From NCBI GenBank assembly GCA_030645475.1, contig JAUSMA010000060.1:62001-126000 (forward strand): a stretch of 64,000 bases of DNA. The letters are read 5' to 3'. This stretch comes from Nitrospirota bacterium (GTDB taxonomy: Bacteria; Nitrospirota; Nitrospiria; Nitrospirales; Nitrospiraceae). Position numbers and translations under genes: made by a program. Below are positions 1 through 64,000 of this stretch, piece after piece; position 1 is the first letter of the stretch; each line of letters opens with the position of its first letter. The notes under the pieces are model-generated. The model was given only the letters and a program-made list of their open reading frames with translations. It was not told where the DNA came from and ran no database searches.

Positions 1-105
1 CCTCCCGCGTGGTCAGCACCTCAAAGCCGTGGGGACGCAGCAGTTGTGCAAGAAAAACAGACACATCTTCGTCGAGGTAGAGCCGGATGAAGAGCGCGGG
101 CTCGG
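1..105 (-). CDS. DUF5615 (Mut7-C/PIN-like) protein, N-terminal fragment
   Basis: The reverse strand reads through the left window edge and gives a peptide containing LYLDEDVSVFLAQLL and FEVLTTRE. This is the typical N-terminus of DUF5615 proteins, which are PIN-like and are regarded as the toxin partner of DUF433 antitoxins. It lies directly after the DUF433 stop on the same strand. The start codon is not clear: no ATG or GTG is in frame close to the conserved core, so the gene may begin inside the DUF433 end or use a rare start. Only about 34 residues are visible, so catalytic residues beyond the first Asp cluster cannot be judged. Confidence 0.6.
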
Positions 106-381
106 TTACTGGAGGCGGGGGTGAATTTTCTCGGCCGGTACGCGATTTCGACGGATGTCTTCGTCGATCGCCTCGCGATGCTCCTGATAGTAACTCAGGG
201 CATCGAAGACCTGGGCCAATGTGAGGTGGGGGAGACGCCCGATGATTTCTTCAGGGGCGATGCCGAACTTCCAGAGCTCGGCGATTGCGCGCACCGGGGT
301 GCGGCTACCCGATATGATGGGGGCTCCGTGGAGAATGTCCTCGGTGCAGACAATGTATGGATGGCTTGTCGCGGTTGTCAT
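106..381 (-). CDS. DUF433 family antitoxin-like protein
   Basis: A 91-residue protein with the DUF433 hallmarks GAPIISGSRTPV near residues 20-31 and the helix FGIAPEEIIGRLPHLTLAQV. DUF433 is a winged-helix, VapB-type domain usually encoded upstream of a DUF5615 PIN-like protein, which is the arrangement here. I chose the ATG at 381; an in-frame TTG lies two codons earlier, and an AGG about nine bases upstream of the ATG can serve as ribosome-binding site. Likely role (inferred): DNA-binding antitoxin that autoregulates the pair. Confidence 0.75.
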   Translation of the reverse strand: MTTATSHPYIVCTEDILHGAPIISGSRTPVRAIAELWKFGIAPEEIIGRLPHLTLAQVFDALSYYQEHREAIDEDIRRNRVPAEKIHPRLQ

Positions 382-387
382 GATCAA

Positions 388-729
388 AGCCTACTGGAGT
401 CACGGGGGGATGTCAATTTTGCGCTGTTCCGTTCGATGCGGTTGAAGATTGCAATCGCATGAGACGACTGTAGTTCAGAGCCCCGCAGAGCGCAAAGAAT
501 AGTGCGAAATAGTCTGGTAGGGGTTTCTTGAGCGGTTCCTATGAATGAGGATTGTGAAGGCCGGTAGATTGCTCGCTTGCTCGTGTTCCGCGAGCGCAGA
601 AGACCGTCGAGCCTGTCTCTCCCCCTCTTGCCATACGCTCTTATCCCCAGCGGGATACGGGAAGGAAGGAATGGCGCCGATGGCAGATTTTCATGGCCTG
701 CGGCGCTGCGGTGGGTAGGTAGCGATGGG
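388..729. other. Gene-free stretch between DUF433 and bactofilin
   Basis: About 340 bases without a convincing gene. Open frames on both strands lack a ribosome-binding site, and the plus-strand one runs antisense through the bactofilin gene. The only structure noticed is a 35-base segment at 582-616 that resembles one at 3557-3591. Confidence 0.5.
582..616. repeat. Short dispersed repeat, copy 1
   Basis: The segment contains GTTCCGCGAGC, one variable base, then CAGAAGA, followed by a diverging tail that still shares CAGCCT/GAGCCT-like bases with the copy at 3557-3591. Both copies sit between genes and are followed by a pyrimidine-rich run. It may be a member of a species-specific intergenic repeat family; two copies are weak evidence. 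Confidence 0.4.
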
Positions 730-1233
730 TCAGTGAACGAGTTCGTCTGTCTCGATGTTGTGCGCGAGCTGCTTGTAATCGGATTCCCGTTCCGTGAGGC
801 GGAGGCCTGCGTTGTTGTGCCGGATGGTCTGATTGGGCATCCCGTTGCTGTGCTGCGTGGATTCTTCGGCCTTAGGGCCGGGGCCCATGTCTGCGAAGCC
901 TTTGAAATAGGCGCCATCTTCGATCGAGAAGGCCGGGGTATGCACGTCGCCGATCTGCACGGCGGTCTTGAGAAGTTGTACTTTGTCGACCGCTGCTACG
1001 GTGCCCTGAATCTTCCCGCTGCTGAGTAACGTGCCGACCGAGACGGTTCCCCGTATCTCCGCATGTTCGCCGACGACGAGCACCCCCGTGGTGTGAATCT
1101 CGCCTTCCACGCATCCGTCGAGCTGGACGGTGCCTTCAAAATAGACAATGCCTTTGAACGTGACGTCTTTACCCAGGACGGTAAAGTTCTCGGCATCGGT
1201 CTGCTTATTCTTGGGTTTCTTGGTGTCCCACAT
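730..1233 (-). CDS. Bactofilin (polymer-forming cytoskeletal protein)
   Basis: A 167-residue protein with a short disordered N-terminus rich in Lys, Asn and Gln, then a bactofilin beta-helix core from about residue 16 to 105 (TVLGKDVTFKGIVYFEG, DGCVEGEI, VVGEHAEIRGTV, GKIQGTV repeats), and a variable C-terminal tail of about 60 residues. Bactofilins polymerise without nucleotide into filaments at the inner membrane and take part in cell shape, polarity or envelope assembly. I placed the start at the ATG at 1233 because AAGGAG lies about nine bases upstream; a longer open frame reaching 1356 adds residues unlike the family. The gene stands alone, so its specific job is unknown. Confidence 0.85.
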   Translation of the reverse strand: MWDTKKPKNKQTDAENFTVLGKDVTFKGIVYFEGTVQLDGCVEGEIHTTGVLVVGEHAEIRGTVSVGTLLSSGKIQGTVAAVDKVQLLKTAVQIGDVHTPAFSIEDGAYFKGFADMGPGPKAEESTQHSNGMPNQTIRHNNAGLRLTERESDYKQLAHNIETDELVH

Positions 1234-1511
1234 TGGTGATGCTCCTTGATGATTCAGAATGAAGGGTCTCGACGGACAGCGAACATGTAATATCGTCTGA
1301 AGGAGCAACAGTCGTGCCTTCAGTCGATTCGATAAATGTTCAACAACATCAGTCACCTAGCTCGGCACCGCACGATGTCTGTATGTAGGAACATGTAGGG
1401 GAGGGGAGTCAGTCTGCAGGCAAACTGGCTGGTGTGGGAGTGGAATACGTCGGCAAAGCCTGGAGCGAACTGCGTGGCCACAGAGATTTTCCGTGGCCTG
1501 TGTGAGGAGCC

Positions 1512-2030
1512 TCAGTCTGTGGCGTTCAAGATCTTTTCGGCCTCAGCAAGGGGCAACATCACCGTCAGGGGGTCAATGGGCGAGGCTGTAAATCCGCATT
1601 CCTCATAGAACCGTTTGGCGGGCTCCGAGATCGCAGGGACAAGAATCGCTCGGATACCGGCGATCTCCGCGGCCTGCACTGTGCGCAGGATTGCGTCACG
1701 CAGTAACCCTTTGCCGATACCACGACGCTGGATACTGGTATGGACTGCGAGTCGTCCGAGGACCATGACCGGCAAAGGGTCAGGCATATTGCGTTTCATC
1801 CGCCCAGGTGCTTCCGCATGTGCCACCGCACCAACGGCGAGCGTGTAGTATCCCACCACGGTTTTCCCGACACAGACCACATAGGTGCGTGAGGCTCCGC
1901 TGGCCTCGTTGTGAAGGGCGCGCCGACGCAGCCAATCATCTAATGCTGGTTCGCCTGAATCAAAGTTCGCGAGGTCATGTGTGGTGGTTAATTTCTCGGG
2001 CGGCTTGATGGCCTCAAGGCCGTCAAGCAT
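1512..2030 (-). CDS. GNAT N-acetyltransferase, TacT-like toxin
   Basis: A 172-residue GNAT protein beginning with the typical FDSGEPALDDWLRRRA segment of TacT-type toxins. The acetyl-CoA pyrophosphate loop is QRRGIGKG at 101-108, after GRLAVH. FYEECGF near 141-147 holds the Tyr that acts in catalysis in this family. Family members acetylate aminoacyl-tRNA and block translation. It follows its DUF1778 antitoxin and overlaps it by 43 bases, which suggests translational coupling. The ATG at 2030 has only a weak ribosome-binding site, consistent with coupled translation. Confidence 0.85.
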   Translation of the reverse strand: MLDGLEAIKPPEKLTTTHDLANFDSGEPALDDWLRRRALHNEASGASRTYVVCVGKTVVGYYTLAVGAVAHAEAPGRMKRNMPDPLPVMVLGRLAVHTSIQRRGIGKGLLRDAILRTVQAAEIAGIRAILVPAISEPAKRFYEECGFTASPIDPLTVMLPLAEAEKILNATD

Positions 2031-2320
2031 TTGTCCCACAGGGCCTTGGTTCGAAGGAGACGTCGAAGTTTTTGATTGCGCGCGGGAGGGCGGTCGAGCA
2101 GGGCGGTAAAACGTTCGAATATCTCTGTAGGGAGCGCAAAGTAGCGCCGATCCAACAGCACGGCTTCCGCTTCCCGGCATGCGGTGTCCAGCATGAAGTC
2201 TGACCGGCTCCTGCCAAGCATTTCCGCAGCCCGGTCAATCAAGGTCTTCTGTTTATGACTGGCGCGGAGGTTGATGGTTTGCCCTTGTCCCCCCACGGGT
2301 CTGGTTTCCGAATGCTTCAT
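1988..2320 (-). CDS. DUF1778 (TacA-like) ribbon-helix-helix antitoxin
   Basis: A 110-residue protein with the DUF1778 signature INLRASHKQKTLIDRAAEMLGRS and DFMLDTACREAEAVLLDRRYF. It has an N-terminal ribbon-helix-helix DNA-binding part and a C-terminal segment that in the family wraps the GNAT toxin. The ATG at 2320 is preceded by AGGAAGG, which decides the start over a much longer upstream frame. The C-terminus (about 15 residues) is encoded inside the toxin gene in another frame. Autoregulation by the antitoxin-toxin complex is expected for the family. Confidence 0.85.
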   Translation of the reverse strand: MKHSETRPVGGQGQTINLRASHKQKTLIDRAAEMLGRSRSDFMLDTACREAEAVLLDRRYFALPTEIFERFTALLDRPPARNQKLRRLLRTKALWDKCLTALRPSSRPRN

Positions 2321-2747
2321 GCGACACCTTCCTATGGATGGTTTCACTATAATTAGAACGTGCGCACACTGTACATACAGCAGCCAGTCCACTTTCACTG
2401 GAGTCTTGGCCGCTGCCCTATCCTGCGTGTCCTGTTCCATTGAAGCGAGATCTGTTGGATTGGCCAAACGGGGAGGCGCTGGAAACCAGCCTTCCATTTG
2501 CTCCAGGCACTGAAGCGATTGGGCGACAGTAAGGTTCGTTTGTGCTCCTTCTGCCACAGTGCCTAGCGACCTTGGGCACCTATCCTTAGAAAGCCGCTCC
2601 TCTCGGCAGGCTCTATGTCCATGGCTTTGTTGGTTTTTCTCTCGTCGGATCAGGAGGGCTTTTCCTCCTGGCTGTCCAGCATGGGTCTTGCTGTATGTCA
2701 GTGGGCAGAGACAGGCATATGCCGACAGGATTGAGGAGGGCCATCAC

Positions 2748-3434
2748 ATGGAACAGATATTAGACAAAGCCGTCAGTCAGGGTTCTCGCAGTCTCGAATC
2801 GCGCAAGGGCTCAGGTTGGGCGGTGATCACGGGGCTGGTGGCACTCCTGACGTTGCCCGGCACTGGTGCGTTGGCTGCTGAGCTGACCCCGACGGAGTCC
2901 GTGAAGAGCACGATCTCTGAAGTGGTTCGTATCCTCGACAATGCGGAGGTGAAGCAGCCGAGCCGCTCCATGGAACGACGTCAGATGATCGAGCAGGTGG
3001 TCCGGGATCGAGTGAGTTATGAAGAGATGGCGAAACGTGCGTTGGGCGTGCCCTGGACGGACTTGACGGACAGCGAACGGCGGGAATTCGTCGATCTCTT
3101 CGTGCAATTACTCCGGGACACGTTTGCCGGGAGGATCGACTCGTATGCAGGCGAGCAGGTGGTCTATCTGTCCGAACAGCGCGAGGAACAGTTCGCCGAA
3201 GTGAAGACGAGGTTGACGGGCACCAAGATGGATACGCTCCTCGATTTCCGGTTGGCGAACCGGCTCGGCAATTGGCTCGTCTACGATGTGGTCATCGATG
3301 GAGCCAGCCTCGTCGGTAATTACCATGCGCAGTTCACCAGCATTATCCGCGACCTGGCCTATGCTGGGTTGGTGAAGCGGATGAAAGAGAAAACACTCGT
3401 CGCCAAAGCGTTTGAAGTGACCACGGCGCCCTAA
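2748..3434 (+). CDS. Exported MlaC/Ttg2D-family substrate-binding protein
   Basis: A 228-residue protein with a cationic N-terminus, a hydrophobic signal segment around residues 24-42 ending in ALAAEL, and an MlaC-like body: SYEEMAKRALG, WTDLTDSERREFVDLFVQLLRDTFAGRI, and the C-terminal IDGASLVGNYHAQFTSIIRD. MlaC proteins carry phospholipids across the periplasm between the outer membrane and the MlaFEDB ABC transporter. No mla transporter genes are adjacent, so the partner is unknown. The start is the ATG at 2748, seven bases after GAGGAGGG. A longer frame from 2559 lacks such a site. Confidence 0.8.
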   Translation: MEQILDKAVSQGSRSLESRKGSGWAVITGLVALLTLPGTGALAAELTPTESVKSTISEVVRILDNAEVKQPSRSMERRQMIEQVVRDRVSYEEMAKRALGVPWTDLTDSERREFVDLFVQLLRDTFAGRIDSYAGEQVVYLSEQREEQFAEVKTRLTGTKMDTLLDFRLANRLGNWLVYDVVIDGASLVGNYHAQFTSIIRDLAYAGLVKRMKEKTLVAKAFEVTTAP

Positions 3435-3556
3435 CCGTCGGCGACCCGATCCGGACCTGTGTCTTTCCCTCCTTCCGAGCTTACTTATCCTTCCCCCTAG
3501 GGATGGGGGCTGATTGATCTTCCACTGCGCGCGTCGAACGAGCACATTCTCATCGT

Positions 3557-3591
3557 GCGCGTTCCGCGAGCACAGAAGATCATCAGCCTCC
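3557..3591. repeat. Short dispersed repeat, copy 2
   Basis: Resembles the segment at 582-616: GTTCCGCGAGC-A-CAGAAGA followed by a partly conserved tail and then a C/T-rich run. It lies in the gap between the MlaC-like gene and the next membrane protein gene. Confidence 0.4.
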
Positions 3592-3678
3592 ATCCCATCC
3601 TTCCCCCCCATTTCGTAGGATAGCGGTTCGTTCTGCCATGCTCGTATCCTGTGCCCTATGGCGGACAGGAACCAACCC

Positions 3679-4110
3679 ATGGCATGGCGAACGATTCTTC
3701 GAGGGGTTGCCATTGTGTATGGCACCACCTTTGTGGCGGGACTGGTGTTTGCCATCAACGGGATCACGCCCCAGACCGATCACATTGGCTTCCCTCTGCT
3801 CGCGCTACTCACAGGGGCGGTTGGTGTGGCGATCGCCCTCAGGGTCGCTGAGACGACGAAGTTGTCGTATCTCGTGGCCATTGGAGTCGGTGTCTGGCTG
3901 CTCAACCTGACCAGTGTTTTGCTTGACGCACAGTCTTTGAGCAGCTGGGTCAGTAGCAGTGGCTTCATCGCGACGACGGTGATCCTCGGCCGACTGTTGA
4001 TTGGCGTCAGCATGGAAACCGTCCCAACTCCCACCATGTCCTATTCACTCATCAGCCGGAAGAGCTACTCAGGTTTGCGAAAACGCCGGACAAGGTTCTC
4101 TCGCTTCTAA
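3679..4110 (+). CDS. Small integral membrane protein of unknown function
   Basis: A 143-residue protein with about four hydrophobic segments: roughly residues 7-25, 36-54, 61-82 and 92-110, followed by a basic tail (KRRTRF). No family was recognised. The ATG at 3679 is preceded by an AGGA about seven bases upstream; a second ATG at 3658 is also possible. It stands alone between two opposite-strand regions, so context gives no function. Confidence 0.55.
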   Translation: MAWRTILRGVAIVYGTTFVAGLVFAINGITPQTDHIGFPLLALLTGAVGVAIALRVAETTKLSYLVAIGVGVWLLNLTSVLLDAQSLSSWVSSSGFIATTVILGRLLIGVSMETVPTPTMSYSLISRKSYSGLRKRRTRFSRF

Positions 4111-4301
4111 CAGGCGCCTCTTCACTCCTTCTTCCCCATGACCGTAATTCCTTTTCGGCATCCCTGAAACCCTCTTCAGAGGCGCTCTTCTGCCATCAGC
4201 TCCTATCAAGACACGAGATACGCTGCACAGGTGCTGGGCGGGCGGGTTGCTTCAGCCTATGCTCAGTCTTGCAGGGCTATCTGGCTATGAGGTGGGGTTG
4301 G

Positions 4302-5318
4302 TTATTGTTTCTGCTGCTCTGCTGGAGTGGCGTCGTCTTCCTGTGAAGGTACGGTATTCGCATCGAGCGCATCGCCGGCTAGGCCGCGCTGGTCTTTGAC
4401 GTAGACGCTGCCCTTTAGCGCCTTGGCGCGCTTCTTCAGTTCGGAGGCAATCTTACTCACATCTCCCGGATGGGTGATGGGGCAGCGTTCGTTGGTCACG
4501 ACGGCGATCGAGAGACTCATCATCGGAAACTGCTCTTTGTTGCCTCGTCGATCGACGGAATCGATATAGCCCTTGAGGCGATCGTCACGGTCGTAAAAGT
4601 CCGGTATCACCAGATCGAAGCGTTTGATGACGGTCTGGCAGATGGCGTCGATGCGGTCGGGCCGGCTCATGAACACAAAGTCGTCTCCTCCGACATGGCC
4701 GACAAATCCTTCTGCGCCGGCGAGTTCTCCCACTACCGTAGTGAGGATGCGGCAGGCGACGATGAGGACTTCGTCTCCACGGCCATAGCCGTAGCGGTCG
4801 TTGAAGGATTTGAAATTGTCGATATCGACATAGGCCAAGGCGAAGGGCTGACCGCTCTGAATTCTGGCGGTGGTTTCGAACAGAATGGTGGTGTTGCCTG
4901 GAAGCCGGGTGAGAGGGTTGGCATCGAGCGAACGGGTTAGGCGGCTGAGGCAGAGGCGCACACGGTGGACCACGTCTTCAGGGCGATAGGGGATCGTGAT
5001 GAAATCGTCGACTCCCAATTCCCCCCAGTCGATATCGTTGAGTCGGCTGTCCCGGACGAAGAGGATCAACGGCAGTCGTCCGAGGAAGGCATCGTGCTTG
5101 AGATTTCGCGTGAGTGTTTCCGCCGAATGGCCCCCGGCTCCTTCTGTTGCCAGGATGAGACAGGGAGGATCGTGAACGAGTTCGTGCAGCGCGAGGTCCG
5201 GGAGGTTGCCTTCCACGACTTGGAAACCGGCTTTCTCCAAGGCCGAGGTCAAGGTGACGGTAGGGGCGAGTTCATTGTGCAGGAGGAGAATGCGCCGTCC
5301 TGGTAGGGAGGGGTTCAT
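4302..5318 (-). CDS. Diguanylate cyclase-like protein with degenerate receiver domain
   Basis: A 338-residue cytoplasmic protein. Residues 8-125 have the receiver fold pattern (RILLLHNELAP..., LILFVRDSR, DDFITIPYRPEDVV) but the segment where the phosphate-accepting Asp should lie reads LILATEGAGG, so it is probably not phosphorylated. Residues 135-320 form a GGDEF domain with the active-site motif GGDDF at 210-214 in place of GGDEF, and with DIDNFKSFNDRYG upstream. No RxxD inhibition site is visible before the motif. Whether GGDDF supports c-di-GMP synthesis is uncertain. It overlaps the HDOD gene by four bases and belongs to one operon with it. Confidence 0.8.
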   Translation of the reverse strand: MNPSLPGRRILLLHNELAPTVTLTSALEKAGFQVVEGNLPDLALHELVHDPPCLILATEGAGGHSAETLTRNLKHDAFLGRLPLILFVRDSRLNDIDWGELGVDDFITIPYRPEDVVHRVRLCLSRLTRSLDANPLTRLPGNTTILFETTARIQSGQPFALAYVDIDNFKSFNDRYGYGRGDEVLIVACRILTTVVGELAGAEGFVGHVGGDDFVFMSRPDRIDAICQTVIKRFDLVIPDFYDRDDRLKGYIDSVDRRGNKEQFPMMSLSIAVVTNERCPITHPGDVSKIASELKKRAKALKGSVYVKDQRGLAGDALDANTVPSQEDDATPAEQQKQ

Positions 5319-6154
5319 AGGTAATCGTCGATGGTGGCAAACTCGCTTGAGGCCTTGGCGATATAGTCCGCCAACGTCTGTTCATCGAGCCCCACCATGT
5401 CCCATGCTGCTTTCGAGAGCGGCGGGATGAGGTCATCCCCCGGGTTTCCGCAAGCCAGGCCTTTGACCAGGATATCGGCGACATGGACGATGGCCGTTTG
5501 CACCGTGGCTTCTTTGGCGAGCGTCGGTGCATGGTGGTAGAGGATCGGCTCGCGGAGCGTGACCGGTAAATGCCAGGCATTGGCCAGGTAGCCGCCGATC
5601 TCCGCATGTGAGAGACCCGTGAGTTCCTGCTCCACGTCGAAGAGTGACCGATCGCCTCCTACTTTGTAGGCCTCTTTGATCTGGTCTCCGACATCGGCCC
5701 ATTTGACGTAGAGGACGACTTTCCCGATGTCGTGTAGCAGGCCTGCGACGAACAGTTCTTCGGGGTTCTTGATTTCCAGTCTGGCTGCCAGGAGGTTGGC
5801 CGTGATGGCGACGCCTAGGGAATGGCGCCATAACTGATCCATGCCGGCGTCTTTCATGATATTGAGCGCCGAGGCGCAGAGGGTGAGGCCCTTCACGACA
5901 TTGAATCCCAGGACGATGACCGCATGGGCCACCGAACTGATGCGGGAGGGGAATCCATAAAACGGTGAATTGGCAAGCCGGAGGACTTTGGCCGCGAGGA
6001 CCTGATCCTTTTCGATGATTGAGCCGATCTCTTCGGTCGAGACCGTTGGGCTGCCGATCATGGCGGCGAGCCGCTGCACGACATGGGGGAGCGTCGGCAG
6101 GTCTCCGAGTTTCTCGATCCGGTTGCGCAGGTCTGTCGGATTGAATGTGGTCAT
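5315..6154 (-). CDS. HDOD domain signalling protein
   Basis: A 279-residue protein that is almost entirely one HDOD domain: LPTLPHVVQRLAAMI, EKDQVLAAKVLRLANSPFYG, SSVAHAVIVLGFNVVKGL and the HD-like LLHDIGKVVLYVKW. HDOD proteins are non-catalytic or poorly understood relatives of HD-GYP phosphodiesterases and often act with two-component and c-di-GMP systems. The gene overlaps both neighbours by four bases (the GGDEF gene downstream and the 111-residue gene upstream), so the three are probably translated together as one signalling module. Confidence 0.85.
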   Translation of the reverse strand: MTTFNPTDLRNRIEKLGDLPTLPHVVQRLAAMIGSPTVSTEEIGSIIEKDQVLAAKVLRLANSPFYGFPSRISSVAHAVIVLGFNVVKGLTLCASALNIMKDAGMDQLWRHSLGVAITANLLAARLEIKNPEELFVAGLLHDIGKVVLYVKWADVGDQIKEAYKVGGDRSLFDVEQELTGLSHAEIGGYLANAWHLPVTLREPILYHHAPTLAKEATVQTAIVHVADILVKGLACGNPGDDLIPPLSKAAWDMVGLDEQTLADYIAKASSEFATIDDYL

Positions 6155-6486
6155 GCTGTCGCAGGCCCCTCTGTTGCCGACGCGGTGCTATGCGTGGCAT
6201 GCAAATGTGTCCGGAGAGTCTTGAGGATGAGTTGTTGGATAGAGTCTTGCGTGACATGCCGGAACCGATGATCGAGTTCAGCCTCCAGCTCCGTCAGCGT
6301 TTTTCCACCGGCGCCCCCGGCATCGCCCTCCACATAGACCGAGGTCGTTCCCATCCGTTGGAGGCGCTCGATCATGGACGCGTCGAGGATGGTCCCGACT
6401 GCTACGATGGGAAGTCCGTTGGCATTGGTCACGGGTTTGACCAGGATCATATCCGGCAAGAGTTCCTCGATCACCACTCGTTTCAT
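6151..6486 (-). CDS. Small signalling-operon protein resembling HD-GYP-associated N-terminal regions
   Basis: A 111-residue soluble protein: KRVVIEELLPDMILVKPVTNANG, VGTILDASMIERLQRMGTTSVYV, then a helical tail with many His residues. The first 55 residues resemble the short beta-rich module found ahead of HD-GYP phosphodiesterase domains (DUF3391-like); I am not certain of the family. It is first in an operon with the HDOD and GGDEF proteins and overlaps the HDOD gene by four bases. A role as a small partner of that HDOD protein is inference. Confidence 0.65.
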   Translation of the reverse strand: MKRVVIEELLPDMILVKPVTNANGLPIVAVGTILDASMIERLQRMGTTSVYVEGDAGGAGGKTLTELEAELDHRFRHVTQDSIQQLILKTLRTHLHATHSTASATEGPATA

Positions 6487-6712
6487 CGATGTGAATTCCT
6501 GAGATGTATCTGAAAGTTCGCCAACTGCCGAGTCATCTGAATGGATGCATCGGGCAGAGGGAGTCTGTCGCTCGTCCTTCTCTTATCGGACGACCGGCAT
6601 CATTTCTAAAGGTTCCTTCCCCTTCTTCTCCGTTGATGAGCTCAGGAGAGCCGTCGTGCCATGACAGGATGTGCGTGAATCGAGGCACGTGCAGGTTGGG
6701 TGTGGCGCGCGT

Positions 6713-7183
6713 CTACTTTGGCAGGGGTTGGGACACCGGGGACGATTCCTGTCCTGCGATGTTGGTGGCGGTCACGCAGACTCTGAGTTCAGGTGCAGGC
6801 GGGATGATATTTCGAATGATGACGGTTCCTCCCCCTCGGGGGTCGTTCGTCCAGATGCGAATGACCTGGGTCTGGCCCTTAGGCGAGCTGAGATAGATGG
6901 AGGTCAGCAGGAGATTGGTGAGCGGAGAACCGGTCGCATTGGTGGAGGGCTCCTGGTACGTGATGGTAAATCCATTCGGACCAGTCGGAAGCGAGGCCGG
7001 GGTTGTGGGGCAACCGGCAGGGACGGTTGCTCCGACGATCGTTTTGGTTCGAAGTTTCTCGCCCGTCCTATTTGTCGCCAGGTAGGTTGTTCCGGGATCT
7101 ATGCTGCCACAGGCTGCCAGCGCGACGGTCAGAGCCAGAAGCGGCCATGTCATAAGCGGCGCGGTTATCGGAAAGGTCTGCAT
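6713..7183 (-). CDS. Predicted lipoprotein, fibronectin-III-like
   Basis: A 156-residue protein with a signal peptide ending in a lipobox (LAAC, with GSIDPG following), so it is probably a lipoprotein. The mature part is beta-rich with PNGFTITYQEPSTNATGSP, IRIWTNDPRGG and RVCVTATNIAGQES, a pattern like fibronectin type III folds. I chose the ATG at 7183 rather than 7219 because it gives a normal signal peptide. No family or function was recognised. It is monocistronic on the minus strand. Confidence 0.6.
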   Translation of the reverse strand: MQTFPITAPLMTWPLLALTVALAACGSIDPGTTYLATNRTGEKLRTKTIVGATVPAGCPTTPASLPTGPNGFTITYQEPSTNATGSPLTNLLLTSIYLSSPKGQTQVIRIWTNDPRGGGTVIIRNIIPPAPELRVCVTATNIAGQESSPVSQPLPK

Positions 7184-7451
7184 CAATTTTCCAATTCCGT
7201 GACAATAGACCATTCGCATCCATCGTTTTACGCCGGTCCCCGGCTTGGCGCAGGCTGGAGGAGATCCTATTGTACTCGCACGATATGTATAAGGGCTAGG
7301 AGCTGCTGGAATAGGTCAGGTCAAGCGACGAGGTCGGTGCAGTCTTGTTATTCCGGTATCGGTCTTGGTGATTACTCTTGGGCTGCCCAAACTGCCTGGC
7401 ATTGATCTAGGCTCGCTCAATCGATGAGGGCACAGGTGTGGATTGAGACGG

Positions 7452-8012
7452 TCATTTCTTTTCTTCGCATAATCGTTTCACTGCTCCCAAAAAATCGTTA
7501 TAGAACTGGGGGCTGCGAACGGTGTCGCGTTCGACGACCACGGTGGTGTACTCCGTTCCGGTCGGAAAGAGGGGAATGATCCAGAGCAAGTGCCACCAGG
7601 TATAGGATTTTTTATGGAGTTCGGTCGTCTGGTTCGCCGCAACCATGACGCGGGTCAGTTGGTCGCTGGAGGGGAACAACGTAACAGTTGTGGAGACCGT
7701 GTGGGACAGATCCTTATCCTCCTTGGATCTCATTTCCCGATTCGCCAGAATGATCCGGCTCTTCGGATCGGCCTGTTGAATCAGAAAGCCCTGTTGAGAG
7801 AGGACCTCAAGAATGGCTCCCCACGTCATATCCACCGGCGCAGAAATCGATTCTGAATTGCCTTTGACTTGCTGACTCGCGGAAAAGGCCCCTTCATAAT
7901 GCGGAGGGTCCGAGCTACAGCCCAGAACATGCAGGGCAAGAAGAAGGGCGATCCAGCGGCTTTCGTTCAACAGATGGAACACATATTTTTGATTGATTGG
8001 GCGATGCATCAC
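7452..8012 (-). CDS. Predicted lipoprotein of unknown function
   Basis: A 186-residue protein with a signal peptide ending HVLGC, a lipobox. The mature part contains APVDMTWGAILEVLSQQGF and a predicted beta-alpha fold like small periplasmic lipoproteins that carry a DUF4136- or NMB0088-like body; I cannot assign a family. Near the C-terminus YTWWHLLWIIPLFPTGTEY is hydrophobic. There are adjacent ATG codons at 8012 and 8009. The upstream region is a 370-base gap with an 18-base perfect palindrome. Confidence 0.6.
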   Translation of the reverse strand: MMHRPINQKYVFHLLNESRWIALLLALHVLGCSSDPPHYEGAFSASQQVKGNSESISAPVDMTWGAILEVLSQQGFLIQQADPKSRIILANREMRSKEDKDLSHTVSTTVTLFPSSDQLTRVMVAANQTTELHKKSYTWWHLLWIIPLFPTGTEYTTVVVERDTVRSPQFYNDFLGAVKRLCEEKK

Positions 8013-8383
8013 GTCCTCCTTACTTCATGATCCCATCTCCTCACGCTCGACCGAGAGGGTGTAGGTAAGCATCTGTGCACCTATTATTCCATGCCGGATA
8101 ATGAGGTGTGGCGGACGGAGCCAGGTACGAACTGCTGAGCATCGGACATGCCGCTTCATAAGCAAGTTGCAGACCATCGCGGGCTGGCGATATTTTCTGG
8201 AGTCACTCGCGCCACAAACAGATGTATGCGACTGATGATTCGGTGAGCTCAGGTGAGAGGGTCTGATTTAGTCAGGCGGTCATGTTCATTCGTCTTTGAA
8301 TCGAATTCGATTCAGACGTGAATCTGAAGAGATGCAGGGTGCGTTGAGGGAGAATTATTCGGACGTCACATGTGCGGCCCGGG
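8013..8383. other. Gene-free stretch with palindromes
   Basis: About 370 bases between two minus-strand genes with no supported gene. It holds the palindrome at 8297-8314 and, just after it, a TTCAGA/TCTGAA inverted repeat with a six-base spacer. Confidence 0.5.
8297..8314. repeat. Perfect 18-base palindrome
   Basis: TGAATCGAATTCGATTCA is its own reverse complement over all 18 bases. It lies about 285 bases upstream of the lipoprotein gene at 7452-8012 and just past the 3' end of the DUF5069 gene. It could be an operator for a dimeric regulator or a simple hairpin; nothing else supports either choice. Confidence 0.5.
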
Positions 8384-8815
8384 CTATGATCGTCGAGGAA
8401 CGGGCCTGCCTTCTTCCAAGTCCTGCAGATCGGACCAGGCAGTGAGGTCGCTGCGGGAAGAATCGACGGCGTCTCTCAGCTGGTTGAAGTACTGTTGTTT
8501 CTCGGGACTGCTCGGCCCGCGCGTCAGCATTAAATCGTTCCAGAGCTCGAGCTCAGAGGCTTTGTGTGGCTTTGCAGTTTTCCTGAACCACTGGGCTACT
8601 GTGTCGTCAGTGGGATTGGCTTTGACGGCTGCGGTGAACTGATCGGCCGTGATCCCGGCGAATTCCATCAGTCGATCATCCATCGGGCAGGGATAGATGT
8701 ATTCGCCTTCCGTGCCGGCCAGCACGGCGCGGCACTTATCGATCATGCGAGCCAAATGGACGTAGCCCGCCAGCGTGAATTTCATGCTGCGGGGGAATGA
8801 TGTCCGTAGGTCCAT
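8384..8815 (-). CDS. DUF5069 family protein
   Basis: A 143-residue soluble protein starting MDLRTSFPRS, with ARMIDKCRAVLAGTEGEYIYPCPMDD and a downstream helical part. This is the DUF5069 pattern; the family has no known function. The ATG at 8815 fits the family N-terminus. Notably the TIR repeat element begins two bases upstream of this ATG, so the ribosome-binding site and promoter must lie inside the repeat, and no good ribosome-binding site is visible there. Confidence 0.75.
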   Translation of the reverse strand: MDLRTSFPRSMKFTLAGYVHLARMIDKCRAVLAGTEGEYIYPCPMDDRLMEFAGITADQFTAAVKANPTDDTVAQWFRKTAKPHKASELELWNDLMLTRGPSSPEKQQYFNQLRDAVDSSRSDLTAWSDLQDLEEGRPVPRRS

Positions 8816-8816
8816 A

Positions 8817-8943
8817 GCAGGATGATGAAAAAGCCCGCCAGCTTCGTTCTCAGCTCATCGAAATCCTCAACGTACCTTTGAGGGTACACCTCCGGTTTCG
8901 ACTCACCTGCGGCCTCGCTGGACGGACTTTTTGACCATCCTGC
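8817..8943. repeat. Terminal-inverted-repeat element, copy A
   Basis: About 127 bases bounded by inverted ends: GCAGGATG-A-TG-AAAAAG at the left and its near complement CTTTTTGACCATCCTGC at the right (15 of 17 bases match). The interior carries CCGCCAGCTTCGTTCTC, a central palindrome GTACC...GGTAC, and GCGGCCTCGCTGGACGG. The same parts in the same order occur at 9693-9819 and inverted at 13103-13227. The size and inverted ends resemble a MITE (non-autonomous transposable element) or a REP-like element. Confidence 0.8.
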
Positions 8944-8983
8944 GGGCCGCGCTGTCATCGCACGGGCTATCGCCGCTCCTTTG

Positions 8984-9664
8984 TTAGACCAGTTTGTGAT
9001 TCGTGAACGTGAGGCTCTTTACGACGACCGCCCCGTTTTCATAGGTAATGATGCGGCGGGTGGCCGGCAGATCCGATGATCCGACACGCACGTGGCTATC
9101 GGTGAAGCTTTCCACGTTGTTCAGCTTTCCGTCGGTCGGGGAGTAGTAGTACACGCAATATTTTGTCGTGAGGTTCTTCTGATCCTGGGTGAGGGAGCTT
9201 TCCTCAACATTGATCGTGAAGGCGAAGGGGGTCATGCCCGGGTGCGCCATTTTGCGATTGATCTGGGTGATGCGATTGTCTTTGAGACGATAGAAGGAGT
9301 TCGAGCCGTGAATGTTCAGCTTCGTGCCGAAGGGATGCCCGTCTTCTTCCATCGTTAAGGAGTATTTGCCGTCAGACTCTTCGAAGCTTCTCGGGCCACG
9401 GTGCACGGCGATCGAGCCAAGCTGTTCCTGTGCCCACTTCTGGACCTCGGGGTCTCCCAGTTGGACCGAGACTTCACGCGGGCCTTTGACCATGACCGGT
9501 CCCTTGGTCTCTTTCCCGTTCACATTGACGGTCAAGTCGGCGGTGAACCCCTTGAAGTCTTTGGGCCAGCGTGCGGTCTTCTCGAAGGCTTGTCGAAGCA
9601 GCTCGCGGGCTTTTGGATCGTCGGCGACTGGGGCTTCTTCTTGTTTTGGCTTCTGCTGTTCCAT
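8984..9664 (-). CDS. DUF3386 family protein
   Basis: A 226-residue soluble protein containing RELLRQAFEKTARWP, GFTADLTVNVNGKETKG, GPREVSVQLGDPEVQKWAQEQL and GSNSFYRLKDNRITQINRKM. This matches DUF3386, a family first known from cyanobacteria and lacking a firm function. It has no signal peptide. It is flanked on both sides by copies of the TIR element (8817-8943 and 9693-9819), so the gene is a repeat-bracketed cassette. The start at 9664 is preceded by a fair AAGGAG site. Confidence 0.75.
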   Translation of the reverse strand: MEQQKPKQEEAPVADDPKARELLRQAFEKTARWPKDFKGFTADLTVNVNGKETKGPVMVKGPREVSVQLGDPEVQKWAQEQLGSIAVHRGPRSFEESDGKYSLTMEEDGHPFGTKLNIHGSNSFYRLKDNRITQINRKMAHPGMTPFAFTINVEESSLTQDQKNLTTKYCVYYYSPTDGKLNNVESFTDSHVRVGSSDLPATRRIITYENGAVVVKSLTFTNHKLV

Positions 9665-9692
9665 GGGGTCATCTCCTTGTTGGGCCGAATAG

Positions 9693-9819
9693 GCAGGATG
9701 CTGAAAACGTCCGCCAGCTTCGTTCTCGCCTCGAAAGCATCCTCAACGTAGCCCGGAGGCTACGCCTCCGGTGCTTCCATCGGCTGCGGCCTTGCTGACG
9801 GCCATTTTGAGCATCCTGC
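9693..9819. repeat. Terminal-inverted-repeat element, copy B
   Basis: Same organisation and orientation as copy A. The ends are GCAGGATGCTGAAAA and TTTTGAGCATCCTGC, which pair at 14 of 15 positions. The centre has a longer hairpin, AGCCCGGAGGCTACGCCTCCGG. It lies immediately upstream of the DUF3386 gene. Confidence 0.8.
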
Positions 9820-9906
9820 CAGATTTAGACCGCAGTATACGCTTGGGGCGAAAGCTGCCACAAGCGCTCGCAGGCGTGAGAGGTGGCTGGTTGTTATAGT
9901 TTATTT

Positions 9907-9969
9907 GGTTAATCTCGTTTGTTTGGTTGAACCAGACTAACCAGAGAAACCAGATGAACGAGATAGACC
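9907..9969. repeat. Imperfect palindrome of GGTT/AACC-rich units
   Basis: The left arm GGTTAATCTCGTTTGTTTGG pairs with the right part, which ends ACCAGATGAACGAGATAGACC, with about five mismatches. The right part also contains three short tandem units of the type AACCAGA. It is a low-complexity hairpin in a 260-base gap with no gene. Confidence 0.6.
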
Positions 9970-10081
9970 GGGCTGGTCTCGCCAGTCTCGCTCAGTGTTC
10001 CCACTTGGGCGCTAGAAGAAATTGAGCATTTCGGGTATACTCGCGCCGCGCGGGGGCTATCTCTCCACGTAGAACGAAAGG

Positions 10082-10462
10082 ATGGACATGGAACGACGGG
10101 CTGCTTCTCATACCGAAGAAGAAGAGATGAACCATCGCCGTAAATTGCTGAACGCCGCGAAGAAGGGCGATCAGAAGGCCATTGGCAAGCTCTTAGAGCT
10201 GTATCAAGTGCGGATTCATAGTGGAGACATGGTTCAGAAACTGAATAAGACGTCCGCCACGCACAAACTCCAGGCCCAGCTCGCTGAAGGGAAGCCTGTC
10301 AAGGGTGGCGGCGGGAGCCATGGTAAGAAGACTGCGCCGACGAAGCCCGCTCCAGCAAAGGCCGCACCGGCGAAAGTTGCTGCGAAGCCTGCTGTCTCGA
10401 GGGTCAAGCCAAAGGCAAAGGCGCAACCGGTCAAAGCCGCACAGCCTAAACGCAAGAAATAG
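10082..10462 (+). CDS. Small basic protein with Lys/Ala/Pro-rich tail
   Basis: A 126-residue protein in two parts. Residues 1-75 are helical and charged (HRRKLLNAAKKGDQKAIGKL, THKLQAQLAEGKP). Residues 76-126 are low-complexity KPAPAKAAPAK-type sequence resembling histone H1-like tails. Such tails bind nucleic acid or ribosomes. The N-terminal segment resembles no family I can name. A TATACT lies about 40 bases upstream. The gene stands alone; a nucleoid or ribosome association is inference. Confidence 0.65.
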   Translation: MDMERRAASHTEEEEMNHRRKLLNAAKKGDQKAIGKLLELYQVRIHSGDMVQKLNKTSATHKLQAQLAEGKPVKGGGGSHGKKTAPTKPAPAKAAPAKVAAKPAVSRVKPKAKAQPVKAAQPKRKK

Positions 10463-10473
10463 CCGACGGGCGA

Positions 10474-10770
10474 TTATTGCACTGCCACTCGTAGTCCACC
10501 GCCTGCCAGCTTTGCCGCGATCTCTTCCGCTTGTGTCAGCCCCCCGGCAAACACGATGGCTTCTCCATCATGATCGATTTTCCATGCCAGTTCGAAGGCT
10601 TTCGAGCTGGTCATGCCTGGAATGTATTGGCAGAAGAGCCCTACCACTTGCTCGTAGGTGTGACATTCGCAATTGAATACGATCACGCGCGCATCGAGTC
10701 CGCTACCGGTGCCGGTACTGGTCGTCTCGATCGGGACGGGAGGTGCAAAGGGGGTTTTTATGCCTGCCAT
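10474..10770 (-). CDS. clpS: ClpS-like adaptor for ATP-dependent Clp protease
   Basis: A 98-residue protein with the ClpS core: RVIVFNCECHTYEQVVGLFC, GMTSSKAFELAWKIDHDGEAIVFAG and EAEEIAAKL-like ending. ClpS delivers N-degron substrates to the ClpA N-domain. The classical motif V-L-x-N-D-D-x-T is changed to VFNCECHTYEQV, so the residues that read the substrate N-terminus differ from E. coli; the function may be altered. No clpA is adjacent. I used the ATG at 10770; a TTG at 10800 is possible. Confidence 0.7.
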   Translation of the reverse strand: MAGIKTPFAPPVPIETTSTGTGSGLDARVIVFNCECHTYEQVVGLFCQYIPGMTSSKAFELAWKIDHDGEAIVFAGGLTQAEEIAAKLAGGGLRVAVQ

Positions 10771-10908
10771 AAAGGCGAATAGTAGCAGAGTTTGGAGCAA
10801 CTTTTAACCTGGATTATTCCGGCAGGCCGTCGCGAAGCGTTCGGGGTCGAGCGCGCTAGTGCCGTTCTCCATACGGCTGACGGGGCAAGTCTGTGCCTAG
10901 AGTCGTGG

Positions 10909-11589
10909 TTAATAGCCGACTCGCGTGAGCAGGTGGTTGGTTCTCACCCAATTCTCCCGGGCGCAGGATTGCGTATAGAGTGTGAAATGCGCTGGGGAAT
11001 CTGTGGCCGGCTGGAGTTGATGTGCCAATGCGAGCATTTGCGTATAGACGAGTGAGGCGGATGTCTTGACGAGGGCGAGCCCATATTCAAAAAGATACCC
11101 CTCTTCAAGAGTCGGGTTCCTCTTCGAGAGTGTCCTTACCCGCGCGAGGTCGAATGGTTCCTCTCTGAACGAATTGTCCATGAGATGGAGGAGCGCAGCC
11201 GGGCCTGGCACGACGGTCTCGCCGATGCGAACCGCATGGGAGGGTTCGAAGAGTCCACGCTGAAGACGGCGGTCACGGCAGAGGGCTGCGTGAAATTGTG
11301 CGCGCCAGACGGGGTCGCGGAGATCTCGGTCGACGGCCTCTGCCACCAGTGAGGTGAGCGGTCCACTCACGTCATACCCTTGTATGAGGCGCCCCGACTC
11401 GATGAGCTCTGGAAAACTCATGCCCATCCGGTCTTGAAAGGCCGTGACGCCTGTCATGGGCGTCAGTTGCATCGCCATGAAGTCGCGAAAGTGCACGGTG
11501 GCAAAGCGAGTCAGAAGCCTGGTCAGGGTCTCCGGATGGCAGAGGTGGAAGGGGTAGAACAACGCGTGGGGTGGTTGCCGGTGATTCAT
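10909..11589 (-). CDS. Conserved-looking hypothetical protein
   Basis: A 226-residue soluble protein, mostly helical, with no signal peptide or membrane segment. Visible stretches include MTGVTAFQDRMGMSFPEL, EAVDRDLRDPVWRAQFHAAL and LEEGYLFEYGLALVKT. I do not recognise the family. It starts at the ATG at 11589, in a divergent arrangement with the antiporter gene (35 bases apart), so the two could share a regulatory region. Confidence 0.6.
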   Translation of the reverse strand: MNHRQPPHALFYPFHLCHPETLTRLLTRFATVHFRDFMAMQLTPMTGVTAFQDRMGMSFPELIESGRLIQGYDVSGPLTSLVAEAVDRDLRDPVWRAQFHAALCRDRRLQRGLFEPSHAVRIGETVVPGPAALLHLMDNSFREEPFDLARVRTLSKRNPTLEEGYLFEYGLALVKTSASLVYTQMLALAHQLQPATDSPAHFTLYTQSCARENWVRTNHLLTRVGY

Positions 11590-11623
11590 CGACAAAGTCT
11601 CACAGTCATGTTAGTTTTCGCGC

Positions 11624-12697
11624 GTGAAATATCTCTTCACGTCGTGGCTTGATTATCTGCTCATCTTCGTCCCTGTGACGATCGCGCTCGAGGTGCTTCG
11701 AGCCGATCCGCTGCTGGTTTTCATCTCGGCCTGCCTGGCCATTATTCCGCTCGCCGGCTTGCTCGGGCGAGCCACCGAACATTTAACGGCTCATGTCGGT
11801 GCCGGGATCGGCGCCCTTCTCAATGCGTCGCTGGGCAATGCAGCAGAATTGATTATCGCACTGGTGGCTCTGCGCGAGGGCCTTCACGACGTCGTCAAAG
11901 CGTCGCTGACCGGCTCAATCCTGGGAAACATCTTACTCGTTCTTGGTGTCTCGATGTTTGCCGGTGGCATGAAGTATGAGCGGCAGAAGTTTAACCAAAC
12001 CGCTGCCGGAACGGGGGCCAGTCTTCTACTCTTAGCTGCTGTCGGCCTCATCATTCCTGCGCTCTTCCATTTCACTGCAGCCGACCGTGGTGTGGCGATC
12101 GAACGGGAGCTCAGTCTTACCATTGCCATGGTCTTGTTTGCGATTTATATCGCCAGTCTCCTGTTCTCCTTGAAGACCCATCGCCATCTGTTTGCCGGGG
12201 AGGAGCATGATGCCTCGGACCTTGGAGAGCAGCCCTGGACCAAACAGGCCTCGATCGCCGTGCTTGCCGTTGCGACCTGTCTGGTGGCCTTGATGAGCGA
12301 GATGCTGGTGGGGGCATTGGAACCTGCTGCGCACAAACTCGGGCTTACGCAGGTGTTTGTCGGCGTCATTCTTGTGGCCTTGGTGGGCAATGCGGCTGAG
12401 CATTCCACTGCGGTGATGGTGGCGCTGAAAAATAAGATGGATCTAGCTTACGGGATTGCGGTGGGCTCCAGTCTGCAGATTGCGTTGCTCGTGGCGCCAC
12501 TACTCGTGTTTGCCAGTTACTTCTTCGGGACGCCGCTGGATCTGATTTTTACGCCCTTCGAAGTCGCTGCCGTGACCATCTCGGTCCTCATCGTCGGATT
12601 TGTCGCGATGGACGGGGAATCGCACTGGATGGAAGGGGTGATGCTGGTTGGAGTCTATGTGATGCTTTCGATCGCCTTTTTCTTTCTGCCCGCATAG
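11624..12697 (+). CDS. Ca2+(cation)/H+ antiporter, CAX family
   Basis: A 357-residue membrane protein with about eleven hydrophobic segments in two homologous halves. Each half carries the cation-binding motif of the CaCA superfamily: [15 protein letters not shown] near residue 70 and [16 protein letters not shown] near residue 260, separated by an acidic-His loop ([13 protein letters not shown]) typical of CAX exchangers. It exports Ca2+ or another divalent cation using the proton gradient. The start is a GTG at 11624. The gene is followed by a hairpin and T-run at 12708-12795. Confidence 0.85.
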
Positions 12698-12707
12698 CAG
12701 CTGGGAG

Positions 12708-12795
12708 AGCGGAGCTGATAGCTAATGGCGTATAGCTCAGATAGAGACAGTCCGATTCTCCCGACTATCAGCCATAAGCTATAAGCCATCGGCTC
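12708..12795. repeat. Long imperfect inverted repeat, possible bidirectional terminator
   Basis: Two arms of about 30 bases (GAGCGGAGCTGATAGCTAAT... and ...AGCTATAAGCCATCGGCTC) pair with a few mismatches; TTTTCTT follows on the plus strand. It sits between convergent genes (antiporter and 12803-13015), where a shared terminator is expected. The TGATAGCT/AGCTTATGGC units are also seen near 16767-16796 inside a coding sequence. Confidence 0.55.
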
Positions 12796-12802
12796 TTTTC
12801 TT

Positions 12803-13015
12803 CTAGACCTTGTCCATGTCGATGACTTCGGTGGCTTCCCACAGATTTTTCAGCTCCGCATCCGCGAGATCCTTCACTCGATCCTCTTCCGTCTCTTGGC
12901 CGAACTGAACCGCTTGAATCGGTGGGGCGGTCTCTTTCTCGGTTGGTGCGGCAACCGCTTCCGGCTGCACGGGCTGACTTCTTCGCTTCTTGGCAGGATC
13001 CATATTAACGGGCAT
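12803..13015 (-). CDS. Small acidic hypothetical protein
   Basis: A 70-residue protein, Pro/Gln/Glu-rich in the first half, ending in an acidic helix EEDRVKDLADAELKNLWEATEVIDMDKV. A strong GGAGG lies just upstream of the ATG at 13015, which supports a real gene. No family was recognised. Confidence 0.6.
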   Translation of the reverse strand: MPVNMDPAKKRRSQPVQPEAVAAPTEKETAPPIQAVQFGQETEEDRVKDLADAELKNLWEATEVIDMDKV

Positions 13016-13102
13016 GTTACCTCCGACGTGATCTGCGTTCAGTTTCCACTCTGATTAGCAAAAAAGTCAATGATGGTTAGACTGAACTATTGTGTTTCCC
13101 CA

Positions 13103-13227
13103 TAGGCTGCTCAAAAGGCCGTCCAGCAAGGCCGCAGCGAGTGAAGGGCCGACGCGTACCCTTGTGGTACGTTGAGGGTCTGAACGATGCGAGAACGAAG
13201 CTGGCGGGTTTTTTCAACGGCCTGTTC
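13103..13227. repeat. Terminal-inverted-repeat element, copy C (inverted)
   Basis: Same parts as copies A and B in reverse order: GGCCGTCCAGCAAGGCCGC, then central GTACC...GGTAC palindrome, then GAGAACGAAGCTGGCGGG. Its ends (AGGCTGCTCAAAAGG and TTTTTTCAACGGCCTG) are more diverged. The right end stops at the hemW stop codon. Confidence 0.75.
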
Positions 13228-14361
13228 CTAGTACAGCTTCTCGGCGATGCTGTCAGCCTGTAGCCGGCCTTTCGCCGATAGTTTGCTGCGTTCACCGTCT
13301 TGTTCGATCAATTCTTGCGCGAGCAACTGAGCGGTGAGAGCACTGTGTCCATAGTTCAACGCATGTTGATGCAGGTTGTGAGAGGGAATTCCTTGGATCA
13401 GTCGTAACCCGAAAATCACGGCATCGCGAAGTTGTTCTTCTTTCGAGAGTGTGATGCGCTCCTCGATGGGGAGGAGGCCTTCTGTCAGCGAGCGGTTGTA
13501 GGCATCGAGGTCAGCGACGTTGCCGAATCTTATTCCGCCCAGATAGGACTGGGCACTGGGGCCGAATCCCAGATATTCGCCGTTGGTCCAGTAGAGCAGA
13601 TTGTGGCGGCAGGCATGTCCGGGCTGGGCATAGTTGGATACTTCATACCGCTCATATCCTGCGTCCGAGAGTATCCTCTGCGCAGACTGGTCCATCTCAA
13701 TCTGAAGGCCTTCGTCAGGTGCGGGACTCCGTTCGAGTCGGATATTTGATGCGAGTTTCGTCTCCTGTTCCACTGTGAGTGCATAGCAAGACAGGTGCGT
13801 CGGCTGCAGTGCAAGACAATGGGCCAGAGTTTTCTCCCAACTGCTCAGGCTTTGTCCTGGCAAGCCATACATCAAGTCAAGGTTGATGTTTGTGAAGCCG
13901 GCGGATCTGGCCTTCGCCATGGCTGTGACGGTTTCACTGACGGCGCCGGGCCGACCGATTCTGAGGAGGTCGGCATCCTCCATCGATTCTGCACCGAAGC
14001 TCAGGCGGGTCACACCGGCCTGACGTAGTTGAACAAGGTCCTGCTCGGAGACCGTCGAGGGGTGGCCTTCCACGGTGACTTCACAGTCTGAGGTGAGGCT
14101 GGATCGGTTCCGAATCTCGGACAGGATGGCGATGAGCTGAGCCACGGTCAGAACCGTCGGTGTGCCACCTCCAAGATAGACGGATTGGACAGGGCGGCCT
14201 ACAGCGATCTGTTGCTGCGCCGCTAGTCCGATCTCACGCAAGAGGGATCGGACAAAGGCGTCAGCACGCCCCTCGCGATGGATTTCCAGGTAGAACGAGC
14301 AGAAGTCGCAGCGCTGGCGGCAGAAGGGGATGTGGAGGTACAGGCCCAGAAGCGGGGGCAT
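13228..14361 (-). CDS. hemW: HemW-like radical SAM protein (haem chaperone)
   Basis: A 377-residue protein with the radical SAM motif CRQRCDFC close to the N-terminus, followed by SF rather than a fourth Cys, as in HemW and not in the coproporphyrinogen oxidase HemN. Further motifs are YLGGGTPT, INLDLMYGLPGQ and RYEVSNYAQPGHACRHNLLYW. HemW binds haem and transfers it to respiratory enzymes; older annotation calls it oxygen-independent coproporphyrinogen III oxidase. The ATG at 14361 and a GTG at 14367 (which overlaps the upstream stop as GTGA) are both possible starts. The stop touches repeat copy C. Confidence 0.85.
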   Translation of the reverse strand: MPPLLGLYLHIPFCRQRCDFCSFYLEIHREGRADAFVRSLLREIGLAAQQQIAVGRPVQSVYLGGGTPTVLTVAQLIAILSEIRNRSSLTSDCEVTVEGHPSTVSEQDLVQLRQAGVTRLSFGAESMEDADLLRIGRPGAVSETVTAMAKARSAGFTNINLDLMYGLPGQSLSSWEKTLAHCLALQPTHLSCYALTVEQETKLASNIRLERSPAPDEGLQIEMDQSAQRILSDAGYERYEVSNYAQPGHACRHNLLYWTNGEYLGFGPSAQSYLGGIRFGNVADLDAYNRSLTEGLLPIEERITLSKEEQLRDAVIFGLRLIQGIPSHNLHQHALNYGHSALTAQLLAQELIEQDGERSKLSAKGRLQADSIAEKLY

Positions 14362-14363
14362 GG

Positions 14364-14633
14364 TCACGATAAGCTGAATCCTTGGGGTTTGGAAAAGTCC
14401 CGTGACAGGACGATTTCAATTTCATCGGCCGGGGATTTTCCGCGATTGCGCACGTGGGGTTGCCAGGCCTTGTGTTGGCGCAACGAGTCGAAGAGCACCT
14501 TGAGTAGATCCGGCTTGATGCGCGCTTCCCACTCCCGCACCCATGCATGTGCCTCTTCGTCGCCCTCATAGTCGTCGGGAAAGGAGGCCTCCAGGCTGAA
14601 TCGAAAGGTAAAGGTTTTCTCTTCTTGGTACAT
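14364..14633 (-). CDS. Small hypothetical protein upstream of hemW
   Basis: An 89-residue soluble protein with TFTFRFSLEASFPDDYEGDEEAHAWVREWEARIKP and a basic segment QPHVRNRGKSPADEIEIVLSR. GAGGGG lies five bases before the ATG at 14633. It is adjacent to hemW and probably cotranscribed. The family was not recognised. Confidence 0.65.
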   Translation of the reverse strand: MYQEEKTFTFRFSLEASFPDDYEGDEEAHAWVREWEARIKPDLLKVLFDSLRQHKAWQPHVRNRGKSPADEIEIVLSRDFSKPQGFSLS

Positions 14634-14648
14634 AGAACCCCTCGCTGA

Positions 14649-14677
14649 TTGCGATCTGGCTAGGTCGATCTTATAAT
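14649..14677 (+). promoter_or_regulatory. Sigma-70-type promoter for the zinc-ribbon gene
   Basis: TTGCGA at 14649-14654 and TATAAT at 14672-14677 are 17 bases apart, 26 bases ahead of the ATG at 14704. It closely resembles the candidates at 26350 and 28039 (TTGCxx with TATAAT). Confidence 0.6.
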
Positions 14678-14703
14678 ACCCCCCAGATAAAGGAGTATGA
14701 CTC

Positions 14704-14931
14704 ATGCCTATCTTCGAATATGTCTGCGGCGAATGCAATCATCGGTTCGAGCTGTTGGTCTATGGTTCCACGCCGGCTGCCTGCCCCAAGTGCAAGACGA
14801 CGAAGCTGGAGAAGCAAATTTCTTCGTTCGGAGTCGGGGGCACGGATGGCTGGGTGTTGCCGGGCAACGGCGGCGGTTCCTGCGGAAGTTGCGGTGACCC
14901 GCGTGGCCCCGGTTCCTGTTCCACCAATTGA
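14704..14931 (+). CDS. FmdB-type zinc-ribbon regulatory protein
   Basis: A 75-residue protein starting MPIFEYVCGECNHRFELL with a second pair CPKC, giving a CxxC...CxxC zinc ribbon at residues 8-30, and a Gly/Cys-rich tail (GGGSCGSCGDPRG). This is the FmdB/Zn-ribbon family, named after a regulator of formamidase; most members have unknown function. It begins a plus-strand run of three closely spaced genes. A good ribosome-binding site (AAGGAG) and promoter precede it. Confidence 0.8.
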   Translation: MPIFEYVCGECNHRFELLVYGSTPAACPKCKTTKLEKQISSFGVGGTDGWVLPGNGGGSCGSCGDPRGPGSCSTN

Positions 14932-14933
14932 TC

Positions 14934-15254
14934 ATGGAACCAGGCGAGCAGAATCTGCAGCGCGCGATTGCCATCATCTCTCAGTCCGACCCGCTCACCA
15001 AATTGCTCGAAGAGGTGAAACTTGGTCGGATGAAACCAACCGATGCCGGACTGCGAGCCGTGACCGGTTCGTGGCTGGGGACCTATCAGAAAGTGATCGA
15101 GTCCGGCGGATTGACCGGCCAGGCCTTGCGCCGCATCGACCCCCAGCCGCGTCTGGCAGTCTTGATCGAATGTGGTGTGTTGACGGGTGAGCAGCAGGCG
15201 GTCACGGCCCTCTGTGCGAGTTTCGAGAAGGCGGTCGCTGCCGTAACGGAGTGA
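14934..15254 (+). CDS. Hypothetical protein
   Basis: A 106-residue soluble, helical protein. It begins three bases after the FmdB stop, at an ATG preceded in frame by a TTG that overlaps that stop, so translation is probably coupled. Visible sequence includes LLEEVKLGRMKPTDAGL and ALRRIDPQPRLAVLIECGVLTG. No family was recognised. Confidence 0.6.
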   Translation: MEPGEQNLQRAIAIISQSDPLTKLLEEVKLGRMKPTDAGLRAVTGSWLGTYQKVIESGGLTGQALRRIDPQPRLAVLIECGVLTGEQQAVTALCASFEKAVAAVTE

Positions 15255-15263
15255 TGTTATCCC

Positions 15264-15926
15264 ATGTGGGCGCTGTCGGTCATCGCCGCCTTTCTCCTGA
15301 TCATCTGGCCGATCGGGGAGGGACGGGCAGAAGAGGGCATCGGTACAAGCCCGCTCCTGACAATTGCGCCGAAGGATCTTCCTCGGATCCTGCCAGCAGA
15401 CTCTCATCTCCTGATCGATCCGCCTTCCATTGAACAGTTTCTCGATGCGCTGGATGGCGCCCCGCCTGACTGGGCGATGGTCTATGGGCATGGCCATCAC
15501 GATCCCGAGCACGACGAGCGGCTGTTCATGTTGAACCGTGAGCGCGATGCGAAGCGTGAAGGAAAGGAGGCGCTCCAATGGACGGTAGCGTTTCTCTGGT
15601 CCGGAGAGCTCTCCCGGTATGAGCCAACGGCTGGCGGCTTTACCATCGCGATGGGGCCGATCTTCACGTCCACTCGATGGGGGATGGTTCGATTCAAAGC
15701 CGAAGACCTTCCAGGCACTCTCGTTGCGATCCCCGGCGCGGTTGAGCACGACCGCTTGCGTCGACAGATCGAGGCTGGTCAGAAAGTCGAGATTGAGATC
15801 GTGATGATCGGGAGGCTCATTCCTGAGGAGTCACTGGTCTACGACTTCTCCCATGATGAAGCAGGCCTGGGGCTCATCATGCCGGTCGTGAGAATTGAAC
15901 GGGTGGAGTATTTGCTAGTTCGGTGA
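15264..15926 (+). CDS. Exported hypothetical protein
   Basis: A 220-residue protein with an N-terminal signal peptide (WALSVIAAFLLIIWPIGEG, cleavage near GRAEEG). The mature part holds APPDWAMVYGHGHHDPEHDERLF, a His/Asp-rich stretch, then LQWTVAFLWSGELSRYEPTAGGF and beta-rich sequence. The His cluster could bind a metal, but no family was recognised. It follows the previous gene by nine bases and seems to end this operon. Confidence 0.65.
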   Translation: MWALSVIAAFLLIIWPIGEGRAEEGIGTSPLLTIAPKDLPRILPADSHLLIDPPSIEQFLDALDGAPPDWAMVYGHGHHDPEHDERLFMLNRERDAKREGKEALQWTVAFLWSGELSRYEPTAGGFTIAMGPIFTSTRWGMVRFKAEDLPGTLVAIPGAVEHDRLRRQIEAGQKVEIEIVMIGRLIPEESLVYDFSHDEAGLGLIMPVVRIERVEYLLVR

Positions 15927-15951
15927 TGCGCCGGCGGTTTTTTGCATCCCC

Positions 15952-16839
15952 TTAGAACGCATCTTTCGCACAGCGAATGCCGGTGCCGCTTGGACGACTG
16001 TCCATCGTGCCCCAGTCGCGGTCGCCTGTGCGTAGACTAATAGCCGGTTTCAACCAGGACCCACCGCGCATCGCTTTGATCGCGCCGCGAGGAGGTCCTT
16101 GAGGATCTGAGAGGGGCGCTTCTTTGTAGTAGTTCGGGTTATACCAATCCTGTATCCATTCAGCGACGTTGCCGGCCATGTCATACAGTCCGTGCGGGCT
16201 GACGCCTGCGGGAAAGCTGCCGACTGGCATCGTGAGGACTTCGCCTTTGAGGCCCTTCTCTTTTGAAATCTGCGCGCCCTCTCCTTTGACCCAGAAGGCA
16301 TCCCAGTCCGCTCCGCTCTGAAAGTCGATGGTGCGACCGGCCCAATAACTGGCGCTGTTGGCCTTCGTGAAATCCCACTCGTTCCCCCAGGGGTAGCGGC
16401 GGCCATCGGCGCCGCGTGCGGCCTTTTCCCATTCCGCTTCGGTTGGCAGACGTTTGCCTATCCAGGTGCAGTAGGCGACGGCATCCTCCCAACTGACATT
16501 CACCACGGGGTGAGTGCCGATGTCGGAGATTGGTACATTGTTTTCCCACAAGGTCGAGGCAGGATTGGCGTTCGCCGGCGCGCGATGTCCGGTCGTTTGG
16601 ACAAATCGCGCATAGGCATCGTTCGTGACTTCGTAGCGGTCGATCCAGAATGAGGCGGTAGAGATGAGGCGCTGTGGTGCTTCGTCCGGAAGACCATCGC
16701 TGCCTGCCGGATTCCCCATTAGGAATTCTCCGGCAGGAACCAGGGCCATGTCGTCGGAAGGAAGGGAGCTGATAGCCAATTGCGGATGGCTGATGGTAAG
16801 GATAAAAGACAAGAATGCGAGAGAGATCAACCAACGCAC
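15952..16839 (-). CDS. FGE-sulfatase-fold exported protein lacking the catalytic Cys pair
   Basis: A 295-residue protein with a signal peptide followed by a formylglycine-generating-enzyme fold: MVPAGEFLMG-like start (ALVPAGEFLMGNPAG), WIDRYEVTNDAYARFV, PVVNVSWEDAVAYC, GKRLPTEAEWEKAARG, YPWGNEWD, GLYDMAGNVAEWIQDWY, RGGSW and GIRCAKD. In true FGE a Cys pair lies shortly after RGGSW; here that stretch is LKPAISLRTGDRDWG with no Cys, so formylglycine formation is unlikely. The gene follows the diiron-like gene by three bases. Part of the signal peptide is encoded by an AGCTGATAGC-type repeat. Confidence 0.8.
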   Translation of the reverse strand: MRWLISLAFLSFILTISHPQLAISSLPSDDMALVPAGEFLMGNPAGSDGLPDEAPQRLISTASFWIDRYEVTNDAYARFVQTTGHRAPANANPASTLWENNVPISDIGTHPVVNVSWEDAVAYCTWIGKRLPTEAEWEKAARGADGRRYPWGNEWDFTKANSASYWAGRTIDFQSGADWDAFWVKGEGAQISKEKGLKGEVLTMPVGSFPAGVSPHGLYDMAGNVAEWIQDWYNPNYYKEAPLSDPQGPPRGAIKAMRGGSWLKPAISLRTGDRDWGTMDSRPSGTGIRCAKDAF

Positions 16840-16842
16840 AAT

Positions 16843-17592
16843 TTAGGTCTTTTTTAGTCCACAGGCCTTGGCTACCGCATCGCGATAGGCTTGCCAGAGG
16901 GTGAGGCATTTCTTGAGGCAGCTCAAGACGGCCTGTTGTTGCGTTCGTGTGGTGGCGTAGTTCACGACCATGGCATAGGCATCGTGGCGATGGCCGGCTT
17001 CGACCAGTTGGTGCGCGCGAATCAGATCCATGGCATCGGGGGAGAGGCCGTGGTATTTCACCAGCGGGTGGCGCTGGACAATCGCTTCGATTTCTTCGGC
17101 GGTTTTGGGTTTTGAAGGGTCGGCGATTTCGGCGCGGTCCTTCACGCTACCTTCGACGAAGATCGTCAGCGCCGCGGCTCCGACGACCCAGTCTTTCTTG
17201 TTCGAGACATTGTCCAGCCAGGCGCGGTAGCGCCGACTGGCCGGGAGGAGGCGCACCGTGTCAAAATCGCGGGCAGGCAATCCGAGGCCTGCCATCATGG
17301 TCAGGAACAATTCCGGGTGCGATTTGCCCAGCGAGAGCCCACCGGTGTCTTCTTCGTAAATATTATCTGCGAGCATCCGGCGGACTGTGGCCGGGGGATT
17401 TTGGCCGTGAATGCGGGCCAGGAAGACAGGAAAGTCTCGTACGTACACGCCATATTCCTGTTGGAAGTGGCGCTTGAGCTGCTCGACGGTGACCGTGCCG
17501 TCGGCGAATGCCGGCCAGGCCCAATGATGCTTGCGGTCCATCAGTCGCAAGAGTTCTTCGCGGAATCGGCTTTTCGTCAAGGGACGTGTCAT
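16843..17592 (-). CDS. Haem-oxygenase-like diiron protein (CADD/TenA-related)
   Basis: A 249-residue helical protein of the iron-containing redox family. It shows KHHWAWPAFADGTVTVEQLK, DNIYEEDTGG (E81), SHPELFL (H92), FVEGS (E147) and H194-xxx-E198-xx-H201. The set matches the six-ligand diiron site of CADD, with Glu replacing the Asp of the HxxxDxxH triad and a longer loop before it. CADD and its Nitrosomonas homologue make p-aminobenzoate for folate in organisms lacking pabABC; other relatives have different substrates. It is just upstream of the FGE-fold gene. The exact reaction is unproven. Confidence 0.7.
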   Translation of the reverse strand: MTRPLTKSRFREELLRLMDRKHHWAWPAFADGTVTVEQLKRHFQQEYGVYVRDFPVFLARIHGQNPPATVRRMLADNIYEEDTGGLSLGKSHPELFLTMMAGLGLPARDFDTVRLLPASRRYRAWLDNVSNKKDWVVGAAALTIFVEGSVKDRAEIADPSKPKTAEEIEAIVQRHPLVKYHGLSPDAMDLIRAHQLVEAGHRHDAYAMVVNYATTRTQQQAVLSCLKKCLTLWQAYRDAVAKACGLKKT

Positions 17593-17649
17593 GTCTGTTG
17601 CCTTCCTGCTGAGCGGCTCGTTACAATTTGATGACGCGGAGGTACATCA

Positions 17650-17934
17650 ATGGATCGTGTGACGGTTCAAAATCCAGAAGACATTCTGTCCATGCTGGCA
17701 GACGTGTCGTTGCGAGGATCAGGTTTTGTGACGGACTCTCTCCTGGACTATGTGTTGGAAGAGGGCTTCACGGAGCCGATTTTTCTCAACGCCAGCGGGG
17801 AAGACCCTGATGCCTACTTTAAAGGCCAATCGCATGCCTGGGCCGTGTATCAGGTCCGGGAATGGAAACGTGTGTTAACCATTTCGGGCGGCCCGGGCAA
17901 AGAACGCCGCGTGCAAATTACAGAAACCCCCTAG
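17650..17934 (+). CDS. Small hypothetical protein
   Basis: A 94-residue soluble protein: NPEDILSMLADVSLRGSGF, LLDYVLEEGFTEPIFLNASG and SHAWAVYQVREWKRVLTI. GGAGG lies before the ATG at 17650. Divergent from the diiron gene by 57 bases. Family not recognised. Confidence 0.6.
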   Translation: MDRVTVQNPEDILSMLADVSLRGSGFVTDSLLDYVLEEGFTEPIFLNASGEDPDAYFKGQSHAWAVYQVREWKRVLTISGGPGKERRVQITETP

Positions 17935-18022
17935 CAGCCGCTGAGTGTAAGAGGGATACGGGAAAAAAGCAACGAGACGAGGGGTATCCGCTCGTCAATT
18001 CTGTGCGTATCGAGGGTGTGAC

Positions 18023-18259
18023 ATGCCGATGATCTGTCTGATGGAGCCGCAGAATATGGGTGAGCTGGCGATGGTCACGAGTTTGCTGGAGGGAAGCGGT
18101 ATCGCGTACCTGCTTGAGAACGAACATGTGAGCAGCTTGTATCCGGGACTCCCCATTCTGAACTCGCGTGTCATGGTCGACGAGCGTGATCGGCTCTCTG
18201 CGGACCTGCTGTTGAGCCGGCTGCGGTTGGAAGTGCGTGACGTGTCGGCACAGGTGTAA
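18023..18259 (+). CDS. DUF2007-like small protein
   Basis: A 78-residue protein with MEPQNMGELAMVTSLLEGSGIAYLLEN and NSRVMVDERDRLSADLLLSRL. This is the pattern of DUF2007, a small ferredoxin-like domain sometimes labelled a putative signal-transducing protein, where one segment handles a gap between sequence and solvent-exposed residues; function unknown. An ATG at 18023 is followed by a second ATG two codons later. It is convergent with the next gene. Confidence 0.7.
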   Translation: MPMICLMEPQNMGELAMVTSLLEGSGIAYLLENEHVSSLYPGLPILNSRVMVDERDRLSADLLLSRLRLEVRDVSAQV

Positions 18260-18266
18260 GCGCGGA

Positions 18267-18737
18267 CTAGCGCTGGGGTCTCGGGGCATGGGGGTTCGAC
18301 GGAGTTTGAATGGGGAGTCGTTCGCCGGACCCTTGAAACCATCCGCCGATGAGCCGGCCTTCTTCCAGGTAGAGATAGCGGTGCTTCACCGTCGCTGCAT
18401 TTTCCCAATCTTCAAAAATCCATTCTTCGCGGCGGAGGCCTTCTTTGGTGAAGGTGGTGTTGATGGTTTGGGGGCCTCCCCAGGCCTCTAATACCTGCTC
18501 TTTGGACATACCGACCATGACGCGATGTTCCGCGATATGTTTTTGAAAGTCCGGGTCTTTGAGTTGTACGATGAGCGGCCAGATCACCATGAGGAGCATG
18601 AATATTCCAAGCCCCGCATAGATCATGAGTCGAACGGGGCGTCGGCGAATGAAGGGTGTCTGTTCTTGGTGATCGGTGGATGAGGCGTTCATCGATTCTT
18701 GGGCGGCTGCAGTCGTATGATCCATGATGGTGTGCAT
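18267..18737 (-). CDS. Single-pass membrane protein with SmpA/OmlA-like motif
   Basis: A 156-residue protein: about 40 polar residues, one transmembrane segment (LMIYAGLGIFMLLMVIWPLIV), then an extracytoplasmic part with VMVGMSKEQVLEAWGGPQTIN. That stretch is similar to the BamE/SmpA-type repeat (G-M-S-x-x-Q-V-x-x-x-x-G-x-P), and is followed by W-rich beta sequence. No precise family is assigned. Possible starts are 18737, 18725 and 18692. Confidence 0.6.
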   Translation of the reverse strand: MHTIMDHTTAAAQESMNASSTDHQEQTPFIRRRPVRLMIYAGLGIFMLLMVIWPLIVQLKDPDFQKHIAEHRVMVGMSKEQVLEAWGGPQTINTTFTKEGLRREEWIFEDWENAATVKHRYLYLEEGRLIGGWFQGSGERLPIQTPSNPHAPRPQR

Positions 18738-18832
18738 GGTAGCAATGTGAATCGGAGAGAGTCAAGGAAGCCGGACTGTTTGCGTCAATTTAATCAATAA
18801 GATGTGAGTATTCTGTCTGGGTCGGTATACTG

Positions 18833-19435
18833 ATGGAGATGCGTCTATCCAGCCATGACACGATTCCTCGGGATCAACGAAGCCCTTTTCTGCTCCATGG
18901 CAGTGCCGCTGTCCTTGTAGGAGTCTTCCTTCTCTGGATCAGTAGCCTCCTGTTACCGGAGTCAGTGTCTGCCACCATCATCTATTCCTATATCGATGAA
19001 CGAGGCACGGCAGTCATGACGGACAACTACGAGACCATTCCCGAACGGTATCGTGCGAAGGTGCAGGCGACAGACCATGCGCCCCTAGTCGCCACCAATC
19101 ATTCGACGGCGGTGCGGCTACAGCAGTCGGTATCCGATTGGGCACAGGTCGCTCGTGCGCAACTCGGTACATTCGCGCCAAGTATTTCCGGGTTAAGCTC
19201 CTATCAGTCTCAAGTGCTGACTGTCGGCGGTCTTGTCGGGGTGATGTGTCTATTGGCCAGACTATTTGCGCGAAGCCAAGCTATTCGCTTCCTCTCTCTC
19301 TGGTGCTTGGTCATGTTGGGTTTGACCGTGCCTATCTTGCTCTTTACTTCCCAAGATTCCGCATTGGATCTCTTCACAGGTCGGGCGGTAAAAGCCCAAG
19401 AGCAACAGCAGGACCGTCTCCAGCGCCTTCCCTAA
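18833..19435 (+). CDS. DUF4124-like exported/membrane protein
   Basis: A 200-residue protein with an N-terminal hydrophobic segment (AAVLVGVFLLWISSLLLP), then IIYSYIDERGTAVMTDNYETIPERYRAKV, which is the short DUF4124 motif (Y-x-W/Y-D-x-x-G-x-x-x-x-T/S-D), and two C-terminal hydrophobic segments. DUF4124 domains face the periplasm; function unknown. ATG at 18833 or 18839. Confidence 0.6.
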   Translation: MEMRLSSHDTIPRDQRSPFLLHGSAAVLVGVFLLWISSLLLPESVSATIIYSYIDERGTAVMTDNYETIPERYRAKVQATDHAPLVATNHSTAVRLQQSVSDWAQVARAQLGTFAPSISGLSSYQSQVLTVGGLVGVMCLLARLFARSQAIRFLSLWCLVMLGLTVPILLFTSQDSALDLFTGRAVKAQEQQQDRLQRLP

Positions 19436-19477
19436 TTTTTCCTGATCATCGTGTTGAATCGTGACACCCAGTCGTGG

Positions 19478-20293
19478 CTAATCCGCGTACTTGGGTAGGG
19501 GAATCTTTTTGACAGTGGGCACCTGAGGGGGCAGTTGGCGTTGGGAGAATTCTTGCGAGTAGGGATTCAGGATAGGGTCATGCGTATGTCGCTGGCGTTG
19601 CTTTACGAGGTCGACGCTTTGCGTGCCGATTTCCATTCGATCGACGAGTGACTTGGACGTGAGGGGATCGGGCAGGCCTTGTAACGAAAACAGTTGATAG
19701 GCCAGGCTCCATTCGAGCGTATCCTTCGCGGCTTCTTTCACAATAAAGCGAGCTTGTGGCGACGAAGTGCCCTTGAATAGCAGGATCCAGATGTTCGATC
19801 GGAATGAGGGAGCGGCGGGGTTCTCAGAAGGGTGAAACTCCGGGACCAGTGCCGGGATCTTGGAGAGGGGGACGGCCGGGGAAAACTCGATGTCGACGAG
19901 CCGAACGAAGAGGGTTCGATTGTCGCTTTCGTCGTTGGGATCGAAGGTGTAACTGAATGAGTAGCGGATCTCGATGCCCTCACGGGTCACAGTGTAGACA
20001 TCCTCGCCGTTTTCCGGGGAGACGAGCTTCCGGAAATACTTCTCCCAATCGGTGATGGCGTAGTAGGTGAAGACGCGCAGCGCGGATTTTCGATCCCGTA
20101 CCGCTTGTGGCATTCCGAGTTGTTGATGGAGTTCTGTTTGTGTCAGCCCGAGATACCCATCCTCAAAATAGGGCGCCGCAAAGGCTGGGGAGGGGTGGAT
20201 CCAGAGGCTGGTCGTCGAGACCAGCGCGACGAGAAGCACGAGAATGGTATGGGACGCGTCACGCAGGAGCACAGTGTCTCTCCAGCTAGTCAC
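19478..20293 (-). CDS. Exported hypothetical protein
   Basis: A 271-residue protein starting at a GTG. Its signal peptide includes TILVLLVALVSTTSLWIHPSPAFA with cleavage near AFA-APYF. The mature region starts with GYLGLTQTELHQQLGMPQAVRDRK, again a BamE/SmpA-like motif, then YSFSYTFDPNDES and a C-terminus rich in Pro and Gln. No family is assigned. It is divergent from metH with a 130-base gap. Confidence 0.6.
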   Translation of the reverse strand: MTSWRDTVLLRDASHTILVLLVALVSTTSLWIHPSPAFAAPYFEDGYLGLTQTELHQQLGMPQAVRDRKSALRVFTYYAITDWEKYFRKLVSPENGEDVYTVTREGIEIRYSFSYTFDPNDESDNRTLFVRLVDIEFSPAVPLSKIPALVPEFHPSENPAAPSFRSNIWILLFKGTSSPQARFIVKEAAKDTLEWSLAYQLFSLQGLPDPLTSKSLVDRMEIGTQSVDLVKQRQRHTHDPILNPYSQEFSQRQLPPQVPTVKKIPLPKYAD

Positions 20294-20426
20294 GGCATGT
20301 TATCGGTGGACTCCCGTCCTGTCAAGGCACGATAAGCGGGATTGCTTGCTGGCGCCGGAACCGCTCAGTTATGATGTCGACTGGTTTTTTGTCATTGAGA
20401 CGTAGTCGATCACGGAGACAGGTTGT

Positions 20427-23400
20427 ATGAGTGCAAAGTTAGAAACCCTGCTGCAACAACGCATTCTCGTCCTCGACGGGGCGATGGGGACCATGATCCA
20501 GCAGCGGAAGCTGGACGAGGCGGCATTTCGGGGCGAGCGGTTCAAAGATTGGAAGAAGGACCAAAAGGGGCACAACGATCTGTTGAACCTCACGCAGCCG
20601 GCCATCATTGAGGAGATTCATCGCCAGTACTTCGAGGCCGGCGCCGATATCGTGGAGACGAATACGTTCAATGCCCAAGCCATTTCCCTGGCCGATTACG
20701 GCATGGAGTCTTTGGCCTACGAAATTGCGCGGGCAGGAGGGGAATGTGCCAGGCGTGCGGCGGCGCAGGTCATGTCGGCGACCCCTGGTCGCTCCTGCTT
20801 TGTGGCCGGGGCCATCGGTCCCACGACGAAGACCTCGTCGATTTCAACCGATGTCAACAATTCTGCGGCCCGCGGCACGACCTACGACGAACTGGTGACG
20901 GTGTACTACGAGCAGATTCGTGGCTTAGTGGACGGCGGTGTTGACATATTATTAGTCGAAACCATTTTCGATACGCTCAATGCGAAAGCCGCGTTCTTTG
21001 CCATCGATACGTTTTTTGAAGATCGCCACGTGAAGCTTCCCATCATGGCGTCAGTGACGTTTATTCAAGCCGGCAGCAACCGTGGGGTCACGGGCCAAAC
21101 CATCGAAGCCTTTTGGAATTCGATCTCTCATGTGCCGTTGCTCAGTGTGGGGATCAACTGCGCCTTGGGGCCCAAGGAAATGCGGCCGTTGATTGAAGAG
21201 CTTTCTCGTCTGGCTCCGATCCTTGTGAGCAGCCATCCGAATGCCGGACTGCCGAATCCGTTGCTGCCGACGGGATTTCCTGAGACACCGGACAGTCTGG
21301 CACCCCAATTAAAAGAATGGGCGCAGAATGGCTGGCTGAATATCGTGGGCGGCTGTTGTGGGACGACGCCGGGGCACATCAAGATGATCGCTGAGGCCGT
21401 CAGGGGTATTCCGCCGCGCGTCCCGAAGCCCGTCGAGCCCTATACCAGGCTCAGCGGGTTGGAAGCGGTCACCCTGCGGCCGGAATCCAACTTTGTGAAT
21501 ATCGGTGAACGAACCAACGTCACGGGGTCACCGGCTTTTTCTAAACTGATTCTGGCTGGCGAGTATGAATCGGCGCTCTCGGTGGCGCGGCAGCAGGTCG
21601 AGGGGGGCGCTCAGATCATCGACATCAATATGGACGAAGGCATGCTCGATTCCCAGGCTGCCATGGAAAAATTTCTACGGCTGGTTGCCTCGGAACCGGA
21701 TATCACTCGCGTCCCCGTCATGGTAGACAGTTCGAAGTGGGACATTCTTGAAACGGGCTTGAAGAACATTCAGGGTAAGCCGGTCGTCAATAGCATCAGC
21801 CTCAAAGAAGGCGAAGCCAAGTTCCTCCATCAGGCGAAGTTGGTCCATCGTTACGGGGCGGCGGTGGTGGTCATGGCGTTCGATGAGCGTGGCCAGGCCG
21901 ATACCTACGAGCGCAAGATTGAGGTCTGTGAGCGGGCCTATCGCCTCCTCACGGAACGCATCGGCTTTCCCGCCCAGGACATCATCTTCGATCCGAACAT
22001 CCTCACTGTGGCGACCGGCATCGAGGAACACAACAATTATGCGGTGAACTTCCTCGACGCGACACGCTGGATCAAACAACATCTTCCGCTCGCGAAAGTC
22101 AGCGGCGGCGTGAGCAACATTTCCTTTTCCTTCCGTGGCAACAATCGCGTGCGCGAGGCGATGCACGCGGCATTCCTCTATCACGCCATCAAGGCCGGTC
22201 TGGACATGGGGATCGTGAACGCCGGACAGTTGGCGGTGTACGAGGAGATTCCCAAGGATTTGTTGGAGCTGGTGGAAGACGTGCTGCTGAACCGCCGGCC
22301 CGATGCGACGGAGCGGTTGGTGACCTTTGCCGAGACCGTCAAACAATTGGGTAAGGTGGCAGTCAAAGACGATGAGTGGCGTTCAGGCACGGTCGAGGAG
22401 CGACTCTCCCATGCCTTAGTCAAAGGTGTGACCGACTACATCGAGCAGGATATCGAAGAAGCCCGTTTGCAGTATGCGAAGCCGCTACATGTGATCGAGG
22501 GACCTTTGATGGCCGGGATGAATATCGTCGGGGACCTCTTCGGGGCCGGCAAGATGTTTTTGCCGCAAGTGGTCAAGAGCGCTCGAGTCATGAAGAAGGC
22601 TGTGGCCTACCTGATGCCCTTCATGGAGGAGGAGAAGCTCAAGTCGGGGGCTTCAAGCTCCAATGGGAAGGTCCTCCTTGCCACGGTGAAGGGCGATGTA
22701 CACGACATCGGGAAGAACATCGTCGGTGTGGTCCTGGGCTGCAATAACTACGAGGTGATCGATCTTGGGGTGATGGTGCCCTGTGAGCAGATTTTAGCGG
22801 CAGCACGCGAACATGGAGTTGCGATCATCGGGTTGAGCGGACTGATTACCCCCTCGCTGGATGAAATGGCCCATGTGGCACGCGAGTTAAAGCGTGAGGG
22901 CTTTGATCTGCCGCTGCTGATCGGCGGCGCCACCACGAGTAAAGCCCATACGGCCGTCAAGATCGCGCCCTCCTACAACCACTCTGTGGTACATGTGCTG
23001 GACGCTTCCAGGGCCGTGGGTGTCGTCGGGAGCCTGGTCAATGCGGAGTTGCGGGATGAGTTTTCCAAGACGATTCGCGCAGATTACGATTCGATCCGTC
23101 AGACCCATCACGACAAGGGAGCCAAATCCCTCTGGCCGTTGGCGAAGGCGCGAGCCAATCGATTCGAATCGAAGTGGGCCGAGGTCGATATTCCCACACC
23201 TGCCTTTACAGGGATCAAGACATTGCCGAAGCAGCTGTTGGATCAACTGATTCCCTATATCGATTGGTCGCCGTTTTTTCATACGTGGGAATTGCGTGGT
23301 CGTTACCCGACCATTTTTGACGATCCAGTCGTGGGGCCAAAGGCGAAGGAGTTGCATGACGACGCGTTAGCCTTGCTTCGGAAGATTGTGGAGCAACGGC

Positions 23401-24116
23401 TATTCACCGCCAACGGGGTCTATGGCTTCTTCCCTGCCAATAGTGTGGGAGACGATATCGAGGTTTACCGTGATGAACAGCGCTCAACGGTCTTGACGAC
23501 CATCCATACCCTGCGTCAGCAGTCGGAGAAGCTGCAGGGGCAGCCAAGTTTCGCACTGGCAGACTTTATCGCGCCGAAAGAGTCCGGCCGGACGGATTAT
23601 CTTGGAGCCTTTGCCGTGACGACGGGAATCGGAGTCGATCTCTTGTGTAAAGAGTTTGAACGGGACCACGACGACTATAATTCTATTATGGCCAAAGCCC
23701 TGGCCGATCGTCTCGCCGAAGCCTTTGCCGAATATCTCCATAAACAGGCGCGAGATGTGTGGGGATACGGCAAAGGAGAGACGTTGTCGGCTGAGGATCT
23801 GATCCGTGAAAAATATCGAGGTATTCGACCGGCACCCGGCTATCCTGCCTGTCCCGACCATACCGAGAAACGGTTGCTTTTCGATCTCTTGTCTGCAGAA
23901 CAGCAGACAGGCATTACCTTGACGGAAAGTTTCGCCATGTGGCCGGCGGCTTCGGTCAGTGGGTTTTACTTCGCGCATCCGGACGCCAGATACTTTGCGG
24001 TGGGGAAGATTGGGAAGGATCAGGTGCTCGACTATCAGTTGCGAAAGGGCATGCCGCTTTCAGCACTCGAACGATGGTTGGGGCCGAACCTGAACTATGA
24101 ACCCACTGGCGGATAG
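20427..24116 (+). CDS. metH: Cobalamin-dependent methionine synthase
   Basis: A 1229-residue full-length MetH. Domain order: homocysteine-binding barrel about 1-325 with zinc Cys residues in GINCALG and [10 protein letters not shown]; methyltetrahydrofolate barrel about 355-620; cobalamin cap about 650-740; B12 domain about 745-885 with [17 protein letters not shown], the Co-ligating His being residue 759; and the S-adenosylmethionine reactivation domain about 900-1229 with [15 protein letters not shown]. It makes methionine from homocysteine and 5-methyl-THF. It is monocistronic; no riboswitch is seen in the 130-base upstream gap. It is the clearest consumer of B12 in the window. Confidence 0.97.
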
Positions 24117-24156
24117 TCTGAGGGGAAGGTTGTTCACGAACCGGTTCACCTTTCTG

Positions 24157-24666
24157 TTATGACACTGCGGCGAGGACTTTCGCATGAGTCGGCTTGCCGA
24201 TCGCCGCGGTCAGAGCCGTCTTCACTCGCCGATACCGTTCTTCAGCCCACCGATTCACGTCTTCTGAATCAGTAAAGACCAACTCCCAGGCCTTCGCTGC
24301 ATCCAACATCAACAGTTGGTGTGGCTGAGTATTGCCAGGCAGGTAGACAACGAGCACCGCGGATTTTCCCGTTAGGCTGATATCGGTAAACACGTGCAGC
24401 ATGGCGCTCTCAGGCAACGAGATGTCGCGAGATGCGGCTTCCACGAGTGGATGGTACAGCCGTTGAAGAAATTGAGACGTCACTTCGTAGGGGTTTGTCG
24501 TACTGAGGAGGCGAGGATTGGGTTTCTCTCCAAACAGGTTCTCGGTCAGATAGGTGGCTGCCTCCCACGTCGGCATCGTGCCCGATGTCACCAAGGCTTC
24601 GCAGAGGTAGGCAATCCAATTGCGTGTCGCGGCTTGTTTGCGCGCAGAAATCGTCTTCTTTGCCAT
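24157..24666 (-). CDS. Hypothetical protein
   Basis: A 169-residue soluble protein: basic N-terminus KKTISARKQAATRNWIAYL, then GTMPTWEAATYLTENLFGEKP, SAMLHVFTDISLTGKSAVLVVYL and WAEERYRRVKTALT. Start chosen at the ATG at 24666, with AAAGG upstream; a longer frame to 24753 adds a Pro/Arg-rich segment. No family recognised. It is convergent with metH. Confidence 0.6.
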   Translation of the reverse strand: MAKKTISARKQAATRNWIAYLCEALVTSGTMPTWEAATYLTENLFGEKPNPRLLSTTNPYEVTSQFLQRLYHPLVEAASRDISLPESAMLHVFTDISLTGKSAVLVVYLPGNTQPHQLLMLDAAKAWELVFTDSEDVNRWAEERYRRVKTALTAAIGKPTHAKVLAAVS

Positions 24667-24802
24667 AGTCGGCGGACCTTTCGCGAGCGTGAGATGGTGG
24701 GGTACAGGATCTGGAAATCTGCGTGGGGATCTGTACCGATCGAGATGAGGCAAGTATATCGGCGGGTAGAAAACCGGTCAACGAAATGACGGAAACGGAT
24801 AC

Positions 24803-25945
24803 TTATGATTCGGGAACGATTCCGGGCGATGAAGGGTCGGCATACCGGTCGTGAATGCGTTTGATGTCGTCCATCGAAGCAAAGAAGATATCGAGCAGCT
24901 CGGGGTCGAAGTGTTCGCCTCGATGTTTGCTCATGAGCTCGACGGCGTGGTCTAGGGTGAAAGCCGGCTTGTAGACCCGTTGTGTGGTGAGTGCATCGAA
25001 CGCATCGGCAATGGCGGCGATCCGTCCTTCGATGGGAATCGCTTCGCCTTTGAGCTTCCGTGGATAGCCATTTCCATCCCAGCGTTCATGGTGGGTCCAG
25101 GCAATCAAGGCGGCTACTTTGAGGATCTCCGCATCCGATCCGTCGAGGATGCGATAGCCGATTTCTGCATGTTGAGAGATCACGTCGAACTCTTCCGGCG
25201 TGAACTTGCCGGGCTTCAGGAGCACATGATCCGGTGTTCCGATCTTGCCGATGTCATGCATCGGGCTGGCGGTGCGGATTAACTCACAGCGTTCCGCTGA
25301 GAGCCCGTATTTCCTGGCGAGCAATTCGCAGTAGTGACTCATGCGATGAATATGCTGGGCCGTGGCGCCGTCCCGGTATTCTGCGGCGATGGCCAGCCGT
25401 TGAATCGTTTCTTCTCGCGAGAGGCGTAATTCTTTTTCGCTACGTTCGAGCCACTCGAGCGCTTGCTGCAGCGCCATCGTCCTGGTTCGCACGATGTCTT
25501 CGAGGTTCTCTCGTTGGAGACGATTTTCCATCTCCAGCCGGCGGCGGCGGAGTGCATTCGCGACATCGATCAAGACTTCATTGGACTCAAACGGCTTGAC
25601 GATGTATCCGAATGCGCCGATGTCTAACGCCGCATTCGCCAGCACGGAACTATCGAGACCGGTCACCATGATCACGGCGGTCGAGGGATACTGGCTCAGG
25701 ATATTACGGACCAGATCCATGCCCGACTCGCCGGGCATATTCACATCGCACAACATCAAGGCAAAAGGTTGTTCTTCCAGTTTCACGCGCGCGTCGCGCG
25801 CATCGGACGCCAGCACCGTTTCGTAGCCGTGGGTCTGCAGCATATATCCCAAGAGCCGACGGATGGGCTCTTCGTCATCGACGATCAAAATGCGTTTGAG
25901 CTCAAGTAGGGTTTGCTGGCTTGGTCGGTCAAGAAGTAGCGTCAT
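24803..25945 (-). CDS. Response regulator with HD-GYP phosphodiesterase output
   Basis: A 380-residue protein. Residues 15-135 are a receiver domain with Asp67 in CDVNMPG and Lys in VKPFES. A helical linker of about 50 residues follows. Residues 180-365 are HD-GYP: AAEYRDGATAQHIHRMSHYC, MHDIGKIGTPDHVLLKPG, HAEIGYRIL and HHERWDGNGYP (the GYP motif). It should hydrolyse c-di-GMP under control of a histidine kinase not encoded nearby. It is monocistronic. Confidence 0.9.
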   Translation of the reverse strand: MTLLLDRPSQQTLLELKRILIVDDEEPIRRLLGYMLQTHGYETVLASDARDARVKLEEQPFALMLCDVNMPGESGMDLVRNILSQYPSTAVIMVTGLDSSVLANAALDIGAFGYIVKPFESNEVLIDVANALRRRRLEMENRLQRENLEDIVRTRTMALQQALEWLERSEKELRLSREETIQRLAIAAEYRDGATAQHIHRMSHYCELLARKYGLSAERCELIRTASPMHDIGKIGTPDHVLLKPGKFTPEEFDVISQHAEIGYRILDGSDAEILKVAALIAWTHHERWDGNGYPRKLKGEAIPIEGRIAAIADAFDALTTQRVYKPAFTLDHAVELMSKHRGEHFDPELLDIFFASMDDIKRIHDRYADPSSPGIVPES

Positions 25946-26349
25946 AATGTGTACGGTCTGTCCGTCTTGGGTGGTGAAGGAAACGACTGTCTAGGTCCGA
26001 TGGATGTTCGATACGATCATGATGGTCAAGGGCCACAGAGAACTGTAAGGGCATTTGCACCTTTTGTGCCATCATATTGCGAAAAACCAGCACTGCCAGC
26101 CACTGACAACGGATGACATCTTGATGATCGAGAAGGAGTGGAATGATGCGCTGTGACAGCATGTTAAACGGGTGCCGTGATCGTGGCTTGCGCGGCGTGG
26201 AGGAGGGCGCTCAACGGGAGTGCGGAAAGGGCTGTACAGATTTCGCCGATCGCACCGTGTACTTTTGTACAAATCGACGAGAGGAATGATCAAATGCATA
26301 CAGCTGTTCCCTCGGTTCGAGTCATCGCTGGGGTGCCGGGCCGGTTTCA
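25946..26349. other. Gene-free stretch upstream of rph
   Basis: About 400 bases between divergent genes. A plus-strand frame that continues into rph and a minus-strand frame of 77 codons overlap it, but neither has a ribosome-binding site or recognisable protein. Confidence 0.45.
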
Positions 26350-26379
26350 TTGCGCTTTCGCCGGGCCTTCACTTATAAT
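26350..26379 (+). promoter_or_regulatory. Sigma-70-type promoter for rph
   Basis: TTGCGC at 26350-26355 and TATAAT at 26374-26379 are 18 bases apart, 28 bases before the rph ATG. The 16 bases CACTTATAATGCGCCA are identical to those around the ndk promoter. Confidence 0.65.
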
Positions 26380-26407
26380 GCGCCACATCACACAACAGGA
26401 GTCACCA

Positions 26408-27151
26408 ATGAGCAGTGTAGCAGGATTATTACGTGTCGATGGGCGGCGAAAAGATCAATTGCGTCCGGTAAAGGTCACGCGAAATTTCATTAAGCATGCC
26501 GAAGGATCTGTGTTAATTGAAATGGGCGATACCAAAGTCATTTGTACGGCTTCGATCGAAGAGAAAGTGCCTCCCTTTCTGAAAGGGAAAGGGCAAGGAT
26601 GGGTCACGGCAGAGTATTCGATGCTCCCTCGTTCGACCCACGACCGGTCTCCGCGTGAAGCGGTCAAAGGCAAGCAAAGCGGTAGAACGTTAGAAATTCA
26701 ACGTCTTGTCGGGCGAGCCCTCCGTGCGGTGACCGATATGGGGCAGATGGGAGAACGGTCGATCTGGCTCGATTGCGACGTGATCCAAGCAGACGGCGGG
26801 ACCAGAACCGCCTCCATTACGGGAGCCTTTATTGCCTTGGCCGATGCCTTCTCTTCACTCAAGAAGAAGGGGCTGATTAAGAAACGTCCATTGACGGACT
26901 ATCTGGCCGCGATCAGCGTTGGGAAAGTGGGCGGGGAAATCCTGCTCGATCTGGCCTATACAGAAGACTCGATGGCCGATGTCGATATGAATGTCGTCAT
27001 GACGGGACAGGGGCGCTATGTCGAAGTGCAAGGCACCGCAGAACGGACCCCCTTTGCCAAATCGGAAATGGATGAGTTCATGGCGGTGGGATGGAGCGGG
27101 ATTCAGACCCTCACCGCGCTACAGAGGGATCTGATCGGGGAATTGGAATAG
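26408..27151 (+). CDS. rph: Ribonuclease PH
   Basis: A 247-residue protein with [26 protein letters not shown]-type N-terminus (read as shorter pieces: [20 protein letters not shown]), [36 protein letters not shown]-like [14 protein letters not shown] and [12 protein letters not shown]. RNase PH trims the 3' ends of tRNA precursors phosphorolytically, acting as a hexamer. The start is ATG 26408 with GGAG eight bases upstream; an open frame reaching back to 26177 has no family similarity. It is followed by rdgB after ten bases. Confidence 0.95.
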
Positions 27152-27161
27152 GGGAGAGGCG

Positions 27162-27794
27162 ATGATCCGTGAAGTGGTGCTCGCCACTCGCAACCGGCAT
27201 AAAGCCATAGAACTCGTCGCGCTCCTACGTGATCTTGGTATCACGATACGCAGCCTCGATGAGTTTCCCGATGCACCGGACGTGGTCGAAGATGGGACCA
27301 CGTGCGAAGCCAATGCGATCAAGAAAGCGCGTGCCATTGCCGAGTTCACAGGGTTGCCGGCGGTCGCCGACGATACGGGACTCGAAGTGGACGCACTCGG
27401 TGGGCGGCCCGGTGTCTATGCCGCCCGGTATGCCGGCGAAGACGCCACCTACGACGACAATTGCAGGAAGTTGCTGCGAGAGTTGACGGGCGTGCCTCGT
27501 GAACGACGAACCACTCGCTTTCTCACTGTTGCAGCCCTCGCCCTTCCATCGGGCGAAGTACGAGTGGCGCAGGGCACGCTGGACGGCACGATCACAGAAG
27601 AGGCGAGCGGTACGGTGGGGTTCGGATACGATCCAGTGTTCTTCGTTCCAGAACTCGGCAAAACCTTGGCGCAGATCTCGGTAGAACAAAAAAACACCAT
27701 CAGTCATCGCGCCAAAGCTTTCACGCAGATGCGCGACATTCTGAAAGAGCTGAATTCTGAGTGCTCAGTGCTGAGCCAGTGCAAGGATGCTTGA
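27162..27794 (+). CDS. rdgB: RdgB/HAM1 family non-canonical purine NTP pyrophosphatase
   Basis: A 210-residue protein with VLATRNRHKAIEL (substrate-binding N-terminus, SxxxK-like loop), DGTTCEANAIKKA, ADDTGLEVDALGGRPGVYAARYAG and GFGYDPVFFVPE, ending TISHRAKA. It removes ITP, XTP and dITP to keep nucleic acids clean. It follows rph in a common operon arrangement. The last dozen residues (NSECSVLSQCKDA) are beyond the usual family end and are encoded by a CTGAGTGCTCAGTGCTGAG repeat. Confidence 0.93.
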   Translation: MIREVVLATRNRHKAIELVALLRDLGITIRSLDEFPDAPDVVEDGTTCEANAIKKARAIAEFTGLPAVADDTGLEVDALGGRPGVYAARYAGEDATYDDNCRKLLRELTGVPRERRTTRFLTVAALALPSGEVRVAQGTLDGTITEEASGTVGFGYDPVFFVPELGKTLAQISVEQKNTISHRAKAFTQMRDILKELNSECSVLSQCKDA

Positions 27795-27826
27795 TCGGTG
27801 CCGACTCAGCGCTCAGGACTCAGCAC
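27755..27826. repeat. Imperfect inverted repeat at the end of rdgB
   Basis: The arm TTCTGAGTGCTCAGTGCTGA at 27755 pairs with GACTCAGCGCTCAGGACTCA at 27802-27826 with few mismatches. The left arm is read as the rdgB C-terminus. No T-run follows, so it is not a clear terminator. Confidence 0.55.
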
Positions 27827-28038
27827 GTTGAAGCTGTCGTGGCGTCGCGCAGCCCGTTAGGGCGCGTATCTTGAGATTGTAGTACAGGGGATTGCTCCAG
27901 CCGTTGACGGCCAGGGTAATCACAGTGCTATTTCTGGTCACTCCATCCTTCAATGTGACCTGGGCTGAGCTGATCACCGGCATCATTGATGCGAGCGCCG
28001 ATTGACCAAGGCGGAGCACCGTACCGCCTATCCGACTC

Positions 28039-28067
28039 TTGCAAGCCCATTATCCGCCACTTATAAT
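28039..28067 (+). promoter_or_regulatory. Sigma-70-type promoter for ndk
   Basis: TTGCAA at 28039-28044 and TATAAT at 28062-28067 have a 17-base spacer, 54 bases before the ndk ATG. It shares 16 identical bases around the -10 element with the rph promoter. Confidence 0.65.
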
Positions 28068-28120
28068 GCGCCAGTGCTGTTCAATCTATCCTTTAACTAT
28101 CTGGAGGAGCCTTAGAGCCC

Positions 28121-28540
28121 ATGAGTGAACGAACATTAGCGATTATCAAGCCGGATGCAGTCAAGAAGCATGCGATTGGCGACATTATTGCCAGCTATGA
28201 AAAGGCCGGTCTGACGCCAGTGGCCATCCGCATGATGCAGTTTTCGAAATCAACGGCCGAGGGGTTCTATGCCGTGCATAAGGCCCGTCCATTTTTCGAC
28301 AGCCTCTGCACGTTCATGTCGTCCGGTCCGGTCGTGGTGCTTACCCTGCAAGGCGACAACGCCATCAAGAAGAACCGTGACCTGATGGGTGCGACCGATC
28401 CAGCCAAGGCCGAAGCTGGCACGATTCGCAAGGCGCATGGCGCGAATATCGAGTTCAATGCGGTGCATGGATCCGATTCGCCGGAGACAGCGAAGTTTGA
28501 GGTCTCCTATTTCTTCCCAGAAACAGACCTCGTCAAATAA
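28121..28540 (+). CDS. ndk: Nucleoside diphosphate kinase
   Basis: A 139-residue protein with [18 protein letters not shown], the phosphohistidine region [16 protein letters not shown] (active His in AVHGSDS) and the usual length. It equalises NTP pools by passing the gamma phosphate through that His. An AGGAG precedes the ATG at 28121. A 7-base-pair hairpin at 28543-28560 follows the stop. Confidence 0.97.
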
Positions 28541-28542
28541 GG

Positions 28543-28560
28543 ACGCCTGTTGGCAGGCGT
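28543..28560 (+). other. Intergenic hairpin after ndk
   Basis: ACGCCTG-TTGG-CAGGCGT forms a perfect 7-base-pair stem starting two bases after the ndk stop. There is no T-run, so it may stabilise the 3' end or reduce read-through rather than terminate by itself. Confidence 0.4.
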
Positions 28561-28568
28561 GAACGGCT

Positions 28569-29969
28569 GTGCGATTTCCCGTTCCACGTTGCCTCGACTT
28601 TGTGCGATGGATGTTTTGTGTGCTGTGTGTGGTTCTTTCCGGGTGCGCCGGTCTGGCGCACCAGTTTCCCGCTTCATCGCCGTCTGTTGCGTCCGGTGCC
28701 GATCCGGCACTGGACGCCCAGACCAAGCTTCTTGAATCCGCCTATCGGGCCTTTGTGCAAGAGCGGTATCCGCTGGCTGCTGTGCTTTTCCAACGATTCG
28801 TCGACTCCAATCCCAACTCTCCCAGGTTGAGTGAAGCGCGCTGGTGGCTTGCACGTTCCAATGAGGAGCGCGGGGATCTCCCGGCTGCGCTGTCGGTCTA
28901 TCGCACGGTGGTCGGGGCGGCGCCGCCATCTGTTCCGCTCGCCGGCACTTATGCTTTTCATGCGCTCAATCGGCTGGACACCTTTCGCCGGAGTTTCGGC
29001 TCGACCTCTTTATTGGAACGGCGGCAGGTTGCGCTCTGGTTGTCGAATCTGGACTGGCTCATGGCGTCTGATGCCGGGGTCTGGATTGCGCAGCTCGCCG
29101 ACGCCGGTGTGACATCGTTGATTCTCGAGGCTGGGGCGTCAGGCCCGATGGGGATATTTGGTCAAACCACCAAGGCTCCGGTTGTCGCGGATCGGTTCAA
29201 GACGATCGTGCCGGTCGCCCATGCCAAGGGGATGGCGGTCTTGGCGTCGCTCAATCTCCATGAGCCTGACTGGATGGCGGTGAGTCCTGAGCGGCGTACG
29301 GTCATAGCCAACGGCATAAGCCAGCAGGCCGGTTCTATCGATATACTCCAGCCCGATTATCAGCGTGCCGTCGGGGAAGTCGCGCAGGATTTGTTGCGCA
29401 CCGACATCGATGGGCTAGTGGTGGGGGCGAGGAGGGCTCGGGGGTTCGCCGAAGAATGGAGCCCGATGTCGCGACGGCAGTTCGAAGGGATGTTTGGTCT
29501 TTCGCTCGATAGCCGGGACCAACCGGTCTCGCCGGATGCCTGGCGCTGGGCCGGGTGGAAGACGAGGACCTATCTTGGGTTTCTTGCACAACTCACCCGT
29601 CAGTTGCGTCAGACGAGACCGGGGTTTGTAACGGCGGTGGCTGTGCATGAGCAGGCGGTGCTCTCACCGGCGGAGGCATTGACGGACTATGGAGAAGATC
29701 TGCTCGAGACCAAGCAACGAGGGTTACATGTCATCGTTCAGCCGGAGCCGATTTCGCCTGAGCGATCGAATGAGCCAGGGGCCGGGATGGAGCGGGTGCG
29801 ACAACGATTGGCGCTGACGTTCGGAGATGAACGGCAACTCTGGATGGGCATGGCCCTGGGTGCTTCGGACCCAGCCTCGTTGGTCGCAGCGGTGCAAGCC
29901 TCCATTGCGGCAACAGTTGGGCAGGCCGGTCCTCATTTGTTGCTGATGAACGGACCGGCGATTCCTTGA
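28569..29969 (+). CDS. Predicted lipoprotein with TPR-like part and glycosidase-like barrel
   Basis: A 466-residue protein. The N-terminal signal ends in a lipobox (LSGC at about residues 23-26). Residues 45-130 look like tetratricopeptide repeats (AYRAFVQERYPLAAVLFQRF, PNSPRLSEARWWLARSNEERG). Residues 155-460 resemble a TIM barrel of hypothetical glycosyl hydrolases (GVTSLILEAGA, AHAKGMAVLASLNLHEPDW, DIDGLVVGARR), as in the C-terminal part of PgaB-type proteins. Catalytic residues cannot be named. Start GTG 28569 keeps the positive N-terminus; ATG 28611 is an alternative. Role in surface polysaccharide handling is inference. Confidence 0.6.
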   Translation: MRFPVPRCLDFVRWMFCVLCVVLSGCAGLAHQFPASSPSVASGADPALDAQTKLLESAYRAFVQERYPLAAVLFQRFVDSNPNSPRLSEARWWLARSNEERGDLPAALSVYRTVVGAAPPSVPLAGTYAFHALNRLDTFRRSFGSTSLLERRQVALWLSNLDWLMASDAGVWIAQLADAGVTSLILEAGASGPMGIFGQTTKAPVVADRFKTIVPVAHAKGMAVLASLNLHEPDWMAVSPERRTVIANGISQQAGSIDILQPDYQRAVGEVAQDLLRTDIDGLVVGARRARGFAEEWSPMSRRQFEGMFGLSLDSRDQPVSPDAWRWAGWKTRTYLGFLAQLTRQLRQTRPGFVTAVAVHEQAVLSPAEALTDYGEDLLETKQRGLHVIVQPEPISPERSNEPGAGMERVRQRLALTFGDERQLWMGMALGASDPASLVAAVQASIAATVGQAGPHLLLMNGPAIP

Positions 29970-30104
29970 CAAAAGAGGCACCGGACCACTACGATCCCCA
30001 AAAAATACAGGTCGAGATCAAGGCTGAAGTCGAGGTGCGATGAGAGTAGTTCAGGCTTCTGCCTTACCCAACTTCGGCCTTCTTTTGCTTTAGAAGGAGC
30101 GCGC

Positions 30105-30491
30105 ATGATTCCGAAAGATCTCCGGTACCACCAAGAGCATGAATGGGTGCGCGTGAGCGGCTTGCAGGCCACGGTAGGCATCAGTCATTTTGCCCAGGAT
30201 GCGTTGGGCGATATTGTCTTCATCGATATGCCGAAGCCCGGCGCCGTCGTCAAGGCGGGGCAGCAGATCGGCGAAGTGGAATCGACCAAGACAACCTCCA
30301 CGATCTACACACCTGTAAGCGGCACCATTGCCAAGATCAATGTCGACTTGAAGGATCACCCGGAAGTCGTGAACTCCGATCCCTATGGCAAGGGCTGGAT
30401 GGTGCTGATCGATCTCTCCAATGCGGGCGAAGTCGAGGGACTGATGACGGCAGCCCAGTACGAGGCCTTTCTCTCCACGCAAAAGCATTGA
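30105..30491 (+). CDS. gcvH: Glycine cleavage system H protein
   Basis: A 128-residue lipoyl carrier with EHEWVRVSGLQATVGISHFAQ-type N-terminus, FIDMPKPGAVVKAG, and the lipoylation site Lys62 in EVESTKTTS. In the glycine cleavage system it shuttles the aminomethyl group between P, T and L proteins. No gcvT or gcvP is adjacent; only lpd follows, ten bases downstream. GAAGGAG precedes the ATG. Confidence 0.92.
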   Translation: MIPKDLRYHQEHEWVRVSGLQATVGISHFAQDALGDIVFIDMPKPGAVVKAGQQIGEVESTKTTSTIYTPVSGTIAKINVDLKDHPEVVNSDPYGKGWMVLIDLSNAGEVEGLMTAAQYEAFLSTQKH

Positions 30492-30500
30492 TTCGTTTCC

Positions 30501-31928
30501 ATGTCTAAGCACATCGTCATTGTCGGCGCCGGGCCTGGCGGGTATGTCGCGGCGATTCGCGCAGCCCAGCTGGGTGCCCGGGTCACGGTCATCGAATCCC
30601 ACGCGCTTGGCGGCGTCTGCTTGAATTGGGGCTGCATTCCCAGCAAGGCCCTCCTCTCGGTCGTCGAACTTGGCGACAAAGTCAAAAAAGCTGAAGACAT
30701 GGGGCTGCTCGTTCAAGGACCGGTCTCGTACGATCTTGCTAAGATGGTCGCCCGAAAGAATAAAGTCGTGGCGTCACTCGTGAAGGGCATTGCCACACTC
30801 TTCAAGGCCTGGAACATCGAGCAGATGCAGGGGACTGGTTCAATACGCGCCCGGCAGACGGTGACGGTGACTGCTGCCGATGGGTCGGTGCGGGATATTC
30901 AGGCCGATGCCATTGTGGTGGCGACCGGATCGTCCTGGCCTAATCTGCTGCAGTTTCCAATCGACGGACAGCAGTTGCTCACGAGCCAACATCTCCTGGA
31001 TCTCGATCGTATTCCTGCGAGTTTGCTGATCCTCGGCGCTGGTGTTGAAGGCTGTGAGTTTGCTGCCCTCTATAGCGGTCTTGGTACTGCGGTCACGATC
31101 GTGGAATTGATGCCACGCGTCTTGTCCCTGGAAGATGAGGATATCTCCTCGACGATGGAGCGGGAGTTGAAGAAGCGCGGGGTCACGGTTGAGACCGGAA
31201 CCACTGTAGAGAAATTGGAGCGGTCACCGACGGCTGTCACCGCTCATTTGAAAGACGGCTCACAGGTTGTGGCGGAGAAGCTGCTGGTATCCGTAGGGCG
31301 AGGGTTTAATAGCAAAGGCATCGGACTGGAGCAGGTCGGGGTGCAGACGGGACGGCGAGGAGAGATTCTCGTGAACGACCGGATGGAAACGACGGTGCCG
31401 GGGATTTATGCGATCGGCGACGTGGTCGGTAAGGTGATGTTGGCGCACGTGGCCTCGGCTCAGGGAAAAGTGGCAGTCGAAAATATCATGGGTCATGAGA
31501 CGACTGTTCGCTATGACGTCATTCCTGCCGGAATTTTTACCCTGCCGGAAATCGGTCGTGTCGGTATCACGGAGCAGCAGGCGCGCGAACGGGCCCAGGC
31601 TGCCGGGCAGAACCCGGACGAGACCATTCAGGTCGGACGTTTTCGCTATGCCGGCTTGGGGAAGGCGCAGTCGACAGGGGATACGACCGGTTTGTTTAAG
31701 GTCATTGCCGAGTCGCCGAGCGGAAAAATTCTCGGCGTACATATCCTTGGCGCCCATGCGGCCGACCTGGTGCATGAAGCAGCCTTGGCGATGCAAGTCG
31801 GCGCGACAGTGACTCAAATGGCCGAGATGATCCATGCCCATCCGACGCTGGCCGAAGGGTTGATGGAAGCGGCGGAGGATGTCGAAGGCAAAGCGATTCA
31901 TCAGGCGCGAAAGCGGATGCCGTCATGA
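30501..31928 (+). CDS. lpd: Dihydrolipoyl dehydrogenase
   Basis: A 475-residue flavoprotein disulfide reductase. It has the FAD motif IVGAGPGGYVAAIRAAQLG, the redox Cys pair at C40 and C45 in GGVCLNWGCIPSKALL, an NAD-binding ILGAGVEGCEFAALYSGLG, and the C-terminal active-site HAHPTLAEG. It reoxidises lipoyl groups. Placed between gcvH and a comEA-like gene, it overlaps the latter by four bases. The H-protein just upstream is the likely local substrate. Confidence 0.95.
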   Translation: MSKHIVIVGAGPGGYVAAIRAAQLGARVTVIESHALGGVCLNWGCIPSKALLSVVELGDKVKKAEDMGLLVQGPVSYDLAKMVARKNKVVASLVKGIATLFKAWNIEQMQGTGSIRARQTVTVTAADGSVRDIQADAIVVATGSSWPNLLQFPIDGQQLLTSQHLLDLDRIPASLLILGAGVEGCEFAALYSGLGTAVTIVELMPRVLSLEDEDISSTMERELKKRGVTVETGTTVEKLERSPTAVTAHLKDGSQVVAEKLLVSVGRGFNSKGIGLEQVGVQTGRRGEILVNDRMETTVPGIYAIGDVVGKVMLAHVASAQGKVAVENIMGHETTVRYDVIPAGIFTLPEIGRVGITEQQARERAQAAGQNPDETIQVGRFRYAGLGKAQSTGDTTGLFKVIAESPSGKILGVHILGAHAADLVHEAALAMQVGATVTQMAEMIHAHPTLAEGLMEAAEDVEGKAIHQARKRMPS

Positions 31929-32401
31929 TGCAGTCCCTTCTCATCAAGCTCGGGATGTTCGCCGTGACGATGGCCGTCGTCTTCTGGATCGGCTGGACAC
32001 TGCCGACCTCATTCGATCGGGACCATGATCTTGCCGCGAAATCGTTCGAAGGGTTGCAGTCTGCCAATACACTAAGCCGTGAACCAGTTGCTGCGGTGAG
32101 TCTAGCCCCTGCGACCTTGACGCCAGATCCGCAGGCCATGGCTCCCGCGTCGAGACGATCTCACCTGGGGCTCCTCGATCTGAACCGCGCAACGGAACAG
32201 GACTTCGATGCCTTGCCGGGGATCGGTCCCAAGTTGGCGGAACGGATCATGGCGCATCGGCAATCGGTGGGAGCCTTTCGCTCGCTCGACGAATTGCGAG
32301 CCGTCAAAGGGATTGGGAAAAAGAAGTTTGAACGAATTCGTCCATTGGTCACGGTGACGCCCGAGGCCTCATCTTTGGACAGAGGGAAGAAAGCGACATG
32401 A
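31925..32401 (+). CDS. ComEA-like helix-hairpin-helix protein
   Basis: A 158-residue protein with an N-terminal membrane anchor ([19 protein letters not shown]) and two helix-hairpin-helix motifs at about 85-140: [26 protein letters not shown] and [20 protein letters not shown]. ComEA proteins bind DNA outside the cytoplasmic membrane during natural transformation. It overlaps lpd and tyrS by four bases each, so it is translated in this operon. No other competence gene is near, so uptake activity is a guess. Confidence 0.8.
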
Positions 32402-33609
32402 GTGAACTCTCCCGTCAACTAGATCTGATTCTCCGTGGAGTGGTGGAGGTCATTCAACGGGCTGAACTTGAATCGAAGCTGACTAGGTCGTTAAAAGAGA
32501 ACCGTCCGCTCCGTGTGAAAGCCGGCTTCGATCCGACCGCGCCGGATCTGCATCTGGGTCATACGGTCTTGATCCACAAGCTTAAGCACTTTCAGGAGTT
32601 GGGGCACCAAGTTATTTTCTTGATCGGTGATTTCACCGGGATGATCGGGGATCCGACCGGCCAATCCGATACGCGGGTCGCGCTGTCGAAAGAAAAAGTC
32701 TTGGAGAATGCCAAGACCTACGAGCGGCAGATCTTTAAGATTCTCGACCCTGCCAAGACTCTGGTGGAGTTCAATAGCCGCTGGATGGGTACGATGACCG
32801 CGGAAGGGTTGATCCATCTGAGTGCGCATAGCAGTGTCGCGCGGATGCTGGAGCGGGACGATTTTCACAAACGGTATCACGAGCAGAAGCCGATCAGTAT
32901 CCACGAGTTCATGTATCCCCTCGTGCAGGGCTACGATTCCGTGGCGCTCAAGTCCGATATCGAGCTGGGCGGGACCGATCAAAAGTTCAATCTGTTGATG
33001 GGGCGAGAGTTGCAGCGAGATTATGGCCAGGAGCCTCAAGTGGTCATCACGATGCCGTTGCTCGAAGGCACGGATGGCGTCAAAAAGATGAGCAAGAGCC
33101 AGGGGAACTACATTGCGTTGGAAGATGCCCCGAACGACATGTTCGGCAAGCTCATGTCCGTCACCGATGCATTGATGCTCCGGTACTACGAGCTGCTCAC
33201 CACGGAAGACTTGGCTGGAGTAAAGGCCGCACATCCGATGGAGGCGAAACAGGCACTCGCGGCGATGATCGTGGCCCGGTATCACGGGGCAGAGGCTGGC
33301 CAACAGGCAAGGGCGGCCTTTCAACAGAAATTTTCAGAGCGAGAGTTTCCCGCAGAGCCGGACGTGCGCTTGACCCTGACCCTGGCTGATCTGCGCGAGG
33401 GCCAGACGATCGGTTTGGTCGATCTGGTCGCCAAGACAGGGTTGGTTCCGAGCAAGAGCGAAGCCAGACGATTGATCATTCAGGGTGGGTTAGAGGTCGA
33501 TGAACAGAAGCAGAGCGATGCCAATGCGGTCTTGTCGATCGTGACAGGAAAAGCCTATCGACTGAAGGTTGGTCGGCGAAAGTTTGCACTGGTTGAATTC
33601 AAGGGATAG
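32398..33609 (+). CDS. tyrS: Tyrosyl-tRNA synthetase
   Basis: A 403-residue class I synthetase. It shows [19 protein letters not shown] (HIGH-type motif HLGH), [13 protein letters not shown], the tyrosine-binding [21 protein letters not shown] (read as YDSVALKSD and LGGTDQKFN) and the KMSKS loop at about residue 230. A C-terminal S4 domain ([19 protein letters not shown]) binds tRNA. This length and motif form match the TyrRZ-type (long) branch of bacterial TyrRS. Its ATG overlaps the previous stop. A tRNA-Gly follows 54 bases after the stop. Confidence 0.95.
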
Positions 33610-33663
33610 TACGAGGAGTTTCTTGACTTGGCCTAGAGGCCCAGGTAGGATTCGGTGCAGTGA

Positions 33664-33738
33664 GCGGGCGTAGCTCAGTGGTAGAGTCCTTGCTTCCCAA
33701 GCAAGTTGTCAGGGGTTCAAATCCCCTCGCCCGCTCCA
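33664..33738 (+). tRNA. tRNA-Gly (anticodon CCC)
   Basis: Folds as a cloverleaf: acceptor GCGGGCG/CGCCCGC, D arm GCTC...GAGT (one G-T pair), anticodon arm CTTGC-TTCCCAA-GCAAG with anticodon CCC, T arm AGGGG-TTCAAAT-CCCCT, discriminator T at 33735 and an encoded CCA at 33736-33738. It reads the GGG codon. Confidence 0.93.
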
Positions 33739-33843
33739 AAATAAGACTAAAACGTGAGGCGTGACGCGTCTTACGGGAGAGATGGAGGACTTGAGAGGCA
33801 TGCGCTTCCAAGTCCTTTGTTGTATCTAGACAAAGGTGGACTG

Positions 33844-34092
33844 ATGAAACAGACGGTCATGCTTGGATTGGCGCTCTGGTGCATTTTCACTGTCACTGGC
33901 TGTCATTACTATGAAGAATATCGGGTGCTCAAATCGACGGCGGATTTGCAGGATGAGCGAGCGGAACTCCTGAAGGCCTATCGGCTCTGTTTGACCAAGT
34001 ATCAAGATGAGCCTCCCAAGGCGAAAGAGATGTGCGCACCGTACACGCAGTCCTTGAGGGAAATCGAAGTCAGGCAGCAGCATGGGCGATAG
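33844..34092 (+). CDS. Small predicted lipoprotein
   Basis: An 82-residue protein with a signal peptide (QTVMLGLALWCIFTVTGC) ending in a lipobox Cys, then a short acidic, helical mature part (YYEEYRVLKSTADLQDERAELLKAYRLC) with two more Cys. Start at ATG 33844 after AAAGGTGG. No family recognised. It overlaps, out of frame, no other strong gene; the next start lies 28 bases past its stop. Confidence 0.6.
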   Translation: MKQTVMLGLALWCIFTVTGCHYYEEYRVLKSTADLQDERAELLKAYRLCLTKYQDEPPKAKEMCAPYTQSLREIEVRQQHGR

Positions 34093-34120
34093 CCCTGTGC
34101 GATATCAACGAGGAGGCACT

Positions 34121-34435
34121 GTGAGCCGAGGCCAATTTATATTTTTAGTCGTCGTGACGTTCGTTGGAAGCATGGTCGGCGGCGCCGTCAGCGGCTGGTG
34201 GCTGGCGCCGATATCTGCGAAGGCGCAGAAGACGAATGGGGTCAATGCGGAAGAGTTTCTCCTGCTGGATCAGACTGGAAAGGCACGAGCTGGATTGGGA
34301 CTTGATAAGAATGGCGAGGTCGGTCTGGTGCTGATGAGCCGTGATGGGAATCGGACGTTGGCCCTGTCGCCGGACGATCGGTTTGCCGTGAAGCTGTCCG
34401 ATCAGAGCGGCCGTGTGATCTGGTCGGCCCCATAA
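34121..34435 (+). CDS. Small membrane-anchored hypothetical protein
   Basis: A 104-residue protein with an N-terminal transmembrane segment (QFIFLVVVTFVGSMVGGAVSG) and a periplasmic beta-rich part (AEEFLLLDQTGKARAGLGLD, GEVGLVLMSRDGNRTLAL). The strong GAGGAGG before the GTG at 34121 decides the start over an ATG at 34082 that would overlap the previous gene. No family named. Probably cotranscribed with the lipoprotein upstream. Confidence 0.65.
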   Translation: MSRGQFIFLVVVTFVGSMVGGAVSGWWLAPISAKAQKTNGVNAEEFLLLDQTGKARAGLGLDKNGEVGLVLMSRDGNRTLALSPDDRFAVKLSDQSGRVIWSAP

Positions 34436-34569
34436 GGGTCTTCTGGGAAACTAGCTTGGCTTGCGAGACGAGGGGCTTGCGTGGGTGGGCAAGAGTACAA
34501 ATGGTTCGAAGTCCAAGGTGTTGCTGCGCGATACCCTGAACTTCGAACGTCGGTCTTTGTCTGGATCTG

Positions 34570-34761
34570 TTATACGGCTTTGATGACTTTGCCGCTGCGA
34601 AGGCAGCGAGTGCAGACTCGAAGGCGCTTTGGCTGACCGTCGATCAAGGCCCTGACTGGCTGGAGGTTGGGCTTGAAGATCCGCTTGGTCTTGTTATTGG
34701 CGTGACTGATGTTATTGCCGGATTGGCGTCGTTTGTCGCAGAGGTCGCATGTAAATGCCAC
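34570..34761 (-). CDS. rpmB: 50S ribosomal protein L28
   Basis: A 63-residue protein starting [25 protein letters not shown], with the second Cys pair in [11 protein letters not shown]. This is the short, zinc-ribbon (C+) form of L28 with CxxC...CxxC, which suggests zinc dependence. It binds 23S rRNA. It is monocistronic on the minus strand; a possible TTGTCA/TACATT promoter lies about 60 bases upstream. Confidence 0.95.
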
Positions 34762-34903
34762 GGGTACACTCCTTCATCTGGTCGAATCAAGACAATATTG
34801 CGAACGGGCAAATGTACCACAGGGACATCGGTCTTGACAAGCAGGTTGGGGGGGACATGAGTGGTTGTTCGGGAATGTCGGGCTTGCGAGTGGAGAGGGA
34901 ATC

Positions 34904-35170
34904 ATGACCGGAATCGATCTGTTGGGTTTTGCGGCAGGGACGTTGACGACCTGTGCTTTCTGGCCCCAGCTGCAGAAGACATGGATCTCGAAGTCTGCGG
35001 GTGATGTCTCGCTGGGCATGCTGGCGATTTTCACCTCAGGCGTTGGGCTCTGGTTTCTCTATGGACTGGTGCTTCAGTCCTGGCCGATTATTTTGACCAA
35101 TGCTGTGACGCTGATACTGACGGGGGCGATATTAGTACTCAAGATTCGGTTTAGGACTAGCGGCGGTTAG
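34904..35170 (+). CDS. SemiSWEET-family transporter
   Basis: An 88-residue membrane protein with three hydrophobic helices: LLGFAAGTLTTCAFWPQLQKTW (PQ motif in helix 1), LAIFTSGVGLWFLYGLV and ILTNAVTLILTGAILVLK. SemiSWEETs dimerise to pass sugars. It carries the conserved PQ and the WFLYG segment. Start ATG 34904 with GAGAGGGA upstream. Its 3' end overlaps the convergent gene 35157-36584 by 14 bases. The substrate here is unknown. Confidence 0.85.
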   Translation: MTGIDLLGFAAGTLTTCAFWPQLQKTWISKSAGDVSLGMLAIFTSGVGLWFLYGLVLQSWPIILTNAVTLILTGAILVLKIRFRTSGG

Positions 35171-36584
35171 TTTTTCGGCTTGGAGGAGTTGCCTGGATTT
35201 CCTTGGTCGCTGGTGCGAGGGTGACCATCGCAGGAACACTGACATCGAAACTCTGGTCGCCACCATCGTCGAATCGGTCTTTCCCCACGCTATAGATCTT
35301 CTGCTGCGTCGGGCTCCACAACATCGGCAATCCGCTAAATGGGTCGTAATAGGACGAGCCGACTTCCGCGAGTCGATTCGGCACGGTGGTTTGTGCGCTC
35401 GGGCGCCGCAAGACGACCTGTAATGAGGCGAGCCGCAGCCTGGCATCGGTCTCCTTCAGCTGATAGTGGAAGGGGGCCCAGTCAGGCTCGAATGGAGCGG
35501 TATTGATGAGGCGTTCAGTCATGCCGTGACGTGCGGTTCCGGACAGCTCTCTGAGTGTGGGCAAGGTCGTCTGTCCAGTTTCTGTCGCATGGATGATGGC
35601 ATCGTAGTAGGTCGCGTACATTTCCCAGGTCTCTCGCGTTTGTAACGGGATGCCGACCAACGAGCGGGGTAGTGGATGTGCGATTCGATCAAAGGCCTGT
35701 TCGGGCAGACGGGCTGCGCCTGCCAGCCACTGTTGGGGTGTCAGGAGAGATTCGGACGGCCGTTTCGTGATGAATGTGCCTGTGCGATCGGCCTGGACGC
35801 CAAGTGTGAATTGATGTTGTAGCGGCCAGCGGAGCGACGACTCAGTTGCCGTCAGTGGGGGTGCGATGTTGGGAGTCATCGCCAGGACGGTTTTGTCGAC
35901 GGTTGCTTGCGACAATAAGGTCGAGAGCAGGTGGAGATCGTCGGTGATGACGATTTGCGCCATGACTTTGGTGGCGATGGTGGTCGCATCTCGAAGTACA
36001 TGTCGCCACATACGAAGGTCTTGCGTCATCCGGTGCATGCCCAGGACTGTCTGGCGGGAAAATCCGTCGGCGATATAGAGGCGATGGGCGAGAAACATTT
36101 CGGCAAAGCGAGGCGTGCCGCAGTGCGCGAATCCCATGTCTTCGAACGGCATAGAGAGCCATCGCTCATATCGTGTTAGAAAGGTCCGGTCGCGACCGGT
36201 CACCTGGTGGAACCATGCCTGCATATTCCTGAACTCATTCATCGGGCTCTCGGCGTTCCAGGAAGGGATGATCCGTTCGACAGGGAGTTGAATCTGCAGT
36301 TCTGCACGTCCAAGCTTGTCGTAGTTGAATTCGCTGTTGCTTGGAGCGGCGTTGGTTTCAACCCATATTTCATGCCCCGTCTTGGCGGGATCGAGCGTCG
36401 CAGCTGAGGCAAACCCGAGCAAATAGAAATAGCCATTCTCATAGGGATCGACGAGACGTTGTTGCGGCGGTTCCAGGAGGCGAGTGAAGGCTGGGCTGGG
36501 CGGTTGCCCTTTCGAGGACCAGATCAGGCCTGAAATTTGGAAGAAAGCCCAGAGGATGAGAACGCCAATGATCAGGTGTTTCAT
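35157..36584 (-). CDS. Membrane-anchored hypothetical protein
   Basis: A 475-residue protein with one N-terminal hydrophobic helix (LIIGVLILWAFFQISGLIW), which is an uncleaved anchor or signal peptide, and a large soluble region. Visible stretches include PPQQRLVDPYENGYFYLLGFASA, WHQVTGRDRTFL-like FHQVTGRDRTFLTRYERWL and YDPFSGLPMLWSPTQQKIYSVG, the last resembling the pro-peptide-like module of secreted prokaryotic proteins. Family not recognised. Confidence 0.6.
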   Translation of the reverse strand: MKHLIIGVLILWAFFQISGLIWSSKGQPPSPAFTRLLEPPQQRLVDPYENGYFYLLGFASAATLDPAKTGHEIWVETNAAPSNSEFNYDKLGRAELQIQLPVERIIPSWNAESPMNEFRNMQAWFHQVTGRDRTFLTRYERWLSMPFEDMGFAHCGTPRFAEMFLAHRLYIADGFSRQTVLGMHRMTQDLRMWRHVLRDATTIATKVMAQIVITDDLHLLSTLLSQATVDKTVLAMTPNIAPPLTATESSLRWPLQHQFTLGVQADRTGTFITKRPSESLLTPQQWLAGAARLPEQAFDRIAHPLPRSLVGIPLQTRETWEMYATYYDAIIHATETGQTTLPTLRELSGTARHGMTERLINTAPFEPDWAPFHYQLKETDARLRLASLQVVLRRPSAQTTVPNRLAEVGSSYYDPFSGLPMLWSPTQQKIYSVGKDRFDDGGDQSFDVSVPAMVTLAPATKEIQATPPSRKTNRR

Positions 36585-36791
36585 AAATACGTAAGTAGAA
36601 GTTGTATGTTGGACCGGTCATTCACCTGGACCGCTATGTCCTCTGGGATCGTCATGCAGGGCAGAGGTGAGCAAGGGCTATGCCGGAAGGCGGCCTGAAA
36701 AAGCTCGGTCTTTTGCTCCCTTTGTCAGAGACTTCGGATTGGCGAGATGTCAGACGATGAGGAGGGAACTGTCGAACGGACATTAATGAAC

Positions 36792-36821
36792 TTGACAACC
36801 TTCTTCCTTGTCTCCTAGAGT
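36792..36821 (+). promoter_or_regulatory. Candidate promoter of the btuFCD transcript
   Basis: TTGACA at 36792-36797 and TAGAGT at 36816-36821 with an 18-base spacer. The -35 box is perfect and it lies 17 bases ahead of the riboswitch, the right place for a leader start. Confidence 0.55.
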
Positions 36822-36837
36822 GCCCTCCACATTGTGA

Positions 36838-36983
36838 CTCCTGTGGTCAGGGAAGAGGGTGTAAGTCCCTCGCGGTCCCGCCGCTGTAAATGGGGACGAA
36901 ACCCGTAAATGCCACTGTTCGCTTCGGCGGATGGGAAGGTGCGGGGAGTAGGGTGAACCATAAGCCAGAAGACCTCCCAGGAT
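36838..36983 (+). ncRNA. Cobalamin riboswitch 1 (upstream of btuFCD)
   Basis: Core elements in order: GGGAAGAGGGTG-type start, CCGCCGCTGTAAATGGGGA, GCCACTG, GGGAAGGTGCGGGGAG and the B12 box AAGCCAGAAGACCT near 36962-36975. The ends pair as P1 (CCTGTGGTC with GACCTCCCAGG). A terminator hairpin follows at 37040-37074. It should reduce import when B12 is plentiful. Confidence 0.92.
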
Positions 36984-37039
36984 AGTTGACCGACGTTCCC
37001 TCGTGGGCTGGGGAATTGGCGAGGATGAGTTGCGGGAGC

Positions 37040-37074
37040 AATCCTCAGGGTCTGTCAGGCCTTGGGGATTTTTT
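37040..37074 (+). terminator. Rho-independent terminator of riboswitch 1
   Basis: AATCCTCAGGG and CCTTGGGGATT form an 11-base-pair stem (with some G-T pairs) and are followed by TTTTTT. GAGGAT at 37021-37026 can pair with ATCCTC in the 5' arm as an antiterminator. Ligand-bound RNA would free the arm and stop transcription before btuF. Confidence 0.75.
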
Positions 37075-37076
37075 AT

Positions 37077-38081
37077 TTGCGCACCGCTGCATGGCATGGT
37101 CGATGGTGGGCTGGACTGTTGACGAGTATGGGAATACTCGTTCTTGCGATGGCCACCTTCGCGAATGCAGATGATGGGACGTCGGGCATGGCACGTCGAC
37201 AGCAGGGCATCCTCACCGGCATGCCGTTTATGGCGAACGTCTCGGCACGCGCCTATGTCGATGATGCGGGTCGCCGCATATATTTTGCCAAACCTCCCGC
37301 GCGAATCGTCTCACTGGCGCCCAGCATCACGGAAATGCTGTTTGCCATGGAGGCGGGGGAGCAGCTCGTCGGCGTCACAGACTTTTGCGACTATCCACCC
37401 GAAGCTCTGACAAAGCCTAAAGTCGGCTACTCCAATCCGAACTTGGAAACGTTGGTGGCGCTCCAGCCTGATCTGGTAGTGGCGCCCAACGATTTTCTCA
37501 AACCCGATATCATCGTCAAGCTTGAGCAGCTGAAGATCCCAGTATTTATCTTGGCAGACAAGAACGTCGAGGGGATTTTCGTTCACATTCAAACGCTTGG
37601 ACGGATTGTCGGACATTCGGCAAAAGCCGATACCGTTGCCATGCAGCTTCGACATCAGGTGGCTGCGATCCAGCAGCGTGTTCAGGGAATGGCTCCAGTG
37701 CGGATGCTCTATGTGTTGAACAGCCAACCTTTGATCACTGTCGGGCCGGGCAGTTTCATCGATCAGCTCATTGGAATGGCCGGAGGCGTCAATGTCGCGG
37801 CCAAGAGCGTTACGCCCTATCCGCGGCTTAGTATGGAGTCTGTGCTCCAAGAGGATCCTGAAGTGTTGGTGTTTCCTGTCGGCAAAGCGGAAGGCATCTC
37901 AGAGAGCGAGCAGCAGACCTGGCGCCAGTGGACGACGATGACGGCGGTGAAGCGCAGCAGACTTCACCAGATTTCTGCCGATTGGTTGAACCGGCCTGGT
38001 CCGCGCATCGCCCAGGGACTTGAGTCGCTCGCCGCAATTTTACATCCGGATAACACGCCGGGCAGTCGAACCGAACGATAA
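37077..38081 (+). CDS. btuF: Corrinoid ABC transporter substrate-binding protein
   Basis: About 334 residues. A cleavable signal peptide ends near MATFANA, followed by a BtuF-type helical-backbone binding fold: RIVSLAPSITEMLFAMEAG, VGVTDFCDYPPEA, KVGYSNPNLETLVALQPDLVV, GPGSFIDQLIGMAGG. It binds cobalamin in the periplasm and feeds BtuCD. The start is uncertain: the TTG at 37077 gives a normal signal peptide, but the TTG at 37062 lies in the terminator arm and the ATG at 37128 leaves no positive N-terminus. The context (riboswitch, btuC, btuD) makes corrinoid far likelier than iron siderophore. Confidence 0.88.
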   Translation: MRTAAWHGRWWAGLLTSMGILVLAMATFANADDGTSGMARRQQGILTGMPFMANVSARAYVDDAGRRIYFAKPPARIVSLAPSITEMLFAMEAGEQLVGVTDFCDYPPEALTKPKVGYSNPNLETLVALQPDLVVAPNDFLKPDIIVKLEQLKIPVFILADKNVEGIFVHIQTLGRIVGHSAKADTVAMQLRHQVAAIQQRVQGMAPVRMLYVLNSQPLITVGPGSFIDQLIGMAGGVNVAAKSVTPYPRLSMESVLQEDPEVLVFPVGKAEGISESEQQTWRQWTTMTAVKRSRLHQISADWLNRPGPRIAQGLESLAAILHPDNTPGSRTER

Positions 38082-38093
38082 CGAGAACAGCGT

Positions 38094-39170
38094 ATGGCAG
38101 ATATCGTGGCATCATGGGCGCAGGCCGGCGCGGTGTTGACCGTCCAGCGATGGGTGGTAGTGATCGGTGGACTGCTGCTGGCGAGCCTGGCCGTGTTGCT
38201 GCTCTGTCTGCAATTCGGCGCCACGTCGGTCGGCATGGGAACGGTCGCGACGGCGATCGCGCGTCTGTTGCGCGGGGATGAGGCCGGCTCTCCAAGTCTG
38301 GCGACTTCCGAGATTATTATGGTGCAGATTCGTTTTCCGCGAGTGCTCATGGGTTTTCTCGTGGGGGCCAGTTTGGCGGCGGTCGGTGTCACGCTTCAAG
38401 CCCTGCTGAGAAATCCGTTAGCCGATCCCTATGTATTGGGTGTGTCGAGCGGATCCGCTCTGGGCGTTTCGGTGGCGATTCTGTTTGGCATCGGTTCCAC
38501 CTTCATGCTGCTGCCGGTGCTCCCGCTCTTTGGATTTGCCGGAGGCCTGCTGGCACTGGTGTTGATCTATCGGCTGGCGCAGTCAAAAGGCCGGTTGCCG
38601 GTTCATAGCCTGTTGCTGGCTGGCGTGATTTTGAATGCCATTCTGACGGCCTTTATCATGTTCATCACATCAATCATGGAGCCGAACCGTTCAGCGGGAC
38701 TGATGGCCTGGCTGATGGGATCGCTGACCGCGCCGGGGTATCCGGCATTAGGCGTCTTTTTGATGTATGTCGTGTTGGTCCTCGGGGTTCTCATGCACAA
38801 GGCCCAGTCGCTCAATGTGCTCACGTTGGGCGAAGAAACAGCTCGCTCACTGGGTATAGAGACTGAGGGGGTGAAGAAGCAGCTCTTTGTGCTCACGGCA
38901 CTCCTGACCGGTGCGATTGTGTCGGTGAGCGGCATGATCGGGTTCGTCGGGATGGTGGTGCCTCATGCGGTGCGGCTGCTCATCGGATCGGATCATCGGC
39001 TGTTGCTGCCTGCGTCGGCGTTAGTCGGAGGCATGTTTCTCTCCCTGGCCGATACGATCGCCCGGACGATTATGTCTCCCGCGGAAATACCGGTGGGCAT
39101 TGTGACGGCGCTCGCCGGTGGCCCATTTTTCCTCTATCTTCTTCTCTGGCGAAAAGATCGGATGTTGTGA
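38094..39170 (+). CDS. btuC: Corrinoid ABC transporter permease
   Basis: A 358-residue FecCD-family permease with about ten membrane segments. Typical stretches are RFPRVLMGFLVGASLAAVGVTLQALLRNPLADPYVLGVSSG (shown by pieces RVLMGFLVGASL and NPLADPYVLGVSSG), LLLAGVILNAIL, LLGEETARSLGI-like LTLGEETARSLGIE and GFVGMVVPHAVRLLIG. It forms the translocation dimer of BtuCDF. It begins 12 bases after btuF and ends one base before btuD. Confidence 0.93.
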   Translation: MADIVASWAQAGAVLTVQRWVVVIGGLLLASLAVLLLCLQFGATSVGMGTVATAIARLLRGDEAGSPSLATSEIIMVQIRFPRVLMGFLVGASLAAVGVTLQALLRNPLADPYVLGVSSGSALGVSVAILFGIGSTFMLLPVLPLFGFAGGLLALVLIYRLAQSKGRLPVHSLLLAGVILNAILTAFIMFITSIMEPNRSAGLMAWLMGSLTAPGYPALGVFLMYVVLVLGVLMHKAQSLNVLTLGEETARSLGIETEGVKKQLFVLTALLTGAIVSVSGMIGFVGMVVPHAVRLLIGSDHRLLLPASALVGGMFLSLADTIARTIMSPAEIPVGIVTALAGGPFFLYLLLWRKDRML

Positions 39171-39171
39171 G

Positions 39172-40047
39172 ATGACGACCTGCCAGATTGACGTCGCGCA
39201 TTCCGGGTTGTCTGCGGAGAGTCCTGCCATCGAAGTCCTTGGACTATCGTTTCAATACCGCACGTCGGAAGGGCGAGGGAGAATGTGGACCCTCGATCAT
39301 CTCTCCTTCCACGTCGATACCGGCGAGATTCTGGGCATTGTGGGACCTAACGGGTCCGGGAAGACCTCGCTCTTAAAAGTGTTGTCAGGTCTCTTGCCGG
39401 CAGGCGAAGGCGATGTACGATTGGGCGGTCTCTCCCTGGGGAAACAGAGCCAAACCGATATCGCCCGTGTGGTCGCGGTCGTGCCGCAGGAATATGCACA
39501 GGTATTCCCGTTTACTGTGGCCGAGACCGTATTGATGGGACGGTTCCCCCATCGGACGACTCGTTGGTGGAGTCTGGGAATCGGAGATGAGACCGCGGAC
39601 GATCTCGCCTGTGCGCACCAATCGATGGTCGACACCGATGTGCTCTCGCTGGCCGACCGACTGGTCTCGGACTTATCCGGCGGAGAACGGCAACGTGTCA
39701 TGATCGCGCGAGCGCTCGCGCAAGAGCCGAAGATCCTCCTTCTTGACGAGCCGACGGCGTTTCTCGACATCAATCACCAGATCGAGATTTGTTCGCTCAT
39801 CGCGAGGCTCAGGACAGAACGACGGCTGACGGTGGTGTTGGTGTCGCACGATCTGAATGTCGCGAGCCAGTATTGCGACCGGGTCTTGATGCTCAAGGAC
39901 GGCGGGCTGTGCCGTATCGGCTCGCCGGAGGAGACCATTCGACCTGATGTGCTTCGGATGGTCTATGGATGTGATGTGGTCGTCGACGCCCATCCCCAAA
40001 CGGGCAGGCCACGCGTGACGATGCCGATGAGTATCGTTCGACAGTAG
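39172..40047 (+). CDS. btuD: Corrinoid ABC transporter ATPase
   Basis: A 291-residue ATPase: Walker A GPNGSGKTSLLK, Q-loop VPQEYAQVFP, signature LSGGERQRVMIA, Walker B ILLLDEPTAFLD and switch His in VLVSHDLN. Its length and 32-residue N-terminal extension are normal for FecE/BtuD proteins. ATG 39172 is one base after the btuC stop; a longer frame overlapping btuC was rejected. The riboswitch of btuB begins about 80 bases past its stop. Confidence 0.93.
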   Translation: MTTCQIDVAHSGLSAESPAIEVLGLSFQYRTSEGRGRMWTLDHLSFHVDTGEILGIVGPNGSGKTSLLKVLSGLLPAGEGDVRLGGLSLGKQSQTDIARVVAVVPQEYAQVFPFTVAETVLMGRFPHRTTRWWSLGIGDETADDLACAHQSMVDTDVLSLADRLVSDLSGGERQRVMIARALAQEPKILLLDEPTAFLDINHQIEICSLIARLRTERRLTVVLVSHDLNVASQYCDRVLMLKDGGLCRIGSPEETIRPDVLRMVYGCDVVVDAHPQTGRPRVTMPMSIVRQ

Positions 40048-40104
40048 AAGACAGCCAGGGTCCTGTCCCCGGCCCGGCTGTGTGTGACCAAGGGGGGCGG
40101 TTAG

Positions 40105-40120
40105 TTTCTTATTTAAGAAA
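40105..40120. repeat. Palindrome ahead of riboswitch 2
   Basis: TTTCTTATTTAAGAAA has 7-base arms (TTTCTTA/TAAGAAA) and a two-base centre. It lies upstream of riboswitch 2, where a promoter is expected. It could be an operator or a weak hairpin. Confidence 0.4.
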
Positions 40121-40129
40121 GGGCGTTTT

Positions 40130-40285
40130 GGAGAAGCGACGCGGGTGACGGGGAAGATGGTGCAAATCCATCACGGTGCCGCCACTGTAAGCGGGGAGTA
40201 ATTCTGCATTGAGCCACTGTGTGCCTGGCACACGGGAAGGCGCAGAAACACGACGATCCGCAAGTCAGGAGACCCATTCCGTAGT
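40130..40285 (+). ncRNA. Cobalamin riboswitch 2 (upstream of btuB and the cob operon)
   Basis: Core elements: GGGAAGATGGTGCAAATCCA, CGCCACTGTAAGCGGGGAG, GCCACTG...GGGAAGGCGCAG and the B12 box CAAGTCAGGAGACC near 40261-40274. P1 pairs GGGT with ACCC at the borders. Unlike riboswitch 1, no terminator with T-run follows; a hairpin masks the btuB ribosome-binding site. Confidence 0.92.
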
Positions 40286-40298
40286 TGATTCGACTCAA

Positions 40299-40315
40299 CC
40301 CTTCGAGCACAAGGG
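40299..40315 (+). promoter_or_regulatory. Ribosome-binding-site sequestering hairpin of btuB
   Basis: CCCTT at 40299-40303 pairs with AAGGG at 40311-40315, which is part of the AAGGGAG ribosome-binding site of btuB (ATG 40324). A second hairpin, GTTGA/TCAAC, lies directly upstream. The pair suggests translational control by riboswitch 2. Confidence 0.6.
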
Positions 40316-40323
40316 AGATCGTT

Positions 40324-42330
40324 ATGATGTGGTTCCTTCGTTCTAGTCGTGTGTGGTGGTGTCTGCTTTCTCTGTTTGCCATGAGTCCTCTCGTTCATGC
40401 TGCCCCGGACATCGAAGTGGCATCCGCCGATCAAATAGACACCATTGAGACGCGGGAAGTCGTGGTGAGTGCAACCAAAACCCCTGTTCCTGTCACTCAA
40501 CTCACCAGCGCAGCCGAGATCATTACTGAGGAAGACCTGAAGCGTCGGCAGATCAAGATGGTTTCGGAAGCTCTCCGTCTCAGCCAGGGACTCACGGTGT
40601 TCTCGAACGGTGGACCCGGTACGAGCACGAGTGTGCGCATCCGAGGCAGCAACTCCGACCAGGTGCTGGTGCTGATCGATGGCGCGATTATGAACAGCGC
40701 TACGACCGGTAGTTTTGACTTTGCAAATCTCACCACCGACAACATCGAACGTATTGAAATTCTCCGTGGCGCCCAAAGCATGCTGTGGGGCGCGGACGCG
40801 ATGGGTGGTGTCATCAATATTACTACCAAGAGGGGCACCGGCGCTCCGTCGGCCAACGCGTTCTTCGAGTACGGATCGTTCTCGTCCATCCGAGAAGGTG
40901 GCCAAGTTTCCGGAAAAACAGGAATCGTGGACTACAGCGCGGCGATCTCACGTTGGGATTATACGGGATTTTCAGCCGTCAACTATCGCCGTGGTGCTTC
41001 GGAGCGAGATGGCTTTCACAACTGGCAAACCTCAGCGCGCCTGGGTGTGGCCCTTCCTCACGAGGGACGGCTCGACTTCAATTTTCGTCTCTTGCAAGGC
41101 AGGGTGAACATCGATAACGGTTTTTCTCCTGGATTCGATACCCTGGGAGCGTTCAACAACAGCCAGCAGTTTGTGTACAGCGCTGCCTATACGCAGCCGA
41201 TTACGACCTGGTGGAACCAAGTCCTCACGGTGTCACGCCAAACAGAGGATTCTGAGTCTTTTTCCGGAACGACCCAGCGCAATCTGCAAACTGGGGTCGT
41301 TTCTACTCCATTTCTCTACCGATCGCAGATCAACACGTTGTCGAATCGCATGGAGTGGCAAAATAATATCCAGATTGCCAAGCCCTTACTCCTTAGTGCC
41401 GGATATCAGTTCCGTGAGCAGCAAGGGCAAAATCGAGACCTTCTGACAAACAATCTCGATATCCCGACCAAGATCGTTTCCAGCAATGCCGGATTTGCTC
41501 AGGCCCAACTGAATCTCTGGGAACGAGTCTTTGCAACGGCAGGCGTGAGATATGACGATTACAACGTTTTTGGTGGCGCCACCACGTACCGGACTACCGC
41601 CGGCTATCTCCATCAAGAGACCGGGACCAAGATCCGGAGCAGTTATGCGACCGGGTTTCGCGCGCCGACCGTCAATCAATTGTACTTCCCAGATTTTGGG
41701 AAGTCGGATCTGAAGCCCGAGCGAAGTCAGAGTATGGATATCGGGGTGGACCAGTATCTGCTCAATAACCGGCTGACTCTGAGCGGGGGACATTTCTGGA
41801 GCCGTTACCGTGACATGATTGTGGCTCAACAGAGCGCAGATGTATGCGGGAGCTCGTTCGGCTTCGCCAATTATTGTGCGCAGAATATAGGCTTGGTGAG
41901 CACGAAGGGATGGGAGGCGAGTGTCAAATATGCGGTAGTGAGGGATATGCCCTTGATCAAGAGCTTAGATGTCCAGGCTCAATATACCAATACGCTGACC
42001 AGGAACCTGGTGCAGCAGCCTGGCAATCGAGCGCCTCGTATGCCGGTCGATCAATGGAGCATGATCATTAGTTATCAGCCGATTGATCCGGTCAGGGTGA
42101 ACCTCGAAGGCCGCTATGTGGGCTCACGATTCGACGATGTCAATAATCAGCAAAAGATGCGTGCCTTCGATGTGTGGAATCTCTCTGCCACCTATGATGT
42201 GACGAATCGTGTGCAGACGTACGTGCGCGCCGACAATATTTTCAATGAGAAGTATGAAGAGATTCAGTTTTACGGTACTCCTGTGCGATCTATTTTTGTC
42301 GGGCTGAGAGTGAATTACGATGCGAAGTAA
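40324..42330 (+). CDS. btuB: TonB-dependent cobalamin receptor
   Basis: A 668-residue outer-membrane receptor. Signal peptide ends near VHA-APDIE. A plug domain contains REVVVSATKTPVPVTQLTSA (TonB-box-like EVVVSATK), LRLSQGLTVFSNGGPGTSTSVRIRG (pieces: SNGGPGTSTSVRIRG) and RIEILRGAQSMLWGADAMGGVINI. The rest is a 22-strand barrel with aromatic ends, closing in IFVGLRVNYDAK. It takes cobalamin across the outer membrane with TonB energy. The gene starts under riboswitch 2 and is followed by cbiA after nine bases. Start ATG 40324 or 40327. Confidence 0.92.
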   Translation: MMWFLRSSRVWWCLLSLFAMSPLVHAAPDIEVASADQIDTIETREVVVSATKTPVPVTQLTSAAEIITEEDLKRRQIKMVSEALRLSQGLTVFSNGGPGTSTSVRIRGSNSDQVLVLIDGAIMNSATTGSFDFANLTTDNIERIEILRGAQSMLWGADAMGGVINITTKRGTGAPSANAFFEYGSFSSIREGGQVSGKTGIVDYSAAISRWDYTGFSAVNYRRGASERDGFHNWQTSARLGVALPHEGRLDFNFRLLQGRVNIDNGFSPGFDTLGAFNNSQQFVYSAAYTQPITTWWNQVLTVSRQTEDSESFSGTTQRNLQTGVVSTPFLYRSQINTLSNRMEWQNNIQIAKPLLLSAGYQFREQQGQNRDLLTNNLDIPTKIVSSNAGFAQAQLNLWERVFATAGVRYDDYNVFGGATTYRTTAGYLHQETGTKIRSSYATGFRAPTVNQLYFPDFGKSDLKPERSQSMDIGVDQYLLNNRLTLSGGHFWSRYRDMIVAQQSADVCGSSFGFANYCAQNIGLVSTKGWEASVKYAVVRDMPLIKSLDVQAQYTNTLTRNLVQQPGNRAPRMPVDQWSMIISYQPIDPVRVNLEGRYVGSRFDDVNNQQKMRAFDVWNLSATYDVTNRVQTYVRADNIFNEKYEEIQFYGTPVRSIFVGLRVNYDAK

Positions 42331-42339
42331 CTGAATCAT

Positions 42340-43740
42340 ATGATCCTTCCCCGATTGGTCATCGCAGGCACTTCCAGCGGTGTCGGCAAGACGACGGTCA
42401 CCTTGGCAATCCTGGCGGCTCTGAAAGCTCGGGGCCGCCAGGTCCAGCCCTTCAAGGCTGGGCCTGATTTTATTGACCCGAGCCATCATGCCGCAGCGAC
42501 CGGACGTCCATCTCGGAATCTGGATGGCTGGATGTTGGGGGAAGCCGTCAATCGCGATATCTTTACGCGGGCCGCTGCTGACGCAGATATCTCCATTATC
42601 GAAGGGATGATGGGGCTGTTCGACGGGAGCTCACCGGCAAACGAAATCGGCAGCACGGCCGAATTGGCAAAACAGTTGGATGCGCCGGTGGTACTCGTCA
42701 TTGATGGAAGCGCCATGGTACGCTCCGCCGCAGCGATGGTGTCGGGGTATGCACAGTTCGATCCGGCGCTACGAGTAAAGGCCGTTCTGTTCAATCGAGT
42801 CGGTAGCGAAGGGCATTACAAGTTACTCAAGGAAGCCGTAGAGCAAGAGACTGATGTCGTGGCTGTGGGGTATTTCCGGTCGGATCCGGCAGTGACGATT
42901 TCTGATCGCCATCTCGGGCTTGTGACGGCGATGGAAGAGGGAACAGGCGAACTCTACGGTCGGCTGGCGAAGGCAGCGGAAGAAACGGTCGATCTGGATC
43001 GAATCGAGGTAGTGGCCCGTTCATGCGGTGAGTGCCCTGCAGTGGCACTTCCGCCTGTGACCAGGAGCCAAGGGCACACGATTCGAATCGGGGTGGCTCA
43101 GGATCTGGCCTTTTGTTTTTACTATCCCGACAATCTTGAATTGCTCAAAGCAGAGGGGGCGGAGTTGGTGACGTTTTCCCCCATGAACGATCAGGTGCTG
43201 CCCGATGTGGATATGCTGTATCTTGGCGGGGGTTATCCGGAACTGCATGGTGGGGTGCTGAGTAAGAATGCCCCAATGCGGACGGCCATCCGGAAGTTTG
43301 CCGAGCAGGGTGGGACGATTTATGCAGAATGCGGGGGGATGATGTATCTCACGCAAGCCATCCGCGACTTCGCCGGGATATCGCATGAGATGGTCGGGCT
43401 GTTTTCCGCTGAAGCTGTCATGAAGAAGCCGGGTTTGACCCTGGGGTACAGGACGATGGAACTCTCGCACGACTGCATCCTTGGTGCGGCTGGCACCACC
43501 GCACGAGGACATGAGTTTCATTATTCTTCGCTGGTTTCGAGCGGAACATTGGACTATGCCTGTGCGCTTCGGGATGCGGGAGGCCTGTCGAAGGGGCAGG
43601 ATGGGGTCTCCATCGGCAATGTGGTGGGGCTCTATACGCATTTGCATTTTGCCAGCCAGCCGCAGATTGCGAAGTCGCTGGTGTCGTCGGTGCGACGGAC
43701 CTCTCCGCGATTGTCGGTGAATGGAGGAGGCGCGAGATGA
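42340..43740 (+). CDS. cbiA: Cobyrinic acid a,c-diamide synthase
   Basis: A 466-residue CobB/CbiA-type enzyme. The N-terminal P-loop domain has IAGTSSGVGKTTVTLAIL; the C-terminal class I glutamine amidotransferase domain has LYLGGGYPELH, the active Cys in YAECGGMMYL and the His in GLYTHLHF. It amidates the a and c side chains of the corrin ring using Gln and ATP. It heads the cob operon after btuB and overlaps cobO by four bases. Confidence 0.95.
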   Translation: MILPRLVIAGTSSGVGKTTVTLAILAALKARGRQVQPFKAGPDFIDPSHHAAATGRPSRNLDGWMLGEAVNRDIFTRAAADADISIIEGMMGLFDGSSPANEIGSTAELAKQLDAPVVLVIDGSAMVRSAAAMVSGYAQFDPALRVKAVLFNRVGSEGHYKLLKEAVEQETDVVAVGYFRSDPAVTISDRHLGLVTAMEEGTGELYGRLAKAAEETVDLDRIEVVARSCGECPAVALPPVTRSQGHTIRIGVAQDLAFCFYYPDNLELLKAEGAELVTFSPMNDQVLPDVDMLYLGGGYPELHGGVLSKNAPMRTAIRKFAEQGGTIYAECGGMMYLTQAIRDFAGISHEMVGLFSAEAVMKKPGLTLGYRTMELSHDCILGAAGTTARGHEFHYSSLVSSGTLDYACALRDAGGLSKGQDGVSIGNVVGLYTHLHFASQPQIAKSLVSSVRRTSPRLSVNGGGAR

Positions 43741-44336
43741 CGGAGCAGGACGAACACAAAGCCAAGATGGAACGGCTCAAGGCGTCAGTGGATCGGCGCA
43801 TTGAAGCGGCGCAGGAAGAGAAGGGCCTGTTGATGGTCTATACAGGCGCAGGCAAGGGGAAGACCACGGCAGCGCTGGGTATGGCGTTACGATGTCTCGG
43901 CCATGGCATGAAGGTGGCGGTGGTGCAGTTTATCAAGGGGGCAATTGATACGGCGGAGGAGCGGGCCTTAAAGTCCTTTGGCGATCGCGTCACGTTTCTC
44001 CGTATGGGGGAAGGGTACACGTGGGAAACTCAAGACCGTGAGCGGGATACGAAGTTCGCCCGAGAGGCCTGGACCGTGGTCTGCGGGTTTCTGCGGGATC
44101 CCTCCTATGCGATGGTCATTTTGGATGAATTCAATATCGCATTGCAGCATGAGTACGTTCCGCTAGACGAGGTGCTCTCGGGGCTGCGTTCACGGCCGGT
44201 CATGCAGCATGTGGTGATCACCGGGCGTGGCGCCAAAGAAGCGTTGATCGAGGAAGCCGATCTCGTTACGGAGATGAAGCAGGTCAAACATCCCTTTCGA
44301 AAAGGCATCAAGGCGCAGGCGGGGGTGGAGTTTTGA
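43737..44336 (+). CDS. cobO: Corrinoid adenosyltransferase, CobO/BtuR type
   Basis: A 199-residue enzyme with the P-loop YTGAGKGKTTAALG, VVQFIKGAIDTAEERALKSFG, TWETQDRERDTKFA and ILDEFNIAL. It transfers the 5'-deoxyadenosyl group to Co(I) corrinoids from ATP. It has overlaps of four bases on both sides. A second, unrelated adenosyltransferase (pduO type) lies 900 bases downstream. Confidence 0.94.
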   Translation: MTEQDEHKAKMERLKASVDRRIEAAQEEKGLLMVYTGAGKGKTTAALGMALRCLGHGMKVAVVQFIKGAIDTAEERALKSFGDRVTFLRMGEGYTWETQDRERDTKFAREAWTVVCGFLRDPSYAMVILDEFNIALQHEYVPLDEVLSGLRSRPVMQHVVITGRGAKEALIEEADLVTEMKQVKHPFRKGIKAQAGVEF

Positions 44337-44548
44337 GGGGGCCGGTGACGAAGACCTGCGAACATTGCAGGGAGATGTTCGAGTGCCGTGGATATCAATG
44401 CTGGTGTGGGACTCTCGGCATTACGGAGCAGCAGATGGACTGGATCACCGCGCGGTATAAAGAATGTCTCTGTCCCGTCTGCTTGGGAAAAGTTGCCGCC
44501 GGTGAGCTGGGGCCTCAATCCACGCATCAACCTGAGCGGGCGACGTGA
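44333..44548 (+). CDS. Cysteine-rich CWC family protein
   Basis: A 71-residue protein with eight Cys in a pattern like a small metal-binding domain: CEHCREMFEC, YQCWCGTLGI, CLCPVCLG. This resembles the cysteine-rich CWC family, whose function is unknown. The first codon is a TTG at 44333 or a GTG at 44345; the latter is closer to a GAGGGGG. It lies between cobO and bluB in the B12 operon and shares an overlap of four bases with cobO, so it is cotranslated. A metal-handling role in B12 synthesis is inference. Confidence 0.75.
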   Translation: MRGPVTKTCEHCREMFECRGYQCWCGTLGITEQQMDWITARYKECLCPVCLGKVAAGELGPQSTHQPERAT

Positions 44549-44564
44549 AGGAGTGCAACGAGCG

Positions 44565-45341
44565 ATGCCGGGTAACGGACGATTTTCAAATGCGGAGCGG
44601 GAGGCGGTGTATCGGGTAATTTTCGAGCGGCGCGATGTCCGCCGGAATTTCTTGCCGGCGCCGATACCGGACGAGGTCTTGACGCGCCTATTGACGGCCG
44701 CGCACCATGCCGGATCGGTTGGATTCATGCAGCCATGGGATTTTGTGGTGGTCCGCGATTCTGCCGTGAAGGGCCTGGTCAAAGACTTGTTTCGCGCGGC
44801 GAATGCCGAGGCTGCGACGAAGTATCGGGGGAAGCGAGCCGCGCTGTATCGAAGTCTCAAGCTGGAAGGCATCGAAGAAGCGCCGGTTAATATCGGTGTC
44901 ACGTGCAGTCGTCAACGTGGCGGCCCTCATGTGCTGGGCCGTTCGACGGTGCGTGATACGGATCTCTATAGCACCTGTTGCGCCATCCAGAATCTCTGGC
45001 TGGCTGCACGTGCGGAAGGCATCGGGGTTGGCTGGGTCAGCATCCTGGACCATGGAGCCCTGAAACGGGTGCTCGGTATTCCAAGGCCGGTCACGGTGTT
45101 GGCCTATCTGTGTCTGGGGTACGTCGACGACTTTGCGGTGCAGCCGGACTTGGAGTCGGCAGGGTGGCGCGCCAGGATTCCAGTCGAGCAACTCATTCAC
45201 TACGAATCGTGGGGAGCCACACAGCAGGGTGACAGGAGCAACGGCGATGCGCATCACGAAAGTATACACAAGAACGGGAGACGCGGGAAAAACCAGGCTG
45301 GCCGGCGGGCAGCAGGTCTGGAAGGACAGTCTTCGAGTTGA
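44565..45341 (+). CDS. bluB: 5,6-dimethylbenzimidazole synthase
   Basis: A 258-residue nitroreductase-fold enzyme that fragments reduced FMN to make the lower ligand of B12. Motifs: FERRDVRRNFLPAPIPDEVLTRLLTAAHHAGSVGFMQPW (pieces: ERRDVRRNFLPAPIP, AAHHAGSVGFMQPWDF), NIGVTCSRQRGG, YSTCCAIQNLWLAARAEGIGVGWVSIL. Usual length is about 215-230 residues; here about 30 additional residues run in another frame over the start of pduO (95-base overlap), which looks like loss of the ancestral stop. AAGGAG lies 14 bases before the ATG at 44565. Confidence 0.92.
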   Translation: MPGNGRFSNAEREAVYRVIFERRDVRRNFLPAPIPDEVLTRLLTAAHHAGSVGFMQPWDFVVVRDSAVKGLVKDLFRAANAEAATKYRGKRAALYRSLKLEGIEEAPVNIGVTCSRQRGGPHVLGRSTVRDTDLYSTCCAIQNLWLAARAEGIGVGWVSILDHGALKRVLGIPRPVTVLAYLCLGYVDDFAVQPDLESAGWRARIPVEQLIHYESWGATQQGDRSNGDAHHESIHKNGRRGKNQAGRRAAGLEGQSSS

Positions 45342-45834
45342 AGCCTATGGCACGCTTGATGAGCTGAATGCGGTGGTCGGGGTGGTGCGGGTGATGAATG
45401 CCGAGATGGTTGGGATGTATGAGCAGGCGGAGCCACTCGAAGAAGATCTCCGCTGGGTCCAGAATAAACTATTCGACCTCGGTGGCATTCTGGCGACGAC
45501 CCCTGGGCAAGAGTTCAAAAATATGCCCCAAGTTACGGCAGTGGATGTGACGAAGCTGGAAAAGATGATCGATCGCTGCCAGAAGGATCTGGCTCCGCTC
45601 AAGGAGTTCATTCTGCCAGGCGGGGGGAAGGTGTCGGGTTTTTTGCATCAGGCGAGAACGGTGTGCCGTCGGGCGGAGCGGATCTGTGTGCATCTCTCGC
45701 GGGAAGAGCCGGTCGATGCGGTGCATATCAAGTTCGTGAATCGGCTGAGCGATGCCTTGTTTGTCCTGGCACGCTGGGCTGCCAAGACCCAGGGGGAGCC
45801 GGAGTTCCTCTGGCAGCGTGATACGGGGAAGTGA
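45247..45834 (+). CDS. pduO: Cob(I)alamin adenosyltransferase, PduO/MMAB type
   Basis: A 195-residue enzyme with the N-terminal ATP loop MRITKVYTRTGDAGKTRLAGG, YGTLDELNAVVG, and RRAERICVHLSREEPVD. PduO-type enzymes adenosylate cobalamin and differ in fold from CobO. Start ATG 45247 matches the family N-terminus exactly and lies inside bluB. Two adenosyltransferases in one operon suggest different substrates, for example cobyrinate/cobinamide versus complete cobalamin; this is inference. Confidence 0.94.
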   Translation: MRITKVYTRTGDAGKTRLAGGQQVWKDSLRVEAYGTLDELNAVVGVVRVMNAEMVGMYEQAEPLEEDLRWVQNKLFDLGGILATTPGQEFKNMPQVTAVDVTKLEKMIDRCQKDLAPLKEFILPGGGKVSGFLHQARTVCRRAERICVHLSREEPVDAVHIKFVNRLSDALFVLARWAAKTQGEPEFLWQRDTGK

Positions 45835-45851
45835 CGAGTGAGGGGTGATCG

Positions 45852-46388
45852 GTGAGAGGAAAGCCACGGAGTAAGTCGCAGATCATTTTTGTCTTGGGCG
45901 GTGCGGCATCCGGCAAGAGTCAGGTGGCGCTCGACCTGGCAGGTCAGAGAGGGCCAAGGGCCTTTGTGGCGACAGGTCAGGCGTTGGATCGGGAGATGAA
46001 AGTCCGGATCGAGCGGCACCAGGCCACGCGCGCGTCCGATTGGGAGACGGCGGAAGTGCCGACTGATCTCGCACAGTGGTTTTTAGATAAAGGCGTTACG
46101 TATCAGTCAATTGTGCTTGATTGTCTCACGCTATGGTTGAGTAATATGAAGGGGCTGCGGCTGCGTGATGGAGACGTATTTGACGCGACGGCCAGCCTAT
46201 TAGGTGCTATTCGAGCGACGAAGGCCCGCGTGGTGATCGTGAGTAATGAATTGGGGCTTGGGCTGGTGCCTGCAACAAAACCTGTTAGAGCGTTTCGTGA
46301 TTTGGCAGGGAAGGTGAATCAGCAGGTGGCGGCAGAAGCCGATGAAGTCTATCTGACGGTCAGCGGTCTCCCGCTACGATTGAAGTAA
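45852..46388 (+). CDS. cobU: Adenosylcobinamide kinase/adenosylcobinamide-phosphate guanylyltransferase
   Basis: A 178-residue CobU/CobP with P-loop [33 protein letters not shown] (guanylylated His in RHQATR) and [24 protein letters not shown]. It phosphorylates adenosylcobinamide and activates it with GTP. A GTG start at 45852 is preceded by GAGGGG. A GTGACGAGTGAGGGGTGA-type repeat fills the short gap before it. Confidence 0.93.
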
Positions 46389-46402
46389 GAGGAGTGTCGA
46401 GG

Positions 46403-47479
46403 ATGTTGTTCCGAGAAACCATTGACCGAATTCAGCCGGCCGACCCTCGACTCTTGGCACAGGCGCAGGCGCGCCTCGATCGATTGACGAAGCCGATCGG
46501 CAGTCTGGGCCGGCTGGAAGAATTGGCTGCACGTTATGTCATGATCACGGGTGAGTTGAAGCCAAAGGTCCCAGCCGGAGCGGTCTTTACCTTTGCGGCC
46601 GATCATGGAGTGACGGTTGAAGGGGTGAGCGCCTATCCCTCCGCCGTGACGCCTCAGATGGTCTTGAACTTCTTGCGCGGTGGCGCTGGCGTGAATGTGC
46701 TGGCGCGTCATGCCGGCCTTGAGGTGCGGGTGGTCGATATCGGTGTCGATTTCGATTTTGAAGCGGTGCCAAGACTGATTCATAAGAAGGTCATGCCTGG
46801 CACAAAGAATCTCATGAAGGAGTCGGCGATGAGTCCCGCGCAGGCTGCGCAAGCGATTCAAGTCGGGATAGAACTGGCCACTGAGGCCTCTCAGCAGGGC
46901 ATCGGCTTGATCGGGACCGGTGAGATGGGGATCGGCAACACGACGGCGAGCTCAGCGATTGTTGCTGTGATAACGGGCCGACCGGTTTCCGAGGTGACAG
47001 GACGGGGGACGGGTATTGACGATGCCAGCCATGCCCGCAAGATCGACGTGATTCAGCAGGCGCTCGCATTCCACCGGCTCGACTCGTCTGATGCGATCGC
47101 GGTCCTTGCGAAAGTAGGCGGATTAGAAATCGCGGGGCTGGCCGGTCTGATGCTCGGCGCCGCAGCGGCTCGTGTTCCTGTCGTGTTGGACGGCTTTATC
47201 GCAGGAGCAGCCGCGTTGATCGCTGTGGGTTTACAACCGCACTGCAAAGACTATCTCATCGCATCCCACCGGTCCGTAGAGCGCGGCCATCAGGCGATAT
47301 TGGATCATCTTGGATTGAAGCCGCTGTTCGATCTCGACCTTCGTCTAGGGGAAGGGACCGGCGCCTGCCTGGGTATGAGTCTGGTTGTTGCCGCCATTAA
47401 GATCCTCACGGAGATGGCCACGTTCGACGAAGCGGGTGTGTCGGAGCGTACGGAAGGGGGTACGGGGATAAAGGGGTAA
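46403..47479 (+). CDS. cobT: Nicotinate-nucleotide-dimethylbenzimidazole phosphoribosyltransferase
   Basis: A 358-residue CobT with [39 protein letters not shown] (piece: [16 protein letters not shown]), [16 protein letters not shown] and [14 protein letters not shown]. It attaches ribose phosphate to dimethylbenzimidazole, activating it. It fits next to bluB. Start ATG 46403 with AAGAGGAG eight bases upstream. Its C-terminus GGTGIKG is encoded by a G-rich arm of the hairpin at 47456. Confidence 0.95.
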
Positions 47480-47542
47480 AGGGGGTAGGGGGAAGACCAG
47501 TGGTGGTCTTATTACCCCGGTAGCCCTTATCCCGTTACCCCC
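47456..47542. repeat. Long G-rich/C-rich inverted repeat between cobT and cobS
   Basis: The arm starting GGGGGTACGGGGATAAAGGG at 47456 pairs with the arm ending CCCTTATCCCGTTACCCCC at 47542, with GAAGACCA/TGGTCTT at the centre. The left arm contains the cobT stop. The RNA would form a strong hairpin ahead of cobS. Confidence 0.7.
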
Positions 47543-47551
47543 ATCTTTCAA

Positions 47552-48304
47552 ATGGTACGTCTATTCATCATCGCCTGGCAGTTCCTCACAGCCGTTCCGC
47601 TCAGCCGCTCAACGCACGATGCCAAGCCGGAGGAGTTGGCGGCCTCCATGAGTTGGTATCCCTTCGTGGGCTTGCTCCTTGGCGCGCTGTTAGTCACGGC
47701 AGATCTGTTCCTCTCGAAAGTCCTCTCTATCCAAATCATAAGTGTGGTCCTGATGCTTCTCCTGATCGGGATCACGCGTGGGCTCCACCAGGATGGTCTG
47801 GCCGATATGGTGGATGGCCTGGCTGGCGGCCGGACCGCTCAGGCTCGATTGGCGATTATGCGAGATGGGCGCGTCGGCGCAATCGGAGCCACGGGACTCT
47901 TTCTCGCCCTCGGTCTGCGATTTGCCGGGCTCAATGCCATGCCGGCTGGCGAGCATCTCGCATTGCTGCTTGGCATGCCGGTGGTCGGACGCTGGGCCAT
48001 GGTCATGGGGGCCTTCCATGTGACCTATGCACGGTCGGAAGGAGGATTGGCCCAACCGTTTCTCACATATTTATCATGGCGTCATCTCTGTCTGGCAACC
48101 GCCACAGCAGGGGTCGTCTTGACGCTGTTGCTGGGACCCTGGGCGGCCTTGGGCTGTCTCCTGATCGGTACGGCGCTCGTGCGCCTGTCTACGGCCTGGT
48201 TCCATCGCATGTTTGGCGGCGTCACGGGGGACTTGCTCGGTGCGACGAACGAAGTCGCAGAGATTCTCTTTCTCGTGATCGTCCCTGTGGTGCTGTCCCG
48301 ATGA
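47552..48304 (+). CDS. cobS: Adenosylcobinamide-GDP ribazoletransferase (cobalamin synthase)
   Basis: A 250-residue integral membrane enzyme with IAWQFLTAVPLSR, GLHQDGLADMVDGLAGG and IMRDGRVGAIGATGLF, the acidic motifs that bind Mg2+. It joins adenosylcobinamide-GDP with alpha-ribazole to make B12. It overlaps cbiB by four bases (ATGA). It follows a large hairpin, so its expression may be lower than that of cobT. Confidence 0.93.
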   Translation: MVRLFIIAWQFLTAVPLSRSTHDAKPEELAASMSWYPFVGLLLGALLVTADLFLSKVLSIQIISVVLMLLLIGITRGLHQDGLADMVDGLAGGRTAQARLAIMRDGRVGAIGATGLFLALGLRFAGLNAMPAGEHLALLLGMPVVGRWAMVMGAFHVTYARSEGGLAQPFLTYLSWRHLCLATATAGVVLTLLLGPWAALGCLLIGTALVRLSTAWFHRMFGGVTGDLLGATNEVAEILFLVIVPVVLSR

Positions 48305-49263
48305 CCGGAGGCGAATTGGCGGTGGCCTGCATCGTAGACGCGGTGGTCGGAGACCCCCGCGGGTTTCCACACCCGGTGCGATGGCTGGGATCTGTCGTCG
48401 AGTGGTGCGACCGGCATGTTGATCGACTCGCCTTCTCTCCTCCCAAACAACGGATGGCAGGTGTGTTGCTGGCTGCTGCATTGCCAACCGGAGCCTATGC
48501 CGCTGGAGCGGTACTCATCTGGTTAGGGGGATCGATCGATCCTTTGGTGGGTACTGTTGTCACCGTCCTGTTGGCTTGGACCACGCTTGCGGCTCGCGAT
48601 CTCATGGACCATGTTCTCTCTGTACAACGGGCACTCCAATCCCATTCTTTGCCGGAAGCTCGATCAGCCGTTGCCCAGATCGTCGGCCGCGATACGGAGG
48701 AGATGGCGGAAGCGGATATCGTTCGTGCGACGGTGGAAACGATTGCGGAAAGCACGGCTGATGGCATCGTCGCGCCCTTGTTCTATCTGGTTATCGGGGG
48801 AGCGCCTTTGGCGTTGGCCTATAAGGCGATCAATACCTTGGACTCGATGATTGGCCATTTGGACGACCGATACCGATGGTTCGGTTGGGCATCGGCTCGA
48901 TTGGACGACGTCGCAAACTTTCTTCCGGCTCGCATTACCGCGCTCTTGCTGGTGTTGTCTGCGGGAATTTTGTCTCGATCATGGCCAGTAATGCAGAGGG
49001 CCTGGCAGGTTCTGTTGCGTGATGGAGGACAGCATCCAAGCCCGAACAGTGGACGTCCGGAAGCTGCGATGGCCGGGGCGCTTGGGGTGCAACTGGGCGG
49101 GGTCAACCGCTATGACGGTCTTTCTCTTGAACGGCCTTGCCTCGGCGACCCGGTTCAGCCTTTGACGCAAGCTCACATCGGTAGGGCGTTGGCCCTCATG
49201 CTCTGGACCAGTCTCTTGGGAACGGTGTTGAGCATCGGATCGCTTCTGATGGTAAAGGGATGA
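48301..49263 (+). CDS. cbiB: Adenosylcobinamide-phosphate synthase
   Basis: A 320-residue membrane protein: DAVVGDPRGFPHPVRWLGSVVEW (short piece: DPRGFPHPVRWLG), SRLVGRDT-like QIVGRDTEEM, ETIAESTADGIVAPLFYL and NYRYDGLSL-like VNRYDGLSL. It attaches aminopropanol (or its phosphate) to cobyric acid. ATG 48301 overlaps the cobS stop; a long open frame reaching back to 47653 is an out-of-frame reading through cobS. Confidence 0.92.
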   Translation: MTGGELAVACIVDAVVGDPRGFPHPVRWLGSVVEWCDRHVDRLAFSPPKQRMAGVLLAAALPTGAYAAGAVLIWLGGSIDPLVGTVVTVLLAWTTLAARDLMDHVLSVQRALQSHSLPEARSAVAQIVGRDTEEMAEADIVRATVETIAESTADGIVAPLFYLVIGGAPLALAYKAINTLDSMIGHLDDRYRWFGWASARLDDVANFLPARITALLLVLSAGILSRSWPVMQRAWQVLLRDGGQHPSPNSGRPEAAMAGALGVQLGGVNRYDGLSLERPCLGDPVQPLTQAHIGRALALMLWTSLLGTVLSIGSLLMVKG

Positions 49264-50357
49264 CACAACCAATTCACGGCGGAAATGTCTACAAGGTCGC
49301 CCGGGAACAACGAATTCCTGTTGGCCGCATCCTGGATTTCAGCGCCAGCATCAATCCGTTGGGGCCTCCCGACACAGGGCTTCGCGCCATTCGCGCGGCG
49401 CTCAAGCAGATCGTCCATTATCCGGATCCAGATTGTTGGCAGCTCACGCAAGAACTGGCGCAACAATGCGCGGTCGATCCGGACATGATTCTCGTCGGCA
49501 ATGGTTCAACCGAATTGATCCATCTGCTGCCCCGCGCACTCACAATCACGTCTGCGCTTGTTATGGGTCCTACGTTCGAGGAATATGCGCATGCGCTGAC
49601 GGAGGGAGGGAGTTCGGTTCAGTATGTTCACGCCACACATGCAGAGCAATTTCGCCCTCCATTATTGAACGAAACGCTGCGGCAACTTTCTGGCAAACGG
49701 TCAGGATTCGACGCCGTCTTTCTGTGCAATCCCAATAATCCGACCGGTCAGGTGATGAACCGGCTTGCTGTGCGGGAGCTTGCTGAAGTCGTCGAACGGC
49801 AGCAGGGTTGGCTGATCGTGGATGAGGCCTTCATCGATTACTGTCCGGCTCAGTCTGTCATGCCGATGTTGCGAGAGTACCCGCACATGATGGTGCTACG
49901 CAGTCTGACGAAGTTTTATGCCATGCCGGGGCTGCGAATCGGCTACCTGGTTGGCGCGAGCAAGGTCGTGGAACGAGTGAAAGATCGTCAGCCTCCCTGG
50001 TCGGTCAATTCACTGGCTCAAGAGGTCTCACTTGCGGTGCTACGCGATCATGCCTATGCGACAAGAAGCCGCACATTTATGAAGGGCGAACGGGCGCGGC
50101 TCATGCGCGAGCTTCGTCACCTGCCCGGCCTCTGTCTTTACCCGTCTGCCGCGAATTTTATGTTGATCGAACTTCCCGTCTCAACGTCTGCCGCTGAGGT
50201 GACGGCACGTCTGGCTGCTGAGAGGATTCTGGTTCGAGACTGTTCGACGATGCCAGGCCTCACATCACAGATGATCAGAGTTGCGGTTAAAACTGAGAAA
50301 GACAATCGGCGATTGCTGGCAGCCCTTGGCTCCTGTTTGGAGAAACAAAAGCCATGA
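49260..50357 (+). CDS. cobD: L-threonine-O-3-phosphate decarboxylase-type PLP enzyme
   Basis: A 365-residue aminotransferase-fold protein starting IHGGNVYKVAREQ with ILDFSASINPLGPP, CNPNNPTGQVM and the PLP Lys in LRSLTKFYAMPGLRIGYLVG. In CobD it makes (R)-1-amino-2-propanol phosphate for the B12 arm. Similarity to HisC is normal, but neighbours cbiB and cbiZ argue for CobD. It overlaps cbiB and cbiZ by four bases each. Confidence 0.9.
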   Translation: MTQPIHGGNVYKVAREQRIPVGRILDFSASINPLGPPDTGLRAIRAALKQIVHYPDPDCWQLTQELAQQCAVDPDMILVGNGSTELIHLLPRALTITSALVMGPTFEEYAHALTEGGSSVQYVHATHAEQFRPPLLNETLRQLSGKRSGFDAVFLCNPNNPTGQVMNRLAVRELAEVVERQQGWLIVDEAFIDYCPAQSVMPMLREYPHMMVLRSLTKFYAMPGLRIGYLVGASKVVERVKDRQPPWSVNSLAQEVSLAVLRDHAYATRSRTFMKGERARLMRELRHLPGLCLYPSAANFMLIELPVSTSAAEVTARLAAERILVRDCSTMPGLTSQMIRVAVKTEKDNRRLLAALGSCLEKQKP

Positions 50358-51106
50358 AGGCACTGAGAAAACGCGGGATGCAGACTGTCTTTCGGGTCAG
50401 TCGAAAGACGCTTATTGTCGATCTTGGGGGCCTGAGAACCGTTCTGTCCTCTGCTCCCAGAGCCGGTGGGGTCACACGAGCCAGATATATCTTGAATCAT
50501 CAAGTCGCGGCTCATTCGATGGCGAAGAGTGATCGTGACAAGGGTCTGCGATGTGCTGATCCTGCGAGAACGCTGAGTCAGCTCGCCCTCTCGCTTGGTA
50601 TTCGCGATCCATTCGTCGGTCTGATGACGGCTGTCTCACTCGCGGACTTGGTCACGGTGCGAGAGGCCCATGATGACATGTGGGTTGAAGGATTGGTCAC
50701 GGTTGGCACGTCGAATGCCGTGCGAGCAGGGGAGCCGGTGGTCTTGGGACAACGTATGAACAGCCAGGCTCAAGCCGGGACGATCAACTTAATCCTTGTG
50801 ACCAATGCTCGTCTGTCTACTTCCGCGATGGTCGGAATGGTACAAGTTGCGACTGAAGCTAAGACCGCTGTCTTGCTGCGTGCCAAGGTGAAGAGTTGGA
50901 CCGGTCGATCCGGAGCCACGGGAACGGGGACGGACGCGGTCGTGGTAGTAAGCGGGAATGGCCCTCGTCAGCGATATAGCGGGACTCACACTGTGCTCGG
51001 GGAACTCGTCGGGCGGGTGATTGGGAGGGCGGTCACAGAAGGGCTGGCCCGCTATGTACGTTGGCATGCCCGGCGTACCCCGCGCAGCCCAGGGAAGAAA
51101 CCATGA
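50354..51106 (+). CDS. cbiZ: Adenosylcobinamide amidohydrolase
   Basis: A 250-residue protein of the CbiZ family: GGVTRARYILNHQV, DPFVGLMTAVSLADLVTV, TVGTSNAVRAGEP, GTINLILVTNARLS and TKTDAVVV-like GTGTDAVVVVSGNG. CbiZ clips the aminopropanol arm from adenosylcobinamide or pseudo-B12 to give adenosylcobyric acid, so that other corrinoids can be remodelled. It is a salvage gene first known in archaea. It overlaps both neighbours by four bases. Confidence 0.9.
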   Translation: MKALRKRGMQTVFRVSRKTLIVDLGGLRTVLSSAPRAGGVTRARYILNHQVAAHSMAKSDRDKGLRCADPARTLSQLALSLGIRDPFVGLMTAVSLADLVTVREAHDDMWVEGLVTVGTSNAVRAGEPVVLGQRMNSQAQAGTINLILVTNARLSTSAMVGMVQVATEAKTAVLLRAKVKSWTGRSGATGTGTDAVVVVSGNGPRQRYSGTHTVLGELVGRVIGRAVTEGLARYVRWHARRTPRSPGKKP

Positions 51107-52638
51107 CGGCTTCGAGGACGCCAAGCAAAGCCATTGCCATTCTTGGAACCGGCTCCGATGTGGGGAAGACCCTCATCGTCGCAGGGGTCTGCCGGCTCTT
51201 ATCACGAAGAGGCGTGCGAGTCGCGCCGTTCAAAGCACAGAACATGGCGCTGAATTCGTTCGTCACGCTCGATGGGGGAGAGATCGGGCGAGCACAGGCA
51301 CTGCAAGCTCAAGCCTGTGGGATCGAGCCGACCGTGGACATGAATCCGATTTTGCTCAAGCCCGAGTCGGATTCCCGATCTCAGGTAGTGGTGAGAGGCA
51401 AGGTCTACGAGGCGCTGGATGCCCTTGCCTACTTTGATCGGAAAGAGACCCTCTTCAAGATTGTTCGAGATTGCTATGCGCGGCTGGCTGACGAGTATGA
51501 GTGCATCGTCGTTGAAGGAGCGGGGAGTGCCGCGGAGATCAATCTTCGTGATCGGGACATGGTGAACTGGCCTGTGGTCGAGTTGGCCGATGCGTCGGTC
51601 CTCTTGGTGGCGGATATCGATCGTGGAGGAGTATTCGCGCAGATCATCGGGACACTCGATTTATTAGAGCCTCACGAACGTGCGCGCGTGTGCGGCGTGA
51701 TTGTGAATAAATTCCGCGGCGATCGGCGGCTCTTTGAAGATGGCGTCCGTATGATTGAGGCCCGTACGGGCCTGCCGGTGTTGGGCGTTGTTCCCTATCT
51801 GCGCGATCTTCGATTGGATCAAGAGGATAGTCTCGATCTTGCTCGTTCCCAGTCGGTTCAGTTCAAACCTGATCTCATAAACGTGTCCGTGGTCCTGCTT
51901 CCCCGCATGAGCAACTTCACGGACTTCAATGCGTTGACCGCTGAGAAGGATGTGGCACTTCGGTTTGCCGCGTCGCCGGAAGATCTGCAAGGAGCTGACG
52001 TGGTGATGCTTCCTGGAAGCAAAAATACGCTTGCAGACCTCGACTATCTTGTTAAAGCAGGATTTTCGATTGCATTAGCCTCTCATGTGAACAGAGGGGG
52101 CGAGTTGGTTGGAATATGCGGTGGGTATCAGATGCTTGGACAGGAGATCTCCGATCCCAAGGGATTGGAGGGAGGAGGAACCGCACAGGGGTTTGCGTTT
52201 CTCGATGTCAAGACGGAGCTCGATGCGCCAAAGATCTGCAGGCAAGTCCATGCATCGTCGCGGCTTCATGGCGTGGAATCGCATTCGCCGGTCCGTGGTT
52301 ATGAAATCCATATGGGGCGCACCAGCCGAGGAGCCGTCAATCCCTGCTTTCAGATCGAGGTTGGCGAAACCTGGGCTGGTCAGGCAGCGATTGATGAAGG
52401 CGCGGCCAGTGAGAATGGTCTGGTCTGGGGTACCAGCATTCATGGCTTGTTCGATCAACCTGAGTTTCGTCGGAGTTGGCTAAACCGCTCGCGAGGTCGA
52501 AAGGGACTCCCGCCTATTTCACCGCGTGAGTCTGAACTCGTGACGACACAACTTCATGCTGAGCTGGACCGCTGGGCAGACCACCTTCAAGAGCACCTGA
52601 ATATGGACCTGGTCTATGCCGCGTTAGCCGTACCGTAG
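51103..52638 (+). CDS. cbiP: Cobyric acid synthase
   Basis: A 511-residue CobQ/CbiP. N-terminal P-loop domain: LGTGSDVGKTLIVAG, FKAQNMALNSFVT, EGAGSAAEINL, ADIDRGGVFAQIIGT. C-terminal glutaminase domain: LPGSKNTLADLDYL, VGICGGYQMLG (active Cys) and SIHGLFD (active His). It amidates side chains b, d, e and g of the corrin. Also known as cobQ. It ends the operon; a gene-free gap of about 900 bases follows. Confidence 0.95.
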   Translation: MTASRTPSKAIAILGTGSDVGKTLIVAGVCRLLSRRGVRVAPFKAQNMALNSFVTLDGGEIGRAQALQAQACGIEPTVDMNPILLKPESDSRSQVVVRGKVYEALDALAYFDRKETLFKIVRDCYARLADEYECIVVEGAGSAAEINLRDRDMVNWPVVELADASVLLVADIDRGGVFAQIIGTLDLLEPHERARVCGVIVNKFRGDRRLFEDGVRMIEARTGLPVLGVVPYLRDLRLDQEDSLDLARSQSVQFKPDLINVSVVLLPRMSNFTDFNALTAEKDVALRFAASPEDLQGADVVMLPGSKNTLADLDYLVKAGFSIALASHVNRGGELVGICGGYQMLGQEISDPKGLEGGGTAQGFAFLDVKTELDAPKICRQVHASSRLHGVESHSPVRGYEIHMGRTSRGAVNPCFQIEVGETWAGQAAIDEGAASENGLVWGTSIHGLFDQPEFRRSWLNRSRGRKGLPPISPRESELVTTQLHAELDRWADHLQEHLNMDLVYAALAVP

Positions 52639-53551
52639 CGACGAGCGTTCCTTCTATTAACCTACCAGTATGGAGGTGGGTTGGCATCGGGATGGTTGTA
52701 TTAGGAGGATCGCCCCGCGAGCAGCACATCCGCCTTGTTTTCTACCTGTGATTCCAGGATTCATTTTCTGACCGTCGACCTTCTTCCGCAATACGATGTA
52801 CCCACCTATGAACGTGGGGCTAGCGGCCCCATCTTCCAGGTCTACTATCCTTGTTTGAACCTTTTCGTGTTTCTGCTTCTCATGATCTAGGCAAATCAGG
52901 ACGGTAGGGATGTCCTCTATTCATTGATTCCCTTGCCGTTGGCCTCAAGGGCCAAGGCTCCGTCGGCGTGCCTGTCCTTCTGAGTTTGAACATTAAAGCA
53001 TCCAGCTCATAGGGGACTATACGGAGGGTGAGGCATCAAGGTCTGAGACCTGCGCGTAGGGTCTGGTGATGGCATGTCGGAATTCAGAGAATGAAATGCC
53101 AAATCGATATTGTCTGCTACACTTTCCCCGATAGGCGAGAGGCATGAGCAGAATGATGCAGATTCTTAAACGATGGGGACGACACATCTCGATCGAAGCG
53201 ATGGTGATGCCGAAGTCTGTGCTTGTGATGTGTGATGGTCATTTTTTGCCAGGACGACATCATTTTGTCACAAGGTGAACAGTTCGGTGCTGGCGTGACA
53301 TGAAGGATGTCTGTGCAAGAGTGAATAGTAACCACTCGAAACAGCGTGATAATTCAAAGGCATCGTAGTGGTGACTGCATAAGTATTCAGTCGAGCACAA
53401 CCTTTGCACTATCGCCGCGTGATGAAGAGTGTCAGTAGCGATGTTTCCTGAAGATTATGTGAGGGCAATGGTGGCGGCTCTGCACCAAGGGGGCAGGATG
53501 GCGAGTGATGAGATGGAATCGTATTCCGAGGCATCAAGGAGGAGGAAGGGC
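52639..53551. other. Long gene-free stretch
   Basis: About 900 bases separating the B12 and chemosensory operons. No reading frame has both a ribosome-binding site and recognisable protein features. There is a small TTGGCC/GGCCAA hairpin near 52938 and an A/T-rich part around 53100-53340 where promoters of the chemosensory operon may lie. I could not assign a promoter or RNA. Confidence 0.5.
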
Positions 53552-54289
53552 ATGAAACAGACAAGTCTGAGTTGGAGAATGGCAGCCGGGGTGGCGGCGA
53601 CCGTCCTGGCGCTCTATGCGAGTCCTGTGATGGCTGGGAATGAGGCGGAAGTGGCTGAGCACTTGATCGAGTTGGTCAAGATCGGCCGTGGTGTCTTGTC
53701 GGAACAGATGAAGAATATCAATGACCCGGCCAAGGCCGATAAGGGGTTTACTGGCGATTACATGTCCAGCCAGGTCGTGGAACGATTTAAGAAATCGACG
53801 AAACTCGATCTCCGGATTCCCAACGTCGTGCCGCAAGCGAACCTCTATCTCGCCCTAGTCCAAGCAGAGAAGGAAGTGGTGGACGAAGCCCAGCCGATCA
53901 TCAACAAGCCAGGTATCTCCTTCAAAGGATTCATCCCTGCCGTGTTTGCCCGGAGAGTCGGAGAGCAGTTCTACAAGAAGTCTGGTGTCCGTATGAAGCT
54001 GACGGGGATCGACTATAGGAATGTCAATAATAAGCCGGATGACTTTGAGGCGGAAGTCTTGCGGATGTTCAACGATCCGCGTCACCCCAAGGGACAATCC
54101 TATGTCCGGAATACGATGGTCGACGGCAAGCCGGTGCTTCGTATGATGGATCCGGAATATGCCGGTCCGACCTGCCTGGGTTGTCATGGTTCACCGAAAG
54201 GCGATCGCGATGTGACCGGCATGAAGAAAGAGGGATGGAAAGAAGGGGAGCTGGCCGGGGCGATCAGCGTGGTGCTGCCGCTGAAGTAG
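53552..54289 (+). CDS. Periplasmic DUF3365 (Tll0287-like) c-haem protein
   Basis: A 245-residue protein with a signal peptide cleaved near VMA-GNEAE. The mature domain is of the Tll0287-like/DUF3365 type: GRGVLSEQMKNINDPAK, FIPAVFARRVGEQFYKKSGVRMKLTG (short piece: FIPAVFARRVGEQF), and one c-haem motif CLGCH at 208-212, followed by GSPKGD. Such domains carry a covalent haem with a free or exchangeable ligand and occur in redox or gas sensing. AAGGAGGAGG lies nine bases ahead of the ATG; a longer frame from 53429 was rejected. It stands 73 bases upstream of the chemosensory genes on the same strand. Confidence 0.88.
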   Translation: MKQTSLSWRMAAGVAATVLALYASPVMAGNEAEVAEHLIELVKIGRGVLSEQMKNINDPAKADKGFTGDYMSSQVVERFKKSTKLDLRIPNVVPQANLYLALVQAEKEVVDEAQPIINKPGISFKGFIPAVFARRVGEQFYKKSGVRMKLTGIDYRNVNNKPDDFEAEVLRMFNDPRHPKGQSYVRNTMVDGKPVLRMMDPEYAGPTCLGCHGSPKGDRDVTGMKKEGWKEGELAGAISVVLPLK

Positions 54290-54362
54290 CATATAGAGAT
54301 TAGGCCTGACCGAGATATGGGATAGCACGCATTCACGTTACATCACCAAAGGAGCGCGCAAG

Positions 54363-54725
54363 ATGAGCAAGATTGTCGTGGTCGATGATTCGTACGCCGA
54401 GCTGCAGTTGATCGAAGGATGCCTCAAGGCGGCCAATTACACCGTGGTGTCCTTTCCGAATACCGAGAAGCTCGAAGACAAAGTGGCCAGCGAAAAGCCT
54501 GATCTCATCGTGATGGACGTCGTGATGCCGGGCCGCAATGGGTTCCAAGCCTGCCGTGACTTGAAAGGCGATGAGCGTTGCAAGAATGTCCCGATCATTC
54601 TCTGCACCTCGAAAGGCAACGAGAGCGATAAGTTCTGGGGGCAACAGCAAGGGGCAAACGGCCACATTGTGAAGCCGTTCAAAAACGAAGAGCTGCTTGC
54701 GGCCATTAAGCGAGTGATGGGCTAA
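54363..54725 (+). CDS. CheY-like single-domain response regulator (PilG/PilH type)
   Basis: A 120-residue receiver domain: IVVVDDSYAELQLIEG, phosphorylation site Asp52 in VMDVVMPGRNGF, ILCTSKG and VKPFKNEEL. Its sequence is closest in style to PilH/PilG of pilus chemosensory systems. It is the first cytoplasmic component of this operon. GGAGCG lies before the ATG; cheW follows five bases later. Confidence 0.9.
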   Translation: MSKIVVVDDSYAELQLIEGCLKAANYTVVSFPNTEKLEDKVASEKPDLIVMDVVMPGRNGFQACRDLKGDERCKNVPIILCTSKGNESDKFWGQQQGANGHIVKPFKNEELLAAIKRVMG

Positions 54726-54729
54726 GGCA

Positions 54730-55254
54730 ATGGCATCGATGCAGCATGTCATGACCGTGGATTCCAGCAGGCCAGCGTCTGGCGCTTCAAGCTCAGGAGC
54801 CGGCCCTGGTCATTCGTCTGGATCGGCGACCATTCGTGCCGCCATCATCTCCATGGGAGGGGAGCTCTTCACGATTGATCTGCGGAGTGTTCGTGAAGTG
54901 TTCGTCGTAGAATCTATCACGCCGGTTCCCGGAATGCCTTCAGGCCTGGTGGGAGTCACGAACCTGCGCGGAACGGTGATTCCGTTGCTCGACCTGCGGA
55001 TGATGTTTTCGCTCAACGCAGAGACCACGTTGCAATATGCCGTCGTCGTGAAACATGGGAATTGGCAAGTGGGTGTGTTGGTAGATACGGTGCCAGAAAT
55101 CCGCACCCTCTCAAAAGACCAATTCATGCCGGCTCCAACCGGCACGGGGGAGGCCGAGTTTCCATTTGTGTCGACGGTGGTCAAACTCGAGGACCGGTTA
55201 CGGGGAGTGTTAGAAACCGCGGCGGTGCTCTCGCACTTCGAGACCGCAGGGTAA
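54730..55254 (+). CDS. CheW-type adaptor (PilI-like)
   Basis: A 174-residue protein with about 30 Ser/Gly/Ala-rich residues at the N-terminus followed by a CheW domain: GGELFTIDLRSVREVFVVESITPVPGMPSGLVGVTNLRG (pieces: VREVFVVESITPVPG, GLVGVTNLRGTVIPLLDL) and VVVKHGNWQVGVLVD. It bridges the MCP and CheA. It is tightly spaced with the upstream cheY-like gene. Confidence 0.92.
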   Translation: MASMQHVMTVDSSRPASGASSSGAGPGHSSGSATIRAAIISMGGELFTIDLRSVREVFVVESITPVPGMPSGLVGVTNLRGTVIPLLDLRMMFSLNAETTLQYAVVVKHGNWQVGVLVDTVPEIRTLSKDQFMPAPTGTGEAEFPFVSTVVKLEDRLRGVLETAAVLSHFETAG

Positions 55255-55334
55255 GGATGCGGAAACGTCACTATGACAGGCAGTTCACGACATGAATGCA
55301 TCGATCGCTAGCTAGCTAGAAGGAGGAGGTTCCC

Positions 55335-57209
55335 ATGGCGAGGCCTACTGTACTGCAACGGTTTGAGGACTTAAAAACACAGACGAAGCTGTTGACGGCT
55401 TTTGGCATCGTCAGCGTCATCATCGTGATTATGAGCTCGTTGGGTGTGTGGACCAATAAGCGCATCAGCCAACAGACTGATGCGATCTACGTCGACTACA
55501 CTGTCCCTCTCATCGACTTCAATACGATGTTGTTCAACGTCAATAAGTACCATGAGACGCTTCAGGACCTTGCCCGAGCGCCTCGCGCCGCTGACTTCAA
55601 AGTTGACGTGGCGAAGATCGGGCCATACAAACAGGAAGTTGATCGGCTAATCGCCGCATATGAGGCGACGATCTTGCGTGTCTCAAGCACCGGGCGCGAT
55701 GAAGCAAAAGATCTTGTGCTGTTAAAGGGGGCCCTAGCGACATTTTTTTCACAGTCTGAAGCTGGAGTTGCTGCCATTGCTGAAAGTTTTGAATCGAAGG
55801 CATTGTCACCTGGACAGGCTCAACAGATGCGGGAATTGGGACAACTTGCCTTGACGGTGAGTATTGCACCGGCCTTTGATGAAGTGAGTATTCGCCACTC
55901 AGAACAGATTAAGACGATGCAAGAAATTGCCAAGGATCTTAGTAATGAGGCAAAGTCGCTCGCTGCAAATGCAACCCTCGCGTTGGTGATCGGCGGAGTG
56001 CTCGCGGTGTTGTTGGGATTGTCGATTGGTTACTGGGTGGCGCATAAATTGGCGTTGGGTATTGGACAGGTTGCGCACGTCGCACAGTTGGCGGCAAGCG
56101 GCAACTACCAAGCTCGCGCCAAGATCACGTCGAAGGACGAACTCGGACAGATGGCCGCTTCGTTCAATGCCATGTTGGACCGCATTACGGCCCTGGTGAC
56201 GTCGGAGTCCGAGCGCGACGATATGCAAAAACGTTTGATGAGCTTTCTGGTCTTGGTCTCGGATGTCGGTAAAGGAGATTTGACAAAACGCGGTGAGGTG
56301 ACGGCAGACATGTTCGGCAACCTTGCGGACGGGTTCAACCTCATGGTGACCCGGTTCGGACAGTTGCTGAAACAGGTTCGAGAGGCTGCCGAACGCGTCA
56401 ACAAATCAGCCGGGACTCTTCGTGAAAGCGCCGGACAGATGGCTGGAACCGCGAAGCATCAGGCGGACGAATCCACCAAGACGTTGGGTGCGGTCGAACA
56501 ATTGGCGACATCCATGCGTCAGGTTGCAGAAACCGCCGGCGCTTCTTCGGAGTCGGCGAAGCAAGTGTTGCAAGCGACAGAACGCGGACGAGTGGCCGTG
56601 GAAGAAACGGTGCAGGACATGCACAGCATTCGTTCAGCCGTGCAACGTATGTCGAAGCAGGTCAAGGCGCTGGGCGACCGGTCCTTGGAAATTTCGCAGA
56701 TCGTGTCGACGATTCGAGATATTGCCAATCAGACGAACTTGCTCGCGTTGAACGCAGCCATCGAGGCGGCCGGCGCCGGCGAGGCCGGTGCCCGATTCGC
56801 CGTCGTCGCCGATCAGGTCAGAAAACTGGCCGAAAGCTCGACGCAAGCGACGCGCGAAATCGCCGATCTTGTGAAGGTGATTCAGACTGAAACGCAAGAC
56901 GCGGTGGTCGCGATGGAACAGGAAACGCAGGCGGTGGAAGCCGGATCGGCCTCCGCACTGCGCACCGGTGAAGTGTTCAACGAAATTTCAGGAATCGCTC
57001 AACGTTCGTCGGAGTTGGCGCAGACCATCGCCAGCGCGGCGGTCACCCAGACCGCGTCGACGGATCAGGTGGGTCGCTCGATTAAGGACTTCTCCGGCGG
57101 TGCCGCGGCGACGCAAAAAGTGACGGACTCTGCGCGCGTGACCGTTGAAGATATGGCGAAGCTCGCCGAAGGGCTGACGTCTTCCGTCGCCCAGTTTAAA
57201 TTGGTCTAG
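55335..57209 (+). CDS. Methyl-accepting chemotaxis protein (PilJ-like)
   Basis: A 624-residue receptor. Transmembrane segments at about 21-40 and 211-236 enclose a periplasmic helical sensing domain of about 170 residues (4HB type). A HAMP domain and a second HAMP-like segment follow at about 237-380, then the signalling coiled coil with its tip [33 protein letters not shown] (pieces: [36 protein letters not shown]) at about 460-500. A TAGCTAGCTAG run and AGGAGG precede the ATG. It feeds CheA through CheW. The ligand is unknown; the neighbouring haem protein may be a periplasmic partner. Confidence 0.92.
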
Positions 57210-57217
57210 GTCTGCTT

Positions 57218-57244
57218 CCCGGAGCATCCAGAGGATGCTCCGGG
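57218..57244 (+). other. Perfect hairpin between mcp and cheA
   Basis: CCCGGAGCATCC-AGA-GGATGCTCCGGG forms a 12-base-pair stem with a 3-base loop, nine bases past the mcp stop and 16 bases before the cheA ATG. No T-run follows. It may set relative expression of the two genes or mark an RNA processing site. Confidence 0.7.
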
Positions 57245-57259
57245 TAAGAAAGGATAGGG

Positions 57260-60200
57260 ATGAGCTCCGAACTTGACCGAGACGGCCTCGTTGACATTTT
57301 CGTCGCTGAAGCGTCGGAAGCGATGTATATCCTCACCAAGGCATTCCATCCGTCCGATGGGACGACGCCGACACCCGCGCAACTGCAAGAGCAGTATGTC
57401 TGGGCCCATAAAATTCGCGGGGCGTCAGGACTCTACGGATACGAGGGGTTAGCCCTGTTGGGGGCATTGCTGGAGTCCACCTTGGAAGAGGCGCCGTCTA
57501 TCCAGGCCGCGCGCTGGCCGAAGGCATTGGAGGCCTTACGTGGGATGGTGACCTCGTTCGAGTCTCAATTGAAAGTTGTTGCACAAGGCGGCGCTGAAGA
57601 CCCATCAGTGAGTGCGCGATGGAAAGACGAAGTGGCTAAATTATTCCCGTCTGTACCGGCCATGGTTCCATCAGAAGCAACCCTATTCAGACCGGATTAT
57701 CTCGTCCCGACTCTCGATCCCGAGGTCTTGTCGTATTTCGCTCCGGAAGCGGAGGAGTATCTGCAGACCATTGAGTCGCTCCTGCATCGTCTGCGTCATG
57801 ACTCCAAAGATGGAGAGACCATCCAGACGCTCTATCGCACGGCCCACACGCTGAAAGGGTCTGCGCACACGATCGGATTTAAGGTCGTCGGCGACATGGC
57901 TCATCCAATCGAAGATTGCATGATCGCGGTTCGTGAGGGACGGGTTGCCATGTCGTCAACGTTGGTCGGCGCGATCGGTCGAGCGGTGGAGGTGATCCGT
58001 CTGCTCATGCGTCGAGACGACGAGAATATTACTCAATTGCAGCATGATGTGCCAGAAGTCACTCAGGCGCTTGAACAGATTCGCAGTGGGGAGGGTATTG
58101 TGGTGGAGGCTCCGGCGGTTGCTCCGATCGAGTCGACGGTGCCCGTTGCGGCGGCCGTCATGGATCGTCCTGTGGAATCTACCTGCCCTGAAGGGGAAAT
58201 GCCTTCCGCCGAGAGTCCTTTAACGGATGAGTATCTGTTGCCGCTTCTGGATGCCGAAGTGCTCTCCTATTTTGCCCCGGAAGCCCAGGAATATCTCGAA
58301 TCACTCGAAGCGCAACTGCTGCGTCTTGAGAAAGAACAGCACAATCCGGAAGTCATCAATCAGCTCTTTCGGACCGCGCATACGCTGAAAGGGTCTGCCT
58401 ACACGGTTGGATTCCAGTCGATTGGCGATCTGACGCATTATGTTGAAGATTTTATGGGCTCGGTGCGGGAGGGGCGCGTCAAGATTCTCCCCGGGCATAC
58501 GGACGCGCTGTTGCGATCGGTCGATGTGGTTCGCCTGTTGATGCGGAGAGATTCTTCATCTCTCGACATGCTGCGCCAGCGATTTGCTGTGGCGATGCAA
58601 GGACTCAAGCAGCTCGATCAGCTAATGGCGGCTCAGTCCGTTGAGTCGAGGCGTGCCGTTCATTCAGTCGCGTCGCCGGTGGAGCAAGAGGCACAGGATC
58701 AGCAAGACGCTGAGCCTGCCAAGACGGTGGACGGCAAAGCGGCGGAGGATCGTGAAGTCATCCGTGTAAGCCGCGATCGGTTGGAGCGACTATTGAATTT
58801 GGTCGGCGAGCTGGTCATCGGCCGGGGTCGGCTCGAGCAGCGGTTGCATATGCTCGAGAATCTTTCGCAGCAAGTCTTAGCCTGTAAGGGGCGATTAGTC
58901 GAATCGGTTCGTTCGTTTGAGGAAAAACATACCTTCACGCTTCCGGTCGCCTCCTCGAGCCCGGCGGCCGTTCCGTTCCAGGGAGTGGCCGGTCTCAGCG
59001 ATTTCGGCAGTCTTGAGTTCGACAAGTACGACGATTTCAATATTTTGGCCCGCCGCATCAGCGAGGTCACGGCGGATATTACTGAGTCGATGACGCAATT
59101 GAGCGGATCGATTCGCCGTTCGCATGAAGACATGAGCCACTTGGCACAATTGACGCTGGGTATGCGGGATGAAATTGCCAGGGCACGTATGGTGCCGGTC
59201 GGCACGCCATTCACGCGATTCCGCCGCGCCACACGCGAGATGGCTCGCGCAACAGGGAAAGAGGTGGCATTGGTCACCTCCGGTGAACATACCGAAGTGG
59301 ACACGGGCGTCGTGGAGCGGCTGGTCGATCCGTTGGTGCACCTTGTGCGTAATGCGGTCTATCACGGGATCGAGCCTGCTGCGGTTCGCGTGTCGAAGGG
59401 GAAGCCGGGAGCAGGGACGATCTATCTCCATGCGTCCCATCGCGGGAATGCCGTATTGATTGAAGTGGAAGACGATGGAGCGGGGCTCGATGTTGAAAAG
59501 ATCCGGGCCAAGGCGGTGGAACGAGGGTTGATTCGCGCAGAGGTGGCCCGCGTGTTACCGGAGTCAGAAGTGATCAAGTTTATTTTTATGCCGGGATTCT
59601 CGACGGCTGACCAGATCGGTGATCAGGCCGGGCGAGGGGTCGGCATGGATGTGGTGAAACGTGTCATTGAAAGTATGAACGGCCACATCGATGTCGAATC
59701 CATTCGAGGTGTGGGGACGAAGTTCACCTTGAATCTCCCGCTGACCTTGCTGATTGCCACGGCGCTCATGGTGAAGGCCGGGAGTGAGCGTTATGCGATT
59801 CCATTGCCATCGGTACGCGAAGTCACGATGTTGACAGCCAGTTCACATCAACGCATGGGCGAACGGTCGATCTTGCATATCGGCGATGAGGCGATCGAGG
59901 TGCAGCCGCTTCAGCAATTGCTCACTCGGAATCGCGTGCCTGTGGAAGTCGGGAGACCGGTGGTCATCGTGAGAACGGCCGCTGGCATGATCGGTTTGCT
60001 GGTTGATGAATTGCTCGGCCGTCAGGAAATCGTTATTAAGCCCTTGGGGTCGTTCAAGTCGTTGGATCGTTCCAGCTTTGGCGGAGCGACCATCGATCCG
60101 GAAGGTCGCGTAGTCCTCGTATTGGACCCGGCTCGACTGCTGGCCCGAGAGGCGCCAGTCGCGGCGGGACCGGAGTTGTCGTTAGACGCGTCAGCCTCCG

Positions 60201-60631
60201 TGGAGGCCCTGATTCCATACGTGGAGGCGCCAGAGCCGAAGGCGTCGGAACCGTCGATTCTCTTAATCGACGACTCCTTGAGCATCCGGAAGTTCGTGGG
60301 CCGGATGTTGGAGTCTGCCGGGTATAAAGTCGATACTGCGGTGGATGGAGAAGAAGGTCTCCGTAAAGCATCGGCACAAAACTACCGATTAATCCTTACC
60401 GATCTTGAGATGCCGAAGCTCAATGGCTATGAAGTGATCCAGGGATTACGCAGCCGGGCGCAGACGCAGCAGACGCCGATTATCGTGATGACGACCAGAG
60501 CCGGAGATAAACACCGGCAAATGGCTCTGAATATCGGCGCGAGCTCGTATATTCCCAAGCCGGTTGAAGAGCGGGCGTTGATTCAGGAAATTGAGCGATG
60601 GATCGGTAAAGAGGCCACCGTGCGTCAATAG
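57260..60631 (+). CDS. CheA/ChpA-type hybrid histidine kinase with three Hpt-like domains and a receiver
   Basis: A 1123-residue protein. Hpt-like domains lie at about 1-110 (WAHKIRGASGLYG, His50), 145-280 (TAHTLKGSAHTIGF, His196) and 325-465 (TAHTLKGSAYTVGF, His374); the last two units repeat the preamble DPEVLSYFAPEAEEYL/DAEVLSYFAPEAQEYL. Next come the dimerisation segment RVSRDRLERLLNLVGELVIGR, ATPase motifs LVRNAVYHGIEP, VEDDGAGLD and GRGVGMDVVKRV, a CheW domain, and a receiver at about 998-1115 with phospho-Asp near 1048 in LTDLEMPKLNG. It is like ChpA of twitching-motility systems. It heads phosphotransfer within this operon. Confidence 0.93.
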   Translation: MSSELDRDGLVDIFVAEASEAMYILTKAFHPSDGTTPTPAQLQEQYVWAHKIRGASGLYGYEGLALLGALLESTLEEAPSIQAARWPKALEALRGMVTSFESQLKVVAQGGAEDPSVSARWKDEVAKLFPSVPAMVPSEATLFRPDYLVPTLDPEVLSYFAPEAEEYLQTIESLLHRLRHDSKDGETIQTLYRTAHTLKGSAHTIGFKVVGDMAHPIEDCMIAVREGRVAMSSTLVGAIGRAVEVIRLLMRRDDENITQLQHDVPEVTQALEQIRSGEGIVVEAPAVAPIESTVPVAAAVMDRPVESTCPEGEMPSAESPLTDEYLLPLLDAEVLSYFAPEAQEYLESLEAQLLRLEKEQHNPEVINQLFRTAHTLKGSAYTVGFQSIGDLTHYVEDFMGSVREGRVKILPGHTDALLRSVDVVRLLMRRDSSSLDMLRQRFAVAMQGLKQLDQLMAAQSVESRRAVHSVASPVEQEAQDQQDAEPAKTVDGKAAEDREVIRVSRDRLERLLNLVGELVIGRGRLEQRLHMLENLSQQVLACKGRLVESVRSFEEKHTFTLPVASSSPAAVPFQGVAGLSDFGSLEFDKYDDFNILARRISEVTADITESMTQLSGSIRRSHEDMSHLAQLTLGMRDEIARARMVPVGTPFTRFRRATREMARATGKEVALVTSGEHTEVDTGVVERLVDPLVHLVRNAVYHGIEPAAVRVSKGKPGAGTIYLHASHRGNAVLIEVEDDGAGLDVEKIRAKAVERGLIRAEVARVLPESEVIKFIFMPGFSTADQIGDQAGRGVGMDVVKRVIESMNGHIDVESIRGVGTKFTLNLPLTLLIATALMVKAGSERYAIPLPSVREVTMLTASSHQRMGERSILHIGDEAIEVQPLQQLLTRNRVPVEVGRPVVIVRTAAGMIGLLVDELLGRQEIVIKPLGSFKSLDRSSFGGATIDPEGRVVLVLDPARLLAREAPVAAGPELSLDASASVEALIPYVEAPEPKASEPSILLIDDSLSIRKFVGRMLESAGYKVDTAVDGEEGLRKASAQNYRLILTDLEMPKLNGYEVIQGLRSRAQTQQTPIIVMTTRAGDKHRQMALNIGASSYIPKPVEERALIQEIERWIGKEATVRQ

Positions 60632-60695
60632 GCTCTCTGCCGCCTGATTTTCGAATGGTTGTTGTAGCTGAGTTGTTGTCAGAACTGGAACGATC

Positions 60696-61214
60696 ATGAG
60701 TTTACGAGGTCATCTTAAATCGACGAATGTGCTCGTAGAGACGGCTAGCTTCTTGGTCGTTCGTCTGGGGGGGAGTTATCTGGCATTGCCAGCAGATGGC
60801 GTTCATGGTGTGCTCACGCCCGAAGAGGCTGGCCTGGAGCAGGCTGTGACGGCGACAGGGACGCTCTACCAGCCGGTTGATCTTGCTCACTTGCTCTCGG
60901 TGGTGGCCGATCTGTCCGGCCTCGAAGTACGGACGGTGTTGTATTCGAATGGGCATTCACATGGCGCGATTCGTGTCGAGCAGGTGGTCGGCTTGACGGA
61001 CGTCGAACGAAAGAATTGTCTTCCGTTGCCGCCGCAGTTTCGATGCGATGAACGACGGTGGTTCGGGGGGATGATGCTGTATGAGGAACTTCTGGTGTTG
61101 ATCGTGAATCCTGCCTGGATGCTGGGAGAGTTGGCTGAGGTGGTCTCTGTGGGCGCGAGGGAGACCTCGCAGCTGGTCACCGTTGGTTCGCTCACGGTTG
61201 GTGGATCGTGCTGA
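60696..61214 (+). CDS. CheW-like protein
   Basis: A 172-residue protein with a CheW fold: FLVVRLGGSYLALPADGVHGVL, LYQPVDLAHLL, GAIRVEQVVGLTDVERKN and YEELLVLIVNPAWML. The usual conserved arginine near strand 4 (LRG) is missing (the stretch here is not VxNLRG), so its contacts with CheA may differ from classical CheW. It is separated by 64 bases from cheA and overlaps the next gene by seven bases. Confidence 0.75.
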   Translation: MSLRGHLKSTNVLVETASFLVVRLGGSYLALPADGVHGVLTPEEAGLEQAVTATGTLYQPVDLAHLLSVVADLSGLEVRTVLYSNGHSHGAIRVEQVVGLTDVERKNCLPLPPQFRCDERRWFGGMMLYEELLVLIVNPAWMLGELAEVVSVGARETSQLVTVGSLTVGGSC

Positions 61215-61657
61215 GGGCGGCTCGAGGGCAGCAGCAGACTCAGACGACGAAACGGTCGTGGAATGTGGTGATCTTCTCCATTGGTGGGATGAAGTTGGCC
61301 GCACGGACGGAAGATGTGGGGGGCGTGTCACCCTGGACTGATAGTATTCCTGTGCCGAGTCGGACACCGTTCGTGCAGGCGATGCAGAAACGGGATCATG
61401 AGGTCATGCCGGTGTATGAATTGGCGAACAGGTTGAGTCGCACCTTGCAGGGAGATCCATTGCTGTGCCTGGTCGCGCGTCATGTCGATGGACCGATGGC
61501 GATCTGTATTGATGCGGCGGTACCGTCTCTCGAAACCGTAGATGCCGCAGCGATTCGACCCACTATCGGCGGTGATCTTGAAACGCTTGGGTCAGTCACG
61601 ATTGGTGGAGACGACGTGACGATCGTGGCCTTGCAACGACTGGGACGGTTAGGATAG
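61208..61657 (+). CDS. CheW-like protein, degenerate
   Basis: A 149-residue protein starting at a GTG that overlaps the previous gene. Central stretch NVVIFSIGGMKLAARTEDVGGVSPWTDSIPVPSRTPFVQAMQ (piece: VVIFSIGGMKLAARTEDVGG) and VMPVYELANRL resemble CheW strands. It again lacks the canonical NLRG loop. In Pil-Chp-type clusters such short CheW relatives (ChpE/ChpC-like) occur; exact partner unknown. Confidence 0.7.
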   Translation: MLRAARGQQQTQTTKRSWNVVIFSIGGMKLAARTEDVGGVSPWTDSIPVPSRTPFVQAMQKRDHEVMPVYELANRLSRTLQGDPLLCLVARHVDGPMAICIDAAVPSLETVDAAAIRPTIGGDLETLGSVTIGGDDVTIVALQRLGRLG

Positions 61658-61699
61658 GACCTCGTTCGAGGTTCAAGGTAATGGGGAAAGGAAACTGAG

Positions 61700-63094
61700 A
61701 TGCCAAACGTGCTGGTTGCCGATGACAGTATTGCCGTTCGGAAAGTCGCGGAGCGGTTGCTGACGGAGGCTGGATTTGGAGTCACTCTTGCTGCAAACGG
61801 TGAAGAGGCGTTGGCCTACTTGGCCAAAGAGAAGCCTGACTTAGTCGTCTCAGACGTGATCATGCCGGATAAGAGTGGGTACGAAGTCTGCGCCTTTGTG
61901 CGCGCGCAGAGCGGGTTGGCGAACACCCCGGTGCTCTTGATCTCCGGTATTGTCAACGAGGAGGTGACCAGGCAAGCTGAATCTTGTCATGCCGACGGAG
62001 TGTTGAAAAAGCCGTTCCAGGGTACTTCTCTCAAGGATCGGGTGCTTGAGTTATTGTCCAAGAGACAAGCGCCGGTTGCTCCTGCTCCGAAGCATGTTGA
62101 GCCGGTGCCAGAGACGGTTGAACCGATTCATACAGCACGTGTCAGCGACGAACAATTGGAAACGTATCGGCAGACGGCTGCGCGATTGAAACCGCTTGAG
62201 GAAGAACTTCAGGTTGAACGAGACCGATCGGCACAACTCACTCAACGAGTGGCGCAGCTTGAGGGGCAGTCGGGCAATATGAAGGAACTCGAGTCGATGC
62301 TGGCCCGAGAGCGAGAGCAGACGGCTCAACTGAAGATAAAGCTTGCAGAAGCCGAGGAGGCGACTGCCCGGGTGCAGGAGCTCGAATCGGTATTGAAAGA
62401 TGAACGCGAGCAGGCGGCCGACGCCAAAAAGCAGGGAGTCGTGGTTGAGAGTCTGACGGCCCGTGTTCGGGAACTGGAAGAGGCTCTTCAGCAGGAACGT
62501 GAGGGCAGGGCGCAAGAGGCCTCGCGTCTCGCCGAGATGCAGAGGAGTGCGAGTCGAGTCCAGGAAATGGAGGCGACGTTGCATGCCGAGCGCCAGGCTG
62601 CCACGCAACTGGTCCAGCAGATGACGGCGATGGAAAAGACCGTGGCCCGATCTCAAGAGCTGGCGCAGCAATTAGCGCAAGAACAGGAACGTACGAGCGA
62701 TGCAACGCGCCGGGCGGCTGAGGCTGAACGCCAGGCAGCCGCGCAACTAGCGCAGGAGCAAAAGCATGTGCAGGAACTTTCTCGGCGTGTGGCTGAGCAA
62801 GAACAGATTGTCGCACGGATGAGTATATTGGAACAAACATTGGCTGCCGAACAGGACACGAATCACGACCTCGCTGCGCGCCTTTCCGAGTCCCAACGTG
62901 CATCGGAACGAGTCCTGGAGTTTGAATCGTTGCTTCAGACCGAGCGAGAACGGAATAGCCTTCTGGCCAAGCGTGCATCTGATACAGAACAGGCAGCCGA
63001 GCAGGCGACCAAACGGTTTGAAGAGATGGCGACGAAGCTTGGTGAGATCGCAGGGTTGGCCTCTCAGCTGGGGAGTGGAAAACGGCGATCCTGA
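61700..63094 (+). CDS. Receiver domain fused to a long coiled coil
   Basis: A 464-residue protein. Residues 1-120 are a receiver domain: VLVADDSIAVRKVAERLL, Asp52 in VSDVIMPDKSG, ISGIVNEE, LKKPFQG. Residues about 150-455 are almost continuous coiled coil with Glu/Gln/Ala-rich heptads (REREQTAQLKIKLAEAEEAT, ERQAAAQLAQEQKH). It fits a phosphorylation-switched scaffold acting downstream of the CheA of this operon; FrzS-like proteins with this layout localise to cell poles. That comparison is inference. GGAAAG precedes the ATG. Confidence 0.85.
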   Translation: MPNVLVADDSIAVRKVAERLLTEAGFGVTLAANGEEALAYLAKEKPDLVVSDVIMPDKSGYEVCAFVRAQSGLANTPVLLISGIVNEEVTRQAESCHADGVLKKPFQGTSLKDRVLELLSKRQAPVAPAPKHVEPVPETVEPIHTARVSDEQLETYRQTAARLKPLEEELQVERDRSAQLTQRVAQLEGQSGNMKELESMLAREREQTAQLKIKLAEAEEATARVQELESVLKDEREQAADAKKQGVVVESLTARVRELEEALQQEREGRAQEASRLAEMQRSASRVQEMEATLHAERQAATQLVQQMTAMEKTVARSQELAQQLAQEQERTSDATRRAAEAERQAAAQLAQEQKHVQELSRRVAEQEQIVARMSILEQTLAAEQDTNHDLAARLSESQRASERVLEFESLLQTERERNSLLAKRASDTEQAAEQATKRFEEMATKLGEIAGLASQLGSGKRRS

Positions 63095-63147
63095 ACTGAT
63101 ACGCCTCCCTCCCGTAAGAACTGTCACAGTCGTAAAGGACTGAGGTT

Positions 63148-64000
63148 ATGGCTGCTGAGACGACAGATGATTTCCAGAAAGAGCTGATCGATCTCTTTGT
63201 TCAGGAAGCACAAGAATGGCTTCAGAACATCCATGTCGCCCTTGATGAGCTGCAACAGGGCCCAGCGCCGGAACGGCATGCCAAACTCATCGGGATCATT
63301 TCGGCAGGAGTAACAAATCTCGGCGGATCTGCGGCCACAATCAATCTCCCGGATGTCGAACAGGCCAGCTTCAAGGCGATTCCCTTCATCGAAGCCCTCC
63401 AGGATCCGACCAAATCGCTTTCCGTTCAGGACTTTCTGTCCCTCTGTAAGCAGTTAGGACAGATTCATACGGCCTTGACCCAGGCCACGGGGATCTCCTT
63501 TGAAGATGACGGGAGTGGGGCCGCGGCTGAGGCAGCCTACTCGAGTCTCTCATCTGCTGAGTTTTTGCAGGCCTTACAGGCGTTGGAGGAGAGACAGCCA
63601 CAAGCGGTCATGTCCGGACGCAACGTCATCCGGGTCATGATCGAGCAGATAGAAGGGCAGGTTCAGGCCGGCGTTGGGCAAGTGGATGCCACGGTGATCC
63701 AGGGCTATTTGACTCGCGTGTCCGAAGCGGAAGAGTTGTTTCTGGAAGCAATTGGCAAGCAGATGCCTGCGATTTCTGAGAAGCTGAGTATTCTCGGACA
63801 GGACGGGGACGAACCCGCCTCACGCATGGCAGTCCTCGACGCCTCACTTCAGGATGTGGCTCGGCTTCGCAGCGAAGCGCAACAGGTGAACGCGGGGGCG
63901 GCCATGATATTTTTTGCAGGGCTGCATAGTTTAATGACTGTGGTGGCGCAGCGTCGAGTGCGTCTGGCTGCCGCACGGGTGGAAACAGTGAAGGCACGGC
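63148..64000 (+). CDS. Hpt-like protein of the chemosensory operon, cut by the window end
   Basis: An open frame of at least 284 codons from ATG 63148 that runs past the window edge without a stop. The N-terminus DFQKELIDLFVQEAQEWLQNIHVALDELQQG resembles the first helices of CheA-type Hpt domains (short piece: ELIDLFVQEAQEWLQNI), but no HxxKG phospho-His segment is seen; instead GGSAATINLPDV stands near that position. The rest is helical and acidic. GAGG lies just ahead of the ATG. It could be a second, shortened CheA relative or an Hpt-fold scaffold; the part beyond the edge would decide. Confidence 0.7.
   Translation, partial: MAAETTDDFQKELIDLFVQEAQEWLQNIHVALDELQQGPAPERHAKLIGIISAGVTNLGGSAATINLPDVEQASFKAIPFIEALQDPTKSLSVQDFLSLCKQLGQIHTALTQATGISFEDDGSGAAAEAAYSSLSSAEFLQALQALEERQPQAVMSGRNVIRVMIEQIEGQVQAGVGQVDATVIQGYLTRVSEAEELFLEAIGKQMPAISEKLSILGQDGDEPASRMAVLDASLQDVARLRSEAQQVNAGAAMIFFAGLHSLMTVVAQRRVRLAAARVETVKAR

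Follow-up and report, generated by a model that had tools for sequence, protein, structure and literature searches.

Two cobalamin riboswitches with different predicted outputs, probably in series, in a btuFCD-btuB-cob locus of Nitrospira

Why a single locus should carry two sensors for the same ligand, and whether the two act on one message or on two, is the question raised by a 64,000-nt stretch of Nitrospirota DNA (the whole stretch analysed, hereafter the window). Nitrospira are key nitrifiers, and genes for B12 uptake and salvage are usual targets of repression. A first-pass annotation had placed two cobalamin riboswitches here (switch 1 before btuF and switch 2 before btuB) and assigned them different outputs.

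A cmscan of the whole window against Rfam returned two matches to the cobalamin riboswitch model RF00174 (Table 1), both above its gathering score of 31.5, which confirmed the annotated pair; they are the only RF00174 copies in the entire genome. The ligand-coupled helix is P13, tied in via the L5-L13 kissing loop, and this contact covaries over 177 aptamers (C-G, G-C/G-U, A-U): it is C-G in 89/89 copies of switch 1 and in 13/13 of a third switch type, and G-C in 50, G-U in 21 and A-U in 4 of the 75 copies of switch 2. The variable position is pairable in all 177 assigned aptamers (17 more were not assignable by pattern), and L13 position 4 is A in 2/75 copies of switch 2, which breaks one kissing-loop contact. 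By aptamer score and covarying kissing loop, both elements are assigned as cobalamin riboswitches, from which we infer corrinoid binding.

Table 1. Features of the locus (window positions)
Feature	Position	Strand	Evidence and details
Sigma70-like promoter	36792..36821	+	TTGACA-18-TAGAGT, 5′ of switch 1; 10/12 consensus matches
Switch 1 cobalamin aptamer	36827..36995	+	RF00174, 90.6 bits, E 4e-21; L5 UCCCG at 36876-36880
P13 of switch 1	36995..37016	+	G/UUCCCU with GGGGAA/U; L13 CG-U-GGG at 37002-37007; covariation
Candidate antiterminator A	37008..37048	+	CUGGGGA 37008-37014 (P13 3′ side) with UCCUCAG 37042-37048 (terminator 5′ side)
Helix B (antiterminator of the first-pass annotation)	37021..37046	+	GAGGAU 37021-37026 with AUCCUC 37041-37046
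Intrinsic terminator, leader 1	37040..37075	+	14 pairs including G-U (37040-37070), loop of 3, then TTTTT
btuF	37128..38081	+	Peripla_BP_2, E 6.3e-33; BtuF model match below cut-off; start picked by eye (ORF opens at TTG 37062)
btuC	38094..39170	+	FecCD, E 4.4e-86
btuD	39172..40047	+	ABC_tran, E 1e-32
H-type pseudoknot	40051..40098	+	S1 40051-40056 and 40058-40062 with 40071-40081; S2 GUCCCC 40065-40070 with GGGGGC 40093-40098
Switch 2 cobalamin aptamer	40101..40295	+	RF00174, 102.7 bits, E 1.4e-24; L5 UGCCG at 40177-40181
P13 of switch 2	40299..40315	+	CCCUU 40299-40303 with AAGGG 40311-40315, 7-nt loop; L13 CG-A-GCA at 40304-40309
btuB, TonB-dependent receptor	40324..42330	+	TonB_dep_Rec_b-barrel and Plug; TonB-B12 model best, yet below cut-off
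cob gene run, tightly spaced, 3′ of both switches	42340..50357	+	Pfam and NCBIfam matches

The two switches lie about 3 kb apart with the three genes btuFCD between them, and the gap from btuD to the aptamer core of switch 2 is about 110-140 nt in most loci and at least 900 nt, with an extra gene, in others. The gene run behind btuB comprises, in listed order, cobB, cobA/btuR, bluB, a pduO-type gene, cobU, cobT, cobS, one unannotated ORF and a cobD-like gene.

The hairpin with a T-run that had been annotated behind switch 1 was recovered as an intrinsic terminator, with 14 pairs when G-U pairs are included instead of the 11 claimed. Its pairs are kept in 42/42 aligned leaders, and in the same alignment the outermost pair of the switch 1 P13 covaries (AU 19, GU 11, GC 10 and UA 1 of 42; one unpaired). 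The terminator platform was present in 49/49 btuF leaders from the genomes retrieved for the family, in 71/78 named Nitrospirota loci and in 221/269 genomes of the class, where matches outside the order were weak (E 1e-4 to 6e-6). This conservation over family and order supports the proposal that transcription termination acts before btuFCD.

Two candidate antiterminators (A and helix B in Table 1) were evaluated against shuffled strands. The duplex of A (-11.0 kcal/mol) was equalled by 7/1000 shuffled strands, and that of helix B (-9.3 kcal/mol) by 31/1000. A is lost in the sister family f3, with 633/1000 and 585/1000 shuffled strands equally good, and helix B is retained in the tested sequences of families f3 and f4 and, by eye, in f2. 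The GAGGAT/ATCCTC pairing proposed as antiterminator is therefore present and conserved in the related families examined, and it excludes the terminator, whose 5′ side contains its 3′ strand; however, helix B has no overlap with P13, the helix tied to the kissing loop, so that helix B alone cannot report the ligand state. Neither candidate combines conservation between families with a link to P13. When transcripts ending before the terminator 3′ side were folded freely, A exceeded 0.5 probability in 2/49 leaders, helix B in 29/49 and P13 without ligand in 34/49. These counts and the loss of A in f3 speak against the model favoured below, in which the link from P13 to antitermination is therefore tentative. 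A kissing role for helix B was rejected: the CGGGA of its loop matches the L13 of P. megaterium metE but is not kept in f2, where the CG-N-GG of the first hairpin is. An antiterminator with a pseudoknot between the two sides of P13 was not supported, its first helix being at chance level in f3 and f4.

The P13 hairpin of switch 2 covers the Shine-Dalgarno sequence (40313-40317) of the btuB ATG at 40324, as the proposed folding of CCCTT/AAGGG over the ribosome-binding site predicts. Among the named genomes whose sequence extends far enough, 62/68 leaders of switch 2 have the pattern CCCYU/AAGGG. Four of the six exceptions (L175, L182, L183 and L184) read CCCUCUUCGAG..AAAGGG, L183 being deduced from its twin L251 and the others listed directly; the remaining two are an N-masked sequence and a rearranged contig. 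A terminator with a T-run, which would speak against translational control, was looked for in leader 2, and none was found by the terminator scan; the T-run count there (15/68) takes in coding sequence and was not used as evidence. Switch 2 is thus assigned to the translational riboswitches, its ribosome-binding site being paired in the predicted bound-state hairpin without a terminator. In fold energy, z is -1.7 for the isolated platform of leader 1 and +0.6 for the short leader 2 hairpin, both within chance; it is conservation, not energy, that sets these folds beyond chance. Both switches occur in 65/78 named Nitrospirota loci, most of the others being cut or masked. Judged by these comparisons, the predicted two-output split is not peculiar to the window but conserved over the family, and the switch 1 platform over the order.

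Between btuD and switch 2, a predicted H-type pseudoknot was detected (score -29.7; 0/25 shuffles equally good), in most Nitrospira at a fixed position about 55 nt 5′ of switch 2. Its test was positive in 59/72 and 55/72 named loci in two runs that differed by random seed. In a set of 59 sequences tested one by one, three gave no convincing pseudoknot (L012, L069 and L114) but were retained; two of them, L012 and L069, can be paired by eye if two G-U pairs or a shifted stem are allowed. With 41 of this set taken as representatives at <85% identity (L069, which gave no model, was omitted), covariation was strong family-wide, and S1 and S2 are kept by pairing and not by sequence. By sequence there is one strong copy per genome, and before switch 2 of family f4 the pseudoknot was found in 0/7 cases. 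Rfam 15 gave no match to it: at gathering level only cobalamin and tRNA models matched in the window and nine loci, and a permissive search of 39900-40340 yielded, beside cobalamin, nothing but sub-threshold matches at chance level. The pseudoknot is a conserved RNA element that has apparently not been described before. A role in stop-codon read-through or frameshifting was rejected by eye, as the distance to the upstream stop codon varies widely and the copy in L115 lies 3′ of another riboswitch, not of a gene. We tentatively regard it, at somewhat short of even confidence, as an undescribed Nitrospiraceae RNA class of about 10 + 6-7 pairs that forms a composite leader with an internal riboswitch and either insulates the aptamer from upstream transcript and ribosomes or senses a second signal.

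Sigma70-like promoter sites were scored identically before both switches, with a minimum visible leader length of 420 nt for switch 1 (63 of the 78 named Nitrospirota loci) and of 300 nt for switch 2 (72 of the 78). Sites with at least 10/12 matches were present in 59/63 switch-1 leaders vs 0/72 switch-2 leaders, and 9/12 sites in 2/72 of the latter. Promoters of other types could escape this scoring. With no sigma70-like promoter in sight ahead of switch 2, the switches most likely follow one another on a single transcript, and both precede the cob genes. Switch 1 is therefore the probable gate of the entire btuFCD-btuB-cob operon, to which switch 2 would add a translational control on btuB. 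The suggestion that import and the long cob operon have different thresholds is not supported in that form, since no promoter was seen for switch 2 and btuB, too, belongs to the import genes.

The model that we favour, and hold as a whole to be fairly probable, is one of repression in two steps. From a single sigma70-type promoter, a btuFCD-btuB-cob mRNA bearing both switches would be made. With corrinoid bound to switch 1, the L5-L13 kissing loop and P13 would be favoured, the terminator 5′ strand would stay free for the terminator, and transcription would halt before btuF; without ligand, the P13 3′ side and/or the GAGGAU strand would pair with the terminator 5′ strand, and polymerase would read through the operon. 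On messages past switch 1, corrinoid and the second kissing loop would stabilise P13 over the btuB Shine-Dalgarno sequence and block translation of the outer-membrane receptor.

The alternatives concern the arrangement of the switches, the input to btuB and the sign of switch 1. A separate promoter between btuD and switch 2, as the first-pass annotation implied, serving btuB and the cob genes so that import and synthesis respond separately, would be compatible with the btuD-switch 2 gap described above and with the conserved pseudoknot in it, which could mark a new transcript start; the promoter asymmetry makes such parallel switches unlikely, and the third switch type, with its own TTGACA 5′ of the aptamer, displays the look of a promoter-borne cobalamin leader. 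The pseudoknot might instead be an independent sensor, giving btuB two inputs, corrinoid and another signal. Conservation of S1 and S2 by pairing at a fixed place before switch 2 is in keeping with this, but no aptamer-like conserved unpaired core was noticed, and the single strong copy per genome and the f4 switches that lack it leave the idea very doubtful.

Switch 1 could also be activating, with P13 freeing the GAGGAU strand so that helix B forms and no termination occurs with corrinoid bound. In favour of this, helix B can coexist with P13 and, of the alternatives to the terminator, is the one kept in the sequences studied from f3, f4 and f2; one activating corrinoid riboswitch, A. halodurans cobT, is also known (PMC10653944). 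In that case, however, P13 overlaps the terminator, which the switch 1 P13 does not. The ligand-free holder of GAGGAU that activation calls for, a helix of the P13 5′ side with GCGAGG, was equalled by 82/1000 shuffled strands in the window and is at chance in f4 and f3 (348, 739 and 509 of 1000). Uptake switched on by B12 would moreover be odd physiology, and we judge activation highly improbable beside the repressing model.

In the repressing metE riboswitch of P. megaterium, the P13 3′ side pairs with the terminator 5′ side, as demonstrated by mutation, and L5 is UCCCG, as in switch 1 (PMC10653944). Switch 1 differs from it in L13 (CG-N-GG, bulged, in place of five uninterrupted pairs), in the conservation of helix B and in the loss of the P13-terminator pairing in the sister family; a kissing-loop bulge is reported for env8HyCbl (PMC10653944). 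Switch 2 resembles the translational switches of E. coli btuB and env8HyCbl, where the kissing loop stabilises the P13 that holds the ribosome-binding site (PMC10653944), but unlike them it sits inside an operon, preceded by a further cobalamin riboswitch and, in most Nitrospira, by a pseudoknot. Transcriptional and non-transcriptional cobalamin riboswitches commonly coexist in Gram-negative genomes according to TaRTLEt (PMC12121620); those pairs stand at separate loci, whereas the Nitrospira pair is apparently serial on one transcript, family-wide. Tandem riboswitches are known from SAM and cobalamin switches before metE (PMC9600662) and from two TPP switches before tenA in B. anthracis (PMC12121620). 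The Nitrospira pair would likewise place two aptamers on one message, but for the same ligand, separated by three genes and with different outputs.

The locus would be the B12 uptake and salvage operon of Nitrospira. Serial control by the same ligand, at transcription and at translation, kept across the family, would offer a natural setting in which to ask why cells duplicate a sensor, perhaps so as to gate the operon coarsely and the surface receptor finely. The two rival antiterminators, which differ between families, open the coupling of kissing loop and termination to comparative study, and the pseudoknot would be a tangible new RNA element that bears a clear phylogenetic signature.

The window comes from a Nitrospira genome whose closest named relative has a BtuC 99% identical to the one encoded here. 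The first-pass annotation was correct on what the locus contains, namely two cobalamin riboswitches and a terminator at the first of them, and a whole-genome search found no cobalamin riboswitch besides these two. The terminator-type riboswitch before btuF (switch 1) is separated by btuF, btuC and btuD from the Shine-Dalgarno-type riboswitch before btuB (switch 2), and btuB is followed by tightly spaced cobalamin genes (cobB, BtuR/CobA-type and PduO-type adenosyltransferases, bluB, cobU, cobT, cobS and a CobD-type decarboxylase). The two corrinoid adenosyltransferases of this operon are of unrelated types.

Features of the btuF-btuB locus (window positions unless another locus is named)
Feature	Position	Basis or remark
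Sigma70-like site before switch 1	36792-36821	consensus scoring in the window
Switch 1 aptamer	36827-36995	Rfam cobalamin riboswitch, far above gathering score
Helix B region	37021-37046; also L234-L238	core GRUGAAG..C.GGGUGCAAUCCUC
Terminator, switch 1	37040-37075	14 pairs, T-run
H-type pseudoknot	40051-40098; L102:4575-4660 and others	full compensatory change in both stems
Switch 2 aptamer	40101-40295	Rfam cobalamin riboswitch, far above gathering score
BtuR/CobA and PduO adenosyltransferase genes	43737-44336 and 45133-45834
Third-type riboswitch, pseudoknot, switch 2, btuB in L115 (G029)	~2647-3261, reverse strand	two cobalamin aptamers ~220 nt apart

A TTGACA-17/18-TAnnnT site matching at least 10 of the 12 consensus positions precedes switch 1 in 59 of 63 named loci and switch 2 in none of 72 (two of the 72 reach 9 matches), and a promoter-site scan of the window from btuD to switch 2 found none. 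Both switches are present in 65 of 78 named loci; of the remainder, six stop short of switch 2 or where btuD ends, six start at or inside btuF, and one is masked. Given this promoter asymmetry and the joint presence of the switches, the locus is most simply read as a single transcript that would be gated by the terminator at its front and by translational control at btuB, so that the two switches would act in series and not in parallel as the first-pass annotation had implied.

In the interval between btuD and switch 2, a conserved stem was detected whose loop pairs with a downstream stretch to form an H-type pseudoknot. The best such structure within 100 nt 5′ of the aptamer core was scored against dinucleotide shuffles. 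Of the 59 family leaders, 51 did better than all 25 shuffles, and of the 72 named leaders, 59 did better than all 30 (55 when the random seed was changed). The same test was positive before switch 1 in 3 of 57 cases, and in four coding controls in 1 to 4 of 64-78. Among 41 representatives under 85% identity, 30 different helices of stem S2 and 41 different S1 stems were counted, and position 4 of S2 was C-G in 15, G-C in 15, A-U in 6, G-U in 3 and U-A in 2. Nearly all copies lie 48-60 nt from the aptamer core. Sequence searches of the window's genome and of 10 relatives found a single strong copy in the former and in each of 9 of the latter; the remaining relative gave no sequence match, yet the pseudoknot is present at its locus. 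No Rfam family matched it. The pseudoknot is taken as a real RNA structure.

Because promoter-borne switches lack it, our preferred guess is that the pseudoknot may serve as an insulator for an aptamer that has to fold within a translated operon. Its absence before switch 2 in seven loci of the related family f4, where it was searched for and not found, counts against this guess. At the corresponding place upstream of switch 2, f4 (L241-L248) has a purine-rich AACAAAGGAG motif, which by eye could pair with the CCCUUC strand covering the Shine-Dalgarno sequence. In five loci (L062, L070, L078, L094 and L095), a gene judged by eye, on its translated sequence, to be nitrilase-like lies between btuD and switch 2, and the pseudoknot and switch 2 stay together 3′ of it. 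Some relatives (L003, L004, L005, L006, L037, L044, L048, L053, L254 and others) carry cobalamin riboswitches of a third type, which have a TTGACA promoter of their own and a box GCCAGGAGACC, and a T-run lies further downstream in the one leader read (L115). In L115 the order is promoter-borne third-type riboswitch, pseudoknot, switch 2 and btuB; the pseudoknot still accompanies switch 2 with another cobalamin riboswitch before it.

Both switches have, 3′ of the aptamer, a hairpin with a CG-N-G-Y loop able to pair with aptamer loop L5, and the variable L5 position (U-X-CCG) covaries with its loop partner Y. This contact pairs C with G in all 89 switch 1 aptamers and all 13 of the third type; in switch 2 (n=75) it is G with C in 50, G with U in 21 and A with U in 4 (these counts exclude 17 further aptamers, unassigned by the patterns). 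The third loop letter varies freely (U, A, C, G) and is bulge-like, and env8HyCbl is reported to have a kissing loop with a bulge (PMC10653944). In 2 of 75 switch 2 aptamers the fourth loop letter is A, not G, which breaks one contact. The covariation identifies the P13 hairpin as UUCCC/GGGAA at switch 1 and as CCCUU/AAGGG, which includes the Shine-Dalgarno sequence, at switch 2.

The terminator platform 3′ of the switch 1 aptamer is present in 49 of 49 btuF leaders of the fetched family genomes, with a mean column identity of 86% over 42 distinct sequences. Searched against the 269 genomes of the class with a cut-off of E 0.001, its covariance model matched 221. The matches are strong in four of the order's families and weak (E 1e-4 to 6e-6) in a dozen genomes that lie outside the order. 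In family f3 the platform lies directly 5′ of btuB, not btuF; there (L226-L229) both sides of P13 are altered and the pairing of P13 with the terminator is gone.

The 5′ strand of the terminator has three possible partners: its own 3′ strand, the P13 3′ side (helix A) and GAGGAU (helix B). Helix A is of the kind used by the repressing metE riboswitch of P. megaterium, where, according to PMC10653944, mutation showed that the P13 3′ side pairs with the terminator 5′ side. In the window it reaches -11.0 kcal/mol, equalled by 7 of 1000 shuffles; it is also good in f4 and gone in f3. Helix B is retained in f4, f3 and, judged by eye, f2, and folding of truncated transcripts favoured it in 29 of 49 leaders versus helix A in 2 of 49, P13 forming without ligand in 34 of 49. 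The GAGGAU helix proposed in the first-pass annotation is thus a real alternative to the terminator, but a link to ligand was not found. The core of its region is kept even outside the order, and better than the P13 sequence, and its loop letters are conserved as well. The sign of switch 1 was kept as repressing because the downstream genes serve uptake and salvage.

Taken singly, neither switch is unusual, and two B12 outputs within one genome are not new, because a transcriptionally active cobalamin riboswitch, nearly always with another lacking such activity, is reported for most Gram-negative taxa examined in PMC12121620. In titles and abstract beginnings of the open literature, no description was found of the serial arrangement of two riboswitches or of the pseudoknot. 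It is the conserved serial layout, together with the pseudoknot, that raises this locus above the routine.
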